DNA from: Streptomyces coeruleorubidus
GTDB taxonomy: Bacteria; Actinomycetota; Actinomycetes; Streptomycetales; Streptomycetaceae
Reading direction: 5' to 3'
NCBI RefSeq assembly: GCF_008705135.1
Contig: NZ_CP023694.1
Span: 7,477,001-7,541,000, forward strand
Length of the DNA: 64,000 nucleotides
Positions 1 to 64,000 of this stretch are shown piece after piece. A program made the translations under genes and the position numbers. Position 1 is the stretch's first letter; the number at the start of each line of letters is the position of its first letter. The notes under the pieces were generated by a model. That model saw nothing but the letters and a program-made list of their open reading frames with translations, searched no databases and was not told where the DNA came from.

Positions 1-738
1 TCCAGCCTCCGCAGCACCGGCGACATCTTCAGCACCTCCCTGTTCCCCTCCTCGGTGTCGTTCGAGAACTACCGGTCGGTGTTCAGCCCGGGCCAGGGCT
101 TCACCAGGGCGCTGCTCAACAGCCTGGTCGTCGCCGGCGTCACGACCGCGCTGTCGCTGCTGCTGGCCACGTTCACCGCGTACGCGATGGCCCGGCTGGA
201 GTTCCGCTTCAAGCGGCTGATCCTCACGCTGATCATCGCCACCTCGATGTTCCCGGTGGTGTCGATCGTCGTCCCGCTGCTGAAGCTGTTCACCGACATC
301 GGCTGGATCAACACCTACCAGTCCATGATCGTGCCCAGCATGTCCTTCACGCTGCCGCTGGCGGTGTGGAACCTGACCACGTTCTTCCGGCAGATGCCGG
401 ACGAGCTGGAACACGCCGCCATGGTCGACGGCTGCACCCGCGGCCAGGCCTTCCGCAAGGTCATCGTCCCGCTCGCCGCGCCGGGCATCTTCACCACCGC
501 GATCATCACGTTCATCGCCGCCTGGAACGAGTTCCTCATCGCCCTGTCGATGACCAACAAGCCCAGCATGCAGACGGCGACCGTCGCCATCTCGAAGTTC
601 TCGGGGGCGACGACGTACCAGACGCCGTTCGGCAGCCAGATGGCCGCGGGCGTCGTGGTGACCATTCCGCTGGTCGTGATGGTGCTGCTGTTCCAGCGCC
701 GCATCGTCGCCGGGCTCACGGCCGGCGCCGCGAAGTAG
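1..738 (+). CDS. Carbohydrate ABC transporter permease (MalG type), 5' end missing
   Basis: Inner-membrane permease of a CUT1-family sugar ABC importer. The frame is open from base 1, so the gene begins before the window. The visible part (about 245 residues) carries hydrophobic segments and the permease EAA-type loop near 'EHAAMVDGCTRGQAF', where the ATPase docks. It ends 'GLTAGAAK'. The alpha-glucosidase gene follows 29 bases later on the same strand, so the imported sugar is probably an alpha-glucoside such as maltose or trehalose. The partner permease and binding protein should lie upstream. Family is clear; substrate is inferred from the neighbour only. Confidence 0.9.
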   Translation, partial: SSLRSTGDIFSTSLFPSSVSFENYRSVFSPGQGFTRALLNSLVVAGVTTALSLLLATFTAYAMARLEFRFKRLILTLIIATSMFPVVSIVVPLLKLFTDIGWINTYQSMIVPSMSFTLPLAVWNLTTFFRQMPDELEHAAMVDGCTRGQAFRKVIVPLAAPGIFTTAIITFIAAWNEFLIALSMTNKPSMQTATVAISKFSGATTYQTPFGSQMAAGVVVTIPLVVMVLLFQRRIVAGLTAGAAK

Positions 739-767
739 ACACGCCCCCACAGAAGGAGTCACAGCAG

Positions 768-2429
768 GTGTCTTTCACCGCACCCTGGTGGCGCAGTGCC
801 GTCATCTACCAGGTCTACATCCGCAGCTTCGCCGACGACAACGGCGACGGCATCGGCGACATCGCCGGCATCCGCTCCCGGCTGCCGTATCTGAAGTCCC
901 TCGGCGTGGACGCCATCTGGATCAACCCCTGGTACAAGTCCCCCATGGCCGACCACGGCTACGACGTCGCCGACTTCCGCGCCATCGACCCGCGCTTCGG
1001 CACCCTGGCCGACGCCGAGCGGCTCATCACCGAAGCGCACGCGCACGGGATCCGCGTCATCCCCGACATCGTGCCCAACCACACCTCCGACCAGCACCCC
1101 TGGTTCCAGGCGGCGTTGACGGCCGGACCGGGCAGCCCGGAACGCGAGCGCTACGTCTTCCGCCCCGGCCGCGGACCCGACGGCGCCGAACCCCCGAACG
1201 ACTGGGTGTCCTGCTTCGGCGGCCCGGCCTGGACCCGGCTGCCCGACGGCGACTGGTATCTCCACCTGTTCGCACCCGAGCAGCCCGACCTCAACTGGCA
1301 ACACCCCGAGGTTCGCACCGAGTTCGAGTCGATCCTGCGGTTCTGGTTCAGCCGGGGCGTCGACGGCTTCCGCATCGACGTCGCCCACGGCCTGGTCAAA
1401 CACCCCGAGCTGCCCGACCTGCCGCCCCGCGCCGAACCCGCGGTGACGGGCCCGCTCACCCGCCGGGACGAGATCCGGCAGCACCTCGACCACCCGCACT
1501 GGGACCGGGACGAGGTGCACGAGATATACCGGGGCTGGCGCAAGGTCGCCGACGAGTTCCCCGGAGACCGTTCCTTCGTCGCCGAGGCCTGGGCCGACAC
1601 ACCGGAACGGCTCGCGGCGTACGTCCGCCGGGACGGCCTCCACACCGCCTTCAACTTCGACTTCCTCATGTGCGGCTGGGACGCCAAGGACCTGCGCGCG
1701 GTCATCGACGACTCCCTGGCCATGCTCGGCGCGGTGGGCGCACCCGCCACCTGGGTCCTCTCCAACCACGACGTCATGCGCCACCCCAGCCGATACGGCC
1801 GTACCGCCGCGCGGAGCTGGATGGCCAACGCCCGGTTCGAGCCCGACGGCTCCCTCGACCCGGAGCTCGGCACCCGGCGTGCCCGGGCCGCCGCCCTGCT
1901 GATGCTCGCCCTGCCCGGCGGCGCCTACGTCTACCAGGGCGAGGAACTCGGCCTCCCCGAGGTCGAGGACCTGCCCGAGTCCGCCCTCCAGGACCCGATC
2001 TGGGAGCGCTCCGGCCACACCGACCGCGGCCGCGACGGCTGCCGCGTCCCGATCCCCTGGTCGGGCCAGAAGGCCCCCTACGGCTTCAGCCCCGCCGGTG
2101 CGACCGCCGACCCCTGGCTGCCGCAGCCCGCCGACTGGGCCGGACTGAGCGTCGAGACCCAGACCGGTGACCCGGCGTCCATGCTGGAGCTCTACCGCAC
2201 GGCCCTGCGCGTCCGCCGCGACCACCCCGCCCTCGGCGACGGCACGATGGCGTGGCTGGACACCCCCGAGGGGGTGCTGGCCTTCAGCCGCGACCCCGGA
2301 TTCGTGTGCGTGGTCAACCTCTCCACCGAGCCGTACGAGTTGCCCGCACACTCCGGGCTCCTCCTGGCCGGCGGCCGGCTCGAGGACGGCCTGCTGGGGC
2401 CCGACCAGGCGGTGTGGCTGGCGGTGTAG
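768..2429 (+). CDS. GH13 alpha-glucosidase (oligo-1,6-glucosidase/trehalose hydrolase type)
   Basis: Cytoplasmic glycoside hydrolase of family 13, 553 aa, hydrolysing alpha-glucosidic bonds of imported disaccharides or oligosaccharides. All four conserved regions are visible: DIVPNHTS (about residue 100), GFRIDVAHG with the nucleophile Asp about 204, FVAEAW with the acid/base Glu about 273, and LSNHD with Asp about 335. There is no signal peptide. The GTG at 768 is chosen because AAGGAG (753-758) precedes it and homology starts with 'WWRSAVIYQVYIRSF'; the open frame upstream is a shadow of the permease gene. It is the terminal gene of the transporter operon. Exact specificity cannot be read from sequence. 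Confidence 0.93.
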   Translation: MSFTAPWWRSAVIYQVYIRSFADDNGDGIGDIAGIRSRLPYLKSLGVDAIWINPWYKSPMADHGYDVADFRAIDPRFGTLADAERLITEAHAHGIRVIPDIVPNHTSDQHPWFQAALTAGPGSPERERYVFRPGRGPDGAEPPNDWVSCFGGPAWTRLPDGDWYLHLFAPEQPDLNWQHPEVRTEFESILRFWFSRGVDGFRIDVAHGLVKHPELPDLPPRAEPAVTGPLTRRDEIRQHLDHPHWDRDEVHEIYRGWRKVADEFPGDRSFVAEAWADTPERLAAYVRRDGLHTAFNFDFLMCGWDAKDLRAVIDDSLAMLGAVGAPATWVLSNHDVMRHPSRYGRTAARSWMANARFEPDGSLDPELGTRRARAAALLMLALPGGAYVYQGEELGLPEVEDLPESALQDPIWERSGHTDRGRDGCRVPIPWSGQKAPYGFSPAGATADPWLPQPADWAGLSVETQTGDPASMLELYRTALRVRRDHPALGDGTMAWLDTPEGVLAFSRDPGFVCVVNLSTEPYELPAHSGLLLAGGRLEDGLLGPDQAVWLAV

Positions 2430-2450
2430 CGGGGATCCTAGGCTGGGCGT

Positions 2451-3278
2451 ATGGCTCGCACGGCGGAGCAGCTTCCCGTCTCGCTCACGGTCCGGCCGTC
2501 GGCGCCGGCACTCGCGCCGCTGATCGGTGCGCTCGGTTATGCCGAAGGGCGGTTCGCGCACTCCGCCGAGCTGTCCCTGCCGACGGGCGGGGCGCAGTTG
2601 CTGGTGAACCTCGACGGGGACGCCCTGGGCTCTTCGGACAGGCGGACCCGGGGAGCGGCTCTCCAGGGGCCGTACACGGGGCCGGCGGTGATCGACCCGG
2701 CACAGCAGCGCGCCGTCGTGTGGGTGGCGTTCCGTCCCGCGGGGGCGTATCCGTTCCTCTCCGTGCCGGTCAACGCGCTCCGCGACCGGCTCGCCGGGCT
2801 CGACGAGCTGTGGGGCACGGACGGTGCGGTGCTGCGCGAGCGGCTGCTGGAGGCCATGGCCGCCGGCGGCCCGCAGGCATGCCTGCGGGAGCTGGAAACG
2901 GTCCTGCTCCGGCGGTCGGAACGTCCCCTGGAGCCCGACCCGGCGGTCCGTCTCGCCGCGGTGCTGCTCGACCGCGGAACGCCGGTGGGTGAGGTCGCCG
3001 ACCGGCTCGGCTGGACCTCCCGGCGGCTGGCCCGCAGGTGCGCCGAACAGCTGGGCCTCCCGCCGAAACGGTATGCGCGGGTACGGCGCTTCCAGCGGCT
3101 GCTGGGCCGTGTGAACGCCGGGTCCGGGGAACCGGACTGGGCGGTCCTCGCCGCCGCGTGCGGCTACCACGACCAGGCACATCTGATCCACGAGTTCCGC
3201 GCGCTCGCCGGGATCACCCCGACCGCGTACGCGCCGCGCTCGTCCCTGGAACGCAACCACGTTCTGCTCGGCGGGTGA
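2451..3278 (+). CDS. AraC-family transcriptional regulator
   Basis: 275-aa DNA-binding regulator. The N-terminal ~150 residues ('GGAQLLVNLDGDAL...') resemble the cupin-like sensor part of actinobacterial AraC-like proteins. The C-terminal ~100 residues form two helix-turn-helix units: 'PVGEVADRLGWTSRRLARR' and 'VLAAACGYHDQAHLIHEFR', the latter followed by 'GITPTAY', a typical AraC ending. It starts 21 bases after the glucosidase stop. The next gene encodes a VOC protein, so this pair may form its own unit rather than regulating the sugar operon. Ligand unknown. Confidence 0.85.
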   Translation: MARTAEQLPVSLTVRPSAPALAPLIGALGYAEGRFAHSAELSLPTGGAQLLVNLDGDALGSSDRRTRGAALQGPYTGPAVIDPAQQRAVVWVAFRPAGAYPFLSVPVNALRDRLAGLDELWGTDGAVLRERLLEAMAAGGPQACLRELETVLLRRSERPLEPDPAVRLAAVLLDRGTPVGEVADRLGWTSRRLARRCAEQLGLPPKRYARVRRFQRLLGRVNAGSGEPDWAVLAAACGYHDQAHLIHEFRALAGITPTAYAPRSSLERNHVLLGG

Positions 3279-3342
3279 CGGGTCCTGCCCGCCCGACCGT
3301 TTTCTACAATCCACGGCCGCCCGGACCGGCCATCGTGAAGGC

Positions 3343-3795
3343 ATGACGAACACAGACGACAAGCCGTCCCTCACCCGGCTCTACGCCCGCCTCGTGGTCT
3401 CCGACGGGCCCCGGGCGATCGACTTCTACCGGACCGCGTTCGGCGCCGAGGAGATCGAGCGGTACACCGACCCCGACGGGAAGATCGTGCACGCCATGCT
3501 GCGACTCGGCGGCGCGGTGATCGCGGTCAAGGACGCCGACGAGAGCGACCCGGCGCCGGACTCGCTCGGCGGCAGCCCGGTGATCATGGCCCTGGACGTG
3601 TCCGACGCCGACGCCGTGGCCGAGGCCATGCTGCGGGGCGGGGCGAGCGTGGTGTATCCGGTCGCCGACCAGCACTACGGGCAGCGCGGCGGCCGTCTCG
3701 CCGATCCGTTCGGCCATCTCTGGATGATCTCCCAGACGATCGAGGAGCTGTCCCCTGAGGAGATCCAGCAGCGCACGACCGACCTGTTCACCTGA
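3343..3795 (+). CDS. VOC (glyoxalase/bleomycin-resistance) family protein, PhnB-like
   Basis: 150-aa protein of the vicinal-oxygen-chelate fold. 'RLYARLVVSDGPRAIDFYRTAF' is the first beta-alpha-beta-beta unit and 'GGRLADPFGHLWMIS' the second, as in PhnB-like/glyoxalase members. Length matches the small two-unit family. Start ATG at 3343. It follows the AraC regulator by 64 bases and may be its target. No substrate is suggested by sequence. Confidence 0.85.
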   Translation: MTNTDDKPSLTRLYARLVVSDGPRAIDFYRTAFGAEEIERYTDPDGKIVHAMLRLGGAVIAVKDADESDPAPDSLGGSPVIMALDVSDADAVAEAMLRGGASVVYPVADQHYGQRGGRLADPFGHLWMISQTIEELSPEEIQQRTTDLFT

Positions 3796-4117
3796 CGGAT
3801 CACACCCCGATACCGCCCCGGCCAGGGCCGCGTAGGGCCACTCAGTCCGCGCCCGGCCGCGGCGTGACGCGTCACAAGACCCTTCTGCGTCCGCGCCCGG
3901 CCGCGGCGTGACGCATCACAAGACCCTTCTGCCCCGCGAGTTTCCTTCCGTCCCTGGCGGCCCAGCGTTACCCCCGAAAGCGCCTCACGGCAAGCCCCCG
4001 GCGGTGTGAGGACGGCCTCCTCGGCCATGTGACCACGGCCCGCCACCTATGCCGCGTCGAGGGTGCAGGATGCGGGCACCAAGGAGGACAGGCACCCGAA
4101 CGACGGAGAGGCAGACG
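3796..4117. other. Intergenic region upstream of pntA
   Basis: 322 bases without a convincing gene. It contains the 44-bp tandem repeat described separately (3845-3932) and the leader of pntA. A frame open from 4049 into pntA lacks a ribosome binding site at its own start and is not counted as coding. I see no clear -35/-10 pair by eye. Confidence 0.6.
3845..3932. repeat. Two tandem 44-bp direct repeats each with a GTGAC-GTCAC palindrome
   Basis: Copy 1 is 3845-3888 and copy 2 is 3889-3932. They differ by one base (GTGACGCGTCAC in copy 1, GTGACGCATCAC in copy 2). The 12-bp core in copy 1 is a perfect palindrome. The array ends about 185 bp before the pntA start. It may be a duplicated operator or simply a recent tandem duplication. 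Confidence 0.85.
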
Positions 4118-5677
4118 ATGGTCCCAGCGGAACCGGAACCCCAGCGGATCGGCATACCCGCCGAGTCCACTGCGGGCGAGACCAGGGTGGCGGCGACGCC
4201 GGCCACCGTGGGGAGACTTGCCGCGCTCGGCTACGAGGTGGTGGTCGAACCGGGGGCGGGAGCCTCGTCCCGCTTCTCCGACGCGGCCTACGAGGAGGCG
4301 GGTGCCCGGCTCGGCGACCCGTGGCAGGCGGAGATCGTGCTCAAGGTGAACGGCCCCTCCAGCGAGGAGATCGGCCGGCTGAGGGACGGGGCGACGCTGA
4401 TCGCGCTCATCGGCCCCGCGCTGCACCCGGAACTGGTCGACGAGCTGGCGCGGCGGCCGATCACCGTGCTCGCCATGGACGCCGTGCCGCGCATCTCGCG
4501 CGCCCAGTCCCTGGACGTGCTCAGCTCGATGGCGAACATCGCCGGATACCGGGCCGTGGTCGAGGCCGCGCACGCCTTCGGCCGGTTCTTCACCGGCCAG
4601 GTGACCGCCGCCGGAAAGGTGCCGCCCGCCAAGGTGCTGGTGGCCGGTGCCGGTGTGGCCGGACTCGCCGCGATCGGCGCCGCCCGCAGCCTCGGTGCCG
4701 TGGTCCGCGCCACCGACCCCCGGCCCGAGGTCGCCGAGCAGGTCCGCTCGCTGGGCGGGGAGTTCCTGACGGTGGGCGTCGAGCAGGAGGTGAGTACCGA
4801 CGGCTACGCCAGGGCCACCTCGGAGGACTACGACCGGCTCGCCGCGCAGCTCTACGCCGAGCAGGCCGCCGACGTCGACATCATCATCACCACCGCGCTC
4901 ATCCCGGGCCGCCCCGCGCCGAGGCTGATCACCGCCGAGGACGTGGCGCGGATGAAGTCCGGCAGCGTGATCGTCGACATGGCGGCTGCCCAGGGCGGCA
5001 ACGTCGAGGGCACGGTCGCCGGGAAGGCCGTCGTCACCGACAACGACGTGACGATCATCGGCTACACCGACCTGCCCGGCAGGCTCCCGGCCCAGGCCTC
5101 GCAGCTCTACGGCACCAACGTCGTCAACCTGATGAAGCTGCTGACCCCGGGCAAGGACGGCCGTCTGGTCCTCGACTTCGACGACGTGGTGCAGCGGTCG
5201 ATGACCGTGGTCCGCGACGGCGAGAAGACCTGGCCGCCGCCCCCGGTCCAGGTGTCCGCCGCGCCCGCCCCCGCACCCGCCGGCGGTACGGAACCGGCGG
5301 CGCCCTCCACGCCGCCGGCGAAGCCCGCCCGCCCCGCGTGGTCCCCGTACGCCCTGGTCGGTGCCGGGGCGCTCGCGCTGTTCCTGGTGACGGCCTTCTC
5401 GCCGAGCCAGCTCATCGGCCACTTCACGGTGTTCGTGCTGGCGATCGTCATCGGCTTCTACGTCATCGGCAACGTGCACCACGCGCTGCACACCCCGCTG
5501 ATGTCGGTCACCAACGCCATCTCCGGGATCGTCGTGGTCGGCGCGCTGCTCCAGATCGGGCACGGGAACACCGCCGTCAACGTGCTGTCGTTCGCCGCGA
5601 TCCTGCTGGCGAGCATCAACATCTTCGGCGGATTCGCCGTCACCCGCCGGATGCTCGGCATGTTCTCGAAGGGCTGA
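4118..5677 (+). CDS. pntA: NAD(P) transhydrogenase, subunit alpha
   Basis: Alpha subunit of the proton-translocating NAD(P)+ transhydrogenase, which uses the proton gradient to reduce NADP+ with NADH. 519 aa: an N-terminal alanine-dehydrogenase/PNT-like domain I with the NAD-binding stretch '[18 protein letters not shown]' near residue 175; a Pro/Ala-rich linker at about 375-410; then four hydrophobic segments belonging to domain II. ATG 4118 is preceded by GGAG (4105-4108) and gives the usual family start '[17 protein letters not shown]'. pntB follows after 6 bases, so the two are co-translated. The single-polypeptide alpha is the E. coli arrangement; many actinobacteria split it. Confidence 0.95.
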
Positions 5678-5683
5678 TCACGG

Positions 5684-7135
5684 ATGACCACAGTCACGGC
5701 CTCAGAAGCCGCCTACGTCGTCGCCGCGTTGCTGTTCATCCTCAGCCTCGCCGGGCTCTCGCAGCACCGGACCTCCCGCTCGGGAGTCGTCTGGGGCATC
5801 GCGGGCATGGTCGTCGCCCTGGCGGCCACCGTCGGTCTCGCCTCGAAGAGCATCACCGCCACCGGACTCGTACTGATCGCCGTCGCCACGGCCGTCGGCG
5901 CGGGCATCGGACTGTGGCGGGCCCGGGTGGTCGAGATGACCGGCATGCCGGAGCTGATCGCCATCATGCACAGCCTCGTCGGTCTCGCCGCCGCGTTCGT
6001 CGGCTGGAACGGCTACCTCGACGTCGACGCCGGGAGCCACGGCGGTGAGGAGCTCACCGGTTCGCTGCTCGGCATCCACCACGCCGAGGTGTTCATCGGG
6101 GTGTTCATCGGTGCCGTCACCTTCACGGGTTCCGTCGTCGCGTACCTGAAGCTCTCGGCGCGCATCAACTCCCGCCCGCTCACGCTGCCCGGCAAGCACG
6201 TCCTCAACGTGGGCGCCCTGGTCGCGTTCGTCGCGCTGACCGTCGCGTTCGTGGCACGCCCCCACATCGGTCTGCTCATCGCGGTCACCGTCATCGCCCT
6301 CGCCCTGGGCGCGCACCTGGTCGCCTCCATCGGCGGCGGTGACATGCCGGTGGTCGTCTCCATGCTCAACAGCTACTCCGGCTGGGCCGCCGCCGCCTCG
6401 GGCTTCCTGCTCGCCAACAACCTGCTCATCGTCACCGGCGCGCTGGTCGGCTCCTCCGGTGCCTACCTGTCGTACATCATGTGCAAGGCGATGAACCGGT
6501 CCTTCATCTCGGTGATCGCCGGCGGCTTCGGCACCCCGGCCGCGGCGGCCGACGAGGGCGAGCAGGGCGAGCACCGCGAGATCAGCGCCGAGGAGACCGC
6601 GGAACTCCTGCGCGACGCCTCCTCGGTGATCATCACGCCCGGCTACGGCATGGCCGTCGCCCAGGCCCAGTACCCGGTCGCCGAGCTGGCGCGCAAGCTG
6701 CGCGAGCGGGGCGTCGAGGTGCGCTTCGGCATCCACCCCGTCGCCGGCCGGCTGCCCGGGCACATGAACGTGCTGCTCGCCGAGGCGAACGTGCCGTACG
6801 ACATCGTCCTGGAAATGGACGAGATCAACGACGACTTCGCCGCCACCTCGGTCGTCCTGGTCATCGGCGCCAACGACACCGTCAACCCGGCCGCCACCGA
6901 CAACCCGGCCAGCCCCATCGCGGGTATGCCGGTGCTGCACGTGTGGGAGGCGGCCAACGTGGTCGTCTTCAAGCGGTCGATGGCCGCCGGGTACGCCGGT
7001 GTGCAGAACCCGCTGTTCTTCCGGGAGAACAGCCAGATGCTCTTCGGCGACGCCAAGCAGCGCGTGGAGGACATCCTGCGCAGCCTGGACGCCCTCGACG
7101 CGCCTGTCCGGGAGATGGCCGGCAGCACGCGCTGA
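5684..7135 (+). CDS. pntB: NAD(P) transhydrogenase, subunit beta
   Basis: Beta subunit, 483 aa. The N-terminal ~270 residues are a series of transmembrane helices (rest of domain II, proton channel). The C-terminal ~190 residues are the NADP(H)-binding domain III, with '[16 protein letters not shown]', '[19 protein letters not shown]', '[12 protein letters not shown]' and 'VVFKRSM', all standard for PntB. It is coupled to pntA and followed by a strong terminator hairpin, so the operon is bicistronic. Confidence 0.96.
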
Positions 7136-7169
7136 AGGGCGACGCCCGTAGCCGACCGGGCGACGATCG

Positions 7170-7218
7170 CAGATGAGGCACCATCCGTGCTGTTCGCACA
7201 CGGGTGGTGCCTCATCTG
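7170..7218 (+). terminator. Terminator hairpin after pntAB
   Basis: Arms 7170-7189 and 7199-7218 pair over 20 positions with a single G-U wobble, around a 9-nt loop. There is no T-run, which is common in Streptomyces. Confidence 0.85.
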
Positions 7219-7369
7219 TGCGTTGGGGGGCGGGCACATCCGCACCCTCAGCCGCTGCCGCCCCGGGCCGGTGAGCGCCCGTCACCTCGTCTAATCCTCG
7301 AGCCATGGCCCCTCCGTAGCCTTCCAGGTACGGAATTCGCACCCGCCCGGCCTGGCACAGGAGGACCAA

Positions 7370-8034
7370 GTGGCGCACCACACGACCACGCCCGACTGGA
7401 AGTTGTTCTCCGTCGTGCAGGCGGTGTACCGCCAGGGCCCCCGCTGTGGGACATCGAGGACTGGGTCCAGCGCAAGGCGGTGAAGTTCGCGCAGTCCGTC
7501 CAGAGCCGCGTACCGAACTCCGCCAAGTTGTTCCGGCAGCACACGACCAAGGCCGCCTACGCCGAGCGGGAGGCACGGTGGGCCGATGACGAGGGCGACT
7601 ACCGTCTGCATCTCCTGCCCGCCGTCGACGTGATGGCGGAAGTCATCGAGGACTTGGTGAACGGCGAGGACTTCCCGGCGAAGTGGGACCGCAGGGAGAC
7701 GATCGCGGTCATCAAGGGTGGCCTGCACCTCGCGGACACCAAACTCACTCGCCGTCAGCGGGAGGCCATCCACCTGGAGTCCTTGATCGGCGTGGATCGG
7801 AGGACAGCTGCTCGCGCCATGAACGTGGGCGTCAAGTGCGCTGGTTCGCACCTGAGCTCGGGATGGCTCGAGCTGCCCAAGCACCGGGCGAACCCCCTGG
7901 TCATGCGGTGGTTCGTCGAGTCGATCGGCGGCACCTTCCCCACCAAGGCCGTCAGGAGCGTCAAGGAGGAGATGCCGAGGAACGTCCAGATGCCGGTCCC
8001 GGCCGGGGCCATCGAGGAGAACGAGAGCGTTTGA
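7370..8034 (+). CDS. Unrecognised protein with sigma-region-4-like HTH; reading requires a -1 frameshift near 7436-7441
   Basis: I do not recognise a family. A GTG at 7370 has a perfect AGGAGG (7359-7364) 5 bases upstream and encodes 'VAHHTTTPDWKLFSVVQAVYRQGP', but that frame stops at once. The frame one base back is open from there to 8034 with good codon use, continuing 'PLWDIEDWVQRKAVKF...'. The switch falls at GGGCCCC (7435-7441), in the phase G-GGC-CCC of a slippery heptamer. The joined product would be about 221 aa. 'LTRRQREAIHLESLIGVDRR' resembles the start of a sigma-factor region 4 or LuxR-type HTH. The alternatives are one C lost from a homopolymer (real or a sequencing error) or programmed frameshifting. 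Confidence 0.55.
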
Positions 8035-8130
8035 TCGCGGACGGCCGTCCAGGACCACGCAGCCGTCCCGGTGCTCCCGCCGGAGAACGGCGAAACCGAG
8101 AAGGACCAACGCCACGAGGAGGACTGTGGG

Positions 8131-8556
8131 ATGACACCACCCAGCACCACCGCCATCACGGACGACGAGAGGGAGGGCACCGTGACTGCGAAGTTCTTCA
8201 CCTACGAGGAGACCGGCTCGTCCTCGCGCAGCCACGCCTTCGAGGAGTCCGCGATGCATGCATGCCGCACTGCCAGGCAGGCTCAGCGCGCCCGCACACA
8301 CGCCAGGATCGCCAGGATTCCCCGGTTCGCGATGCCGATGGGAGCGTTCGTCATGGCGGCGGCCGCCACGCTGATCACCGCTTTCAGCGTGGGCACCTCA
8401 TCGGCGATCGCGCTGCAGGTCGGTGGCGCCATGGCTGCCGCGTACGGCGTCATGAGCGACGTGCGCATCTCCATCACCGAGGACGACCCCGACTGGCGTA
8501 CGCGACACCGGGTCACCGCGTTCTTCTTTCGTCAGCACCCGTTGGACCGTGAATGA
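8131..8556 (+). CDS. Hypothetical membrane protein
   Basis: 141 aa, no family recognised. A hydrophilic, Arg/Ala-rich N-terminal half ('CRTARQAQRARTHARIARI') is followed by a hydrophobic hairpin of probably two transmembrane helices (about residues 68-110) and a charged tail. ATG 8131 is chosen because GAGGAGG (8116-8122) lies 8 bases upstream; an in-frame GTG at 8071 lacks one. The stop overlaps the next start as ATGA. Part of the 7370-9493 block of unknowns. Confidence 0.6.
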   Translation: MTPPSTTAITDDEREGTVTAKFFTYEETGSSSRSHAFEESAMHACRTARQAQRARTHARIARIPRFAMPMGAFVMAAAATLITAFSVGTSSAIALQVGGAMAAAYGVMSDVRISITEDDPDWRTRHRVTAFFFRQHPLDRE

Positions 8557-8807
8557 AAGGAGCGGACCGAGCGGGCCCGGAACCCTTGACCGCGGAGCCG
8601 CCGAGCGTCCTCGATCCGACCGAGTGCTTCGCAGTGACCGACAACCTCGCAGATCAGGCGGACCCCATGCAGATCTACTTCATCCACCAGCCAAGGCGCC
8701 CCCACAGCGATCGTGACCGGCTGCGCAACTGCCGCCTCCACCCCGTCGACGACCGCCGACTGAGCAGACCTCCCGACCGGCCGGCCAAGAAGACCATCCG
8801 GTCCTGA
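8553..8807 (+). CDS. Small hypothetical protein
   Basis: 84 aa, coupled by a 4-base ATGA overlap to the preceding gene. No domain recognised. The second half is very Arg/Pro-rich; a neighbouring frame is also free of stops to about 8762, so the 3' part may be frameshifted or the whole ORF may be spurious. A terminator hairpin follows 5 bases after the stop, which supports the transcription unit ending here. Confidence 0.4.
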   Translation: MKGADRAGPEPLTAEPPSVLDPTECFAVTDNLADQADPMQIYFIHQPRRPHSDRDRLRNCRLHPVDDRRLSRPPDRPAKKTIRS

Positions 8808-8811
8808 TCAT

Positions 8812-8849
8812 GCTGCGGCCCCGGGCTCTGCAAAGCCCGAGGCCGCAGC
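8812..8849 (+). terminator. Terminator hairpin
   Basis: Arms 8812-8827 and 8834-8849 form a 16-bp stem with one C-A mismatch and a 6-nt loop, directly after the 8553-8807 ORF. Confidence 0.75.
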
Positions 8850-8941
8850 TGAACGCACCGCCTGAACGGTGCCGGAATCCATGCTCACCGGACCCTGGCA
8901 AGGTCACGCCGGTGAGCACCATCCTCACTAAGGACAACACC

Positions 8942-9493
8942 ATGCTGCCCTGCTTTAGTTCCTTCCCGCCGGTGAACAACACGAATACATCTCGGCCGCT
9001 CGTCCTCGCGGCGGCCGCCGAGGCCACCGGCGCGGGGCTGTCGCCCGTGCTGACCTGGAGCGCCGTCGGGGTCATCGTCGCGGCCGTCGGCATCCTGCTC
9101 GTCGTGTTGTTCCGCCGCCGCGACACACGGACCAAGACGCTCACCCCCGGCTATGACGCGGCCGGCAGCGCGCTGGTGCTGCTGAACAGGCTCGCGACCA
9201 AGACCGCGGTCACCGGCGTCACGGCCGAGCTGGACAAGCTGCCGGACCTCGTCAGCCTCCTCGCGATCGCGGACGGCCGCTCCCCGAAGATCGGGTTCGG
9301 CGTCATCGTGACCGAGATCAATGGCTACCTGGACAACGCGTTCCCGCAGGACTACACCGCACAGATCGCCGCCAACCCCGGTTCGGGCGACGCCTACACC
9401 GCGCTCGCCCGTAACCAGGGCATCAAACTGGAGGCCGCGCGCACCGCGATCACCATCGTGCAGCGCCGCGTCGAGAAGCTGACCGGCAAGTGA
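8942..9493 (+). CDS. Hypothetical single-pass membrane protein
   Basis: 183 aa, unrecognised. One transmembrane helix at about residues 37-58 ('WSAVGVIVAAVGILLVVLF') is followed by RRR, predicting an N-out/C-in topology. The remaining ~120 residues are a soluble, helix-rich cytoplasmic domain ending 'AITIVQRRVEKLTGK'. ATG 8942 has AAGGA (8930-8934) at good spacing; a GTG at 8912 has only a weak site. Its hydrophilic tail has normal Streptomyces codon use, so it is probably a real gene. Confidence 0.6.
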   Translation: MLPCFSSFPPVNNTNTSRPLVLAAAAEATGAGLSPVLTWSAVGVIVAAVGILLVVLFRRRDTRTKTLTPGYDAAGSALVLLNRLATKTAVTGVTAELDKLPDLVSLLAIADGRSPKIGFGVIVTEINGYLDNAFPQDYTAQIAANPGSGDAYTALARNQGIKLEAARTAITIVQRRVEKLTGK

Positions 9494-9543
9494 CCTGAAC
9501 GCGCCGTCTCGCGACGGTGACGTACGGGGCCCGGGGCAGACAA

Positions 9544-9580
9544 AGGGCCGGCCCGGCACTGTGGGTGCCGGGCCGGCCTT
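9544..9580. terminator. Bidirectional terminator between convergent genes
   Basis: Arms 9544-9559 and 9565-9580 pair perfectly apart from one wobble, with a 5-nt loop. It lies between the ends of the 8942-9493 gene and argG. Confidence 0.9.
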
Positions 9581-9618
9581 GTCTTCGATGCCCCCGTCGC
9601 ACGGGGCACCCGAACCGA

Positions 9619-11108
<1,490 letters not shown>

Positions 11109-11146
11109 GCCGGGTATGCGAAATCGCCGTTCCGGTAGCTTCCGGT

Positions 11147-12138
11147 CTAGGAATCCGCCGCCTCGGAGCCACCGCCGAGCGCTCCGAGGATCTGCTCGGC
11201 GGCCAGCGTCGGGGTGAGCTCACCCTCCCGGACCCGCTGCTCCAGCACGGGCGCCAGAGCCCGTACCGCCGGGTCGGCCTGCAGCCGGCCGAGGAGTTCG
11301 TCGCGGACCATGCTCCAGGTCCAGTCGACCTGCTGGTCACGGCGCTTGGCGGCGAGGCGGCCCGTGGAGTCCAGCAGGGTGCGGTGCTGCTCCAGGCGCT
11401 CCCACACCGTGTCCAGGCCGGACGACTCGCGGGCGCTGCAGTGCAGCACCGGCGGCGTCCAGAACGCGTCCTTGCCGTGCATCAGCCGCAGCGCCCCCGC
11501 CAGCTCCCTGGCGGCGGCACGGGCGTCGCGCTCGTGCGGCCCGTCCGCCTTGTTCACGGCGATCACGTCGGCCAGTTCCAGGACGCCCTTCTTGATGCCC
11601 TGGAGCTGGTCGCCCGTGCGGGCGAGGGTGAGCAGCAGGAAGGAGTCGACCATGTTCGCGACCGCGGTCTCGGACTGCCCGACGCCGACCGTCTCCACCA
11701 GGACCACGTCGTAGCCCGCCGCCTCCATCACCACGATCGACTCACGCGTCGCCTTGGCGACCCCGCCCAGCGTGCCCGCGGTGGGGGAGGGGCGGACGAA
11801 CGCCGCCGGGTCCACGGCCAGCCGTTCCATGCGCGTCTTGTCGCCCAGGATCGAGCCGCCGGTACGGCTGGAGGACGGGTCGACGGCGAGCACCGCCACC
11901 CGGTGCCCGAGCCCCGTCAGCATCGAGCCGAACGCGTCGATGAACGTCGACTTGCCCACGCCCGGCACCCCGCTGACGCCGATCCGCCGGGCCCGCCCGC
12001 TGTGCGGGAGCAGCTCGGTCAGCAACTCCTGGGCCAGCACCCGGTGCTGAGGGCGGGTCGACTCGACGAGCGTGATGGCCCGGGCGATGATCGCCCGCTT
12101 CCCGTCGAGTACGCCCTTCACATACGCGTCGACATCGA

Positions 12139-12142
<4 letters not shown>
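11147..12142 (-). CDS. meaB: Methylmalonyl-CoA mutase-associated GTPase MeaB (ArgK-like)
   Basis: G-protein chaperone that gates cobalamin loading and protects the mutase. 331 aa. Walker A '[12 protein letters not shown]' at about residue 57, '[18 protein letters not shown]', the switch region '[10 protein letters not shown]' and base-recognition 'NKAD' are all present, and the C-terminal dimerisation arm has normal length. GTG 12142 overlaps the mutB stop as GTGA, indicating translational coupling. Last gene of the mutA-mutB-meaB operon. Confidence 0.95.
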
Positions 12143-14330
<2,188 letters not shown>

Positions 14331-14331
<1 letters not shown>

Positions 14332-16139
14332 CAGGACACTCCCATGCGGTCGAGGGTCGCGGAGAGCACGGCCACGGCGTCGCAGCCCGCGAAGACGTAC
14401 GCGTCGACACCGGCGTACTGCCCGGGACGGCCCGCGAGGAACACATGCCGCGCGCCGGAGGCCTTCAGAGCCCGGGCGGTGGCCTCGGCCTGCTCCTCGT
14501 ACAGCGCGTCGCTGGAGCACAGCACAGCCTCCGTGGCGCCGCTGTCCTCGAAGGTGCCGTCCGTGACGGGCTCGATGCCGCCCGCCTGGAAGAGGTTCGA
14601 GGCGAAGGTGAGGCGCGCTGTGTGCGCGGCGGCTGGGCCGATCGCGGCGAGGAAGATCCGGGGCCGGGAACCCGTCGCGGCGAGGTGGGCGTCGGAGCGG
14701 GCGCGCAGCGCCTCGAACTCCTCGTCGCGGCGCACCCGCGGCAGCCCGCCGGACAGCGGCTCGGGCGCGCTCTCGCGGACCACCGGCTTCTCCGCGAGAT
14801 ACGGGAACTCGCTGACGCCCGTGACGGGTTCGCGCCGCTTCGCCAGCTTCGTACGGCGGGCCTGCCAGGTGTCGGCCAGGTCCTGCGCGAGGTCCCCCGA
14901 CCGCAGGGCCGCCGCCTGGCCGCCGAGCCGCTCGATCCTCCGGAAGAACTCCCAGCCCGCGTGGGCGAGTTCGTCGGTGAGCCGCTCCACGTACCAGGAG
15001 CCGCCCGCCGGGTCGATCACCCGGGACAGATGCGACTCCTCGATGAGGATGGTCGAGGTGTTGCGGGCGATACGGCGCGCGAACGCGTCGGGCAGGCCGA
15101 GGGCGTGGTCGAAGGGCAGCACGGTGACCGAGTCGGCCCCGCCCGCCCCGGCGGCCAGCGTGGCGATGGTGGTGCGCAGCATGTTCACCCACGGGTCGCG
15201 GCGCGTCATCATCACCGGCGACGTCACGACGTGCTGGAGCTGCGCTCCCGCGCGCGGCGCCCCGCAGACCTCGGCCACCCGCGCCCACAGCCGGCGCGCG
15301 GCCCGCAGCTTGGCGATCGTCAGGAACTGGTCGGCGGTCGCCGCGTACCGGAACTCAAGCTGCGCACAGGCCTGTTCGACGCTCAGCCCCGCCTCGGTGA
15401 GGTTCCGCAGATACGCCACGCCCGTGGCCAGCGAGCAACCCAGCTCCTGGGCGGCCGAACCGCCGGCCTCGTGGTACGGCAGCGCGTCCACGGTCAGCGC
15501 CCGCAGCCCCGGGTACCCCTCGGCACACAGCCGCGCGAGCTCCGCCGCCGGAGCGACGTCGCCCTCCTGCCCGCTGCGGGCCTCCTGGCCCAGCGGGTCG
15601 GCGCCCAGATTGCCGCGCGCCGCCTCCGGGGCGACGCCCCGCTCCGCGTACAGCCGCAGCAGCTCCCGCGCGGCGGGCTCGGTCTCACGCCCCGCGTCGA
15701 GGACGACGGGGGCGAGGTCGAGATGGACACCGTCGAGGACCCGGCCGAGCTCCGGCACCGGGATGCCGCCTTTCCCCGCTGCCAGCCACAGGGAGGTGAC
15801 GCCGTTCTCGAGATCCGCGAGCACCGCGCCGCCGTCGGCCACCGCGTGCCGCTGCCGTACGTCCCAGCCGCCGAGCGTGTTCCCCTCGGCCCGGCCGCCC
15901 CGCACGAAGGGAGCGAATCCGGGCAGGCCCGGCTCGGGCGCGGTGTCGTGCGCGGTGTAGAGAGGCCGGGTGCGCAACCCGTCCTCCAGCGCGGTGGACA
16001 GGGCTTCCTCGGCCTCGGCGCCCTCCACTTCCTTGCCCGACTTGCGCAGCACACCCGCCACAAGGCGCTGCCACTGCTCATGGGGCACATCAGGGAAGTC
16101 GCCGGCCAGCTCGAGCCCGTCGTCAGGCAGGACCGTCAT
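14331..16139 (-). CDS. mutA: Methylmalonyl-CoA mutase, small subunit
   Basis: Non-catalytic partner of MutB, 602 aa. It shares the barrel and C-terminal Rossmann-like domain but has '[11 protein letters not shown]' where MutB has the DXHXXG cobalamin motif, as expected of small subunits. Start '[18 protein letters not shown]' at 16139. First gene of the operon; the 174-bp gap to the divergent YihY gene should hold its promoter. I found no B12-box there, so riboswitch control is not indicated. Confidence 0.95.
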
Positions 16140-16313
16140 GCTCGGATGCTAGGACACGGACACAGAGGAGCAGCAGTGGACGAGGCTGTGACCTTTCCCT
16201 CGCCGTTTCTGTGATCCCGATCTCCCTTGAGGGGAGACGTTCACAAGGTAACCGGACCGGACAGGGAGCAGCCTCCGCCAGGGAGCCGCCCTACGACAAG
16301 GAGCGTGCACGCC

Positions 16314-17279
16314 ATGGGTACCGCCGTCCACGTCCCGCAGACCCGGGACATGATCGGAGAAGAGCTCTCCGGAGACGAGGCGTTCACCGCCCTGCGCCAC
16401 TACGGAGGGCTGCGGCTGCTGGCCGACGCCTTCGCACGGTTCCGGTACGCGGACGGCTTCACCAACGCGCGGGCCCTCGCCTTCCAGGTGGTGCTCGGGC
16501 TGGTCCCGTGCACCGTGGCGCTCGTCGGGCTGGCCACGTCGGTGCACACGGAGGGCGTGGGCCGGGTCATCGAGCAGACGCTCGGCCGGATCGTGCCGGG
16601 GGCCAGCGCGCAGATCGTCGAGGACGCCTTCGAAGGGACGCGGCGCACCGCGCACGGCGATGTCTGGGGCACGCTCGCCCTGTGGCTCGGTCTGGGCTTC
16701 GCGCTGCTGAACCTCGCCTCGGCCATGGGCCAGATCGAGCGCGGCGCCAACCGCATCTACGGCATCGAGCGCGACCGTCCCTTCCCGCGCAAGTACGGGC
16801 GGGCGATCGTTCTCGCGCTCGCCGCCGGCCTGCCCCTGGGGCTGGGGTTCGTCGTTCTCGTCGCAGGCGAGGCCGTGGGCGACGCCCTGGCGGACTCGGC
16901 GGGCTGGGAGGCCAGCGGGTCGCGGTGGTGGGGTGTGCTCGACATCCCCGTGGGGCTCGCGCTGGCCTGGGTGGCCTCCGCCGTGATCTTCCGCTGGTCG
17001 CCCCGCCGCGTCCAGCCCGGCTACACGTGGCTCGCCTTCGGCTCGGCCGTGCATCTGCTGCTGTGGGTGTCGGCCACGTGGCTGCTCGCGCTGTACGTCG
17101 AGGAAAGCGGTGCCTTCGGCGCCGTCTACGGGCCGCTCACCGCCTTCATCGCCCTGCTGCTGTGGGCGAACCTCACCGCGGTCGCGCTCTTCCTCGGCAT
17201 CGCGTTCGCCGCCCAGCTGGAGGCGGCCCGCGCCGGCATCGAGTCAGCCGTCCAGCCGGACCCGGGACCCGGCGCGTGA
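16314..17279 (+). CDS. YihY/BrkB-family inner membrane protein
   Basis: 321-aa polytopic membrane protein of the YihY/virulence-factor-BrkB family, function unproven. About six hydrophobic segments start with 'ALAFQVVLGLVPCTVALVGLA'. Conserved features such as 'GANRIYGIERDRPF' and 'YGPLTAFIALLLWANLTAVALF' are present. ATG 16314 has AAGGAG (16298-16303); the earlier in-frame start at 16227 has none. Monocistronic, divergent from mutA. Confidence 0.88.
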   Translation: MGTAVHVPQTRDMIGEELSGDEAFTALRHYGGLRLLADAFARFRYADGFTNARALAFQVVLGLVPCTVALVGLATSVHTEGVGRVIEQTLGRIVPGASAQIVEDAFEGTRRTAHGDVWGTLALWLGLGFALLNLASAMGQIERGANRIYGIERDRPFPRKYGRAIVLALAAGLPLGLGFVVLVAGEAVGDALADSAGWEASGSRWWGVLDIPVGLALAWVASAVIFRWSPRRVQPGYTWLAFGSAVHLLLWVSATWLLALYVEESGAFGAVYGPLTAFIALLLWANLTAVALFLGIAFAAQLEAARAGIESAVQPDPGPGA

Positions 17280-17311
17280 GCCCGGACGTCAGCCGAGCAG
17301 CCGCGGCGTCC

Positions 17312-17737
17312 TCAGCCGCTCGCCGCCGCGGTCACCGTAGCGGGGTCCACCCCGGTCAGTTCGACGATGCGGTGCGGTGGCACGCCGGCGGCCAGCGCGC
17401 GTCCGATCAGGCCGTCCCGCCCGTCCGCGCAGTCGCGGTAGGCGAGCAGCTCCTCCTCGACCCGGGCGAGCGGCTCCGGTGCCATCCGGTGGCGGACCCG
17501 GCTCAGTTCCTCGTCGCTCAGCGGGACGGGCAGCCGTTCCGCTCCCTCGGGAATGGCGGCCGTCTCCTCCGGCGGCAGCAGGCGCAGGTGCGGTGAGGCC
17601 GGCGTGCTTCCCTGAGCGTCCAGCCACGCGCGTACCGCGGGGGTCTCCATGCAGGCGAGCTCCCCGACGGCGGCGGGGGCCACGCCGAGCCGCGCGGACG
17701 CGTCGTCAAGCAGGAACAGGTAGGCGTCATCGGTCAT
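17312..17737 (-). CDS. Hypothetical protein with possible C-terminal HTH
   Basis: 141 aa, no family recognised. Acidic and soluble. The C-terminal segment 'AGVPPHRIVELTGVDPATVT' has the pattern of a helix-turn-helix (helix, short turn, TGVDPATV). GAAGGAG lies just before the ATG at 17737. Convergent with the YihY gene. Confidence 0.7.
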   Translation of the reverse strand: MTDDAYLFLLDDASARLGVAPAAVGELACMETPAVRAWLDAQGSTPASPHLRLLPPEETAAIPEGAERLPVPLSDEELSRVRHRMAPEPLARVEEELLAYRDCADGRDGLIGRALAAGVPPHRIVELTGVDPATVTAAASG

Positions 17738-17866
17738 CCTCGGCTCCTTCTCAACTGGGGGCTGATCGACGATCCATTACCCCGCCGCGCCCGGAATACG
17801 GCCGGCTCCGGGAGTCCCCGGCCGTCGCGGCCAGAACCTGTCCGCAACCCTCGCTACCGTGCCCAT

Positions 17867-18985
17867 ATGACGAACACCAAGCGGAGCGTCGCCGGCACGG
17901 CACCCCTCCTCGGTACCCGGGCCCTCAACCGCGCCACCCTGGACCGCCAGTTGCTCCTGCGCCCGGCCCGGATCTCCGCCGCCGCGGCCGTCGGGCACCT
18001 GGTCGGTCTCCAGGCGCAGAACGTCAAGCCCCCGTACTACGCGCTCGCCGCCCGCCTCGACGGATTCACCCCCGAGGCGCTGTCCCGGCTGATGGCCGAC
18101 CGCGAGGTCGTCCGGATCGTCACGATGCGCTCCACCATCCACACCCACACCGCGGACGACTGCCTCACGCTGCGTCCGCTGGTGCAGCCCGCCCGGGACC
18201 GGGAGCTGACGCAGTTCCGCAAGGGACTCGCCGGTGTCGACCTGGACCGGCTCGCCGCTCTCGCCCGCGAGCTCGTCGAGACCGAGCCCCGCACCATGAA
18301 GCAACTGCGCGAGGCCCTGCTCCGGGAGTGGCCCGACGCCGACCCGCAGGCCCTGTCCGTCGCCGCCCGGTGCCGGCTGCCGCTCGTGCAGGTGACCCCG
18401 CGCGGTCTGTGGGGCCGGAGCGGGCAGGTCACTCTGACCACCGCCGAGCACTGGCTCGGCCGTCCCGCCGGACCGCCCGCCACGCCCGACGCGGTCGTCC
18501 TGCGCTACCTCGCCGCCTTCGGCCCGGCCTCCGTGCGGGACATGCAGGCCTGGGCCGGACTGACCCGCCTGCGCGACGCCTTCGAACGTCTCCGTCCGCG
18601 ACTCGTCACCTTCCGGGACGAGGGCGGCGTCGAGCTCTTCGACCTGCCGGACGCCCCCCGCCCCGACCCGGACACCCCGGCCCCGCCGCGCTTCCTGCCC
18701 GAGTTCGACAACCTGCTGCTCTCCCACGCCGACCGCACCCGCGTCGTCCCGCCCGAGTACCGGGGCCGCTCCTGGCAGGGCAACTTCGCCTACTGCACGC
18801 TCCTGGTCGACGGGTTCCTCGCGGGCCTGTGGCGACTGGAGGAGCACGCGCTCGTGATCGAGCCCTTCGGCCGGCTCACCGGGGCCCAGCGGGACGAGGT
18901 CGTCGCCGAGGGGGAGCGGATGCTGCGGACGATGCACCCGGAGACGTCGTACGACATCCGCTTCGGCGCCGTACGCGCCGCATGA
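17867..18985 (+). CDS. Winged-helix protein of the AlkZ-like DNA glycosylase superfamily (HTH_42)
   Basis: 372 aa, tandem winged-helix protein of the PF06224/COG3214 family. It contains 'LVGLQAQN' with Gln49-Ala-Gln51, matching the catalytic Q-x-Q motif described for AlkZ, the glycosylase that removes interstrand-crosslink and alkylated purine lesions. Other family features are 'RSTIHTHTADDC', 'FLPEFDNLLLSHADR' and a C-terminal 'EPFGRLT'. In Streptomyces such proteins protect against self-made alkylators or act as generalists; no toxin cluster is adjacent, so a general repair role is more likely. No strong ribosome binding site is visible. Confidence 0.8.
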   Translation: MTNTKRSVAGTAPLLGTRALNRATLDRQLLLRPARISAAAAVGHLVGLQAQNVKPPYYALAARLDGFTPEALSRLMADREVVRIVTMRSTIHTHTADDCLTLRPLVQPARDRELTQFRKGLAGVDLDRLAALARELVETEPRTMKQLREALLREWPDADPQALSVAARCRLPLVQVTPRGLWGRSGQVTLTTAEHWLGRPAGPPATPDAVVLRYLAAFGPASVRDMQAWAGLTRLRDAFERLRPRLVTFRDEGGVELFDLPDAPRPDPDTPAPPRFLPEFDNLLLSHADRTRVVPPEYRGRSWQGNFAYCTLLVDGFLAGLWRLEEHALVIEPFGRLTGAQRDEVVAEGERMLRTMHPETSYDIRFGAVRAA

Positions 18986-19012
18986 CCGCGAGGCCGGCCC
19001 CAGGCATGGAGA

Positions 19013-19053
19013 GGGGGCGTTGCGGGCCGCTCGTGGAGGCCCGCAACGCCCCC
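19013..19053. terminator. Bidirectional terminator between convergent genes
   Basis: Perfect 16-bp arms 19013-19028 and 19038-19053 with a 9-nt loop, between the AlkZ-like gene and the protease gene. Confidence 0.92.
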
Positions 19054-19092
19054 TGGTATGTCACCTGAGGGGTACTCAGGAGTTCTGCTGGG

Positions 19093-19884
19093 TCACGAGT
19101 TGAGCTGCGTCGTGACCAGGTTGGAGAAGGTGGTCAGCCGGGTGTAGACACCCGGGTAACCGGCCTGGGCGCAGCCCTCGCCCCAGGAAGTGATGCCTGC
19201 CAGGACGCCCCCGATGAGCAGGGGACCGCCGCTGTCGCCCTGGCAGGTGTCCACGCCGCCGGAGGTGTATCCGGCGCACACCATGTCGCTCCGCACGAAG
19301 TCGGCGCCGTAGGAGCTGCCGCAGCTGGAGTCGGACACGGTCGGTACGGTCGCGGTGCGCAGCTGGTTGGAGGAGCTGCCGTTCGAGGAGGTGGTGCCCC
19401 AGCCGAGGATGCGGGCGGTGGTGCCGGCCGCGTACACCGAAGTCTGTGAGGCGGAGACGTACTTCGCCGGCGTGTACGGCATCGACGTCGACAGCGTCAG
19501 CACGGCCACGTCCTCGCCGTCGGTGACGCTGGTGTAGTTCGGGTGGATCCAGATCTTGCTGACTCTGCCGACCGTGCCGTTGGTGCCGTTGAGGTAGGTG
19601 CGTCCGCCGACGACCCGAACGCTGCCGGCGCTCTCGCCGACCATGCAGTGGGCGGCGGTGACGACCTTGGTGGGCGAGACGAGCGTGCCGCCGCAGAACT
19701 GGTTCTGCGAGGCGTCCGTGATCTGCATGACGAACGGGTACGCGGTCGTCGTGGTCGTGGTACCGCCGACGATCGGCTGGGGCGCGGCGACGGCGGCGGG
19801 GGCGGAGAGCAGCGCGGTCGCGGCGGCGGCAGCGGTCGCCGTGGCGACGGCGGCGGCCTTCTTGACACGGTTGAACCCGAACAT
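19093..19884 (-). CDS. Secreted trypsin-like serine protease
   Basis: Extracellular S1-family endopeptidase, 263 aa, similar to Streptomyces trypsins. Signal peptide: basic 'MFGFNRVKKA', Ala-rich hydrophobic core, cleavage around residues 34-37, and propeptide-less mature start near 'IVGG'. Catalytic triad His79 (TAAHC), Asp125 (EDVAVL) and Ser218 (GDSGGP). The Asp six residues before that serine (VDTCQGDSGG) fits trypsin-type Arg/Lys specificity. ATG 19884 has GAGGAG upstream; longer in-frame starts would disrupt the signal peptide. Confidence 0.94.
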   Translation of the reverse strand: MFGFNRVKKAAAVATATAAAAATALLSAPAAVAAPQPIVGGTTTTTTAYPFVMQITDASQNQFCGGTLVSPTKVVTAAHCMVGESAGSVRVVGGRTYLNGTNGTVGRVSKIWIHPNYTSVTDGEDVAVLTLSTSMPYTPAKYVSASQTSVYAAGTTARILGWGTTSSNGSSSNQLRTATVPTVSDSSCGSSYGADFVRSDMVCAGYTSGGVDTCQGDSGGPLLIGGVLAGITSWGEGCAQAGYPGVYTRLTTFSNLVTTQLNS

Positions 19885-20099
19885 GGGTCTCCTCGGGGAG
19901 TTGCCGGTGGGGGGTCGCGCGGGTGGGTGGTGCACGGTGACCCTGACTCCGTTGTTCGGATCTCCGTGTGCCCGGCGAGCGGCACGCGACAAAGCTAGAG
20001 CCCGGCAGGCCGGGCTCCCAATGAGGGAACCCCCTAAGGGAGTTGGGCAGGGAAAACCCTCGGTGGGGCGTTGTCGAACCTGGTGGGACGCAGGCGGGG

Positions 20100-22952
20100 T
20101 CAGGTAGAGCGGCGGCCCGCCGCCAGCCGGACGATGTCCACCCGCGAACGGATTCCCAGCTTCCGGTAGACCCGGGTCAGGGTCGCCTCGACGGTCTTCA
20201 CGCTGATGAACAGCCGGGCCGCGATCTCCCGGTTGGTGGCGCCCTCCATCACCAGCGAGGCGACCTGACGCTCCATCGACGCGAGGCCCTCCAGCGCGTC
20301 GAGCGCGACGGGCGGTGCCGGTGAGGCCGGCTCCAGCGCCGCGGGACCGGCCGCGGCGGCCGCGTCGACCTGCCGCAGCCAGGGCAGCGCCCGGCAGCGC
20401 CGGAACAGCCGGGCGGCCTCGTCGTACGACGCCGGCCCCGGCAGGGGAGTCCCGCCGCCACGGGGGAAAGCGGCGGTCTGGGCGCGCAGCCGGGCCAGTG
20501 CGAAGGCGGCCCGCGCCTCCTCCAGGCCGTAGCCCAGCCTGCCGAGCCGGTCCTGAACGGACGTCAGCCGCACCAGGGCGGCCTCGTGTTCGCCGCGGGC
20601 CGCCCGCACCAGCGCCTCGGCCCGGTCGAGGACGGCCAGCACGCTCTCCCGGCCCAGCCGCAGCGCGTGCACCCGTGCCGTGTCGATGACGTCCTGGGCC
20701 TCGCCCGGTTCGCCGATACGCACCAGGGCCTCGGCGAGGTCGCCGTGCCAGCGGCCGCGCGCCGGGTCGTTGATGCCGAGGCCCTGCTCCAGCTCGCGCA
20801 CCCGGCGCAGCGAACGGACCGCGCCCGCCGGGTCCCCGGCCACCGACTGGGCGTAGCCCAGCGCCGCCAGGGCGCGGGACAGGTACATCTGGTCGCCGTC
20901 GACCTCGGCGTGGTCGGCCGCCTCACGGGCGAGGACCAGCGCCCGGTCGACGTCCCCGGCGGAGGCCTCCGCGAGGGAGGCGAGCATGGCCGAGGCGCCC
21001 TCGCCGATCCCGGCGTCCCGGGCGAGCCGCAGGCTCTCGCGGGCCAGGTCCAGGGCCCGGCCGCAGTGCCCGGAGCGCAGTTCCGTGTCGGCGAGGAAGC
21101 GCAGGAAGTGCACCTCGCTCTCGACCATGCCGCGCCTGCGCACCTCGCGCAGCAGCGCGGTGATGGTCGCCCGCGCCTCGGGAAGCTGGTCGCTCATGAT
21201 CAGCCAGCGGAAGCGGGCCGAGCCGGCGCCGTTGTGGTGGCAGGCCACATACGGGTCCTGCGGCTCCCTCAGCGCCCGTTTGACGGTCTCGGGGGCGCCC
21301 GGGTGGCCCATCAGCGTCTCGGTGGAGGCCTGGAAGGACAGCGCCATCAGCTCGGTGCGCCGGTCCTCCCCGCGGGCGGCCAGCTCCGCCGCGTGCGCGG
21401 CCTCCTGCCGGGCTTCGGCGAAATCGCCCTCCACGACCAGACCGCGCCAGGCGAGCTGGTAGTGGACCAGGGCGAGCAGCCCCGGGTCGTCGCCCGCGTC
21501 GGCCAGGACCTGTGGGAAGACGGCGTCGACGTCGCCGAGCGCCTGCCCGGCCGCCTCGATGACCACCATCCAGGCGCGCACCCGCTCCGCGGGCACGCTG
21601 GCCCGGGTCAGCACGTCCCGGGCGATGTCCCGGGCGAGGTCGGCCTCACCGGCGGTGATGGCGTCCTCCGCGGCCTGGAGCCGCCGCTCGTCCGGGCCGG
21701 GCGTGCTGTCCGCCGGGGTGTGCCGGGCTGCGAGCAGCCCGAGCGAGGCGGCCACGGACGGCGCCCCGCGGTCCCGGGCCAGCGCACCGGCCTCCGCGAG
21801 CCGGGCCGCCACGTCCGGGTCGGTGCCGGTGGTCGCCAGGGCCAGGTGCCGGGCCCGCTCGATCGGGTCGGAGGCCGCCGTGGACAGCGCGGCGTGCACG
21901 GCCCGCCGCTCCCGCGCCGGGGCCTCCGCGTACAGCGCGGCCGAGATCAGCGGATGCGCGAACCGTACGGCGGGGCCCTCCGGCTCCGTCGCCAGCAGTC
22001 CCAGGGCGGCGGCCTGGGCGGTCTCGGCCTCGGCGTGCTCCCGGCCGGCCGCGTGCAGCAGCGCCAGCGTGGGACGGGCACCGGCACTGGCCACGAGCAG
22101 GGTGCGGCGCGCCTCGTCGGACAGCATCTCCAGCCGACTCAGCACCAGCGCCCGCAGCGAGGTGGGCACGGGCAGCGGCTCGCCGGGCCGGGGCCGGGCC
22201 GGGCTCTCGGCCAGGGCGCGGCCCAGCTCCAGCGCGAAGAGCGGGTTACCGCCGCTGGTGCGGTGGATGTCGCGGACCGTGGAGCGGGACAGGGGGGTGT
22301 AGCCGCGGTGGTCGAGCAGCGCGGAGACCTGCGTACGGGTCAGCGGGCCCAGCCGGACGGCGAGCGTGTCGGGCGGGGACGCGCGTAGATGGCGGTCGTA
22401 CTCCTGGCCCTCGGTCCGCACCGCGCACAGCATCTGCACGGGCGTGTCGCCCAGCCGGCGGGCGGCGAAACCGAGCAGCTCGGCGCTGGCCGCGTCCAGC
22501 CACTGGAGGTCGTCGGCGACGACCAGCACCGGGCCCTTGGCGGCGAGGGCGCGCAGCGCCGACAGCACGGCGAGGCGCAGGGCGAGCCCGTCGCGCTGGA
22601 GGGTGGACTCGCCGCGCCCGGTGAGGGCGGACTCCAGGGCGGTGCGCTGGGCTGCGGGCAGCGCGCCGGACACCTCGTCCAGGACCAGGCCGAACAGGTC
22701 GGCCAGCGCCAGGAAGGGCAGGTGGGATTCGGACTCGGTGGCCGAGCAGCGCAACACGGTCCGGGCCGCGCCGGCGTAATCCGCGGCCAGTGCCCGCAGG
22801 ACCGTGGACTTTCCAATTCCCGCGGGGCCGTGGAGCAGCACACTTCCGCCCCGGCCGAGCTGTTCGCGTGCCGACGTGAACAGGTCCTCCCGGCCGATGA
22901 CCACGTCGGGGCGGCTCCTGGGAGGCTCCTGGAAGTCCCGTCGCACGGTCAC
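20100..22952 (-). CDS. LAL-type LuxR-family transcriptional regulator (large ATPase)
   Basis: 950-aa regulator. N-terminal AAA/STAND-type ATPase with Walker A 'GPAGIGKST' near residue 47 and Walker B-like 'VLVVADDLQW'; a long helical (TPR-like) middle; and a C-terminal LuxR HTH 'ATNREIAARLFISVKTVEAT' in the last ~60 residues. Such proteins activate secondary metabolism or catabolic genes in response to a ligand. GTG 22952. An AT-rich patch containing TAATAT (reverse strand, 22983-22988) lies in the 203-bp gap upstream and may hold the promoter. Target unknown. Confidence 0.92.
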   Translation of the reverse strand: MTVRRDFQEPPRSRPDVVIGREDLFTSAREQLGRGGSVLLHGPAGIGKSTVLRALAADYAGAARTVLRCSATESESHLPFLALADLFGLVLDEVSGALPAAQRTALESALTGRGESTLQRDGLALRLAVLSALRALAAKGPVLVVADDLQWLDAASAELLGFAARRLGDTPVQMLCAVRTEGQEYDRHLRASPPDTLAVRLGPLTRTQVSALLDHRGYTPLSRSTVRDIHRTSGGNPLFALELGRALAESPARPRPGEPLPVPTSLRALVLSRLEMLSDEARRTLLVASAGARPTLALLHAAGREHAEAETAQAAALGLLATEPEGPAVRFAHPLISAALYAEAPARERRAVHAALSTAASDPIERARHLALATTGTDPDVAARLAEAGALARDRGAPSVAASLGLLAARHTPADSTPGPDERRLQAAEDAITAGEADLARDIARDVLTRASVPAERVRAWMVVIEAAGQALGDVDAVFPQVLADAGDDPGLLALVHYQLAWRGLVVEGDFAEARQEAAHAAELAARGEDRRTELMALSFQASTETLMGHPGAPETVKRALREPQDPYVACHHNGAGSARFRWLIMSDQLPEARATITALLREVRRRGMVESEVHFLRFLADTELRSGHCGRALDLARESLRLARDAGIGEGASAMLASLAEASAGDVDRALVLAREAADHAEVDGDQMYLSRALAALGYAQSVAGDPAGAVRSLRRVRELEQGLGINDPARGRWHGDLAEALVRIGEPGEAQDVIDTARVHALRLGRESVLAVLDRAEALVRAARGEHEAALVRLTSVQDRLGRLGYGLEEARAAFALARLRAQTAAFPRGGGTPLPGPASYDEAARLFRRCRALPWLRQVDAAAAAGPAALEPASPAPPVALDALEGLASMERQVASLVMEGATNREIAARLFISVKTVEATLTRVYRKLGIRSRVDIVRLAAGRRST

Positions 22953-23155
22953 CGCTCCCCTCCGTGTGTCGTGTCCTGGCCAATATTAGGCAACAGCTCT
23001 TTGAATTTCGGACGGACGGCGTGGTGAGGGAAATAACAGCGCAGGTCCGGGCGCGAATTCATGGGGCTCCCGAATGCGGCGGAACAGGCCGGTGGCGCCC
23101 GGCCGGTAACCCGTCGGCATATCGAACGGGCAAGAGTATCGGAAAACATCGGAAA

Positions 23156-23965
23156 CTACGGCAACCATCCCGCCCGGCGCGCGGCGACCACGGCCTCGCC
23201 CCGGGTCCGGGCCCGCAGCCTCCGCATGGCCGACCGCAGATACCCCTTGACGGTCTCGGGCGTCACGCCCAGCCGCTCGGCCGCGACCGCGTTCGTGGCC
23301 CCCGCGGCGACACAGGCCAGCACGTCCACCTCCCGCGGCGCGAGCCGGACCCGGTCCGACGGGACGGAATCGGCCGTCAGCAGGGCGCACGCGTCGAGCA
23401 GCTCGGCCCGCAGCTCAGGATCGGCGATCTTCGGGGCCAGTGCCCGCAGCGCCGCGTGCGCCTCCCGCACCTGCTCACGTCCCACGCCGGCCCCGCCCCC
23501 GGCGGCGAGCGAGCGGGCCTCCTCGCGCACGACCAGCGCCCGCTCCACGTCCCGCGCCGCCTCGACGGCCTCGTCCAGCATGCGCCCGCCCAGCGGCAGG
23601 GCCGTGCGCAGCGCCCCGTACAGCACCCCGCGCACCGAGTGCCGTACGACCACCGGCACGGCCAGCACCGAGCGCAGTCCCTCCACCGCCACCGGGGCGT
23701 CGTACTCGTGGCTGATCTGCCGCGACGCCGAGTAGTCCGTCACCACGCACGGCCGGGCCAGCACCACCGTCTTGCCGCCCAGCCCGTTCCCGGACGTCAC
23801 CACCAGCGAACGCAGGGCGTGCGTCGCCGTGCCGCTCAGTTCGCTGATGCGCATCTGCCGCCCGGCCTCCATCAGGCCGCCGAAGGCGACCGGAAGGCCG
23901 GTGGCGCGCCGCAGACGGAGCAGCGCGTTCCGTATCGCGACCGCGTCGGTCGCGTCTGCTGTCAC
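23156..23965 (-). CDS. LuxR-family regulator with N-terminal GAF-like domain
   Basis: 269 aa. Residues ~10-150 look like a GAF sensor ('SVLAVPVVVRHSVRGVLYGA'). The C-terminal ~60 residues form a LuxR HTH ('LAPREVDVLACVAAGATN', 'LGVTPETVKGYLRSAMRRL'). This layout is common for regulators divergent from acyl-CoA ligase or aromatic-degradation genes. GTG 23965. It is divergent from the ligase pair at 24092, with a 16-bp palindrome between them, and is the probable regulator of those genes. Confidence 0.88.
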   Translation of the reverse strand: MTADATDAVAIRNALLRLRRATGLPVAFGGLMEAGRQMRISELSGTATHALRSLVVTSGNGLGGKTVVLARPCVVTDYSASRQISHEYDAPVAVEGLRSVLAVPVVVRHSVRGVLYGALRTALPLGGRMLDEAVEAARDVERALVVREEARSLAAGGGAGVGREQVREAHAALRALAPKIADPELRAELLDACALLTADSVPSDRVRLAPREVDVLACVAAGATNAVAAERLGVTPETVKGYLRSAMRRLRARTRGEAVVAARRAGWLP

Positions 23966-24003
23966 CTGTTCGCCCCTTCACTACGGCGCCTGTGCGGGCG
24001 CAC

Positions 24004-24019
24004 ACCCCCGTTCGGGGGT
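24004..24019. promoter_or_regulatory. Palindrome ACCCCC-GTTC-GGGGGT in a divergent promoter region
   Basis: Perfect 6+6 inverted repeat, 39 bases from the LuxR-GAF start and 73 bases from the ligase start. Candidate LuxR-type operator; it could also fold as a short hairpin. Confidence 0.5.
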
Positions 24020-24091
24020 AGTGAGACCTGCATCACGGATTACACGATGGTTCGGAGCCGCCCGGCAATGGTCCGGCACCAAGGAGGACGA

Positions 24092-25771
24092 ATGGCATCG
24101 GCGACGGAGGTGTTCCGCAGCGCGCGGGACTTCCTGCTGGAACACCGCGAGGACTACGGCACGGCCTACGAGGGCTTCCGCTGGCCCCGTCCCGACCGCT
24201 TCAACTGGGCGCTCGACTGGTTCGACGAGATCGCGGACGGCAACGCCCGCACCGCGCTGCACATCGTCGAGGAGGACGGCCGCGAGACACAGCTCTCCTT
24301 CGGGGAGATGTCCGTACGCTCGGCCCAGTTCGCCAACTGGCTGCGCGCCCGGGGCGTGCGCGCCGAGGACCGGATCCTCGTGATGCTCGGCAACCAGGCC
24401 GAACTGTGGATCACCGCGCTCGCCGCGATGAAGCTGCGGGCCGTCGTCATCCCGGCCACCCCGCTGCTCGGCCCCGCCGACCTGCGCGACCGCGTCGACC
24501 GCGGCCGGGTCCGGCACGTCATCGCGCGCCCCGAGGACACCGGCAAGTTCGCCGAGGTCCCCGGCGACTACACCCGCATCGCCGCGACCGACGCGGGGGC
24601 CGTGCCCGGGGGCTGGCTGCCGCTGGACGACGCCTACGGTGCCCCCGCCGACTTCACCCCCGACGCCCCGACCCGTGCCGACGACCCGCTGATGCTGTAC
24701 TTCACCTCGGGAACCACCGCCCGGCCCAAACTCGTCGAGCACACCCACACGTCGTATCCGATCGGGCACCTGTCGACCATGTACTGGATCGGCCTCAAGC
24801 CCGGTGACGTGCATCTGAACATCTCCTCGCCCGGCTGGGCCAAGCACGCCTGGTCCAACCTCTTCGCCCCCTGGAACGCCGAGGCGACCGTCTTCCTGCA
24901 CAACTACACGCGCTTCGACGCGGCCCGCCTCATGGCCGAGATGGACCGGGCCCAGGTCACCGCCTTCTGCGCTCCGCCCACCGTCTGGCGCATGCTCATC
25001 CAGGCCGACCTGACGCAGCTGCGCACCCCGCCGCGGGAGGTCGCCGCCGCCGGTGAGCCGCTCAACCCGGAGGTCATCGAGCAGGTCCGCCGCTCCTGGG
25101 GCGTCACCGTCCGGGACGGCTTCGGCCAGACCGAGACGGCCGTGCAGGTCGCCAACAGCCCCGGCCAGCCCCTCAAGACCGGCTCGATGGGCCGGCCGAG
25201 CCCCGGCTACCGCGTCGAGCTGCTGGACCCCGTCTCGGGCGCGCCGGGCGCGAGCGAGGGCGAGATCGCGCTCGATCTGTCGCACCGCCCCGTCGGCCTG
25301 ATGACGGGCTACCACGGCGACGCGGACCGCACGGCGGAGGCGATGGCCGGCGGGTACTACCGCACGGGCGACATCGGCGCGCGCGACGCGGACGGCTACA
25401 TCACCTACGTCGGCCGCGCGGACGACGTCTTCAAGGCGTCCGACTACAAGATCAGCCCCTTCGAGGTGGAGAGCGCGCTGCTGGAGCACGAGGCGGTGGC
25501 CGAGGCGGCCGTCGTGCCCGCGCCGGACGAGCTGCGGCTCGCGGTGCCGAAGGCGTACGTCGTCCTGGCGGCCGGCTGGGAGCCCGGCCCCGACACCGCG
25601 AAGGTGCTCTTCGAGCACTCCCGGGAGGCTCTGGCCCCCTACAAGCGCATCCGCCGCCTGGAGTTCGGCGACCTGCCCAAGACCGTCTCGGGCAAGATCC
25701 GCCGCATCGAACTGCGCGAGGCCACGGCGGCCGGGTCGGACGCCGAGTACCGCGAGGAGGACTTCCGGTGA
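24092..25771 (+). CDS. AMP-dependent acyl-CoA synthetase (medium-chain/acetyl-CoA-synthetase-like)
   Basis: 559 aa, ANL superfamily enzyme that adenylates a carboxylic acid and transfers it to CoA. P-loop-like '[11 protein letters not shown]' near residue 205, 'GFGQTE' motif A5, '[15 protein letters not shown]' and '[19 protein letters not shown]' hinge, and the catalytic C-terminal lysine in '[11 protein letters not shown]'. The length and '[16 protein letters not shown]' start match the AcsM-like medium-chain group. ATG 24092 has AAGGAGG (24081-24087). The stop overlaps the next ligase gene by GTGA. Confidence 0.93.
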
Positions 25772-27366
25772 GCTCGTACAGCCACGGAACCAGCGGAACG
25801 GCTCTGCTCGGCGACACCATCGGGGCCAGCCTGGACCGCGCCGTGGCCACCTGGCCGGACCGTGAGGCGCTGGTCGACGTGCCGTCCGGGCGGCGCTGGA
25901 CGTACGCGCGGTTCGGCGCGGCCGTCGACGAGCTGGCCTCCGCCCTCCTCGCCTCCGGAGTCGCCAAGGGCGACCGGGTGGGCATCTGGGCGGTCAACTG
26001 CCCCGAGTGGGTCCTGGTCCAGTACGCGACCGCCCGCATCGGCGCGATCATGGTGAACATCAACCCGGCCTACCGCACCCACGAGGTCGAGTACGTCCTC
26101 AACCAGGCCGGGATCTCCCTGCTCTTCGCCTCCCTCGGCCACAAGACGAGCGACTACCGGGCGATGGTCGAACAGGTGCGGGGCCGCTGCGCCGGGTTGC
26201 GCGAGGTCGTGTACTTCGGCGATCCGAGCTGGGACGCGCTGCTCGGGCGGGGGACTCCCGGCGCCCGGTTGGACGACGACGGCCTGTCCTGCGACGACCC
26301 GATCAACATCCAGTACACGTCGGGCACGACGGGCTTCCCCAAGGGGGCCACCCTCTCCCACCACAACATCCTCAACAACGGCTATTTCGTGGGCGAGATG
26401 ATCGCCTACACGGAGCAGGACCGGATCTGCATCCCGGTGCCCTTCTACCACTGCTTCGGCATGGTCATGGGCAACCTCGCCGCCACGTCCCACGGCGCCT
26501 GCATCGTCATCCCGGCCCCGTCCTTCGACCCGAAGGCCACCCTGGACGCGGTCCAGCAGGAGCGCTGCACCTCGCTCTACGGCGTCCCGACCATGTTCAT
26601 CGCGGAGCTGAACCTCCCCGGCTTCGCGTCGTACGACCTCTCCTCCCTGCGCACCGGCATCATGGCGGGCTCGCCCTGCCCGGTGGAGGTGATGAAGCGG
26701 GTGGTCAACGAGATGAACATGGCCGAGGTGTCCATCTGCTACGGCATGACGGAGACCTCGCCCGTGTCCACGCAGACCCGGCGCGACGACGACCTGGAAC
26801 ACCGCACCGGCACGGTCGGCCGCGTGCTGCCGCACATCGAGGTGAAGGTCGTCGACCCGGCGACGGGCGTCACCCAACCGCGCGGCAGGGCGGGCGAGTT
26901 GTGCACCCGCGGCTACAGCGTGATGCTCGGCTACTGGAACGAGCCGGAGAAGACCGCCGAGGCCGTCGACGCGGGCCGCTGGATGCACACCGGCGACCTC
27001 GCGGTGATGCGCGAGGACGGTTATGTCGAGATCGTCGGCCGCATCAAGGACATGATCATCAGGGGCGGGGAGAACATCTACCCCCGCGAGATCGAGGAGT
27101 TCCTCTACGCCCACCCCAAGATCCAGGACGTCCAGGTCGTGGGTGTCCCGCACGAGCACTACGGCGAGGAGGTCCTCGCCTGCGTCATCCCCCACGACCC
27201 CGCCGACCCGCTCACCCTGGACGAACTCCACGCGTTCTGCCGGGGCCGCCTCGCCCACTACAAGATCCCGAGCAGACTTCAGCTCCTCGACTCCTTCCCG
27301 ATGACGGTGTCCGGGAAGGTACGCAAGGTGGAGCTGCGGGAGAGGTTCGCGGGCGGGCAGAGATAG
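25768..27366 (+). CDS. AMP-dependent fatty acyl-CoA ligase (FadD-like)
   Basis: 532 aa. Second ANL enzyme of the pair, translationally coupled to the first (GTGA overlap). Motifs: '[18 protein letters not shown]', '[11 protein letters not shown]', '[20 protein letters not shown]', '[16 protein letters not shown]' and the C-terminal catalytic lysine in '[14 protein letters not shown]'. Typical of long/medium-chain FadD-like enzymes (AMP-binding protein family). Two ligases with probably different chain-length preference in one unit suggest fatty acid or branched-acid uptake. The 3' end overlaps the convergent GNAT gene by 88 bases. Confidence 0.94.
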
Positions 27367-27800
27367 AAGAGCTCGGGGTCGCCGTCGTCGAGGCCGTGGA
27401 CCAGACCGGCGGGTTGCCAGCCGGCCCTCAGGAGCAGGTGCTGCATGGGCTGGTTGGAGACGTTGGTCGAGGTGAACAGCTTGGGCGTGGTGCACGCGGC
27501 TTCGACGGCCGTGAGAAGCCGTGTGGCCACTCCCTGCCGGCGGGCGGCGGGCGCGACCGTCAGCAGGGTGAGGAAGCCCTGCTCGAAGAAGGTGTACTCC
27601 AGCACGGCGTAGCCCACGGGGCCGCGCGCGTCTTCGGCCAGCAGGGCCCGGCCCTGCTCGCACCAGCGCCGGATGCTCGCGCGGCGCGCCCGGTCTCCCG
27701 CCGCCGCGATCGGGTCGGTCCCGGTCAGTGCCGTGTGGTCCGACGGCTCGGCGTGGCGCACGACGAGCCTGCCGGATTCGATGTCGCCCATGGGGCGCAT
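27279..27800 (-). CDS. GNAT-family N-acetyltransferase
   Basis: 173 aa. Acetyl-CoA-binding motif A is visible as '[20 protein letters not shown]', followed by '[21 protein letters not shown]'. Substrate unknown. The C-terminal ~29 residues lie antisense to the end of the acyl-CoA ligase gene and have no GNAT character, so the ancestral stop may have been lost. Start at 27800 or at the ATG at 27791; neither has a clear ribosome binding site. Confidence 0.75.
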
Positions 27801-27847
27801 CGTGGCAGCAGTGCGGGCCGGGCCGCGCGCGGATTACCGCGGCTGGG

Positions 27848-28352
27848 TCACAGCGGTGCGCGCATGCACACGCGAGGCCGGCGGTCGAGGCCGTGTGCGG
27901 CCTCCGTCGCGCGGATCTCGCGCAGGCCGGGGGTGAGCTCGGCCTCCGTGAGGGTGCGGAAGCCGAGACGGGCGTAGTAAGGGGCGTTCCACGGAACCTC
28001 CGTGAAGGGTGAGCGTCAGGGCTGCCAGGCCCTCCTCGCGGGCCCGTTCTGCGGCGTACGCGAGGAGGACACGGCCCACGCCCCGGCGCGCGGCGCGCGG
28101 GTGGACCGAGACCTGCTCGATGTGCAGGGCGCCGTCCACGGGTTCGGCGACGAGGTACGCCACCGGGTCCTCCCGCTCGTCCACGGCGACCCAGCAGCGG
28201 CCCGCCCCGCGGAAGCGTTCCAGCTCGTCGAGCGCGGGCGGTTCGTCGTCGGCGATCTCCGGCATGCCGAGGTCGCGGAAGGGGAGTCCGGCGGCACGTT
28301 CGATGTCCTGGAGGGCGGGGAGTTCGGCGGCGGTCGCGGGGCGGATACGCAT
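27848..28352 (-). pseudogene. GNAT-family N-acetyltransferase broken by a one-base frameshift
   Basis: From ATG 28352 ('MRIRPATAAELPALQDIERAA') the frame gives a normal GNAT N-terminus and motif A 'VSVHPRAARRGVGRVLL', then shifts after 'AALTLT'. Removing one C from the CCC run at 28007-28009 restores the expected end: 'FTEVPWNAPYYARLGFR' and on to a stop at 27848. The continuing original frame instead gives an Arg/Pro-rich tail running past 27848. Either a recent pseudogene or a base-calling error. A complete protein would be about 168 aa. Confidence 0.8.
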
Positions 28353-28440
28353 GGGGTGAGTATGCGACGCGGTGCGTATGGGGTCCCTGTGGCTACTCTC
28401 GTCCCTCCAAACCGACTTGAACCGCAAGAGGGAGCAGACC

Positions 28441-29232
28441 GTGCGCAACGCCGCCGTGACGCCCGAGGGCGACCGGATCCGCTGGGTCGAACTGCCGGGA
28501 CAGGAACCGCCACGCGTCTACGTGCACGGCCTGGGCGCCACATCGCCCGCCTACTTCACGGAGATAGCGGTCCATCCCCTGCTGGCCGGCCACCGTTCGC
28601 TGCTGATCGACCTGCTCGGGCACGGCATCAGCGACCGGCCGACGGGCTTCGACTACACCCTGGAAGCACACGCCGACGCGCTCGCCGCGGCGCTCACCAC
28701 GGCGGGCGTCACCGGGGCGGAGCTGATCGCGCACAGCATGGGCGGCTCCGTGGCCATCGTCCTGGCCGCCCGGCATCCCCACCTGGTCTCCCGCCTGGTC
28801 CTGGTCGACGCCAACCTCGACCCGGTACCGCGCGCCACCGGATCGTCGGGCAGCAGCGGGATCGCCGCCTACACCGAGCAGCAGTTCCTGGCGGGCGGGT
28901 GGGAAGAGGTCCGCGACCGCGTCGGCCCCCACTGGTGGTCCACGATGCGTCTGGCCGGCCGGGAAGCCCTGCACCGCAGCGCGGTCCACCTCGTCCGCGG
29001 CACCGTCCCCACCATGCGTGAACTCCTGCTGGACCTGAAGATTCCCCGGACCTTCCTGCTGCCCGAGGCCGACGGCCCGCTCCCGGGCACCGACGCACTC
29101 ACCGCAGCCGGGGTGTCCGTCGTCGCGGTCCCGGACTGCGGACACAACATCATGCTGGACAATCCGGAGGCCTTCGCCCGCGCCACCGCCGCGGCGCTCA
29201 CGGACTCCCGGTTCGTCCGGCGGGCGATGTAG
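28441..29232 (+). CDS. Alpha/beta-fold hydrolase
   Basis: 263 aa. Nucleophile elbow 'AHSMGGS' with Ser99, oxyanion region 'VHGLGATSPAYF' and C-terminal 'VPDCGHNIMLDNPEAF' containing the catalytic His. No signal peptide. Likely esterase or lipase of unknown substrate. GTG 28441 is chosen with GGGAG upstream; an earlier frame start at 28372 adds residues without homology character. Divergent from the broken GNAT gene. Confidence 0.87.
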   Translation: MRNAAVTPEGDRIRWVELPGQEPPRVYVHGLGATSPAYFTEIAVHPLLAGHRSLLIDLLGHGISDRPTGFDYTLEAHADALAAALTTAGVTGAELIAHSMGGSVAIVLAARHPHLVSRLVLVDANLDPVPRATGSSGSSGIAAYTEQQFLAGGWEEVRDRVGPHWWSTMRLAGREALHRSAVHLVRGTVPTMRELLLDLKIPRTFLLPEADGPLPGTDALTAAGVSVVAVPDCGHNIMLDNPEAFARATAAALTDSRFVRRAM

Positions 29233-29266
29233 TCCTTCCGCTCGCTCCACTCGTTCCACGAACTCG

Positions 29267-29674
29267 TCAGGCGGGCACGCGCTCCGGGTCGGCACCGTCG
29301 AAGGGCGGGTAGGTCCGGTCGCTCACGCGCTCGGCCGCGTCGATGTAGTCGGCGAGAGCGTTCCGGGACCGGGCGAGCGCGGCCATCTGATCGTCCAGCC
29401 GGCGCAGCCGCGACCGCATCGCGGCCAGCAGTTCGGGACACCCGAGCAGCTCCGGGGCCTCTCCGACCGCGCAGGGCAGCAGATAGGCGATGTCCTCGGA
29501 CGATAAGCCGGCGCCGAGCAGGTGGCGGATCTGTCTCACCCGCAGTACGGCGTTCTCGTCGTACTCGCGGTATCCGTTCGTGCCGCGGTCCGCCTCCAGC
29601 AGGCCCTGGGCCTCGTAGTAGCGCAACTGATGGGCGTTGACGCCCGTCCGGCGACTCAGTTCCCCGATACGCAT
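29267..29674 (-). CDS. MerR-family transcriptional regulator
   Basis: 135 aa. N-terminal winged helix 'MRIGELSRRTGVNAHQLRYY' and 'EADRGTNGYREYDENAVLRV', then a dimerisation coiled coil. The C-terminal sensor is short, with single cysteines (e.g. 'LLPCAVGEAPELLGCPELL') but no clear metal-site pair. Divergent from the oxidoreductase gene at 29724 with a 49-bp gap; it probably controls both genes by the MerR mechanism of distorting a long-spacer promoter. Confidence 0.9.
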   Translation of the reverse strand: MRIGELSRRTGVNAHQLRYYEAQGLLEADRGTNGYREYDENAVLRVRQIRHLLGAGLSSEDIAYLLPCAVGEAPELLGCPELLAAMRSRLRRLDDQMAALARSRNALADYIDAAERVSDRTYPPFDGADPERVPA

Positions 29675-29685
29675 CGAAACCTCAC

Positions 29686-29717
29686 TTGACCTTCACACCG
29701 GTATCAACGTTGACGAT
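29686..29717 (+). promoter_or_regulatory. MerR-type long-spacer promoter, probably giving a leaderless mRNA
   Basis: TTGACC (29686-29691) is a good -35. The best -10-like hexamer GACGAT (29712-29717) is 20 bp downstream, the overlong spacing used by MerR regulators. A 10-bp palindrome TCAACGTTGA (29704-29713) lies at its right edge. Transcription would start at or next to the ATG at 29724, where no ribosome binding site is present. Confidence 0.55.
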
Positions 29718-29723
29718 GCTGCC

Positions 29724-30605
29724 ATGAACAACACCGACACACCCGTGACAGTCATCGGACTCGGACTGATGGGCCAGGCACTCGCCGGCGCCTTCCTGAA
29801 AGCCGGGCACCCCACAACCGTGTGGAACCGCACGGCATCCAAGGCCGACGGGCTGGTGGCCCGAGGCGCAACGCTCGCCCCGACAGTCGGCGATGCGGTC
29901 CGGGCCGGCTCCCTGACGGTCATCTGCGTCACCGACTACCAGGCCGTGCGGGAACTGCTCGGCACGAGCGACGTCGAACTCGACGGCACGACGCTGGTCA
30001 ATCTGACCTCGGGCGACTCGGCCCAGGCCAGGAAGACCGCTCGATGGGCCGAGCAGCGCGGCGCCCGCTACCTGGACGGCGCCGTCATGGCCGTCCCGCC
30101 GGCCATCGGCACTCCGGAGGCGGTGATTCTGCACAGCGGCCCGCAGGCGGACTTCGACGCGCACAAGCCGGCCCTCGACGCGCTCGGCACCGTCACCCAC
30201 CTCGGTGCGGACCATGGCCTGGCGTCCCTGTACGACGTTGCCGGACTGGCCATGATGTGGAGCGTCCTGAACGCGTGGCTCCAGGGCACCGCACTGCTCA
30301 GGACGGCCGGTGTCGACGCCGCGACGTACGCGCCGTTCGCGCGGCGGATCGCCGCCGGTGTGGCCGAATGGCTGCCCGGATACGCCGAGCAGATCGACAG
30401 CGGCTCCTTTCCGGCCGAGGTGTCGGCCCTGGAGACCGACGCGCGGGCCATGGCGCACCTGATCGAGGAGAGCGAGGCGGTGGGTGTCAACGCCGAACTG
30501 CCGAAGCTGTTCAAGGCGATGGCGGACCGCTCGATCGCCGCCGGAAACGGCGGCAAGCAGTACCCCGTGCTGATCGAGGAGTTCAGCAGACCCGGCACCG
30601 ACTGA
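29724..30605 (+). CDS. NADP-dependent imine-reductase-like oxidoreductase
   Basis: 293 aa. N-terminal Rossmann fold 'VIGLGLMGQALAGAFLKAG' and 'VWNRTASKAD', then a helical 6-phosphogluconate-dehydrogenase-like C-terminal domain. 'SLYDVAGLAMMW' with Asp171 sits where imine reductases carry the key Asp/Tyr, and there is no beta-HAD catalytic lysine motif (GxxxxxK). Imine reductase is therefore preferred to hydroxyisobutyrate dehydrogenase. The natural substrate is unknown. Divergent MerR partner as above; likely a leaderless transcript. Confidence 0.82.
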   Translation: MNNTDTPVTVIGLGLMGQALAGAFLKAGHPTTVWNRTASKADGLVARGATLAPTVGDAVRAGSLTVICVTDYQAVRELLGTSDVELDGTTLVNLTSGDSAQARKTARWAEQRGARYLDGAVMAVPPAIGTPEAVILHSGPQADFDAHKPALDALGTVTHLGADHGLASLYDVAGLAMMWSVLNAWLQGTALLRTAGVDAATYAPFARRIAAGVAEWLPGYAEQIDSGSFPAEVSALETDARAMAHLIEESEAVGVNAELPKLFKAMADRSIAAGNGGKQYPVLIEEFSRPGTD

Positions 30606-30633
30606 CCGGCCCGCGGCGAACTGTTCCCGCGTG

Positions 30634-31599
30634 TCAGGGCGCCCGGTTCTGTGTGCCGGTGGCGTCCAGTGCGTCGGCCGGGGAGTTCACCGGCCGTGGT
30701 GTGCCGGTGAGGTCGAGGACGAACAGCGGGATGCCGAGGGCGTCGGCGCGGGCCCGGGCGTCGTCCGCGTACCCGACGAGGGAGAAGTACAGGCACTCGG
30801 CCGACTCCGTCATGGCCGTCAGCCACAGGCACTCCACGTCCCGCAGGGTCGCCGGGCGCACGGCCGGGTCGACCAGCGCGACGACGCCGCGGGCGGCGAG
30901 GCCGATCCCGGACGGCGGCCGCTGGTCCGCCCGCCGGACACGCCGGTAGCCGAGCCAGCGCAGATAGAGGGCTGCGGCCGTGACGGCGTCGAGGGCGGTA
31001 CGGATCGTGACGGAGCGGAAGGGCGGCCGGGCGGCAGTGTCGGCAGTGCCGGTGGAAGAGCCGGCACCGGCGGCGGCGTCGGCGGCACCGACAGCACCGG
31101 CGTCGGCAGCGGCTCCGGCGGCGGCAGGGGCCGGGGCCCCGTCGGCGTCCGCAGAAGCGGCGGCCCGCTCGGCGGCGGCCGCGGCGTCGCGGGGACCGGT
31201 CGTACCGCCCGCGCCCGGCGCGCGGTCCCGGCCGACGGCCTCGGCGTCCGCGCCGACGGTGATGTCCCGGTCAGGCCCGAGCCCGTCGTCGGCTGCCGTG
31301 TCCTGGCCCGTCGAACCGTCCCGGCCGGCCACCTCCCGCCCCTCCACGACCGGCACCCGCAGCACCACCCCGCACGGGCATCCCACCTCCGGCCGCGGCC
31401 ACTCCCCGCGTAGGCCGCAGGACGCGCACCGCACCGTCACCCAGTCGTCCTGCCAGACGCGATGGGCGACGGGTGTCACCGTCCCGTCCGGGTCGAGCCG
31501 CGGGGCGACGGCCGCTCCGCACACGCACGGGTACGTCGGTGCCGTGAAGCGGTGCTCTCGTCGGCAGGACGGACAGCGCACCGGCACGCTCTCGGCCAT
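30634..31599 (-). CDS. Zinc-ribbon protein with possible restriction-endonuclease-like C-terminal domain
   Basis: 321 aa. Two Cys4 zinc ribbons at the N-terminus: CPSC...CVCG and CASC...CPCG (residues ~7-80). A ~100-residue low-complexity Ala/Asp/Gly linker follows. The C-terminal domain ('TALDAVTAAALYLRWLGYRRV', 'GVVALVDPAVRP', 'ALGIPLFVLDLTG') has the helix-strand order of an Mrr-like nuclease fold, but the PD-(D/E)XK residues are not evident, so it may be a non-catalytic DNA-binding relative. ATG 31599 has GGAG 5 bases upstream. Function unknown. Confidence 0.65.
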   Translation of the reverse strand: MAESVPVRCPSCRREHRFTAPTYPCVCGAAVAPRLDPDGTVTPVAHRVWQDDWVTVRCASCGLRGEWPRPEVGCPCGVVLRVPVVEGREVAGRDGSTGQDTAADDGLGPDRDITVGADAEAVGRDRAPGAGGTTGPRDAAAAAERAAASADADGAPAPAAAGAAADAGAVGAADAAAGAGSSTGTADTAARPPFRSVTIRTALDAVTAAALYLRWLGYRRVRRADQRPPSGIGLAARGVVALVDPAVRPATLRDVECLWLTAMTESAECLYFSLVGYADDARARADALGIPLFVLDLTGTPRPVNSPADALDATGTQNRAP

Positions 31600-31716
31600 G
31601 GCCACTCCAGTACGGCGTCACATCGGGACAGCGCGTCCATCGTGCTCCAGGGAGGCCCTGCCTGTCCGCCGCTTGCCCCCTCTCTTGACGCCCTTCGTCC
31701 GCCCCACATACATTCA

Positions 31717-31752
31717 TTCCAGATCGTAGAAGTTTATTTCCGCAATACGGAA
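31717..31752 (+). promoter_or_regulatory. Tandem operator pair in the gcl promoter
   Basis: Two 15-bp palindromes of the form TTYYR-N5-YRGAA: TTCCA-GATCG-TAGAA (31717-31731) and TTCCG-CAATA-CGGAA (31738-31752), starting 21 bp apart. The same arrangement occurs before hyi. Expected regulator: an IclR-family AllR-like protein. Confidence 0.65.
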
Positions 31753-31810
31753 GAGCTCACCGCGGGGCGCGACGGGAGTGCGAATCCGACAGCCGAAGCA
31801 GGAGTACTCG

Positions 31811-33595
<1,785 letters not shown>

Positions 33596-33606
33596 CGCGC
33601 GGGCAG

Positions 33607-33646
33607 GTGAGGGGCGGCCCGTCCGGGAGGACGGACCGCCCCTCAC
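33607..33646. terminator. Terminator after gcl
   Basis: 18-bp arms 33607-33624 and 33629-33646 with one mismatch and a 4-nt loop, between convergent genes. Confidence 0.9.
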
Positions 33647-33664
33647 GCGTGCGTGGCCCCCCGG

Positions 33665-34276
33665 TCAGTCCCCGCCACCTCCACCCCCGCCTCCGCCGCA
33701 GTACGAATAGCCCCCGCCGCCTCCGCCCGTACCGCGCGGCGCGTGCTTGAGGAGGCCCTTGCCGCCCACCTCTGCCCGGCGGATCAGTCCCGCCCGCAGC
33801 GCGAAGCGCGGCACCAGCAGCCGCAGGGCCGCCTCGCCGTGCAGCGCGACGGCCAGCAGCCGGTCGTGGTCGGTCAGGCCGCGCCTGCTCGCGGGCAGCG
33901 GGTGGCGCCGGCGCAGGTCCCGCACATGGCGGCGGGCGCCGCGCGTGGGGCCGAGCAGCGGGTAGCGCAGCAGGCCCGCGTCCGCGAGCGGGATGCGCAG
34001 GAGAGCCAGCGCGAGCCGTACGTCCGGGTCCTTGGCCAACGTCCGGAGACCGGCGGGCTCGTGGAGACTGGCGTGCACCGCCTGGGCCAGGGGGGACGGC
34101 GCCCGCTCCGCGCTCACGGCGTCCGCGATGCCCGCCCGTATCGTCCCCGGCCGGTCCGCCTCCACCAGGCCCCGCAGATACAGGTCCACCACGGCGACGG
34201 TGACGGCGGCCCGCGGGCCGTCCCCCAGCAGTGCGATCTCGTGCGGCTCCAGCCGGACCGCCGTACCGTCGCCCAT
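33665..34276 (-). CDS. TIGR04222-like protein with Gly-rich C-terminus
   Basis: 203 aa. 'LEPHEIALLGDGPRAAVTVAVVDLYLRGLV' and the two helical repeats that follow resemble TIGR04222 proteins of actinomycetes, which normally carry N-terminal membrane helices and end in a Gly/Cys-rich tail. Here the membrane part is absent and the tail is a run of glycines broken by 'YSYC'. Function unknown. Convergent with gcl. Confidence 0.65.
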   Translation of the reverse strand: MGDGTAVRLEPHEIALLGDGPRAAVTVAVVDLYLRGLVEADRPGTIRAGIADAVSAERAPSPLAQAVHASLHEPAGLRTLAKDPDVRLALALLRIPLADAGLLRYPLLGPTRGARRHVRDLRRRHPLPASRRGLTDHDRLLAVALHGEAALRLLVPRFALRAGLIRRAEVGGKGLLKHAPRGTGGGGGGYSYCGGGGGGGGGD

Positions 34277-34340
34277 GGCTTCACCCCCGTGCCGGGGCCC
34301 GCCGCCCCCGTGCCGGCGGGTCCCGTGTGTCGAGAATGTG

Positions 34341-34377
34341 CCCGGCCCCGGGGGCGGTTGAAGCCCCCGGGGCCGGG
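34341..34377 (-). terminator. Terminator hairpin
   Basis: Perfect 15-bp arms 34341-34355 and 34363-34377 with a 7-nt loop, downstream of the 34433-34669 gene. Confidence 0.9.
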
Positions 34378-34432
34378 TTCAGAGGTTCATTTGAGGGTTC
34401 CGTACGGGATGTACGACCGGTGCCGTACGCGC

Positions 34433-34669
34433 TCATGTGCCGTGGTGCTCCGAGAGTCCCGGCCAGTCGTCCGGGCCACCGCCCTGCCACTCGACGAGGT
34501 CGTTGTCCTCGACGTCGGTGACGTAGAGGTCGGCCAGCCGCAGAATCTCCGCCACGTCGTCGACGTGCGTGGCGATGCCCAGGGGTTCGTCGCCCAGCGT
34601 GACCCGCCGCGATCCGTCCAGGGCGGGAGCGTGGACCACGACGTGCGGATGCTCGGTTGGATGTGCCAT
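34433..34669 (-). CDS. Small hypothetical protein
   Basis: 78 aa, acidic, no family recognised ('GIATHVDDVAEILRLADLYV'). GAAGG precedes the ATG at 34669, a strong terminator follows the stop, and codon use is normal, so it is probably expressed. No membrane segment. Confidence 0.6.
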   Translation of the reverse strand: MAHPTEHPHVVVHAPALDGSRRVTLGDEPLGIATHVDDVAEILRLADLYVTDVEDNDLVEWQGGGPDDWPGLSEHHGT

Positions 34670-34983
34670 GCCTTCAGGCTGCTGCCGCGAGGGCGGTTCC
34701 GCACCCCGGGGGACAGGCCGGCCGTCCGACGGCGCGAGGCTGGGCGCGACAGGACGTTCGCGCCGCCGGACGGGGTCTGCGGGGTGGGGTGGTACCGGTA
34801 CTGGGACCGCGGCGGGTGTGACGGAGTCCGGAACGGGCTTCCCTCAGGTCGAGAAGCCCGTCCGGGTCCTTGACCACCGCACTGGCTCACACTCCGCCGC
34901 GGTCCGCGCCCTGCCCGCGTCCGTGCCCGGGGCGACCACCCCTCATCCGGGTCGCCCCGGGCGGTCGGACGCGGTCAGGGAGT
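34670..34983. other. Intergenic region downstream of katA
   Basis: 314 bases between the start of the 78-aa gene and the katA stop. It holds the katA terminator (34925-34962) and should hold the promoter of the small gene. ORFs here lack ribosome binding sites and recognisable sequence. Confidence 0.5.
34925..34962 (-). terminator. Terminator after katA
   Basis: Perfect 13-bp arms 34925-34937 and 34950-34962. Confidence 0.88.
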
Positions 34984-36441
34984 TCAGTCCTCGCGCAGGG
35001 CGCGGACCGCCTCCTCCACGCGACGCCCGTAGTCGGGGTCGGCGGCGTGGAAGTGCGCGAGGTTCTTCTCGATCACGTCGTCGCGGGAGACCTGCGAGAG
35101 GCCGCCGGCGATGTTCGCGACCAGCCGGGACCTCTCCTCGGCGGACATCAGCCGGTACAGCTCACTGGCCTGGAAGAAGTCGTCGTCCTTGGTGTGGAGC
35201 GGGGCCGCGTGGGTGCCCGTGTGGCCGGTCACCGCCAGCGGGGCCGACAGCGGGCGGCCGGTCTCCACCGGGCCGTCGTAGGAGTTCGGCTCGTAGTTCT
35301 TGGCGTACCGGCCCTGGGGGTTGGACGCCATGAGGCCGTCCCGGCCGTAGTTCTCGGCGGTCGTGGCCCTCGGCGCGTTGACGGCGAGCTGCGTGTGGTT
35401 GACGCCCAGGCGGTAGCGGTGGGCGTCCGCGTAGGCGAACAGGCGGCCCTGGAGCATCTTGTCGGGGGAGGGGCCGATGCCCGGCACGAAGTTGTTCGGG
35501 GAGAACGCGGCCTGCTCGACCTCGGCGAAGACGTTGTCCGGGTTGCGGTCCAGCACCAGCCGGCCCACGCGCCGCAGCGGGTAGTCCTGGTGCGGCCAGA
35601 CCTTGGTCACGTCGAACGGGTTGAAGCGGTAGTCGGACGCTTCGGCCGCCGGCATCAGCTGGACGTAGAGCGTCCAGGACGGGTGCACGCCCCGCTCGAT
35701 GGCCTGGAGCAGGTCCGTCTGGTGGGAGTTCGGGTCCTTGCCCGCGAGCTCGGCGGCCTGCTCGCTGCTCAGGCAGCGGATGCCCTGGTTGGTCTTGAAG
35801 TGGTACTTGACGAAGAAGGCCTCGCCCCGGCTGTTCGTCCACTGGTAGGTGTGCGAGCCGTAGCCGTTCATGTGCCGGTACGAGGCCGGGATGCCGCGGT
35901 CGCCCATCAGCCAGGTCACCTGGTGCGTGGCCTCGGGGGAGTGCGCCCAGAAGTCCCAGACGTTGTCCGGTTCCTGACGGCCGGTGAACGGGTCGCGCTT
36001 CTGCGAGTGGATGAAGTCCGGGAACTTGACCGGGTCCTTGATGAAGAACACCGGGGTGTTGTTGCCGACGAGGTCGTAATTACCCTCGGCCGTATAGAAC
36101 TTGACCGCGAAACCGCGCGGGTCGCGCACCGCGTCCGCGCCGCCGAGGCTGTCGGCCACGGTCGAGAAGCGCAGGAAGACCTCGGTCCGCTTGCCGACCT
36201 GGCCGAGAAAGTCGGCCTGGGTGAAGGCGGTGACGTCGTCGGTCACCTCGAAGTGGCCGTAGGCGCCGGACCCCCGGGCGTGCACCACACGCTCCGGGAT
36301 GCGCTCGCGGTTGAAGCGCGCGAGCTTCTCCAGCAGGTGCTGGTCCTGGAGCAGGAGCGGGCCGCCGACGCCGGCGGTGGCGGAGTTCTGGTTGTCGGCG
36401 ACGGGGGCGCCGGACTCGGTGGTGAGCACGCGCTGCGACAT
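34984..36441 (-). CDS. katA: Monofunctional haem catalase (clade 3 type)
   Basis: Cytoplasmic haem enzyme dismutating H2O2, 485 aa, small-subunit class. Distal His54 in '[13 protein letters not shown]', Asn in '[11 protein letters not shown]', and the proximal haem tyrosine in '[15 protein letters not shown]'. It lies between gcl and the hyi-glxR genes and shares an identical promoter palindrome with the uricase operon; uricase releases H2O2, so co-expression makes sense. A perfect inverted repeat GCGGAAA-N4-TTTCCGC (36466-36483) lies in the leader. Confidence 0.96.
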
Positions 36442-36465
36442 CGTGACCTTCCGTACGAGAGGGCA

Positions 36466-36483
36466 GCGGAAAAACCTTTCCGC
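36466..36483 (-). promoter_or_regulatory. Inverted repeat in the katA leader
   Basis: GCGGAAA-AACC-TTTCCGC, a perfect 7-bp palindrome between the predicted transcription start and the katA ATG. Candidate operator or small hairpin. Confidence 0.5.
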
Positions 36484-36490
36484 TTTGTGG

Positions 36491-36531
36491 AGCCTAGGGT
36501 CGGGGCGATCGGAGCGTCAACAGTTTGTTGA
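36491..36531 (-). promoter_or_regulatory. katA promoter with TCAACA-N3-TGTTGA operator on the -35
   Basis: On the reverse strand, TTGACG (36520-36515) and TAGGCT (36496-36491) are 18 bp apart, a good vegetative promoter. The palindrome 36517-36531 overlaps the -35 and is identical to the one in the uraD promoter. Confidence 0.7.
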
Positions 36532-36658
36532 AGCGGTGGGCATGGGTGGGTCCGGGCGGCGCCGCCCCTTTGGGCGCGACAGGACAGGTGTCAGCGGCGG
36601 CGCCGCCCGGGGTAGGAGGGACCCTCGGGCCATGAGGGCCGACGAGGGTCTGCGACGG

Positions 36659-37552
36659 TCAGATCCGGGCGCCGGAGAGCCGCTCCACGGCCCGCAGCAG
36701 CGCCGAGTGGTCCAGGCCTCCGTCGCCCTGCGCGCGCAGGGACGCGACCAGCTGGGCGACCACGGCGCCGACGGGCAGGGCCGCGCCGACGTTGCGGGCG
36801 GCGTCCGTGACGATGCCCATGTCCTTGTGGTGCAGGTCGATCCGGAAGCCCGGCTTGAAGTCCCGGCCGAGGAAGTTGTCCTTCTTGCGGGTCAGTACGG
36901 TCGAGCCCGCGAGGCCGCCGCCCAGGACGTCCAGGGCCGCCTTCAGGTCCACGCCGGACTTCTCCAGGAAGACCACGGCCTCGGCGCACGCCTGGATGTT
37001 CACGGCGACGATCAGCTGGTTGGCGGCCTTCACGGTCTGGCCGGAGCCGTGCGGGCCGCACAGCACGATGGTCTTGCCCAGCACCTCGAAGATCGGCTCG
37101 GCCTGGTCGAAGTCGGCCTGCTCGCCGCCGACCATGATCGACAGCACGGCCTCGATCGCACCGGCCTCACCGCCGGACACCGGGGCGTCCAGGACGCGGA
37201 TGCCCTTGTCCTTCGCCGCCTTCGCCAGGTCGACCGAGGTCTGCGGGGTGATCGAGGACATGTCGATCAGGAGGGCGCCGGACCCGGCGTTCTCCAGGAT
37301 GCCGTCGGGGCCGTAGGCGATGGCCTCGACCTGCGGGGAGGCGGGCACCATCGTGATGACGACGTCGGCGTCCCGCACGGCCTCGGCGATCGAACCGGCG
37401 GCCGTGCCACCGGCGGCGGCGAGGCGGTCCAGCTTCTCCCGCTCCAGGGTGAATCCGGTGACGTCGTAGCCCGCCTTGATCAGGTTCTCGGACATGGGGG
37501 AGCCCATGATGCCGAGGCCGATCCAGGCGATCTTGGGCAGTGGGTTGCTCAT
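36659..37552 (-). CDS. glxR: Tartronate semialdehyde reductase (2-hydroxy-3-oxopropionate reductase)
   Basis: Beta-hydroxyacid dehydrogenase reducing tartronate semialdehyde to D-glycerate with NAD(P)H. 297 aa. Rossmann motif 'IGLGIMGSPMSENLIKAG', substrate-binding 'DAPVSGGEAGA', catalytic Lys175 in 'GSGQTVKAANQ' and 'KDMGIVTDAARN'. It is 22 bases downstream of hyi and cotranscribed. It completes the glyoxylate-to-glycerate branch started by Gcl. Confidence 0.94.
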   Translation of the reverse strand: MSNPLPKIAWIGLGIMGSPMSENLIKAGYDVTGFTLEREKLDRLAAAGGTAAGSIAEAVRDADVVITMVPASPQVEAIAYGPDGILENAGSGALLIDMSSITPQTSVDLAKAAKDKGIRVLDAPVSGGEAGAIEAVLSIMVGGEQADFDQAEPIFEVLGKTIVLCGPHGSGQTVKAANQLIVAVNIQACAEAVVFLEKSGVDLKAALDVLGGGLAGSTVLTRKKDNFLGRDFKPGFRIDLHHKDMGIVTDAARNVGAALPVGAVVAQLVASLRAQGDGGLDHSALLRAVERLSGARI

Positions 37553-37574
37553 GGTGTGCCTTTCGGTGCGGGGG

Positions 37575-38396
37575 TCAGCGGGGCAGCCAGTCGAAGGCCT
37601 CGGCGCTGGGGCGGTCGCCCGGCTTGTACTCGAGGCCGACCCAGCCGTCGTAACCCGCCTTGTTCAGCCGGTCGAGGAGGTCTTCGAGGGGCAGCGAGCC
37701 CGTCCCGGGGGCGCCGCGGCCGGGGTTGTCGGCGATCTGGACGTGGCCGGTCTTCGCGGCGTACCGCTCGATCACCTGCGGCAGGTCCTCGCCGTTCATG
37801 GACAGGTGGTAGAGGTCCATGAGGAAGCGGGCGTTGCCCAGTCCCGTCGTGTCGTTGACCTTGTCGACGACGCCGACGGCGGCCGGTGCCGACACCAGCG
37901 GATACGCCGGCGACTCGATCTGGTTCAGCGCCTCGATCAGCAGGATCGCGCCGATCCGGTCGGCGGCCCGGGCCGCGAGCGCCAGGTTCTCCAGCGCGAG
38001 CGCGTCCTGCTCGGCCGGGTCCGTGCCCTCGACGCGGTTGCCGTACAGGGCGTTGAGCGCCGTGCAGCCCAGGGAGGCGGCGAAGCCGGCCGCCACGTCG
38101 ATGTTGGCGCGGAACCTCTCCGACTCCTCGCCCGGGATCGACAGGGCGCCACGGTCGGGGCCGGGCAGTTGACCGGCGTAGAAGTTGAGGCCCGTGAGCT
38201 GGACGCCGGCGTCCTCGACGGCCTTCTTCAGCGCGTCGAGCTCCGACTGTTCAGGGGTGGGCGAGTCGACCCAGGGCCACCACAGCTCGACCGCCGTGAA
38301 GCCGGCCGCGGCGGCGGCCGCGGGACGCTCCAGGAGCGGGAGTTCCGTGAAGAGGATCGACAGGTTGACGTTGAAGCGCTGGTCTGCGAATCCCAT
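37575..38396 (-). CDS. hyi: Hydroxypyruvate isomerase family protein
   Basis: 273-aa TIM-barrel protein of the Hyi/sugar-phosphate-isomerase family, interconverting hydroxypyruvate and tartronate semialdehyde. Features include 'RFNVNLSILFTELPLLER', 'AAAGFTAVELWWPW', metal ligands in 'LLIEALNQIESPAY', 'FLMDLYHLSMNGED' and 'HVQIADNPGR', and a final 'VGLEYKPG'. First gene of hyi-glxR. Its promoter carries the same paired operator as gcl. Confidence 0.93.
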   Translation of the reverse strand: MGFADQRFNVNLSILFTELPLLERPAAAAAAGFTAVELWWPWVDSPTPEQSELDALKKAVEDAGVQLTGLNFYAGQLPGPDRGALSIPGEESERFRANIDVAAGFAASLGCTALNALYGNRVEGTDPAEQDALALENLALAARAADRIGAILLIEALNQIESPAYPLVSAPAAVGVVDKVNDTTGLGNARFLMDLYHLSMNGEDLPQVIERYAAKTGHVQIADNPGRGAPGTGSLPLEDLLDRLNKAGYDGWVGLEYKPGDRPSAEAFDWLPR

Positions 38397-38419
38397 CGGG
38401 CCGCGCTCCCTTCCGCTAG

Positions 38420-38455
38420 TTTCGCATTATGGAAGTTGCTTTCTGCTTACCGGAA
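38420..38455 (-). promoter_or_regulatory. Tandem operator pair in the hyi-glxR promoter
   Basis: TTTCG-CATTA-TGGAA (38420-38434) and TTCTG-CTTAC-CGGAA (38441-38455), start-to-start 21 bp, as at gcl. On the reverse strand a -10-like CATAAT (38431-38426) and a -35-like TTCCGG (38455-38450) lie inside the two sites, 18 bp apart. Confidence 0.65.
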
Positions 38456-38606
38456 GACTGCCGCCGGGCGTCGTGGCTTGTCAAGGGGCGGGAGCTGCGT
38501 TGGGTCGTGATCCCGTGGCCTGGACATGTGTGAGGTCCACCGTCCTGGGCGGCGCGAGGTCGCGGCTCGGCGGGAGAGTGACGGAGGCCGGCCTTTCGGC
38601 GCTGAG

Positions 38607-38635
38607 CAGGAGGGACGCGACTCGCGTCCCTCCTG
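38607..38635 (+). other. Hairpin upstream of the protease gene
   Basis: CAGGAGGGACGCGA (38607-38620) is repeated in inverted form at 38622-38635. With a loop of about 7 nt it leaves an 11-bp stem ending 27 bases before the TTG start. It could be a transcription attenuator or a 5'-UTR stabiliser. Confidence 0.55.
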
Positions 38636-38662
38636 TCTCATGTTCCTCTGGGGGGGACTCCT

Positions 38663-40522
38663 TTGATCACGACACCGTCCGGCGGCCGTCACAGACGCCG
38701 GATACGCATCGCCCTGCCCGTCGTCGCCGCCGGCGTCGCCGCGGCCGTCGCCGCCGCGCTGATGACCTCATCCGCCGGTGCGGCCACCGCCGTGCCGAAC
38801 CCGACGGTCGAGCCGGTCATCGGCTCGCCCTCGCTCCCCACCCTGGAAAAGCGCATCGCGGGCGCCCTCGCCGGCGACGACACCCCGGGGCGGACGACCG
38901 AGAAGTCGTCGCTCAGCTCCGGCACGAGCACGTCGGGCATCGACCCGAAGATCATCGGTGGCAGCGAGACCACCATCAGCACGGCCCCGTGGATGGCCCA
39001 GCTCTGGTACCACGACGACAGGAGCACCCCCGAGGCCGACGACGACGTGAGCTTCTTCTGCGGTGGCGCGGTCGTGGCACCGACGAAGATCCTTACCGCC
39101 GCCCACTGCCTCAGGCACGACAACAGGAACTACGACTGGCAGGCCCACGGCGCCGTCGTCACGGGTACCGCTCAACTGCCCACCACCGACTCCACCGGCA
39201 CCACCGACCTGCACGGCGGCCAGGCCACGGCCGTGCTGCGCCAGTGGTGGCAATCGGGGTACGACCCGGTGGACAGGGAGGTGGGGAGGTACGAGAGCGA
39301 CCTCGGCATGCTCACCCTGGCCGTCCCGGTCAAGGCCACCCCGATCCGCATGGTCGCCCACGGCGACACCGCCTCGTACGCCGCCGGCACCCAGGCCAAG
39401 GTCTACGGCTGGGGCCGTACCAGCTCCACCAGCCAGGACCTGTCCCAGACGCTGCGGACGGCCACGCTGACCCTGCGCTCCGACAGCACCTGCGCCGGCG
39501 TCTACGACGTGGCCTACGTCCCGGGGCGCATGGTCTGCGCGGGCACGCAGAGCGGGAGCGACACCGGTACCAGCGCGGCGTGCAACGGAGACTCCGGCGG
39601 CCCGCTCGTGGTGGGCGGCAGGATCGCCGGAGTGGTCTCCTGGGGCAGGAACTGCGTGGAGAAGGGCTACTACAGCGTCTTCACCAGAGTGAGTGCCTAC
39701 GCCGGCTCCGCCTGCAGGCAGATCGACGACACGAACCTGAGCACCTTCAACGGCAGGGCCGACGGAAAGGCCGACATCTTCGTCCGGGAGTCCGCCACGA
39801 AGACCGGCTACGAGAAGGACTCCAACGGCAGCTCCTTCGGCGCCCGCGCCTCCTGGGGCAACTGGAGCGGCGTCAACCTGGTCCTTCAGACGGACCTCAA
39901 CCGGGACGGCTACCAGGACCTGATCTACCGGGTCAGCTCCACCGGTGACGTGTACTGGGAACACTTCGTGCTCAACAGCGCCCGCACGGGCGGCTCGTGG
40001 ACCGACACGAAGATCGCCACCGGCTGGAAGACCCGTACCCGGATCATCGTGCCGGGCGACGTCACCGGCGACTACCTGCCCGACCTGCTGTCGGTGGACT
40101 CCGGCGGGACCATGTGGATCTACCCGGGCAAGGGCAACGGCACCTTCGGCTCGCGCTTCTCGGTCCGCACCGGCTGGAACCAGTACAACTCCGTGCGCGG
40201 CCACGGCGACTTCACCGGTGACGGCAGAGCCGATCTGCTCGCCCGCCAGTCCAGCACCGGCGACCTGTACCTGTACAAGGCCACCGGCAAGGCCGGCTCC
40301 GAGGCCCTCTCCTCCCGGATCAAGGTGCGCAGCGCCTGGACCGGCTACAACGCCTTCGACGCGGTCGGCGACATCAGCGGTGACGGCAACGCCGACTTCC
40401 TGGCCCGCACCCCCGGCGGCACGCTCTACCTCTACAAGGGCACCGGGAAGGCGACCTCCGAGATCTTCGCTCCTCGGGTCTCGGTCGGCACCGGTTTCCA
40501 GCAGTACGACATCTGGGGCTGA
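38663..40522 (+). CDS. Secreted trypsin-like serine protease with FG-GAP/VCBS repeats
   Basis: 619 aa. TTG start with a G-rich ribosome binding site and a twin-basic signal peptide ('GGRHRRRIRIALPVV...'). S1 protease domain with His148 (TAAHC), Asp213 (ESDLGML) and Ser311 (GDSGGP), mature start near 'IIGG'. After ~350 residues comes a C-terminal set of FG-GAP/VCBS repeats ('DLNRDGYQDLIYR', 'DVTGDYLPDLLSV', 'DFTGDGRADLLAR', 'DISGDGNADFLAR'), with Ca-binding Asp/Gly motifs that form a beta-propeller. Extracellular; the propeller probably binds a surface or polymer. Divergent from hyi, sharing the 266-bp gap. Confidence 0.93.
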   Translation: MITTPSGGRHRRRIRIALPVVAAGVAAAVAAALMTSSAGAATAVPNPTVEPVIGSPSLPTLEKRIAGALAGDDTPGRTTEKSSLSSGTSTSGIDPKIIGGSETTISTAPWMAQLWYHDDRSTPEADDDVSFFCGGAVVAPTKILTAAHCLRHDNRNYDWQAHGAVVTGTAQLPTTDSTGTTDLHGGQATAVLRQWWQSGYDPVDREVGRYESDLGMLTLAVPVKATPIRMVAHGDTASYAAGTQAKVYGWGRTSSTSQDLSQTLRTATLTLRSDSTCAGVYDVAYVPGRMVCAGTQSGSDTGTSAACNGDSGGPLVVGGRIAGVVSWGRNCVEKGYYSVFTRVSAYAGSACRQIDDTNLSTFNGRADGKADIFVRESATKTGYEKDSNGSSFGARASWGNWSGVNLVLQTDLNRDGYQDLIYRVSSTGDVYWEHFVLNSARTGGSWTDTKIATGWKTRTRIIVPGDVTGDYLPDLLSVDSGGTMWIYPGKGNGTFGSRFSVRTGWNQYNSVRGHGDFTGDGRADLLARQSSTGDLYLYKATGKAGSEALSSRIKVRSAWTGYNAFDAVGDISGDGNADFLARTPGGTLYLYKGTGKATSEIFAPRVSVGTGFQQYDIWG

Positions 40523-40562
40523 AACCGCAGGTGAGCGAGGCTCACCCCGCCGGTAACGGTCA

Positions 40563-40608
40563 CACACGGCGCCCATCGCCGCCCGCGGTGGGCGCTGGGC
40601 GCCGTGTG
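40563..40608 (+). terminator. Terminator after the protease gene
   Basis: Perfect 13-bp outer arms 40563-40575 and 40596-40608, with further inner pairing. Confidence 0.88.
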
Positions 40609-40770
40609 CCCAGCCCTCCCCTTCCCGGCCACGACTCCCGGCGGTGGAGGACGATGGAGACCGATGGAGGACGGGTGCCCGCGCGCGGAACGCGGAGTGC
40701 CCGCGCAGCCGGTCCGGTCCGCCCCGGGGTCGGCTAGGGTCGCACAGGTCACAACGGTTCTGGGGGCAGT

Positions 40771-41022
40771 ATGCGACTGAGAGTGGAGTTCACCACCGAG
40801 CCCTTCGACCTCGATGAGGCGCCCGCGCACGCGGTGGTCGCCCGCGAGGTCGTGGAGGCCGCCGAACTGGACGCAGTGGACGTGGGCCCGTTCGGCAACA
40901 CCGCCGAGGGCGGCGCCGACGCGGTGCTCACCGCCGTGGACGCCCTGCTCCGCAAGACCCTGGAGGCGGGCGCCACCCGGGTCTCGCTCCAGGTCAACGT
41001 GATCGAGGAGGGCGAGGCATGA
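40771..41022 (+). CDS. Thiamine-binding (MTH1187/YkoF-like, PF01910) small protein
   Basis: 83 aa, ferredoxin-like fold of the MTH1187 family. 'VDVGPFGNTAEGGADAVLTAV' and 'TLEAGATRVSLQVNVIEEGE' match the family's G-x-G-T-x-x-EG and final strand. These proteins bind thiamine or a related ligand; enzymatic role not known. The stop overlaps the next gene by ATGA. A thiamine link would fit the ThDP-dependent Gcl nearby, but that is inference. Confidence 0.75.
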   Translation: MRLRVEFTTEPFDLDEAPAHAVVAREVVEAAELDAVDVGPFGNTAEGGADAVLTAVDALLRKTLEAGATRVSLQVNVIEEGEA

Positions 41023-41387
41023 GCGGCGCCGGGGACGAGCCGTTCATCGCGGCGGTGAAGCCCCTGGTCGACGCCATGGGCGGCGAGATGATCCCGCCCG
41101 ACGAGGCAGGCCCCGACGACGTCGTCCTGTCCTGGGAGGGCACCGACGCCGTCGCCGTACGGCTGCCGCAGCTCGCCGACTCCCTCGACCACATCCTCGC
41201 CGCCATGGAGCGCCGCAAGGGCATGCCGCTGGCCGACCTGGACCGCAAGGCCAAGCAGGAGGTCGTACGGATACTCGAGGCGCGCGGCGCCTTCTCCGTA
41301 CGGCACGGGGTGGAGACCGTGGCGAGCGCCCTGGGCGTCAGCCGCTTCACCGTCTACAACTACCTCAACCGCGAGAAGGGCACCTGA
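41019..41387 (+). CDS. Small HTH protein (DauR/YheO-type C-terminal HTH)
   Basis: 122 aa. The C-terminal 50 residues ('KQEVVRILEARGAFSVRHG', 'VASALGVSRFTVYNYLNRE') match the HTH of the DauR/YheO family, where the N-terminal half would normally be a PAS-like sensor; here it is a short 60-residue module. Co-translated with the thiamine-binding-like protein. Upstream of uraD but separated by 160 bp with its own promoter, so it is a candidate regulator of the uricase operon. Confidence 0.78.
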   Translation: MSGAGDEPFIAAVKPLVDAMGGEMIPPDEAGPDDVVLSWEGTDAVAVRLPQLADSLDHILAAMERRKGMPLADLDRKAKQEVVRILEARGAFSVRHGVETVASALGVSRFTVYNYLNREKGT

Positions 41388-41438
41388 CCGGGCCCATGCC
41401 CTGACCGGGCTCATGCCCGGTTTCGCCGCCTCGCCGGG

Positions 41439-41453
41439 TTTCGACACACGGAA
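41439..41453 (+). promoter_or_regulatory. Single TTTCG-ACACA-CGGAA operator upstream of uraD
   Basis: Same 15-bp palindrome type as at gcl and hyi, here as one copy 14 bp upstream of the uraD -35. Confidence 0.6.
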
Positions 41454-41456
41454 TTT

Positions 41457-41497
41457 TCAACAAACTGTTGACGTGCTGTCGCGGGAGGGCGTTAGCT
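41457..41497 (+). promoter_or_regulatory. uraD promoter with TCAACA-N3-TGTTGA operator on the -35
   Basis: TTGACG (41468-41473) and TTAGCT (41492-41497) are 18 bp apart. The palindrome at 41457-41471 overlaps the -35 and matches that of katA exactly in 15 bases (reverse complement). Confidence 0.7.
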
Positions 41498-41547
41498 ATC
41501 GGCACGCCCGTTCAGCACGAAGGCCGTACCCGGCCACGGAGGCTCCC

Positions 41548-42057
41548 GTGACTTCCACTTCCACGCCGCCGGGCCTGGCCCGGTTCAACGCCCTCGAGGA
41601 GCACGCGGCCTTCACCGCGCTCCACGAGGCGTGCGCCTCCACGGCGTGGGCGAAGCGGCTGCTCGCCGCCCGTCCCTACGCCACCCCCGAGGCGCTGTAC
41701 GCCGCGAGCGACGCCGCCATGGCGGAGCTGACGGCGCAGGACCTCGCGGAGGCGATGGCCGGCCACCCGCCCATCGGCCGCCCGAAACCCGGCGACCCGA
41801 CCTCGGCCAGGGAGCAGCGCGGCATGGCCGGCGCCTCCGACGCACTCAAGGCCGAGATGCTGGAGCTGAACCTCGCCTACCAGGAGAAGTTCGGCCACGT
41901 CTTCCTGATCTGCGCCACCGGCCGGACCGGCGAGCAGATGCGGGACGCGGTCAGGGAGCGGATCGGCAACACGCCGGAGCGGGAGCGGGAGATCGTCCGC
42001 ACCGAACTGGGGAAGATCAACCGCATCCGCCTGGCCCGACTCGTCGAAGAGGACTGA
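41548..42057 (+). CDS. uraD: OHCU decarboxylase
   Basis: 2-oxo-4-hydroxy-4-carboxy-5-ureidoimidazoline decarboxylase, third step from urate to (S)-allantoin. 169 aa. 'FNALEEHAAFTALHEACAST', then 'GHPPIGRPKPGD' with the catalytic His and 'SAREQRGMAGAS', and 'FGHVFLICATGRTGEQM'. GTG 41548 has GGAGG (41538-41542) and falls downstream of the predicted promoter; the longer open frame does not. First gene of uraD-uraH-uox. Confidence 0.94.
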   Translation: MTSTSTPPGLARFNALEEHAAFTALHEACASTAWAKRLLAARPYATPEALYAASDAAMAELTAQDLAEAMAGHPPIGRPKPGDPTSAREQRGMAGASDALKAEMLELNLAYQEKFGHVFLICATGRTGEQMRDAVRERIGNTPEREREIVRTELGKINRIRLARLVEED

Positions 42058-42064
42058 CAGCAGC

Positions 42065-42460
42065 ATGAGCACCTCCGCCACCGCGTCCGTGTCCACGCAC
42101 ATCCTGGACACCAGCGCCGGCCGCCCCGCCGAGGGCGTCGCCGTCCAGCTCTCCGCCCGCAGCGGGCGCGCGGCCCACTGGCAGGCGCTCGGCGGCTCCG
42201 CGACCGACGCGGACGGCCGGTGCAAGGACCTCCCGGCCCTGCCGGAGGGGACCACCCAGGTACGGCTCGACTTCGCGGTGGAGCCGTACTTCGAGAAGAA
42301 GCAAGCCGATGCGCAGCAGGACGCCCCCGCGAATCGGGACAGCGGCGCCGGGGTGTTCTTCCCGGAGGTGGCGATCACGTTCGCCGTCGTACCGGGCGAG
42401 CACTACCACGTACCGCTGCTGCTCAACCCGTTCGGCTACTCCGTATACCGAGGGAGCTAG
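42065..42460 (+). CDS. uraH: 5-Hydroxyisourate hydrolase (transthyretin-like)
   Basis: Hydrolyses 5-hydroxyisourate to OHCU. 131 aa. The N-terminal 'STHILDTSAGRPAEGV', catalytic His in 'EHYHVPLLLNPFGYS', and the diagnostic C-terminal 'YRGS' are all present. 7 bases after uraD and 6 before the uricase gene. Confidence 0.95.
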   Translation: MSTSATASVSTHILDTSAGRPAEGVAVQLSARSGRAAHWQALGGSATDADGRCKDLPALPEGTTQVRLDFAVEPYFEKKQADAQQDAPANRDSGAGVFFPEVAITFAVVPGEHYHVPLLLNPFGYSVYRGS

Positions 42461-42466
42461 CTACTC

Positions 42467-43390
42467 ATGCCCACCATTCTGGGACAGAACCAGTACGGCA
42501 AGGCCGAGAACCGAGTCGTCAAGATCACGCGGGACGGCGCCACCCACCACATCAAGGACCTGAACGTCTCCGTGTCGCTGAGCGGCGACATGGAAGAGGT
42601 CCACTACTCCGGCTCGAACGCCAACGTCCTGCCCACCGACACCACCAAGAACACGGTGTACGCGTTCGCCAAGGAGCACGGCATCGAGTCCGCCGAGCAG
42701 TTCGGCATCCACCTCGCCCGTCACTTCGTCACCAGCCAGGAGCCGATCCACCGGGCCCGGATCCGCATCGAGGAGTACGCCTGGGAGCGGATCGAGGCCT
42801 CCGACGCCAACTCGCGGTTCATCGGCGCCGACGAGGTCAAGCACTCCTTCGTACGCAAGGGCCAGGAGACCCGGCTCACCCAGATCACCTACGACGGCTC
42901 GTCGTGGGAGGTGATCTCGGGTCTGAAGGACCTCGTCGTGATGAACTCGACCAACTCCGAGTTCTGGGGCTACGTCAAGGACAAGTACACGACGCTGAAG
43001 GAGGCCTACGACCGCATCCTGGCCACCCAGGTCTCCGGCCGCTGGCGGTTCAACTGGACCGACGACGACCAGCGCATGCCCAAGTGGGAGAAGTCCTACG
43101 AGCAGACGAAGAAGCACATGCTCCAGGCCTTCGCCGAGACGTACTCGCTCTCGCTCCAGCAGACGATGTACCAGATGGGCGCGCGGATCATCGACAACCG
43201 CAGCGAGATCGACGAGGTCCGCTTCTCCCTCCCGAACAAGCACCACTTCCTGGTCGACCTGGAGCCGTTCGGGCTGAAGAACGACAACGAGGTGTACTAC
43301 GCCGCCGACCGCCCCTACGGCCTGATCGAGGCGACGATCCTGCGGGACGGCTGCGAGGCGAGGATCCCCGTGGACCTGACCAACCTCTGA
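42467..43390 (+). CDS. uox: Uricase (urate oxidase, factor-independent)
   Basis: Oxidises urate with O2 to 5-hydroxyisourate and H2O2. 307 aa, tunnelling-fold tetramer. 'NVLPTDTTKNTVYAFAKEHG' carries the catalytic Thr and 'RRF'-type partners ('VSGRWRFNW'); 'NKHHFLVDLEPFGLKNDNEV' contains the His/Asn of the peroxo hole region. Last gene of the operon before a hairpin. H2O2 release links it to katA. Confidence 0.96.
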   Translation: MPTILGQNQYGKAENRVVKITRDGATHHIKDLNVSVSLSGDMEEVHYSGSNANVLPTDTTKNTVYAFAKEHGIESAEQFGIHLARHFVTSQEPIHRARIRIEEYAWERIEASDANSRFIGADEVKHSFVRKGQETRLTQITYDGSSWEVISGLKDLVVMNSTNSEFWGYVKDKYTTLKEAYDRILATQVSGRWRFNWTDDDQRMPKWEKSYEQTKKHMLQAFAETYSLSLQQTMYQMGARIIDNRSEIDEVRFSLPNKHHFLVDLEPFGLKNDNEVYYAADRPYGLIEATILRDGCEARIPVDLTNL

Positions 43391-43420
43391 CGCCCCTCCC
43401 GACGTTCCCTCTTTCGGCAC

Positions 43421-43453
43421 CCGTGGCCGGGGAACCCTTCTCCTCGGCCACGG
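43421..43453 (+). terminator. Hairpin after uox
   Basis: 12-bp arms 43421-43432 and 43442-43453 with one mismatch, between uox and the deaminase gene. It may only partly terminate. Confidence 0.65.
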
Positions 43454-43510
43454 CACTCAAACTCCCAGGGTCCTGCCGTGCCCCCTCCAACCCAGCGCAA
43501 AGGACGAACC

Positions 43511-44890
43511 ATGGCAGCAGCCCGGCGCATCGTCATCGAGAACTGTGCGATCGCGACCGTCGACGCCGACGACACCGAGTACGCCTCCGGGCACGTCGTC
43601 CTCGCCGGCAACCGCATCGAGTCGGTCGGCGCGGGCAAAGCCCCCGAGGGCCTGGAGAACGTCGTACGCCGTATCGACGCCTCCGGTCACCTCGTCACCC
43701 CCGGACTGATCAACACCCACCACCACTTCTACCAGTGGATCACCCGGGGTCTGGCCACGGACCACAACCTCTTCGACTGGCTGGTCGCGCTGTATCCCGT
43801 CTGGGCCCGCATCGACGAGCCGATGGTGCGCGCGGCGGCCCGGGGCTCGCTCGCGATGATGGCCCGCGGCGGCGTCACCACCGCCATGGACCACCACTAC
43901 GTCTTCCCGCAGGGCTCCGGCGACCTGTCCGGCGCGATCATCGGCGCCGCCCGCGACATGGGCGTCCGCTTCACCCTCGCCCGCGGCTCCATGGACCGCA
44001 GCGAGAAGGACGGCGGCCTGCCCCCGGACTTCGCCGTCGAGACCCTCGACGGGGCGCTGGCCGCCACCGAGGACACCGTCCGGCGGCACCACGACTCCTC
44101 CTTCGACGCCATGACCCAGGTCGCCGTCGCGCCCTGCTCGCCCTTCTCCGTCTCCACCGAACTGATGCGGGACGGCGCCCAGCTCGCCCGCCGCCTCGGC
44201 GTACGGCTCCACACCCACGGCTCGGAGACCGTGGAGGAGGAGAAGTTCTGCCACGAACTGTTCGGCATGGGACCGACCGACTACTTCGAGTCCACCGGCT
44301 GGCTCGGCGAGGACGTGTGGATGGCGCACTGCGTCCACATGAACGACTCCGACATCGCCGCCTTCGCCCGCACGAGGACCGGCGTCGCGCACTGCCCGTC
44401 GTCCAACGCCCGCCTCGCGGCCGGTATCGCCCGCGTCCCCGACATGCTCGCGGCCGGCGTCCCGGTCGGCCTCGGCGTCGACGGCACCGCCTCCAACGAG
44501 TCCGGCGAACTCCACACCGAGCTGCGCAACGCCCTCCTCATCAACCGACTCGGCGCGCACAAGGAGGCCGCCCTGAACGCCCGCCAGGCGCTGCGCCTCG
44601 GCACGTACGGCGGCGCCCAGGTGCTGGGCCGGGCGGCGGAGACCGGCTCCCTGGAGCCGGGCAAGCTCGCCGACCTGGTCCTGTGGAAGCTGGACACGCT
44701 CGCCCACGCCTCCATCGCCGACCCGGTGACCGCCCTGGTCTTCGGCGCGGCGGCCCCGGTCACCGCCTCCTTCGTGGACGGCCGGCAGATCGTCGAGGAC
44801 GGGCGGCTGCTCACGGCCGACGAGGACGCCATCGCCCGCTCCACGCGGGACGAGGCCCAGCGGCTGGCGAGGATCGCCGCGCAGGGCTGA
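43511..44890 (+). CDS. 8-Oxoguanine deaminase / guanine-deaminase-like amidohydrolase
   Basis: 459-aa amidohydrolase (cog0402 group). Metal-binding 'GLINTHHHFYQ', 'LHTHGSE', 'AHCVHMND' and the catalytic Asp in 'VGLGVDGTASNE'. The HxH context and 'GLATDHNLFDWL' fit 8-oxoguanine deaminases, which make urate from 8-oxoguanine and fit directly before uricase. Chlorohydrolase-like or guanine deaminase activity is the alternative. ATG 43511 has AAGGA upstream. Same strand as uox and the permease. Confidence 0.87.
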   Translation: MAAARRIVIENCAIATVDADDTEYASGHVVLAGNRIESVGAGKAPEGLENVVRRIDASGHLVTPGLINTHHHFYQWITRGLATDHNLFDWLVALYPVWARIDEPMVRAAARGSLAMMARGGVTTAMDHHYVFPQGSGDLSGAIIGAARDMGVRFTLARGSMDRSEKDGGLPPDFAVETLDGALAATEDTVRRHHDSSFDAMTQVAVAPCSPFSVSTELMRDGAQLARRLGVRLHTHGSETVEEEKFCHELFGMGPTDYFESTGWLGEDVWMAHCVHMNDSDIAAFARTRTGVAHCPSSNARLAAGIARVPDMLAAGVPVGLGVDGTASNESGELHTELRNALLINRLGAHKEAALNARQALRLGTYGGAQVLGRAAETGSLEPGKLADLVLWKLDTLAHASIADPVTALVFGAAAPVTASFVDGRQIVEDGRLLTADEDAIARSTRDEAQRLARIAAQG

Positions 44891-44969
44891 ACACCCGGAT
44901 GACTCCGGCCGGGAGGGACGGCTCCCGGTCGGTGGCCGCGGACCCGAGCGGGGTCCACGGCGGTCGTCT

Positions 44970-44999
44970 CCGGGGCGCGCGTACACGCGTGCGCCCCGG
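44970..44999 (+). terminator. Terminator after the deaminase gene
   Basis: A 30-base near-perfect palindrome with 13 pairs including two wobbles and a 4-nt loop. It lies within the 221-bp gap before the permease gene, whose other content is a TTGACA (45055-45060) without an obvious -10. Confidence 0.85.
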
Positions 45000-45111
45000 A
45001 ACGGCCACCCCCGTCCCGCACGTCCGGTCCCGCACGACCACCCGCACCACCTCCTTGACACCCACGGCCGTCATCCGGCGCAGCCGTGTAACCGACCGGA
45101 GGGAAGCCGCC

Positions 45112-46500
45112 GTGGCCGACCACCCCGTTGACGAAAAACTCCCCGCGCTCAAGATGGCGACGACCGGCCTCCAGCATGTGGCCGCGATGTACGCGGGAGT
45201 CGTCGCCCCACCCCTGATCGTCGGCGCGGCCATCGGCCTGACCGCCACCGACCTGACCTTCCTCACCGGCGCCTGCCTGTTCACCGCGGGCCTCGCCACG
45301 TTCCTGCAGACCATCGGCGTCTGGAAGATCGGCGCCCGGCTGCCGTTCGTCAACGGCGTCACCTTCGCCGGTGTCGCCCCGATGACCGCGATCGTCGCCT
45401 CCACCGAGGACAAGTCCGACGCCCTGCCGGTCATCTTCGGCGCCGTCATCGTCGCCGGGCTCCTCGGCTTCATAGCCGCCCCCGTCTTCTGCAAGGCGGT
45501 CCGCTTCTTCCCGCCGGTGGTGACGGGCACGGTCATCACCCTGATCGGCATCTCGTTGCTCCCGGTCGCCTTCGGCTGGGCGCAGGGCCCCGACCCGGCG
45601 GCGCACGACTACGGTTCGGCGACCAACCTCGGGCTGGCCGCCGGCACCCTCGTCGTCGTCCTGCTGCTGCGGCGCTTCACCCGGGGCTTCGTCAAGCAGA
45701 TCGCGGTGCTGCTCGGCCTGGTCGCGGGCACACTGATCGCGATCCCGTTCGGCGCCACGGACTTCGGCCCGGTCGCCGACGCCGCGGTCATCGGCTTCCC
45801 GACCCCCTTCCACTTCGGCGCCCCGCAGTTCCAGCTCGCCGCGATCCTCTCCCTGTGCGTGGTGATGGTGGTGTCGATGACCGAGTCGACCGCCGACATG
45901 CTGGCGCTGGGTGAGATCGTCGACCGCCCGGCCGACGAGAAGACCATCGCGGCCGGCCTGCGCGCCGACACCCTCGGCTCCGCGATCAGCCCGCTCTTCA
46001 ACGGCTTCATGTGCAGCGCCTTCGCACAGAACATCGGCCTGGTCGCGATGACGAAGATCCGCAGCCGGTACGTCGTCGCGGCCGGCGGCGGCTTCCTGGT
46101 GCTGATGGGCCTGTGCCCGATGGCCGCCTCGCTGATCGCCGTCGTACCGCGCCCGGTGCTCGGCGGGGCGGGCGTGGTCCTGTTCGGCTCGGTCGCGGCC
46201 AGCGGCATCCAGACCCTGGTCCGGGCCGGCCTGGAGAAGGACAACAACGTCCTGATCGTGGCCGTCTCCCTGGCCGTCGGCATCATCCCCATCACGGCGC
46301 CGGAGTTCTACCACGCCTTCCCGGAGACGGCGCGGATCGTCCTGGACTCGGGCATCTCGACGGGCTGTGTCGCGGCGGTCCTGCTGAACCTGGTCTTCAA
46401 CCACCTGGGCCCGCGCGACCGGGACGCCCACGACGTGACCCACCCGATGGAGGCGGGCGAGGAGATCACGGGCGTCCCCCGGACCCCGGCAGCACCATGA
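45112..46500 (+). CDS. NCS2-family uracil/xanthine/urate permease
   Basis: 462-aa polytopic membrane protein of the nucleobase:cation symporter-2 family. Start 'LKMATTGLQHVAAMYAGVV', and signature 'MVVSMTESTADMLALGEI' followed by 'NGFMCSAFAQNIGLVAMT', the QN-type motif (here Gln-Asn of 'FAQN') that favours xanthine or urate over uracil. GTG 45112 with GGAGGG upstream. Feeds purines into the adjacent deaminase/uricase pathway. Confidence 0.93.
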   Translation: MADHPVDEKLPALKMATTGLQHVAAMYAGVVAPPLIVGAAIGLTATDLTFLTGACLFTAGLATFLQTIGVWKIGARLPFVNGVTFAGVAPMTAIVASTEDKSDALPVIFGAVIVAGLLGFIAAPVFCKAVRFFPPVVTGTVITLIGISLLPVAFGWAQGPDPAAHDYGSATNLGLAAGTLVVVLLLRRFTRGFVKQIAVLLGLVAGTLIAIPFGATDFGPVADAAVIGFPTPFHFGAPQFQLAAILSLCVVMVVSMTESTADMLALGEIVDRPADEKTIAAGLRADTLGSAISPLFNGFMCSAFAQNIGLVAMTKIRSRYVVAAGGGFLVLMGLCPMAASLIAVVPRPVLGGAGVVLFGSVAASGIQTLVRAGLEKDNNVLIVAVSLAVGIIPITAPEFYHAFPETARIVLDSGISTGCVAAVLLNLVFNHLGPRDRDAHDVTHPMEAGEEITGVPRTPAAP

Positions 46501-46600
46501 GATCGGCCAGAACAGCTCCCAACTCCGCTTAGGCTTCTGCCTCGGTCAACTCACCGTTGACCGGGGGACAGGGGACAGGGGACGAGGGGGAGACGGACCG

Positions 46601-47434
46601 ATGAACCACGCGTCCGAGGTGTTCCGGCCGTTGCAGGCGGACGATCCGCCCACGGTGGCCGGATACCGCCTGGCCGCCCGGCTCGGGGTGAGGTCACGGT
46701 GGCGACCGACGTCTTCGCGCTGGGCCAGACGGCGGCGTTCGCGGCGCTGGGCCGACCGCTGTACGGGGACGGCTCCGCGGTCGGGGTGCTGTACCGGATC
46801 GTGCACGACGAACCCGACCTGACCGCGCTGCCCGAGCAGCTCCGTCCGTTGATGGCCCGGTGTCTGGCCGCCGACCCGCGGGAGCGGGCGGACTTGGCCG
46901 AGATCGTCGAGTGGTGCCGGCAGCGGCTGGGCGCGGACGCCGACGCGGGGGCGGGCCCGGCCGTCTGGCGGGACGTCATGGGGCCGGAGGTGACGGTTCC
47001 CTCCCCGGCGGACCTCGACGCCACCCGGGTCTCCCCGGCGACCCTCGACCCGACGCGGGTGCAGAGGCAGCCACTGGTCGTCACGCGGCCACAGACGCAA
47101 CCGCCGGGGCCGGAGGAGAGACGGGCGCGCAGACGGCGTGGCGCACTGATCACGGCCGCGGCCGTGACGGCGGGGGCGCTGGTGCTGACCGGCCTGGCGT
47201 GGACGGTCGCGGACGCGGGGGACAGATTCCGCGACTGGGTGGCGGGCGCACCCTCGACGCCCGGCCCGGAGAAGTCCGGACGGTCGTCCGCGCCGGAGTC
47301 GTCGACGGGGGCGCCCTCGGCATCCGGGCCTGCGTCGGGGGCGGGTGGCGGGACACCGGAAGCGTCCCGTCCGACCCCGGCCGCGACCAGCCTCCCTCAT
47401 GGTGGACATGACCATCTGGAAGAAGGCGGCCTAG
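46601..47434 (+). pseudogene. Serine/threonine protein kinase pseudogene with deleted catalytic core
   Basis: ATG 46601 encodes the usual kinase opening ('VFRPLQADDPPTVAGYRLAARLG') up to the glycine loop. At about 46685-46692 the sequence jumps, out of frame, to the late kinase lobe: 'GEVTVATDVFALGQTAAF' and '...DPRERADLAEIVEWC'. Roughly 170 residues, including the ATP lysine, HRD and DFG, are missing. A transmembrane helix ('ALITAAAVTAGALVLTGLAW') and a Pro/Ser-rich outer segment follow. Near 47395 another frame ends 'VDMTIWKKAA' at a TAG (47434), suggesting a second deletion of the external domain. No function expected. Confidence 0.8.
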
Positions 47435-47853
47435 AGTCCCAACACCCCCGGCTCCGACGCCAGCTTCCTGAAGTACTCCTGGGGGCCCGGGACCAGCTTG
47501 CGGGCCTTCAGGTCCAGCAGGCCGCCGACCGCCGTGATCTCGGCCGCCACCGTGCCGTCGGACTTGCGGACCGTCTGCTCGATGCGGAACGTCTTGCCCT
47601 CGCCCCAGGCGAAGGCACAGGTCACCTCGACCTCGTCGCCCGCGAGCAGCTCGCGTTTGTAGCGGATGGTGGTCTCCAGGGCGACCGGGCCCACGCCGCT
47701 GCCGATGAGGGCGGACTGGCTGATCCCCGCGGCCCGCAGTAACGACCAGCGGGCGTGTTCCGCGTAGTTCAGATACACGCTCTGGTTGAGATGACCCTGC
47801 ACGTCGGTCTCGTAACCGCGGACGGTCACCGGGACGGAAAACGGCTCGCTCAT
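47431..47853 (-). CDS. 4HBT-type acyl-CoA thioesterase
   Basis: 140-aa hotdog-fold thioesterase. 'VPVTVRGYETDVQGHLNQSVYLNYAEHARW' carries the YbgC/4HBT catalytic Asp (ETDVQGHLNQ) and His. ATG 47853 with GGGAAG upstream; the longer frame to 48180 overlaps another gene and is not used. Its stop abuts the kinase pseudogene. Substrate not predictable. Confidence 0.88.
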   Translation of the reverse strand: MSEPFSVPVTVRGYETDVQGHLNQSVYLNYAEHARWSLLRAAGISQSALIGSGVGPVALETTIRYKRELLAGDEVEVTCAFAWGEGKTFRIEQTVRKSDGTVAAEITAVGGLLDLKARKLVPGPQEYFRKLASEPGVLGL

Positions 47854-47918
47854 GGGCTTCCCTTCTCGCACCGGACACTCGTGGCGTACGCAACGATCCA
47901 CTGATCTTGGCATGCCCA

Positions 47919-48548
47919 TCACGCTCGGCGCGGCGAGGCCAGGAGGTAACGGGTCCCGGTGCGCGGCTCGCTGTGCTCGCTCACCTGCCAGCCTGCCCCC
48001 TCCAAGGTGGCCGCGCAGGTCCGCAGCGCCTCGCCGTCCGGCTCGTACACGGCGACGGCCTCCGGCTGCGGGGTCTCCCGCACCCGGTAGCCCCCGTCGT
48101 CCCGCCCGGCCGGGCGGTGTCCGGCCGCCTCCAGCGCCAGTGCGGCGGCCTGCACGAGATGCGTGCGCTCCCAGCCGCACGGCCGCTCCACGGCACCGTC
48201 CGGGTTGGTCATCCGGCGCAGCTCCAGCAGCCCCTGCCAGGCGCTGTGCACCTCACGGCGCCGGGCGGGCCCTGTCTCTTGCGCCGCCTCCTCGCCGCCG
48301 ACGCTCGCGGCGAACACACCGGCGGTGGCGGGGGCCTCGGCCGCGGGCTCGGGCACCTGCATGACGCCCTGCCGCACCCGGTGGCCTTCCGGCGTCAGGA
48401 AGTGGTCGTGCGGCGGCCGGGGGTGCCGGAAGGCGAGCCCCCGCTTCACCAGCGCCGCGAGCTGTGACTCCGTACCCCGCAGCCGGCCTGTCACCGGATC
48501 GGCGGCGTCGATGACCCGCCGCTGCGCGGCGGTCGGCGGTCGCGTCAC
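47919..48548 (-). CDS. Hypothetical protein
   Basis: 209 aa, no family recognised. The N-terminal ~90 residues ('VIDAADPVTGRLRGTESQLAALVKRGLAF...LTPEGHRVR') look like a winged-helix (MarR/PadR-like) fold. The C-terminal half ('GYRVRETPQPEAVAVYEPDG', 'LEGAGWQVSEH') may be a small ligand or dsRBD-like module. GTG 48548 has AAAGGAG upstream. Downstream of alaA in the same direction. Confidence 0.7.
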   Translation of the reverse strand: MTRPPTAAQRRVIDAADPVTGRLRGTESQLAALVKRGLAFRHPRPPHDHFLTPEGHRVRQGVMQVPEPAAEAPATAGVFAASVGGEEAAQETGPARRREVHSAWQGLLELRRMTNPDGAVERPCGWERTHLVQAAALALEAAGHRPAGRDDGGYRVRETPQPEAVAVYEPDGEALRTCAATLEGAGWQVSEHSEPRTGTRYLLASPRRA

Positions 48549-48630
48549 GGCGTGCTCCTTTCCGAGCCCGGCCGTCCGGTCCCCTCGGACGGCCCACTGC
48601 AACGCTACGACCCGCCTCTGACATCCGCCC

Positions 48631-49839
48631 CTACTGCCGGTATCCGCCCAGGAACCGCCCGATGCGCCCGATCGCCGCCTCCAGGTCATCGGCGTGGGGA
48701 AGGGTCAGGATGCGGAAGTGATCGGGGGCCGGCCAGTTGAAGCCCGTGCCCTGCACCACCTGGATCTTCTCCCGCAGCAGCAGGTCCAGGACGAACTTCT
48801 CGTCGTCGTGGATCTTGTGCACCTTGGGGTCGAGGCGCGGGAAGGCGTACAGCGCCCCCTTCGGCTTCACGCAGGTCACGCCGGGAATCTCGTTCAGCTT
48901 CTCCCAGGCCACGTCGCGCTGTTCGCGCAGGCGGCCGCCCGGCAGGGTGAGGTCGCGGATGGACTGCCGGCCGCCGAGCGCGGCCTGGATGGCGTACTGG
49001 GCGGGGGCATTGGCGCACAGCCGCATGGAGGCCAGCATCGTGAGGCCCTCCAGGTAGTCCTTCGCGTGCTGCCTCGGACCGGTGACCACCAGCCAGCCCG
49101 AACGGAAGCCCGCCACGCGGTACGTCTTGGACAGGCCGCAGAAGGTGAGCACCACCAGGTCGGGGGCGAGCGCGGCGGCCGAGTGGTGCACGGCGTCGTC
49201 GTAGAGGATCTGGTCGTAGATCTCGTCGGCGAACACCATCAGGCCGTGCCGCCGGGCGAGGTCCAGGATGCCCTCGACGATCTCCTTCGGGTAGACCGCG
49301 CCGGTGGGGTTGTTGGGGTTGATGATGACCACGGCCTTCGTGCGGTCCGTGATCTTCGACGCCATGTCGTCCAGGTCCGGGTACCAGTCCGCCTGCTCGT
49401 CGCAGAGGTAGTGGACCGCCTTGCCGCCCGCGAGGGTCGTCACGGCCGTCCAGAGGGGGAAGTCCGGGGCGGGGATGAGGATCTCGTCGCCGTCCTCGAT
49501 CAGTGCCTGGACCGCCATCGACACCAGTTCGGACACGCCGTTGCCGAGGAAGACGTCGTCGACCCCGACCTCCAGGCCCAGTGTCTGGTAGCGCTGGGCG
49601 ACCGCGCGGCGGGCGGGGAGGATGCCGCGCGAGTCCGTGTAGCCGTGCGCCTGCGGCAGCATCCGGATCATGTCCTGGAGGATCTCCTCCGGCGCCTCGA
49701 ACCCGAAGAGCGCGGGGTTGCCGGTGTTCAGGCGCAGCACGCTGTGACCGGCCTCCTCCAGCGCGTTGGCGTGCTCTATCACCGGGCCGCGGATCTCGTA
49801 ACAGACCTCGCTCAGTTTGCTCGACTGCCGGAACTCCAT
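48631..49839 (-). CDS. alaA: Alanine aminotransferase-like PLP enzyme (AlaA)
   Basis: Class I/II aminotransferase, 402 aa, pyruvate-glutamate/alanine type. Substrate Arg region 'SKLSEVCYEIRGPVIEHA', 'INPNNPTGAVYPKE', Schiff-base Lys238 in 'CGLSKTYRVAGFRSGW', and the C-terminal 'FNWPAPDHFRILTLP' with the carboxylate Arg. Divergent from the HxlR regulator at 49926 with tandem palindromes between them, so it is a plausible target of that regulator. Confidence 0.92.
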   Translation of the reverse strand: MEFRQSSKLSEVCYEIRGPVIEHANALEEAGHSVLRLNTGNPALFGFEAPEEILQDMIRMLPQAHGYTDSRGILPARRAVAQRYQTLGLEVGVDDVFLGNGVSELVSMAVQALIEDGDEILIPAPDFPLWTAVTTLAGGKAVHYLCDEQADWYPDLDDMASKITDRTKAVVIINPNNPTGAVYPKEIVEGILDLARRHGLMVFADEIYDQILYDDAVHHSAAALAPDLVVLTFCGLSKTYRVAGFRSGWLVVTGPRQHAKDYLEGLTMLASMRLCANAPAQYAIQAALGGRQSIRDLTLPGGRLREQRDVAWEKLNEIPGVTCVKPKGALYAFPRLDPKVHKIHDDEKFVLDLLLREKIQVVQGTGFNWPAPDHFRILTLPHADDLEAAIGRIGRFLGGYRQ

Positions 49840-49868
49840 GCGCCGCTTCCCCTCGCCGACTTGTGTTG

Positions 49869-49904
49869 CTTGGTTTTACCAAGTAGCCGCTTGGAAAGTC
49901 CAAC
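49869..49904. promoter_or_regulatory. Two tandem 15-bp operators between alaA and hxlR
   Basis: CTTGGT-TTT-ACCAAG (49869-49883, perfect) and CTTGGA-AAG-TCCAAC (49890-49904, perfect over TTGGA-N3-TCCAA) start 21 bp apart. The second overlaps the -35 of the HxlR gene. Candidate HxlR autoregulatory sites. Confidence 0.7.
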
Positions 49905-49918
49905 AACTTGTCTAGACT
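49891..49918 (+). promoter_or_regulatory. Promoter of the HxlR gene, probably leaderless
   Basis: TTGGAA (49891-49896) and TAGACT (49913-49918) are 16 bp apart; the expected start falls at or next to the ATG at 49926, which has no ribosome binding site. Confidence 0.6.
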
Positions 49919-49925
49919 GCGTCGC

Positions 49926-50552
49926 ATGCCACCTCGCCGAAGCTACGACCAGTACTGTTCCGCCGCCCGCGCCCTCGACGTCGTCGGCGACCGCTGGACC
50001 CTGCTGATCGTCCGGGAGCTCCTCGCCGGTCCCCGCCGCTACACCGACCTGCACGCGGACCTGCCCGGTGTCAGCACGGACGTACTCGCCTCGCGGCTGA
50101 AGGACATGGAGCGCGACGGCCTCGCGACCCGCCGCCGGCTGCCCCCGCCCGGCGCGGCCTTCGTGTACGAACTCACCACCCGGGGACGCGAGTTGCTGCC
50201 CGTGCTCCAGGCGCTGGGGGAGTGGGGCCGGGCGGAACTCGGGGACCGGCGGCCGACGGACGCGGTACGGGCGCACTGGTTCGCCCTGCCGCTGCTGCGC
50301 CTGCTGGACGGGGAGGGGCTCGTCGAAGTCCGCCTGGAGGAGGGGCTGTTCCATCTGCACGCCGGTGCCGAGGAGGGGCCCGTGTACGGCGACGGGCCCG
50401 CCCCCGGGGAGCCGGACGCCCGGCTGGTCCTGGACACCGGCACGTGCACGGCGCTCAGCCGGGGGGAGCTGAGCCTGGCCCGGGCCGTGCGGGAGGGCCG
50501 GGTCGAGGTGAGCGGCGAGGGCACGCTGGCGAAGGCGCTCCGCGAGGCATGA
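49926..50552 (+). CDS. HxlR-family transcriptional regulator
   Basis: 208 aa. N-terminal HxlR winged helix: 'ARALDVVGDRWTLLIVRELL', 'RYTDLHADLPGVSTDVLASRLKDMERDGL', 'FVYELTTRGRELLPVL'. The C-terminal ~100 residues are an extra domain ('LRLLDGEGLVEVRLEEGLF...') seen in longer actinobacterial members, resembling an SCP2-like sterol-carrier fold, and may bind a hydrophobic ligand. Divergent from alaA. Confidence 0.88.
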   Translation: MPPRRSYDQYCSAARALDVVGDRWTLLIVRELLAGPRRYTDLHADLPGVSTDVLASRLKDMERDGLATRRRLPPPGAAFVYELTTRGRELLPVLQALGEWGRAELGDRRPTDAVRAHWFALPLLRLLDGEGLVEVRLEEGLFHLHAGAEEGPVYGDGPAPGEPDARLVLDTGTCTALSRGELSLARAVREGRVEVSGEGTLAKALREA

Positions 50553-50553
50553 G

Positions 50554-50580
50554 AGAAGGCCCGTGTGACGCGAGCCTTCT
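50554..50580 (+). terminator. Weak terminator hairpin
   Basis: 7-bp arms 50554-50560 and 50574-50580, at the end of the HxlR gene. Confidence 0.5.
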
Positions 50581-50604
50581 GATGGCATATCGGGCACTTG
50601 GGCC

Positions 50605-52101
50605 TCAGGAAAGGGGGTTGGGCAGTTCCGCCCACTGGTCCCCGGCCGTCTGCGGCGAGAGCCGCATCAGCGTCAGCGCCTTGGTGGGCAGCGGGTCCGC
50701 GCGCAGCGCCGCGAGGCCCGGAGTGCGGGGCAGCTCCCGTACGGCCGTCTCCAGCGCCGCCGTGAGCGCCGCCCCCGACCCCGCCGTGCCGGCCAGCGCT
50801 CCCGCCACCAGCGAGCCGAACAGCTTGCGCCGGAGCGTGCGTTCGTCGTCCGTGACCATGCGGGCGGGCAGGTCGGGCACCGCGATGCCGTGCCGGGCGA
50901 GACGGGCCGGGCTGACGCGGATGTCGGCCAGGTCGCGGTAGACCAGCCGCAGCGGATCGCCCGCGGGCGACAGGATCACCAGGAGGTTCTGGCCGTGCGC
51001 CTCCAGGGCCACGCCCAGCTCCAGCAGCCGCAGACCGACGGTGAGGGCGAGGCGCGCGAAGCCCGCCAGCCAGGCGGGGGAGCGGGGCAGTTCGGTGGTG
51101 GCGAGCGCCGCCACGGGCAGGACCCGTTCGCCGTCCCTCGCGTAGGCCTCCGGCGGCTCCCGCAGAACGGCCGCGAAGTCGGGGGAGCCGGCCGCCGCCG
51201 CGCCCAGGGTGCGGGTCACGTGCAGAAGCCCGTCGGTGTGTGCCGCCGGCGTCTCGGCGAACTCCGACAGCACCGCGGACGCCGCGACCGAGGCCAGCGA
51301 GATGTCCCGCACCGACGACGTCAGCCGGGCACTGAGCGAGGTCTTGACGTGCGACCCCCCGGGCAGCGCCAGCGTCCGCAGCGCCATCAGGGGATGCCCG
51401 GCGCGCCGCTCCTCGCACACCCGCTTCAGCACGTGCGCCGCCTGCCACGGGTGCACCGGCAGCACCACCCGCCCCCCGTCCCGCAGATCCCGCGGCCACG
51501 CGCCCGTCACCAGGCACTCCTCCGCCCGCACCGGCACCAGCCCCAGCTCCACCACCGGCCGGTGCTCGGGCCCGTAGGCGAGCTGCTCGGCCACCGAGAA
51601 ACCGGGCCGGGACCGGCAGGTGGGGTGGAACGGATGCCCGTCGACGATCCGCTGCTCCCACTCCCAGTCGTGCTCCGGCCACCCGTCCGTGACGCGCCCC
51701 TCCTGCCCCGCCCTCGACAGCGCCAACGAGGCGCCGCTGTGCGCGAGTTCGGCGGCGAAGGACGCGGAGTGCGGTACGGCGAGGTCCGTCACCAGCCGGG
51801 CCGGATCGTCGTACTCCGCCTCGTCGAGCCGCAGGACGGTGACGTACGCGCCGGTCGCGTACGGATCCGGCCGCGGGCCGTGCAGCCGGCGGCCGTCGGA
51901 CAGGTGCAGCGTCAGCCCGTCCCCGCCCTGCTCACGGCGGGTGACCCAGGGCAGCGGATCGTGGGCGAGACCGCGCCACAGACGGGACAGCACGGCCGCC
52001 CGGGCACCGGGCACTTCCGCCTCGTACCGCGGCAGGAGACCGGGCCGTACGACGGCCAGTTCGTCGGCGACCTCGGCCTCGGCGGTGGGGGAACGGTGCA
52101 C
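50605..52101 (-). CDS. IucA/IucC-family NIS siderophore synthetase
   Basis: 498 aa. NRPS-independent siderophore synthetase, ATP-dependent carboxylate-amine ligase. Motifs: 'HPFHPTCRSRPGFS' (with Arg/Cys where many members have HxK), 'PVHPWQ', 'HVKTSLSARLTSSVRDIS', 'ALEAHGQNLLV' and 'YRDLADI'. GTG 52101 is chosen because GAGGAG (52109-52114) precedes it; a GTG at 52134 lacks one. A second synthetase is divergently transcribed at 52220. No amine decarboxylase, N-hydroxylase or acyltransferase gene lies within the window. Product unknown. Confidence 0.9.
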   Translation of the reverse strand: MHRSPTAEAEVADELAVVRPGLLPRYEAEVPGARAAVLSRLWRGLAHDPLPWVTRREQGGDGLTLHLSDGRRLHGPRPDPYATGAYVTVLRLDEAEYDDPARLVTDLAVPHSASFAAELAHSGASLALSRAGQEGRVTDGWPEHDWEWEQRIVDGHPFHPTCRSRPGFSVAEQLAYGPEHRPVVELGLVPVRAEECLVTGAWPRDLRDGGRVVLPVHPWQAAHVLKRVCEERRAGHPLMALRTLALPGGSHVKTSLSARLTSSVRDISLASVAASAVLSEFAETPAAHTDGLLHVTRTLGAAAAGSPDFAAVLREPPEAYARDGERVLPVAALATTELPRSPAWLAGFARLALTVGLRLLELGVALEAHGQNLLVILSPAGDPLRLVYRDLADIRVSPARLARHGIAVPDLPARMVTDDERTLRRKLFGSLVAGALAGTAGSGAALTAALETAVRELPRTPGLAALRADPLPTKALTLMRLSPQTAGDQWAELPNPLS

Positions 52102-52219
52102 GGGCGGGCTCCTCGGGTACGAATAGGGCGTCACGGCGGGATGACGACGGCACGCATACTGATCATCTCCGCCCGGAAGTCCGGAAATCCTTCAAGGACC
52201 GCAGGGAACGAGTGGAAGC

Positions 52220-53794
52220 GTGGACCTCATGCCCCCGCCCGACGGCGACGACTCCGCCCACGGTGACTGTGCCCATGGTGACTCCGCACACGGTGTCTCC
52301 GCCCAGGACGACCCGGTCACCGACGGCCTCGCCGAACGGGCCGACGCGTACGCCGCCGTGCCGCTGCTGAACTGCCTGCTGCGGGAGGTGGCGCGGCCGG
52401 TGAGCGAGACGGGCGAGCACCGGGTGCACCACCTGCCCGGCGGGGACCGCCTGCTGCGTGTGCGCGGCACGCGGCGGCCCGCCCAGCCGGAGGTCCGTGT
52501 AGCCGGCGGCTGGCACCGGGTCGGCCACACCGAGCTGGTCAAACTCGTCGCCGAGGAACTGCGCCGGCACACCGGGCTGTCCAACCACGAACTGCCCGCC
52601 GAGATGATCGACAGCCGGGACGCCGTGGCCGCGCTGCTGGCCGCCCGCGCACGGGCCACCCCGCCCGACGACCCCTATCTGCGCTCCGAGCAGTGCCTCC
52701 TCACCGGCCACACCCACCACCCGGCCCCCAAGGCACGCGGCGGCGGCCCCGCCGCCGGCTGGCTGCCGTACGCGCCCGAGGCGTACGCCCGTTTCCCGCT
52801 GACCCTGCTCGGGCTGCGCGAGGACACCGTCGTCGAGGAGGGCGACACCTCGCCCCTCGACGCCCTCGGTACGGCCCCGCCCGGCTACCGGCTGCTGCCC
52901 GCCCACCCCTGGCAGCTCGACCTGGCCGGTCCGGAGCTCGCCGACGCCTTCGCGGACGGCAGACTCGTCCGGCTCGGCACGACCGCCTTCGGCACCTGGC
53001 CGACGGCCGCCATCCGCACGCTCTACGCGCCCGGGCCCGACCTCTTCCTGAAGTTCAGCCTGGACGTACGCATCACCAACGACATCCGCCGGCTGTGGCG
53101 TCACGACCTGCTCGCCCTGCGCCGGACCGACGCGGCCGTGCGCGCCGCCTTCGAGACGTTCGAAGGCCCCCCGGCCTGGCTCAGCGACCGGGGATACCGC
53201 ACCGCCGACTTCGCCTTCGAGGCCCTGGCCGTCCTCGTCCGGGACGGCTTCGGAGGCCGTCTCCTGCCCGGTGCGACCCCGCTGCTCGCCGCCGGTCTCG
53301 TCGAGGGCTTCGACGGCAGCCCGCTCGACCGGGCCGCCGACCCCGGGGCGTGGTGGTCCGCGTACCTGGCGCAGGTGGTGCCCCCGGCCATGACTGCCTT
53401 CGCCCGCCATGGTGTCGTCATCGAGGCGCACCTCCAGAACACCCTGGTCGCCGTGGACGCCGAAGGCACACCCGTGCAGGCGCTGTACCGGGACGCCGAG
53501 GGCGTGAAACTCCTGCCGGACGTGGAGCGGGAAGCCGGCTGGGAGCGGCTCGTGTACTGCCTGGTCGTCAACCACCTCGGCGAGATCGCCGGCGCCCTCG
53601 CGGAACGCCACCCCGGCCTCGACCCCTGGCCCGCCGCCCGCCGCGAACTCGCCCGCCACGACGTCCCTGAGATTCCCGCCCTGCTCGCCTCACCCACCCT
53701 CCCCGGCAAGACGAACCTGCTGCTCCGCTGGACGGGCGCGGACGGCGCGGACGCGCGCTACCTGCCGCTGCCCAACCCGCTGCGCGGCGCCTGA
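52220..53794 (+). CDS. IucA/IucC-family NIS siderophore synthetase, second of a divergent pair
   Basis: 524 aa. Motifs: 'GHTHHPAPKARGG', 'LLPAHPWQLDL', 'LKFSLDVRITNDIRRL', 'VIEAHLQNTLV', 'LYRDAEGV' and a final 'ARYLPLPNPLRGA'. The N-terminus has four tandem 5-residue repeats (SAHGD, CAHGD, SAHGV, SAQDD) outside the family core. The GTG start has a weak ribosome binding site; an ATG at 52229 is an alternative. Together with the divergent homologue it would make two ligations, e.g. of a citrate-type backbone. I see no iron box (TTAGG-type) in the 118-bp gap. Confidence 0.88.
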   Translation: MDLMPPPDGDDSAHGDCAHGDSAHGVSAQDDPVTDGLAERADAYAAVPLLNCLLREVARPVSETGEHRVHHLPGGDRLLRVRGTRRPAQPEVRVAGGWHRVGHTELVKLVAEELRRHTGLSNHELPAEMIDSRDAVAALLAARARATPPDDPYLRSEQCLLTGHTHHPAPKARGGGPAAGWLPYAPEAYARFPLTLLGLREDTVVEEGDTSPLDALGTAPPGYRLLPAHPWQLDLAGPELADAFADGRLVRLGTTAFGTWPTAAIRTLYAPGPDLFLKFSLDVRITNDIRRLWRHDLLALRRTDAAVRAAFETFEGPPAWLSDRGYRTADFAFEALAVLVRDGFGGRLLPGATPLLAAGLVEGFDGSPLDRAADPGAWWSAYLAQVVPPAMTAFARHGVVIEAHLQNTLVAVDAEGTPVQALYRDAEGVKLLPDVEREAGWERLVYCLVVNHLGEIAGALAERHPGLDPWPAARRELARHDVPEIPALLASPTLPGKTNLLLRWTGADGADARYLPLPNPLRGA

Positions 53795-53801
53795 GGGCAG
53801 T

Positions 53802-54563
53802 TCACGCCGTCGCCGTCGGGCTCGGCTCGTGCGCGGACGGGGCCTCGTCGTCCATGTCCCCGCGCAGGGCGGCGATGACGAAGGCCGTCATGGAGGCCAG
53901 GCCGAGCAGCGCGAGCGGTCCCCAGATCGCCGGGACCGCCCAGAACGGCCAGCCGTTGGCGGACTGCGCCCACAGGGTGAAGAGGGCCGCGACGCCCATG
54001 CAGACGCCGTGCCACCGCACCACGCCTCCTGCCGTCGCGTGCCGCCGGTCACCCCGCGCGAACAGCGGCCACGCCCCGCCGACCAGGGCGGACAGACCGA
54101 ACGCGAAACAGGCGAGCGCACCGCCGAGGCGGTCCTCGGACCAGCCCACGGGCCCGTGGGACGTCTGCTGCCGCCGCCCGTCGGCGTCCCGTACCCCGAC
54201 GACCTGCCCGTGCCAGATCAGGCCGACGACCCTCTCGCCCGGCTCCAGCTCCGACACGACCGGATCGGTCTGCCGGAACGTCACGTACCAGGGCTTGCCG
54301 GAGGGCAGCAGCAGCTCCGCCTCCGGCGAGCCGTTCCGCCGCCCGCGGTTCAGGTCGGCCTTCCGGACGGTGAACTCCTGCTCCCACCGGCACCCCGACG
54401 CCTTCACGGGGACGGAGGCACAGGCCGGCGCGGCACGGAACTCCCGCTCCCGGTCCAGCGCCCCGCGGACCTCCAGCGTCATGGCCACTCCGACGACGAG
54501 CGTCGCGACACCCATCAGGAGCCACGTCACGTTCCCCGGCCCTTGCCATCCGCCCGACCCCAT
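53802..54563 (-). CDS. Hypothetical membrane protein
   Basis: 253 aa. About four transmembrane helices: residues ~13-33, then a ~100-residue outer domain containing two cysteines that could pair ('ACASVPVKASGC'), then three helices near 150-230. Family not recognised. Convergent with the synthetase gene (7-bp gap), which argues only for location. Confidence 0.75.
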   Translation of the reverse strand: MGSGGWQGPGNVTWLLMGVATLVVGVAMTLEVRGALDREREFRAAPACASVPVKASGCRWEQEFTVRKADLNRGRRNGSPEAELLLPSGKPWYVTFRQTDPVVSELEPGERVVGLIWHGQVVGVRDADGRRQQTSHGPVGWSEDRLGGALACFAFGLSALVGGAWPLFARGDRRHATAGGVVRWHGVCMGVAALFTLWAQSANGWPFWAVPAIWGPLALLGLASMTAFVIAALRGDMDDEAPSAHEPSPTATA

Positions 54564-54788
54564 CGTGCCCCCCGCCTCGCCGGATTCCGCCCGAACGGTA
54601 TCCGAACCTGTCGGGACCGAGCCCCTGGCAGACGGCGCCCGGGCGGGTCATGACCGGTCCGGCACACGAGCACGGGGAGCCGGGCGGGCAGCCGGGACCG
54701 GGCGCGATGGCGTACCCGAGCACAGGCGCGCTGGTCAGCGCCCAGTAGAGTGCGCCTCTGTTGCCCCCGAACCCCGAGGTACCGCGCA

Positions 54789-56063
54789 GTGACCCCCGCA
54801 CCTGACGCACCGACCGCCGCCGTGACCGTCGTCGGGCTCGGGGCCGACGGCTGGGCCGGACTGCCCGACGCCTCCCGCACCGCGCTGCGCGAGGCCGAGG
54901 TCGTGATCGGCGGACCCCGGCAGCTGGACCTGCTGCCCCCGGAGTGCACCGGGCAGCGCCTCGCCTGGCCCTCGCCGCTGCGCCCCGCCGTCCCCGGCCT
55001 GCTCGCCGCGCACGCCGGGCGCCGGATCGCCGTACTGGCCAGCGGGGACCCCATGTTCTACGGCATCGGCCGCGCCCTCGCCGAGGAGACCGGCGCCCTG
55101 CGCGTCCTGCCGCACCCCTCCTCCGTCTCCTACGCCGCCGCCCGGCTCGGCTGGCCGCTGGAGGACGTGGAGGTCGTCACGCTCGTCGGCCGGCCCGCCG
55201 CCCGCCTGGCCGCCGCCCTGCACGACGGCCGGCGGCTGCTCGTCCTCAGCGCGGACGCCACCACTCCCGGCGAGGTCGCCGCCCTGCTGCGCGACCGGGG
55301 CTTCGGGCCCAGCCGGATGCGCGTCCTCGAACAGCTCGGCGGCGACAGGGAACGCACGACCGACGAGGCCACCGCCGACGACTGGCCCGGGGGCCGGCAG
55401 CCCGGTGATCCGCTGAACATCGTCGCCGTGGAGTGCCGCCGCGCCCCGGACGCCCTGCGGCTCGGCGCCGTGCCCGGGCTCCCGGACGAGGCCTATGAGC
55501 ACGACGGGCAGCTCACCAAACGGCACATCCGCGCGGCCACGCTCGGTGTGCTCGCCCCCGCGCCCGGCGAACTGCTGTGGGACATCGGCGGCGGCTCCGG
55601 CTCGATCGCCGTCGAGTGGATGCGCACCCACCCCTCGTGCCGCGCGGTCACCGTGGAGCGGGACCCGGCGCGCGCCGAGCGGATCACCCGCAACGCCGAC
55701 CGGCTCGGCGTGCCCGGACTGCGCGTCGTCACCGGCGCCGCGCCCGCCGTCCTCGCCGAACTCCCGCCACCCCACGCCGTGTTCATCGGCGGCGGTCTCA
55801 CCGCGCCCGGCCTCCTCGACGCGTGCTGGGAGGCGCTGCCCGGCGGCGGGCGGCTGGTCGCCAACACCGTGACGCTGGAGTCCGAGGCGCTGCTCGCCGA
55901 CGCCCACCGGCGCCACGGCGGCGAACTGGTGCGGCTCGCCGTGGCACATGCCGTGCCGGTGGGAGGCTTCACCGGGTGGCGGCAGGCGATGCCGGTGACC
56001 CAGTGGGCCGTACGGAAAACGCCCGACACCTCTTCAGGACCTTCTTCAGGAGCAGACAGATGA
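54789..56063 (+). CDS. cobL: Precorrin-6Y C5,15-methyltransferase (decarboxylating), CbiET fusion
   Basis: 424 aa. CbiE-like tetrapyrrole methylase in residues ~1-210 ('VVGLGADGWAGL', 'LASGDPMFYGIGRAL', 'SVSYAAARLGWP'). CbiT-like SAM methylase in ~220-424 ('DIGGGSGSIAVEWM'). Methylates C5 and C15 and removes the ring-C acetate carboxyl in corrin synthesis. GTG 54789 with GAGG upstream; -10-like TAGAGT at 54748-54753 is the best promoter candidate. The stop overlaps cobM by ATGA. I found no B12-box upstream. Confidence 0.94.
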   Translation: MTPAPDAPTAAVTVVGLGADGWAGLPDASRTALREAEVVIGGPRQLDLLPPECTGQRLAWPSPLRPAVPGLLAAHAGRRIAVLASGDPMFYGIGRALAEETGALRVLPHPSSVSYAAARLGWPLEDVEVVTLVGRPAARLAAALHDGRRLLVLSADATTPGEVAALLRDRGFGPSRMRVLEQLGGDRERTTDEATADDWPGGRQPGDPLNIVAVECRRAPDALRLGAVPGLPDEAYEHDGQLTKRHIRAATLGVLAPAPGELLWDIGGGSGSIAVEWMRTHPSCRAVTVERDPARAERITRNADRLGVPGLRVVTGAAPAVLAELPPPHAVFIGGGLTAPGLLDACWEALPGGGRLVANTVTLESEALLADAHRRHGGELVRLAVAHAVPVGGFTGWRQAMPVTQWAVRKTPDTSSGPSSGADR

Positions 56064-56809
56064 CCGTGTACTTCATCGGTGCCGGCCCCGGCGCCGCCGA
56101 CCTGATCACGGTGCGCGGCGCCCGCACGCTCGCCGCCTGCCGGGTCTGTCTGTACGCGGGCAGCCTGGTCCCGCGGGAACTGCTCGCCGAATGCCCGCCG
56201 GACGCCCGGCTGGTGGACACCGCGCAGCTCGACCTGGACCAGATCACCGCCGAGCTGCTGCGCGCCCACGAGGAGGGGCACGACGTGGCCCGGCTGCACT
56301 CCGGGGACCCCGCCGTGTTCAGCGCGGTCGCCGAGCAGATGCGGCGGCTGGACGCGGCCGGGGTGCCCTACGAGGTCGTCCCGGGCGTCCCCGCCTTCGC
56401 CGCCGCGGCCGCTTCCCTGAAGCGGGAACTGACCGTACCGACCGTCGGCCAGACCGTGATCCTCACCCGCGTCGCCAACCGGGCCACCGCCATGCCCGAG
56501 GGCGAGGACCTGGCCACCCTCGGCCGCAGCGGCGCGCTGATCGTGCTGCACCTGGCCGCCAAGTACGTGGACCGCGTGGTGGAGGAACTCCTCCCGCACT
56601 ACGGCGCCGACTGCCCCGCCGCGGTCGTCGCCTACGCCTCCCGCCCGGACGAGCTGATCATCCGCGGCACCCTCGACGAGATCGGGGGGAAGACGAAGGA
56701 GGCCGGTGTGCTGCGCACGGCCGTGATCATGGTGGGGCGGACGCTCGGGGCGGAACAGTTCCGGGACAGCCACCTGTACTCGCCGGAGCGGGAACGCCAC
56801 GTGTGCTGA
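56060..56809 (+). CDS. cobM: Precorrin-4 C11-methyltransferase
   Basis: 249-aa SAM-dependent tetrapyrrole methylase. 'VYFIGAGPGAADLITVRGAR' and 'RLHSGDPAVFSAVAEQM' form the SAM and substrate clefts; 'AGSLVPRELLA' is typical of CobM/CbiF. Coupled to cobL. Confidence 0.95.
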   Translation: MTVYFIGAGPGAADLITVRGARTLAACRVCLYAGSLVPRELLAECPPDARLVDTAQLDLDQITAELLRAHEEGHDVARLHSGDPAVFSAVAEQMRRLDAAGVPYEVVPGVPAFAAAAASLKRELTVPTVGQTVILTRVANRATAMPEGEDLATLGRSGALIVLHLAAKYVDRVVEELLPHYGADCPAAVVAYASRPDELIIRGTLDEIGGKTKEAGVLRTAVIMVGRTLGAEQFRDSHLYSPERERHVC

Positions 56810-56837
56810 CAGCGGTGAACGTGTACGGCCCGCGCCG

Positions 56838-57956
56838 TCAGGCCGGCGCGCTGCGCCCGACCACCGTCCCCGCCCGGTCGATGCAGATCACGTCGACCAC
56901 GACCGGCGCCCCGCGCAGCACGGTCAGGGCCTCGTCGCGGGCGGTCGTGGCGACCAGGTCGCCGAGCGGCACCCCGGCGGCCAGGCACGACTGGAGCGCG
57001 GCGAGCCCGGTGTTGGCATCCGCCACCTGTGCGGCCAGCACCTCGTCCGCGCCGCCGCGCCGAGCCAGCTCGGCGAGGAAGCCCTTGTCGACCTGGGAAC
57101 GGGCCGAGTGCAGGTCGAGGTGCCCGGCGGCGAGCTTGGAGAGCTTGGCGAAACCGCCGCAGATCGTCAGGCGTTCGACGGGGTGGCGGCGGATGTACTT
57201 CAGCACGGCGCCCGCGAAGTCGCCCATGTCGAGCAGCGCGTCCTCGGGCAGCCCGTACTCGGCCACGACCGTCTTCTCCGACGTCGACCCGGTGCACCCG
57301 GCGACATGGGTACGCCCCGCCGCCCGCGCGACGTCCACGCCCCGCCGGATGGAGTCGATCCACGCCGAGCAGGAGTACGGGACGACGATGCCGGTCGTGC
57401 CCAGGATGGACAGGCCGCCCAGGATGCCGAGCCGGGGGTTCCAGGTGGAGCGGGCGATCTCCTCGCCGTGGTCGACGGAGACGGTGATCTCGACGTCGCC
57501 CGGGCCGCCGTGCCGGGCGGCGACCTCGGCGACGTGGTCGCGCATCATCTGGCGGGGGACCGGATTGACGGCCGGTTCGCCGACGGGCAGGGGCAGGCCC
57601 GGGCGGGTGACGGTGCCGACCCCGGGGCCTGCCTTGAACACGACCCCGGTTCCGGCGGGCAGCCGCCGTACCGTGACCCGGACCAGCGCGCCGTGCGTGA
57701 CGTCCGGGTCGTCTCCGGCGTCCTTCACGACCCCCGCCATCGCGTGCCCGTCGCCCAGCTCCTCGACGGCCAGCGCGAACGACGGCGTCTGCCCCTTCGG
57801 CAGGGTGATCGTCACGGGGTCGGGAAACTCGCCGGTCAGCAGGGCGGTGTACGCCGCCGTCGTGGCCGCCGTCGCACAGGCGCCGGTGGTCCAGCCGGGC
57901 CGCAGGCCGGTGTGCTCCAGCTGGGCCCTGCGGCCGCCCTTCACTTCGCTGCTCAT
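56838..57956 (-). CDS. cbiD: Cobalt-precorrin-5B C1-methyltransferase
   Basis: 372 aa. Diagnostic 'GWTTGACATAATTAA' near the N-terminus and 'LGTTGIVVPYSCSAW', with 'HVAGCTGSTSEKTV' and 'GGFAKLSKLAAGHLDLHSA'. Its presence with CobG and CobN shows the mixed aerobic/CbiD pathway usual in Streptomyces, where CbiD replaces CobF. ATG 57956; ribosome binding site weak. Divergent from cobK by an 18-bp gap. Confidence 0.95.
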   Translation of the reverse strand: MSSEVKGGRRAQLEHTGLRPGWTTGACATAATTAAYTALLTGEFPDPVTITLPKGQTPSFALAVEELGDGHAMAGVVKDAGDDPDVTHGALVRVTVRRLPAGTGVVFKAGPGVGTVTRPGLPLPVGEPAVNPVPRQMMRDHVAEVAARHGGPGDVEITVSVDHGEEIARSTWNPRLGILGGLSILGTTGIVVPYSCSAWIDSIRRGVDVARAAGRTHVAGCTGSTSEKTVVAEYGLPEDALLDMGDFAGAVLKYIRRHPVERLTICGGFAKLSKLAAGHLDLHSARSQVDKGFLAELARRGGADEVLAAQVADANTGLAALQSCLAAGVPLGDLVATTARDEALTVLRGAPVVVDVICIDRAGTVVGRSAPA

Positions 57957-57974
57957 GAACGGACCTGGACTTCC

Positions 57975-58739
57975 ATGCGCGTACTGATTCTCGGCGGCAC
58001 CACGGAAGCCCGCCGTCTTGCCGAACTGCTCCACGACACGCCCGGCCTGACCTTGACCAGTTCCCTCGCCGGGCGGGTGGCCAGCCCCCGCCTGCCGCCG
58101 GGGGAGGTCCGGATCGGCGGTTTCGGCGGGGCGGAGGGGCTGGCCGCGTGGCTGCGCGAGCACCGGGTGGACGTGCTCATCGACGCCACCCACCCTTTCG
58201 CCGGGACGATCAGTTTCCACGCGGCGCGGGCCGCCGCCACCGCCCATGTTCCCCTGCTCGCCCTGCGGCGCCCCGGCTGGGTCCCCGTCGAGGGCGACGA
58301 CTGGCACGACGCCGGCTCCCTCGAAGAGGCCGCGAGGCTGCTGCCCGCGCTCGGCAGGCGCGTGTTCCTCACGACCGGCCGTATGGGCCTGGCCGCGTTC
58401 GCCGGGCTGGACGACCTGTGGTTCCTCGTCCGGTCCGTGGACGCGCCCGAGGCCCCGCACCCGGCCCGCATGGAGGTGCTGCTCGACCGAGGCCCCTTCA
58501 CACTCGACGGCGAGCGCGAACTGCTGCGCCGGCACCGCGTCGACGTCGTGGTGACCAAGGACAGCGGGGGAGCGGCCACCGCACCGAAACTCACGGCGGC
58601 CCGGGAGGCCGGCCTGCCGGTCCTCGTGATCCGCCGCCCCCCGGTCCCCGAGGGCGTCCCGGTCGTGACCGGTCCTGAGGAAGCGGCCCGGTGGGTCGGC
58701 GAGTGGTTCCAGGGGCGCGGGTTGCCGGCCGGCGGCTGA
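57975..58739 (+). CDS. cobK: Precorrin-6A reductase
   Basis: 254 aa. Reduces precorrin-6A to 6B with NADPH. 'VLILGGTTEARRLAELL', 'DVLIDATHPFAGTISFHAA', 'LTTGRMGLAAF' and 'VTKDSGGAATAPKLTAA' are the CobK/CbiJ signature regions. Confidence 0.95.
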   Translation: MRVLILGGTTEARRLAELLHDTPGLTLTSSLAGRVASPRLPPGEVRIGGFGGAEGLAAWLREHRVDVLIDATHPFAGTISFHAARAAATAHVPLLALRRPGWVPVEGDDWHDAGSLEEAARLLPALGRRVFLTTGRMGLAAFAGLDDLWFLVRSVDAPEAPHPARMEVLLDRGPFTLDGERELLRRHRVDVVVTKDSGGAATAPKLTAAREAGLPVLVIRRPPVPEGVPVVTGPEEAARWVGEWFQGRGLPAGG

Positions 58740-58763
58740 GAACCGGCGTGGTCCGGGGCCGGG

Positions 58764-58873
58764 CCGGCCGCGGTCGTCCGCTGCGCGGCCCTGCCTCCCG
58801 CCGCGTCCCTGCCCAGGGCTGTCCGGCCGCGGTTGCCCGGTACGCGGTCTCGCCTCGCGCCGGGTCCGTGACC
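58764..58873. repeat. Imperfect 51-bp direct repeat between cobK and cobIJ
   Basis: The unit at 58764-58814 recurs at 58823-58873 (offset 59) with roughly three quarters identity, beginning CCGGCCGCGGT in both. It lies in the 178-bp convergent gap. Confidence 0.6.
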
Positions 58874-58917
58874 GGCCCCGTTCTGCGAGCCGGCGGCGAG
58901 CCCGCCGCCGCGCCCCC

Positions 58918-60426
58918 TCACGCCTCCGGATAGCGCCGCGGAGTCCACACGATCTCCTCGCCGTCCCCGCGCCGTACGGCCCGGGTCTGGGAGGAGCCGA
59001 CCAGCAGGATCGTGCGCATGTCGACCTCGGCCGGGTCCAGATCGGCCAGCCGTACGATCCGGACGCGTTCGCCGGTGCCGCCCACGTCCCGGGCCACCAC
59101 GACCGGGGTGTCCGGCGCCCGGTGCTCCAGCAGCAGCTCGCGTGCCTTGCCCACCTGCCAGGTGCGGCTGCGGGAGCCGGGGTTGTACAGGGCGAGGACC
59201 AGGTCCGCCGAGGCCGCCGCGTGCAGCCGTTCGGCGATGACCTCCCAGGGCTTGAGCCGGTCGGAGAGCGAGATGGTGGCGTAGTCGTGGCCGAGCGGGG
59301 CGCCCGCGCGGGCCGCTGCCGCGTTGGCGGCGGTCACGCCCGGCAGCACCCGCACCGGGACGTCCGCGTACTCCTCGTGGGACGCGGCCTCCAGGACGGC
59401 CGTCGCCATGGCGAAGACGCCCGGGTCGCCGCCGGAGACGACCGCGACCCGCCGCCCGCGCCGGGCCAGGTCGAGGGCGAACTCGGCGCGCTCCGACTCG
59501 ACCCGGTTGTCCGAGCCGTGCCGGACCTGCCCGGGCCGCCGCGGCACCCGGTCGAGGTAGGTCGTGTAGCCGATCAGGTCGTCGGCGGCGGCGAGCGCAC
59601 CCCGGGTCTCGGGCGTCAGCCACAGCGGACCGGCCGGCCCGGTCCCGACCACGACGACCTCGCCCCGCTCCCGGGCCTGAGGCCGCTCGGTGTCCACCTG
59701 GCTCGGCAGCACGGCCACCGAGAAGTAGGGCACCGACTCCGCGTCCACCTCGGCCAGTTCGGCGAGCCGCTCCCCGGCCATCGTTGCCCGCTCGACGTAC
59801 CGGGCGTCGCCCAGCCGTCCCGAAGCCTCCAGCGCGCCGCGCACCTTGGTGAAGGTCCGCCCCAGTTTCATCACCACGGCCGCGTCGGTCGAGGCGAGCC
59901 GTGCGGTCAGCTCCTCCTCGGGCAGGGTGCCCGGGAGGATCGTCAGCACCTCCTCGCCCTCGGCGAGCGGCGTGCCCAGCCGCGCGGCGGCGGCGGAGAC
60001 GGACGTGACGCCGGGGATCACCTCGGTGTCGTAGCGGTGGGCCAGCCGCTTGTGCATGTGCATGTAGGAGCCGTAGAAGAGCGGATCCCCCTCGGCGAGG
60101 ACCGCGACCGTCCGCCCCGCGTCCAGGTGCGCGGCGAGCCGGGCCGACGCCTCGGCGTAGAACTCCTCCATCGCACCCTGGTAGCCGCCGGGATGGTCGG
60201 TGGTCTCGGTCGTGACCGGGTAGACCAGCCGCTCCTCGATGTGGTCGGCGCGGATGTGCTTCGCCGCGATCGAGCGGGCGATGGAACGGCCGTGCCGGGC
60301 GCTGTGGTACGCGATCACGTCCGCCTCGGCGATGACCTCCACGGCCCGTACGGTCATCAGGGACGGGTCACCGGGGCCGAGCCCGACCCCGTACAGCCGC
60401 CCCGTTGTGGACTGCTTGCCGCTCAC
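58918..60426 (-). CDS. cobIJ: Precorrin-2 C20-methyltransferase / precorrin-3B C17-methyltransferase fusion
   Basis: 502 aa. CobI half (residues ~1-245): '[19 protein letters not shown]', '[15 protein letters not shown]'. CobJ half (~250-502): '[16 protein letters not shown]', '[14 protein letters not shown]', '[16 protein letters not shown]'. The fusion is normal in actinomycetes. ATG 60426 overlaps the cobH stop as ATGA; last gene of cobG-cobH-cobIJ. Confidence 0.95.
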
Positions 60427-61097
60427 TCTTCCTCACTCGCGATCGCGTTGAGCGCGGCGGCGGCGATGGCGCTGCCCCCGCGACGGCCGCGCACGACCAG
60501 GTGCTCCAGGCCGGACGGATGCGCGGCCAGGGCGTCCTTGGACTCGGCGGCCCCGACGAAGCCGACCGGCACACCGATCACGGCGGCCGGGCGCGGAGCC
60601 CCCTCCTCGATCATCTCCAGCAGCCGGAACAGCGCGGTCGGCGCGTTGCCGACGGCCACCACCGAGCCCTCCAGCCGGTCCCGCCACAGCTCCATCGCGG
60701 CGGCGCTGCGCGTGGTGCCCAGCTTCGCGGCCAGCTCCGGCACGGACGGGTCGGAGAGCGTGCAGAGCACGTCGTTGCCGGCCGGCAGCCGCTTGCGCGT
60801 CACCCCGCTGGCCACCATCTGCACATCGGTGAAGATGGGCGCGCCCGCGCGCAGGGCCGCACGGGCCCGGGCCACCACGGCCGGCGTGTAGGCCAGGTCC
60901 CGTACGAGGTCGACCATCCCGCAGGCGTGGATCATCCGGACCGCGACCTGGCTGACGTCGGCGGGCAGGGCCGCGAGGTCCGCCTCCGCGCGGATGGTGG
61001 CGAAGGACTGGCGGTAGATGGCCGCGCCGTCCTTCTCGTAGTCGTACGTGGTCACGGTGGTCTTCTCGCTGCTCTCGGTCGTCGTAGGGGTGGTCAT
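60423..61097 (-). CDS. cobH: Precorrin-8X methylmutase
   Basis: 224 aa. Moves the C11 methyl to C12 to give hydrogenobyrinate. '[19 protein letters not shown]', catalytic His in '[10 protein letters not shown]', '[18 protein letters not shown]' and '[16 protein letters not shown]'. Both ends overlap neighbours by ATGA. Confidence 0.96.
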
Positions 61098-62380
61098 GAG
61101 GTGATCTCCGCCAGGGCGGCGGCGAGTCGGGCGGGGTCGTTCATCGTGCTGGTCCGGGGCTCCTCGCCGCGTACGGCGGTGGAGAGCCGGTAGCCGCCGT
61201 CCGGAGCGGCGACCACGTCCACGCGGTCGCCCCGGGGGTGCCCGCAGCGGCGTTCGCAGCCGGACCAGTACAGGGGCAGGCCGTGCGGGGCGATCGCGCC
61301 GAGGGTTCCGGCCGCGTCGGTCCGTACGTCCGCCTGCGACTTGGCGCATCCCGGCCTGCCGACGCAGGCGCCGACGCGCAGCCAGGGGGAGCCCGGGTCG
61401 GTGACGAGGCCGGTGGCGGCGAGGCGGGCGAGGGACTCGTCGGCGCGGGTCCGCGGTGTGGGAAGAACCACACCGCGCCACGGCGTCAGACGCAGCTCAC
61501 CGGCGGCGACATGCGTCAGTTCCCGCCATTGGCGCACCGAGAGCCGGCCCAGCGGTACGTGCACGGAGAGGCCGTCACCGACGACTCCCGGGGGCGGTCC
61601 GTCCGCGCGGCCGGTCTCCCGGCCCCGCCGCTCGTGGCGGATGCCCTCGGCGGTCAGGCGCCGGCCGACCGCATCGAGCAACTCGCCGTCAGCAAGGGCG
61701 AGTTCCTCCACGCGCCAGACCTGTGCCCCGCTCGCCCGGGCCGCCTCCAGGAAGGTCTCCGCGGCCAGCAGCGCGGCCCGCGCCGCCTCCCCGGCGGTGA
61801 CGTGCAGCGCATCGCCGGCCGCTCCGAGGCCGAGCCGCGCACCGCCGTCCGCCGTCGCCCGTACCGTCACATCGGCACCGAGACCGGCCACGTCCCCGCG
61901 TCCGTCGTCGAGCGCGAACAGGAAACGCCCCGAGAGGGCCTGTGCCGCCTCGCTCGCGCACAGCGCCGCGTCGAGGGCCGTCAGCCAGGGGCGTACGTCC
62001 AGCGCGCCCCGCCCGTCGAGACCGGACAGCGGCGAGGCCACGATGTTGCGCACCCGCTCGTGCCCGCGCGAGGGCAGCAGCCCGGCGGCGTCCAGCAGCC
62101 CGGCCAACTCCCCGGCGCAGCCGCCGTCCAGACCCCGGAGCTGCACGTTGCCGCGCGAGGTCAGATGCAGGTCACCGTCGCCCAGCCGCTCCGCCACGTC
62201 GGCGAGCGCCCGCGCCTGCCGCACGGTCAGGACCCCGCCGGGGACCCGGACACGGGCCAGCGCGCCGTCGTCCGCCGCGTGCAGCCGCAGCGTCCCCGGG
62301 CATGCGTCACCGCGGTCCCGGGAGACCGCTGTGGCCTGGGGCGATGAACGGAGGGCAGGCGTGGACATGGCGGCGAGCAT
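61094..62380 (-). CDS. cobG: Precorrin-3B synthase
   Basis: About 428 aa. Oxygen-dependent ring contraction enzyme of the aerobic pathway, related to sulfite/nitrite reductases. '[12 protein letters not shown]' is the sirohaem-type loop; '[10 protein letters not shown]' and '[10 protein letters not shown]' provide the four Cys for an Fe-S cluster. The start is uncertain (ATG 62380, ATG 62368 or GTG 62392), none with a good ribosome binding site. Divergent from cobN; the riboswitch faces cobN only. Confidence 0.9.
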
Positions 62381-62439
62381 ACCTACCATCACACCCGGTG
62401 TATGCCCCGCCCTTTTCCCCCGACCCTTACTATGCTCCT

Positions 62440-62560
62440 CGGTGGATCATCCGGTCCGCCGACGCCACGACGGCGACAGGGGAGGAAGCCCGGTGCGAGT
62501 CCGGCGCGGTCCCGCCACTGTGAGCCCGGCCCACACGGGCCGGGCGAGCCAGGAACTCCC
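62440..62560 (+). ncRNA. Cobalamin riboswitch
   Basis: 'GGAAGCCCGGTGCGAGTCC' is followed by the B12 box GCCACTG (62514-62520), then a GC hairpin and 'GCCAGGAACTC', all in the order of the cobalamin element. Ends about 50 bases before the cobN ATG. Expected to repress cobN when cobalamin is plentiful. Boundaries approximate. Confidence 0.9.
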
Positions 62561-62614
62561 GCCGTCCCACCACCCGCCCGGGGCGCGGACACCCCGAGGA
62601 AGGCCAGCCGCCGC

Positions 62615-64000
62615 ATGCTGCACTCATCCGGGGAACGACTCCCGAACCCCCGCATCCTGCTCCTGTCGACCTCCGACACCGACCTGCTCAGCGCCCGCGC
62701 GGCCGCCGGCCCGGTCCCGTACCGCTTCGCCAACCCCTCCCGCCTCGCCCTCGACGACCTCCCCGCGCTCCTCGACGGCGTCGGCCTGGTCGTCGTACGC
62801 CTCCTCGGCGGCATCCGGGCCTGGCAGGACGGACTCGACCTGCTCCTCGCCGACGGCCGCCCGGTCGTCGTCCTCACCGGCGAACAGGCCCCCGACGCCC
62901 AGCTGATGGCGTCCTCCACGGTCCCCATCGGCATCGCCGCCGAGGCACACGCCTACCTCGCGCACGGCGGCCCGGCCAACCTGGAGCAGCTCGCCCGCTT
63001 CCTCTCCGACACGGTCCTGCTCACCGGCCACGGCTTCGAGGCCCCGGAAGCCGCCCCCACCTGGGGCCCGCTGCCCCGGGAGGGCCGGGACACCGACGGC
63101 CCGACCGTCGCCGTGCTCTACTACCGGGCCCACCACATGAGCGGCAACACCGCCTTCGCCGGCGCCCTGTGCGACGCGATCGAGGACGCGGGCGGCCGGC
63201 CCCTGCCCCTGTACGTGGCCTCCCTGCGCGCCCCCGAGCCCGAGCTGATCGAGGAACTCCGCGCCGCCGACGCCATCGTCACCACCGTCCTCGCCGCCGG
63301 CGGCACCAAGCCCGCCGAAGCGTCGGCCGGCGGCGACGACGAGTCCTGGGACGCGGGCGCGCTCACGGCCCTCGACGTACCGATCCTCCAGGCCCTGTGC
63401 CTCACCGGCTCACGGACCGACTGGGCGGACAACGACGAGGGCGTCTCCCCGCTCGACGCGGCCAGCCAGATCGCCGTCCCCGAGTTCGACGGCCGCCTCA
63501 TCACCGTCCCGTTCTCCTTCAAGGAGATCGACGCCGACGGCCTCCCGGCCTACGTCGCCGACCCCGAGCGCGCCGCCCGGGTCGCCGGAATCGCCGTACG
63601 CCACGCCCGGCTCCGCCACATCCGGCCCGCCGACAAGCGCCTCGCGCTGGTCCTCTCCGCCTACCCGACCAAGCACTCCCGCATCGGCAACGCGGTCGGC
63701 CTGGACACCCCCGCCAGCGCCATCGCCCTGCTGCGCCGGCTCCGCGACGAGGGCTACGACTTCGGAACGGACGCGGAGGTGCCCGGCCTGGCCTCCGGTG
63801 ACGGGGACGAGCTGATCCGCGCGCTGATCGAGGCGGGCGGCCACGACCAGGACTGGCTCACCGAGGAGCAACTGGCCCGCAACCCGGTGCGGATCCCGGC
63901 GGCCGACTACCGCCGCTGGTTCGCCACGCTCCCCGGGGAACTGCGCACGGCGGTGGAGGAGCACTGGGGCCCGGCCCCCGGCGAGATGTTCGTCGACCGC
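62615..64000 (+). CDS. cobN: Aerobic cobaltochelatase subunit CobN, 3' end missing
   Basis: First 462 residues of the large subunit that inserts cobalt into hydrogenobyrinate a,c-diamide. 'ILLLSTSDTDLLSARAA', 'VAVLYYRAHHMSGNTAF', 'LDAASQIAVPEFDGRLITVPF' and 'LVLSAYPTKHSRIGNAVGLD' match CobN/magnesium-chelatase H-type proteins. GAGGAAGG (62596-62603) precedes ATG 62615. Open to the end of the window. Controlled by the riboswitch above. Confidence 0.95.
   Translation, partial: MLHSSGERLPNPRILLLSTSDTDLLSARAAAGPVPYRFANPSRLALDDLPALLDGVGLVVVRLLGGIRAWQDGLDLLLADGRPVVVLTGEQAPDAQLMASSTVPIGIAAEAHAYLAHGGPANLEQLARFLSDTVLLTGHGFEAPEAAPTWGPLPREGRDTDGPTVAVLYYRAHHMSGNTAFAGALCDAIEDAGGRPLPLYVASLRAPEPELIEELRAADAIVTTVLAAGGTKPAEASAGGDDESWDAGALTALDVPILQALCLTGSRTDWADNDEGVSPLDAASQIAVPEFDGRLITVPFSFKEIDADGLPAYVADPERAARVAGIAVRHARLRHIRPADKRLALVLSAYPTKHSRIGNAVGLDTPASAIALLRRLRDEGYDFGTDAEVPGLASGDGDELIRALIEAGGHDQDWLTEEQLARNPVRIPAADYRRWFATLPGELRTAVEEHWGPAPGEMFVDR

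Follow-up and report, generated by a model that had tools for sequence, protein, structure and literature searches.

The window analyzed here, a 64,000-nucleotide stretch of Streptomyces coeruleorubidus DNA, contains a gene for a monofunctional catalase, katA (34984–36441, − strand; PF00199, E = 1e-187), and, on the + strand, the uraD-uraH-uricase operon, which encodes an OHCU decarboxylase (uraD, 41548–42057; PF09349, TIGR03180), a hydroxyisourate hydrolase (uraH, 42065–42460; PF00576, TIGR02962) and uricase (42467–43390; PF01014, TIGR03383). The uricase gene is followed on the + strand by a gene for an 8-oxoguanine deaminase-like amidohydrolase (43478–44890; NF006055, above cut-off). Directly upstream of uraD lie two small + strand genes, one (40771–41022) for an 83-residue protein of the thiamine-binding (MTH1187/YkoF) fold (PF01910) and the other (41019–41387) for a 122-residue HTH_22 protein (PF13309, E = 1e-20, above cut-off), with the start codon of the latter overlapping the stop codon of the former. 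The window also contains gcl (31814–33595, + strand; TIGR01504) and hyi-glxR (37575–38396 and 36659–37552, − strand; NCBIfam). An assignment of positions 38768–40576 to a glyoxylate carboligase was rejected, as the gene there is a + strand gene for a trypsin/FG-GAP protein.

Promoters of katA and the uricase operon

When read in gene orientation, the promoters of katA and of the uricase operon carry an identical 18-bp sequence, TTCAACAAACTGTTGACG, at 36515–36532 (− strand) and 41456–41473 (+ strand), respectively. An earlier note on this DNA had described an exact 15-base match, TCAACA-N3-TGTTGA, at the two promoters; these copies (36517–36531 and 41457–41471) are indeed exact, and the observation holds more strongly than was claimed. 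The last six bases of the shared sequence, TTGACG, are the −35 element of both promoters (36515–36520 for katA, 41468–41473 for uraD), bearing out the proposal that the operator sits on the −35 box, and the two promoters are, as described, approximately 5 kb apart on opposite strands. That they also share an 18-bp spacing holds clearly for katA only, where the −10 element TAGGCT (36491–36496, − strand) follows an 18-bp spacer and CTAGGCT is kept in relatives. For uraD this spacing is only plausible, because the −10 region TTAGCTA (41492–41498, + strand) can be read as TTAGCT at a spacer of 18 or as TAGCTA at 19, and the spacer is sometimes one base shorter in other species.

The katA promoter region contains a second putative operator, on which the earlier note was silent, an IclR-type palindrome that matches GCGGAAA-N4-TTTCCGC without mismatches (36466–36483). 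With up to three mismatches allowed, this palindrome was found in 39 of 41 catalase-type promoters versus ~1% of random segments, and on this sequence evidence it is probably a box for AllR, the known IclR-family regulator that represses the allantoin pathway in Streptomyces. Similar palindromes lie upstream of gcl (31726–31743, three mismatches) and of hyi-glxR (38429–38446), the latter, with four mismatches, being weak on its own.

Conservation and targets of the operator

In dinucleotide shuffles of the window, 0.18 matches to the operator with up to two mismatches were expected by chance. Genome-wide (9.34 Mb) there are only three exact copies of TCAACA-N3-TGTTGA, against ~0.03 predicted per genome from base composition; the third copy lies within a MarR-type coding sequence and was rejected as a regulon member. 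The earlier note would have been undermined by a lack of conservation in other Streptomyces, but the operator was present at uraD in all 80 Streptomyces loci examined and at every catalase promoter of those loci bar one (L098), and the 16-mer occurred in 58 of 61 genomes against none of the 61 for a reversed control pattern. TTGAC is frequent in −35 boxes, and the identity might thus be put down to coincidence or to a common −35 hexamer; however, the left arm of the operator, which extends beyond the −35, is invariant in the 80 uraD promoters, and with the genome-wide and genus-wide counts this conservation refutes chance, leaving that explanation with a negligible probability.

Additional Streptomyces targets of the operator are the genes for allantoinase and a DUF6986 protein; some species have it at urease, and others at cydA. 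The cydA site is located upstream of the promoter rather than over it, and in this genome cydA has no site at up to three mismatches, though many other Streptomyces carry one. The presence of cydA among the targets in many species fits poorly with a pure urate response. In a genome from another family (G042), sites precede uricase, xanthine dehydrogenase and a transporter gene. These sequence comparisons give good support to TTCAACA-N3-TGTTGAA as an operator with its own regulon, and the conservation across Streptomyces speaks strongly for a single operator-binding regulator that would govern both catalase and the uricase operon.

Candidate readers of the operator

The two genes directly upstream of uraD are our candidates for the reader, with the thiamine-binding-fold protein as the proposed ligand-binding half and the HTH_22 protein as the proposed DNA-binding half. 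The genes are side by side in 79 of 80 loci, and in G042 the two proteins are fused, beside the uricase operator of that genome. The PF01910 score of the window's small protein is 24.8 bits versus a cut-off of 24.9, with the G042 fusion well above it, and all 23 orthologs tested matched the family at E-values up to 0.1. The small protein has the beta-alpha-beta-beta-alpha-beta fold and the family profile of the thiamine-binding (MTH1187/DUF77) family: the best PDB matches of its predicted structure (pLDDT 89) were all DUF77/MTH1187/TM0486 proteins, and the 14 matches with E < 0.001 were all to the MTH1187/DUF77 family or its unnamed structural-genomics members. A structure search with the model of the HTH_22 protein returned no significant PDB match, and Pfam identified only HTH_22 in it (residues 56–117 of 122), with no PAS_6 (YheO) domain.

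Of 197 genomes, 18 have an HTH_22 ortholog, and the site is present in every one of these; of the 179 genomes without the ortholog, 15 have the site. These are raw counts without phylogenetic correction from a sample dominated by one genus, and the decisive contrasts come from three genomes. Two Streptomyces, G134 (which keeps uricase and AllR) and G179 (which keeps AllR), have neither an HTH_22 ortholog nor a site. Across the 197 genomes the gene pair tracks the sites and AllR does not. Autoregulation of the pair through the same operator was considered and rejected, since there is no site upstream of the pair; a near match, with two mismatches, was found in one of 79 upstream regions (L054). 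Our literature search found no paper on an HTH_22 regulator of uricase.

Three other readers were weighed. AllR is said, in work attributed to Navone et al. 2015, to repress the allantoin genes in S. coelicolor, and its gene adjoins that of allantoinase, which itself has a TTCAACA site; were AllR the reader, our finding would be the known AllR regulon at more promoters. We consider this unlikely, as AllR is kept in G134 (86% identity) and G179 (82%) without any TTCAACA-N3-TGTTGA site, so that co-occurrence does not favor it, and as the site is missing from gcl, hyi and malate synthase, which have instead the different, IclR-like palindrome GGAAA-N4-TTTCC.

The earlier note had suggested joint control by a urate- or peroxide-sensing repressor. 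Joint control is upheld by the operator that katA and uricase share across Streptomyces, but a repressor of the Fur, MarR or TetR type that is encoded elsewhere, senses peroxide or redox state and induces catalase and uricase on oxidative stress appears quite unlikely. The targets do include catalase and, in many species, cydA, and the half-sites of Corynebacterium glutamicum RosR, TTGTTGA/TCAACAA, resemble those found here; however, they face the opposite way, and the remaining targets are mostly purine-catabolic (allantoinase, DUF6986 and urease, and in G042 xanthine dehydrogenase). In addition, RNA-seq of S. coelicolor showed uricase operon transcripts falling to 0.29–0.41-fold under oxidative stress (PMC4991794). 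A different urate-responsive regulator encoded elsewhere, such as one of the HucR/PecS MarR family, would leave the adjacent pair with another role, and has a precedent in the control of uricase by MarR-type urate sensors in Deinococcus (PMC5487221). We judge it very unlikely because the genes directly upstream of uraD are the PF01910/PF13309 pair, with no MarR gene at the uricase promoter, and because it is this pair that tracks the sites across genomes. Most likely, then, the operator would be read by the thiamine-binding-fold/HTH_22 pair, and by neither a peroxide sensor nor AllR.

Proposed circuit and comparison with known regulators

As a whole, the operator, its regulon, the gene pair, the fusion and the co-occurrence, as read from the genomes, are probably best explained by a purine/urate catabolism regulon in which the pair upstream of uraD would act as reader and repressor and be released by a ligand. 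The regulator would have two subunits, the HTH_22 protein on the DNA and the thiamine-binding-fold protein on the ligand. As the operator covers the −35 of both promoters, the bound regulator would most likely repress the uricase operon and its dedicated catalase by blocking RNA polymerase. Binding of a purine intermediate, for which urate is our first guess, to the sensor half would free the operators, and the cell would make uricase and its helper enzymes at the same time as allantoinase and catalase. Uricase yields one H2O2 per urate, which the co-produced catalase would remove. The extra IclR-type operator, probably that of AllR, would link katA to the later allantoate/glyoxylate steps as well.

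The shared operator suggests a feed-forward detoxification circuit, kept throughout a large antibiotic-producing genus, in which catalase would be raised along with uricase without waiting for peroxide. We suggest more tentatively, as a possibility somewhat short of even, that the pair represents a new class of regulator, a thiamine-binding-fold sensor paired with a separate HTH_22 subunit, the two being a single protein in at least one other actinobacterium; it would respond to urate or another purine and run uricase and its own catalase as a detoxification unit, the catalase having a further, AllR-type input. We know of no transcription factor described with such a fold; if the pair is the reader, thiamine-binding/DUF77 would be a new sensor fold for transcription factors and a new purine sensor for biosensing, and a gene given as a putative transposase in one S. 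coelicolor study (SCO6208, if it is the ortholog) would gain a function.

Compared with known systems, the regulon resembles that of AllR in S. coelicolor in its pathway, in occupying an adjacent part of the genome (AllR here being next to allantoinase), in the proposed repression and, probably, in having an AllR box at katA. Its TTCAACA site, however, is another palindrome, stands at other genes, and has a distribution over the genomes that is not that of AllR. HucR of Deinococcus radiodurans, a urate-responsive MarR-family regulator, adjoins uricase (PMC5487221), and by analogy we propose a repressor beside uricase that urate would release; the candidate reader here is the thiamine-binding-fold/HTH_22 pair rather than a MarR protein, and catalase would be among its targets. 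The HTH_22 DNA-binding domain is in common with regulators of the YheO/Cj1387c type, in which it is joined to PAS_6, and Cj1387c is likewise linked to an adjacent small-protein gene, the level of which is raised in a Cj1387c mutant (PMC4519771); in this window the HTH_22 protein is instead paired with a thiamine-binding-fold protein encoded by a gene of its own. That protein shares its fold and Pfam family with the MTH1187/TM0486/YkoF (DUF77) proteins. Its ligand need not be thiamine, and it differs from the solved members, to which it is ~20% identical, in being shorter and in being coupled or fused to a DNA-binding domain.

A shared operator at the katA and uraD promoters

The palindrome TCAACA-N3-TGTTGA, which an earlier note had placed at the katA and uraD promoters, was confirmed at both positions (36517-36531 and 41457-41471). 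Read in gene orientation both sites are TTCAACAAACTGTTGACG (36515-36532, -, and 41456-41473, +), identical in 18/18 bases, and the TTGACG closing it is the -35 box of each promoter. The equal 18-bp spacing to the -10 box claimed there is clear for katA (TAGGCT), and uraD fits a spacer of either 18 (TTAGCT) or 19 bp (TAGCTA). The window has two exact matches (shuffles lead one to expect 0.18 at ≤2 mismatches) and the whole 9.34-Mb genome three; the third was rejected as a regulon site, as it lies inside a MarR-type coding sequence.

In one scan of 80 Streptomyces uraD loci, the operator was found 5' of uraD in all 80, mostly 63-79 bp before the start codon, and also in their catalase promoters, except that of L098, which had no match. 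The catalase operator has a one-base change in L082 and L122, and a second tandem copy accompanies it in several loci (L061, L084, L090, L101). Every one of the 121 exact matches in 1.55 Mb of uraD loci is at uraD or catalase; base composition predicts 0.005 matches in that much sequence. Whole-genome scans detected the operator 16-mer in 58 of 61 Streptomyces and a reversed control pattern in none of the 61. The three bases between the invariant arms are variable (at uraD, AAG or AAC), the pattern expected of an operator. On sequence grounds the operator and the regulon shared by katA and the uricase operon are secure.

A further palindrome in the katA promoter, GCGGAAAAACCTTTCCGC (36466-36483), recurs with ≤3 mismatches in 39 of 41 catalase-type promoters vs. 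~1% of random segments. Weaker versions occur at gcl, hyi, malate synthase and the allR-allantoinase gap, and similar sequences at the uricase and transporter genes of G042, a genome from another actinobacterial family of the same class. It resembles the A/T-rich group of IclR-family boxes (PMC8222616) and is probably the box of AllR, the IclR-family repressor of Streptomyces allantoin genes.

Gene context and additional targets

Upstream of katA (34984-36441, -) are glxR (36659-37552, -) and hyi (37575-38396, -), with gcl at 31814-33595 (+); the other arm, uraD-uraH-uricase-8-oxoguanine deaminase, spans 41548-44890 (+). Allantoinase, allantoicase, malate synthase and an IclR gene that we take for allR follow ~30-37 kb further on. 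This genome region thus encodes the route by which urate is converted into glyoxylate and tartronate semialdehyde. A gene for a trypsin-like protease with FG-GAP repeats (38663-40522, +), between hyi and the candidate regulator pair described below, may be an insertion, because the region 5' of that pair resembles the hyi promoter region in some other Streptomyces. The window also encodes an IucA/IucC-type siderophore synthetase with an FhuF-like domain (50605-52134, -).

Allantoinase is preceded by the operator in Streptomyces, the host copy being TTCAACAGAACGTTGAA (one mismatch, contig position C1:7553802). So, in several Streptomyces, is a DUF6986 gene (HpcH/HpaI aldolase-like; C1:1106051-1107352 in the host, equivalent to L282 2052-3353) near etfBA, which has a weaker site in the host; its product may have a role in glyoxylate metabolism. 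Some Streptomyces have the operator 5' of urease genes (L208, L217, L185, near locus position 1501), which would put the release of urea from purines under this switch as well. In many, TTCAACA-N3-TGTTGAA precedes cydA (cytochrome bd; L165, L169, L170, L194 and others, locus position ~1501), where it stands ahead of a palindrome, TTGTGAATGTGAACGCGTTCACAAG, resembling a Rex site; host cydA has no operator site. Either cydA is a clade-specific regulon member or the motif is common to a related regulator.

In G042 uricase has an exact site 5' of it, once more on TTGACG, and so do xanthine dehydrogenase and a DUF3311/SSS transporter pair. The purine-degradation cluster of G042 (L279 3804-18165) contains DUF6986, a putative fused sensor/HTH_22 regulator, uricase and two permeases, of which one carries a fused OHCU decarboxylase domain, and has a row of genes resembling hyi, glxR and gcl. 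The targets in Streptomyces and G042 make this a regulon of purine catabolism with an attached catalase, rather than a general peroxide response.

A candidate reader of the operator

Directly 5' of uraD are two overlapping genes, for a small thiamine-binding-family protein (40771-41022) and an HTH_22-domain protein (41019-41387). The Pfam match of the former is borderline when the host protein is taken alone, and 23/23 tested orthologues match the family; its predicted fold is beta-alpha-beta-beta-alpha-beta (pLDDT 89), and the 14 best PDB matches to the model are DUF77/MTH1187/TM0486-type proteins. The pair is present in 79/80 loci, the second start usually overlapping the first stop, and the sole locus without it (L060) is cut by a contig end. 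In G042 both halves form one 190-aa protein adjoining the uricase operator.

Among 197 genomes of the class, 17 Streptomyces and G042 have an HTH_22 orthologue (E<1e-20); the 16-mer occurs in 18/18 of these and in 15/179 of the others (Fisher p=7e-17, phylogeny ignored). Two Streptomyces without the orthologue, G134 (uricase and AllR present) and G179 (AllR present), have no site, and G042, outside the genus, has the fused gene and three sites. These contrasts do not rest on genus alone and indicate that the site is predicted by the HTH_22 pair, not by the presence of AllR. We therefore propose, as a hypothesis with good support, that the pair reads the operator.

Mode of control and ligand

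Because the operator covers the -35 box, a protein bound there would probably repress by blocking polymerase. Such simple blocking poorly accounts for the sites at cydA, which in some species lie upstream of the promoter, and for the one at allantoinase, which is near the start codon. The earlier note had suggested a urate- or peroxide-sensing repressor. A peroxide signal is disfavored, because S. coelicolor uricase-operon RNA drops under oxidative stress (PMC4991794). Uricase is the first step under the regulon here, and in G042 the regulon extends as far up the pathway as xanthine dehydrogenase, which points to an early purine intermediate, urate first, as ligand, a well-supported hypothesis under which catalase would be produced alongside uricase while urate is burnt. 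Neither a split thiamine-binding-fold/HTH_22 regulator nor this combination of targets was found described in the literature searched, most subscription journals lying outside it; the logic of a substrate-induced catabolic operon is already known.
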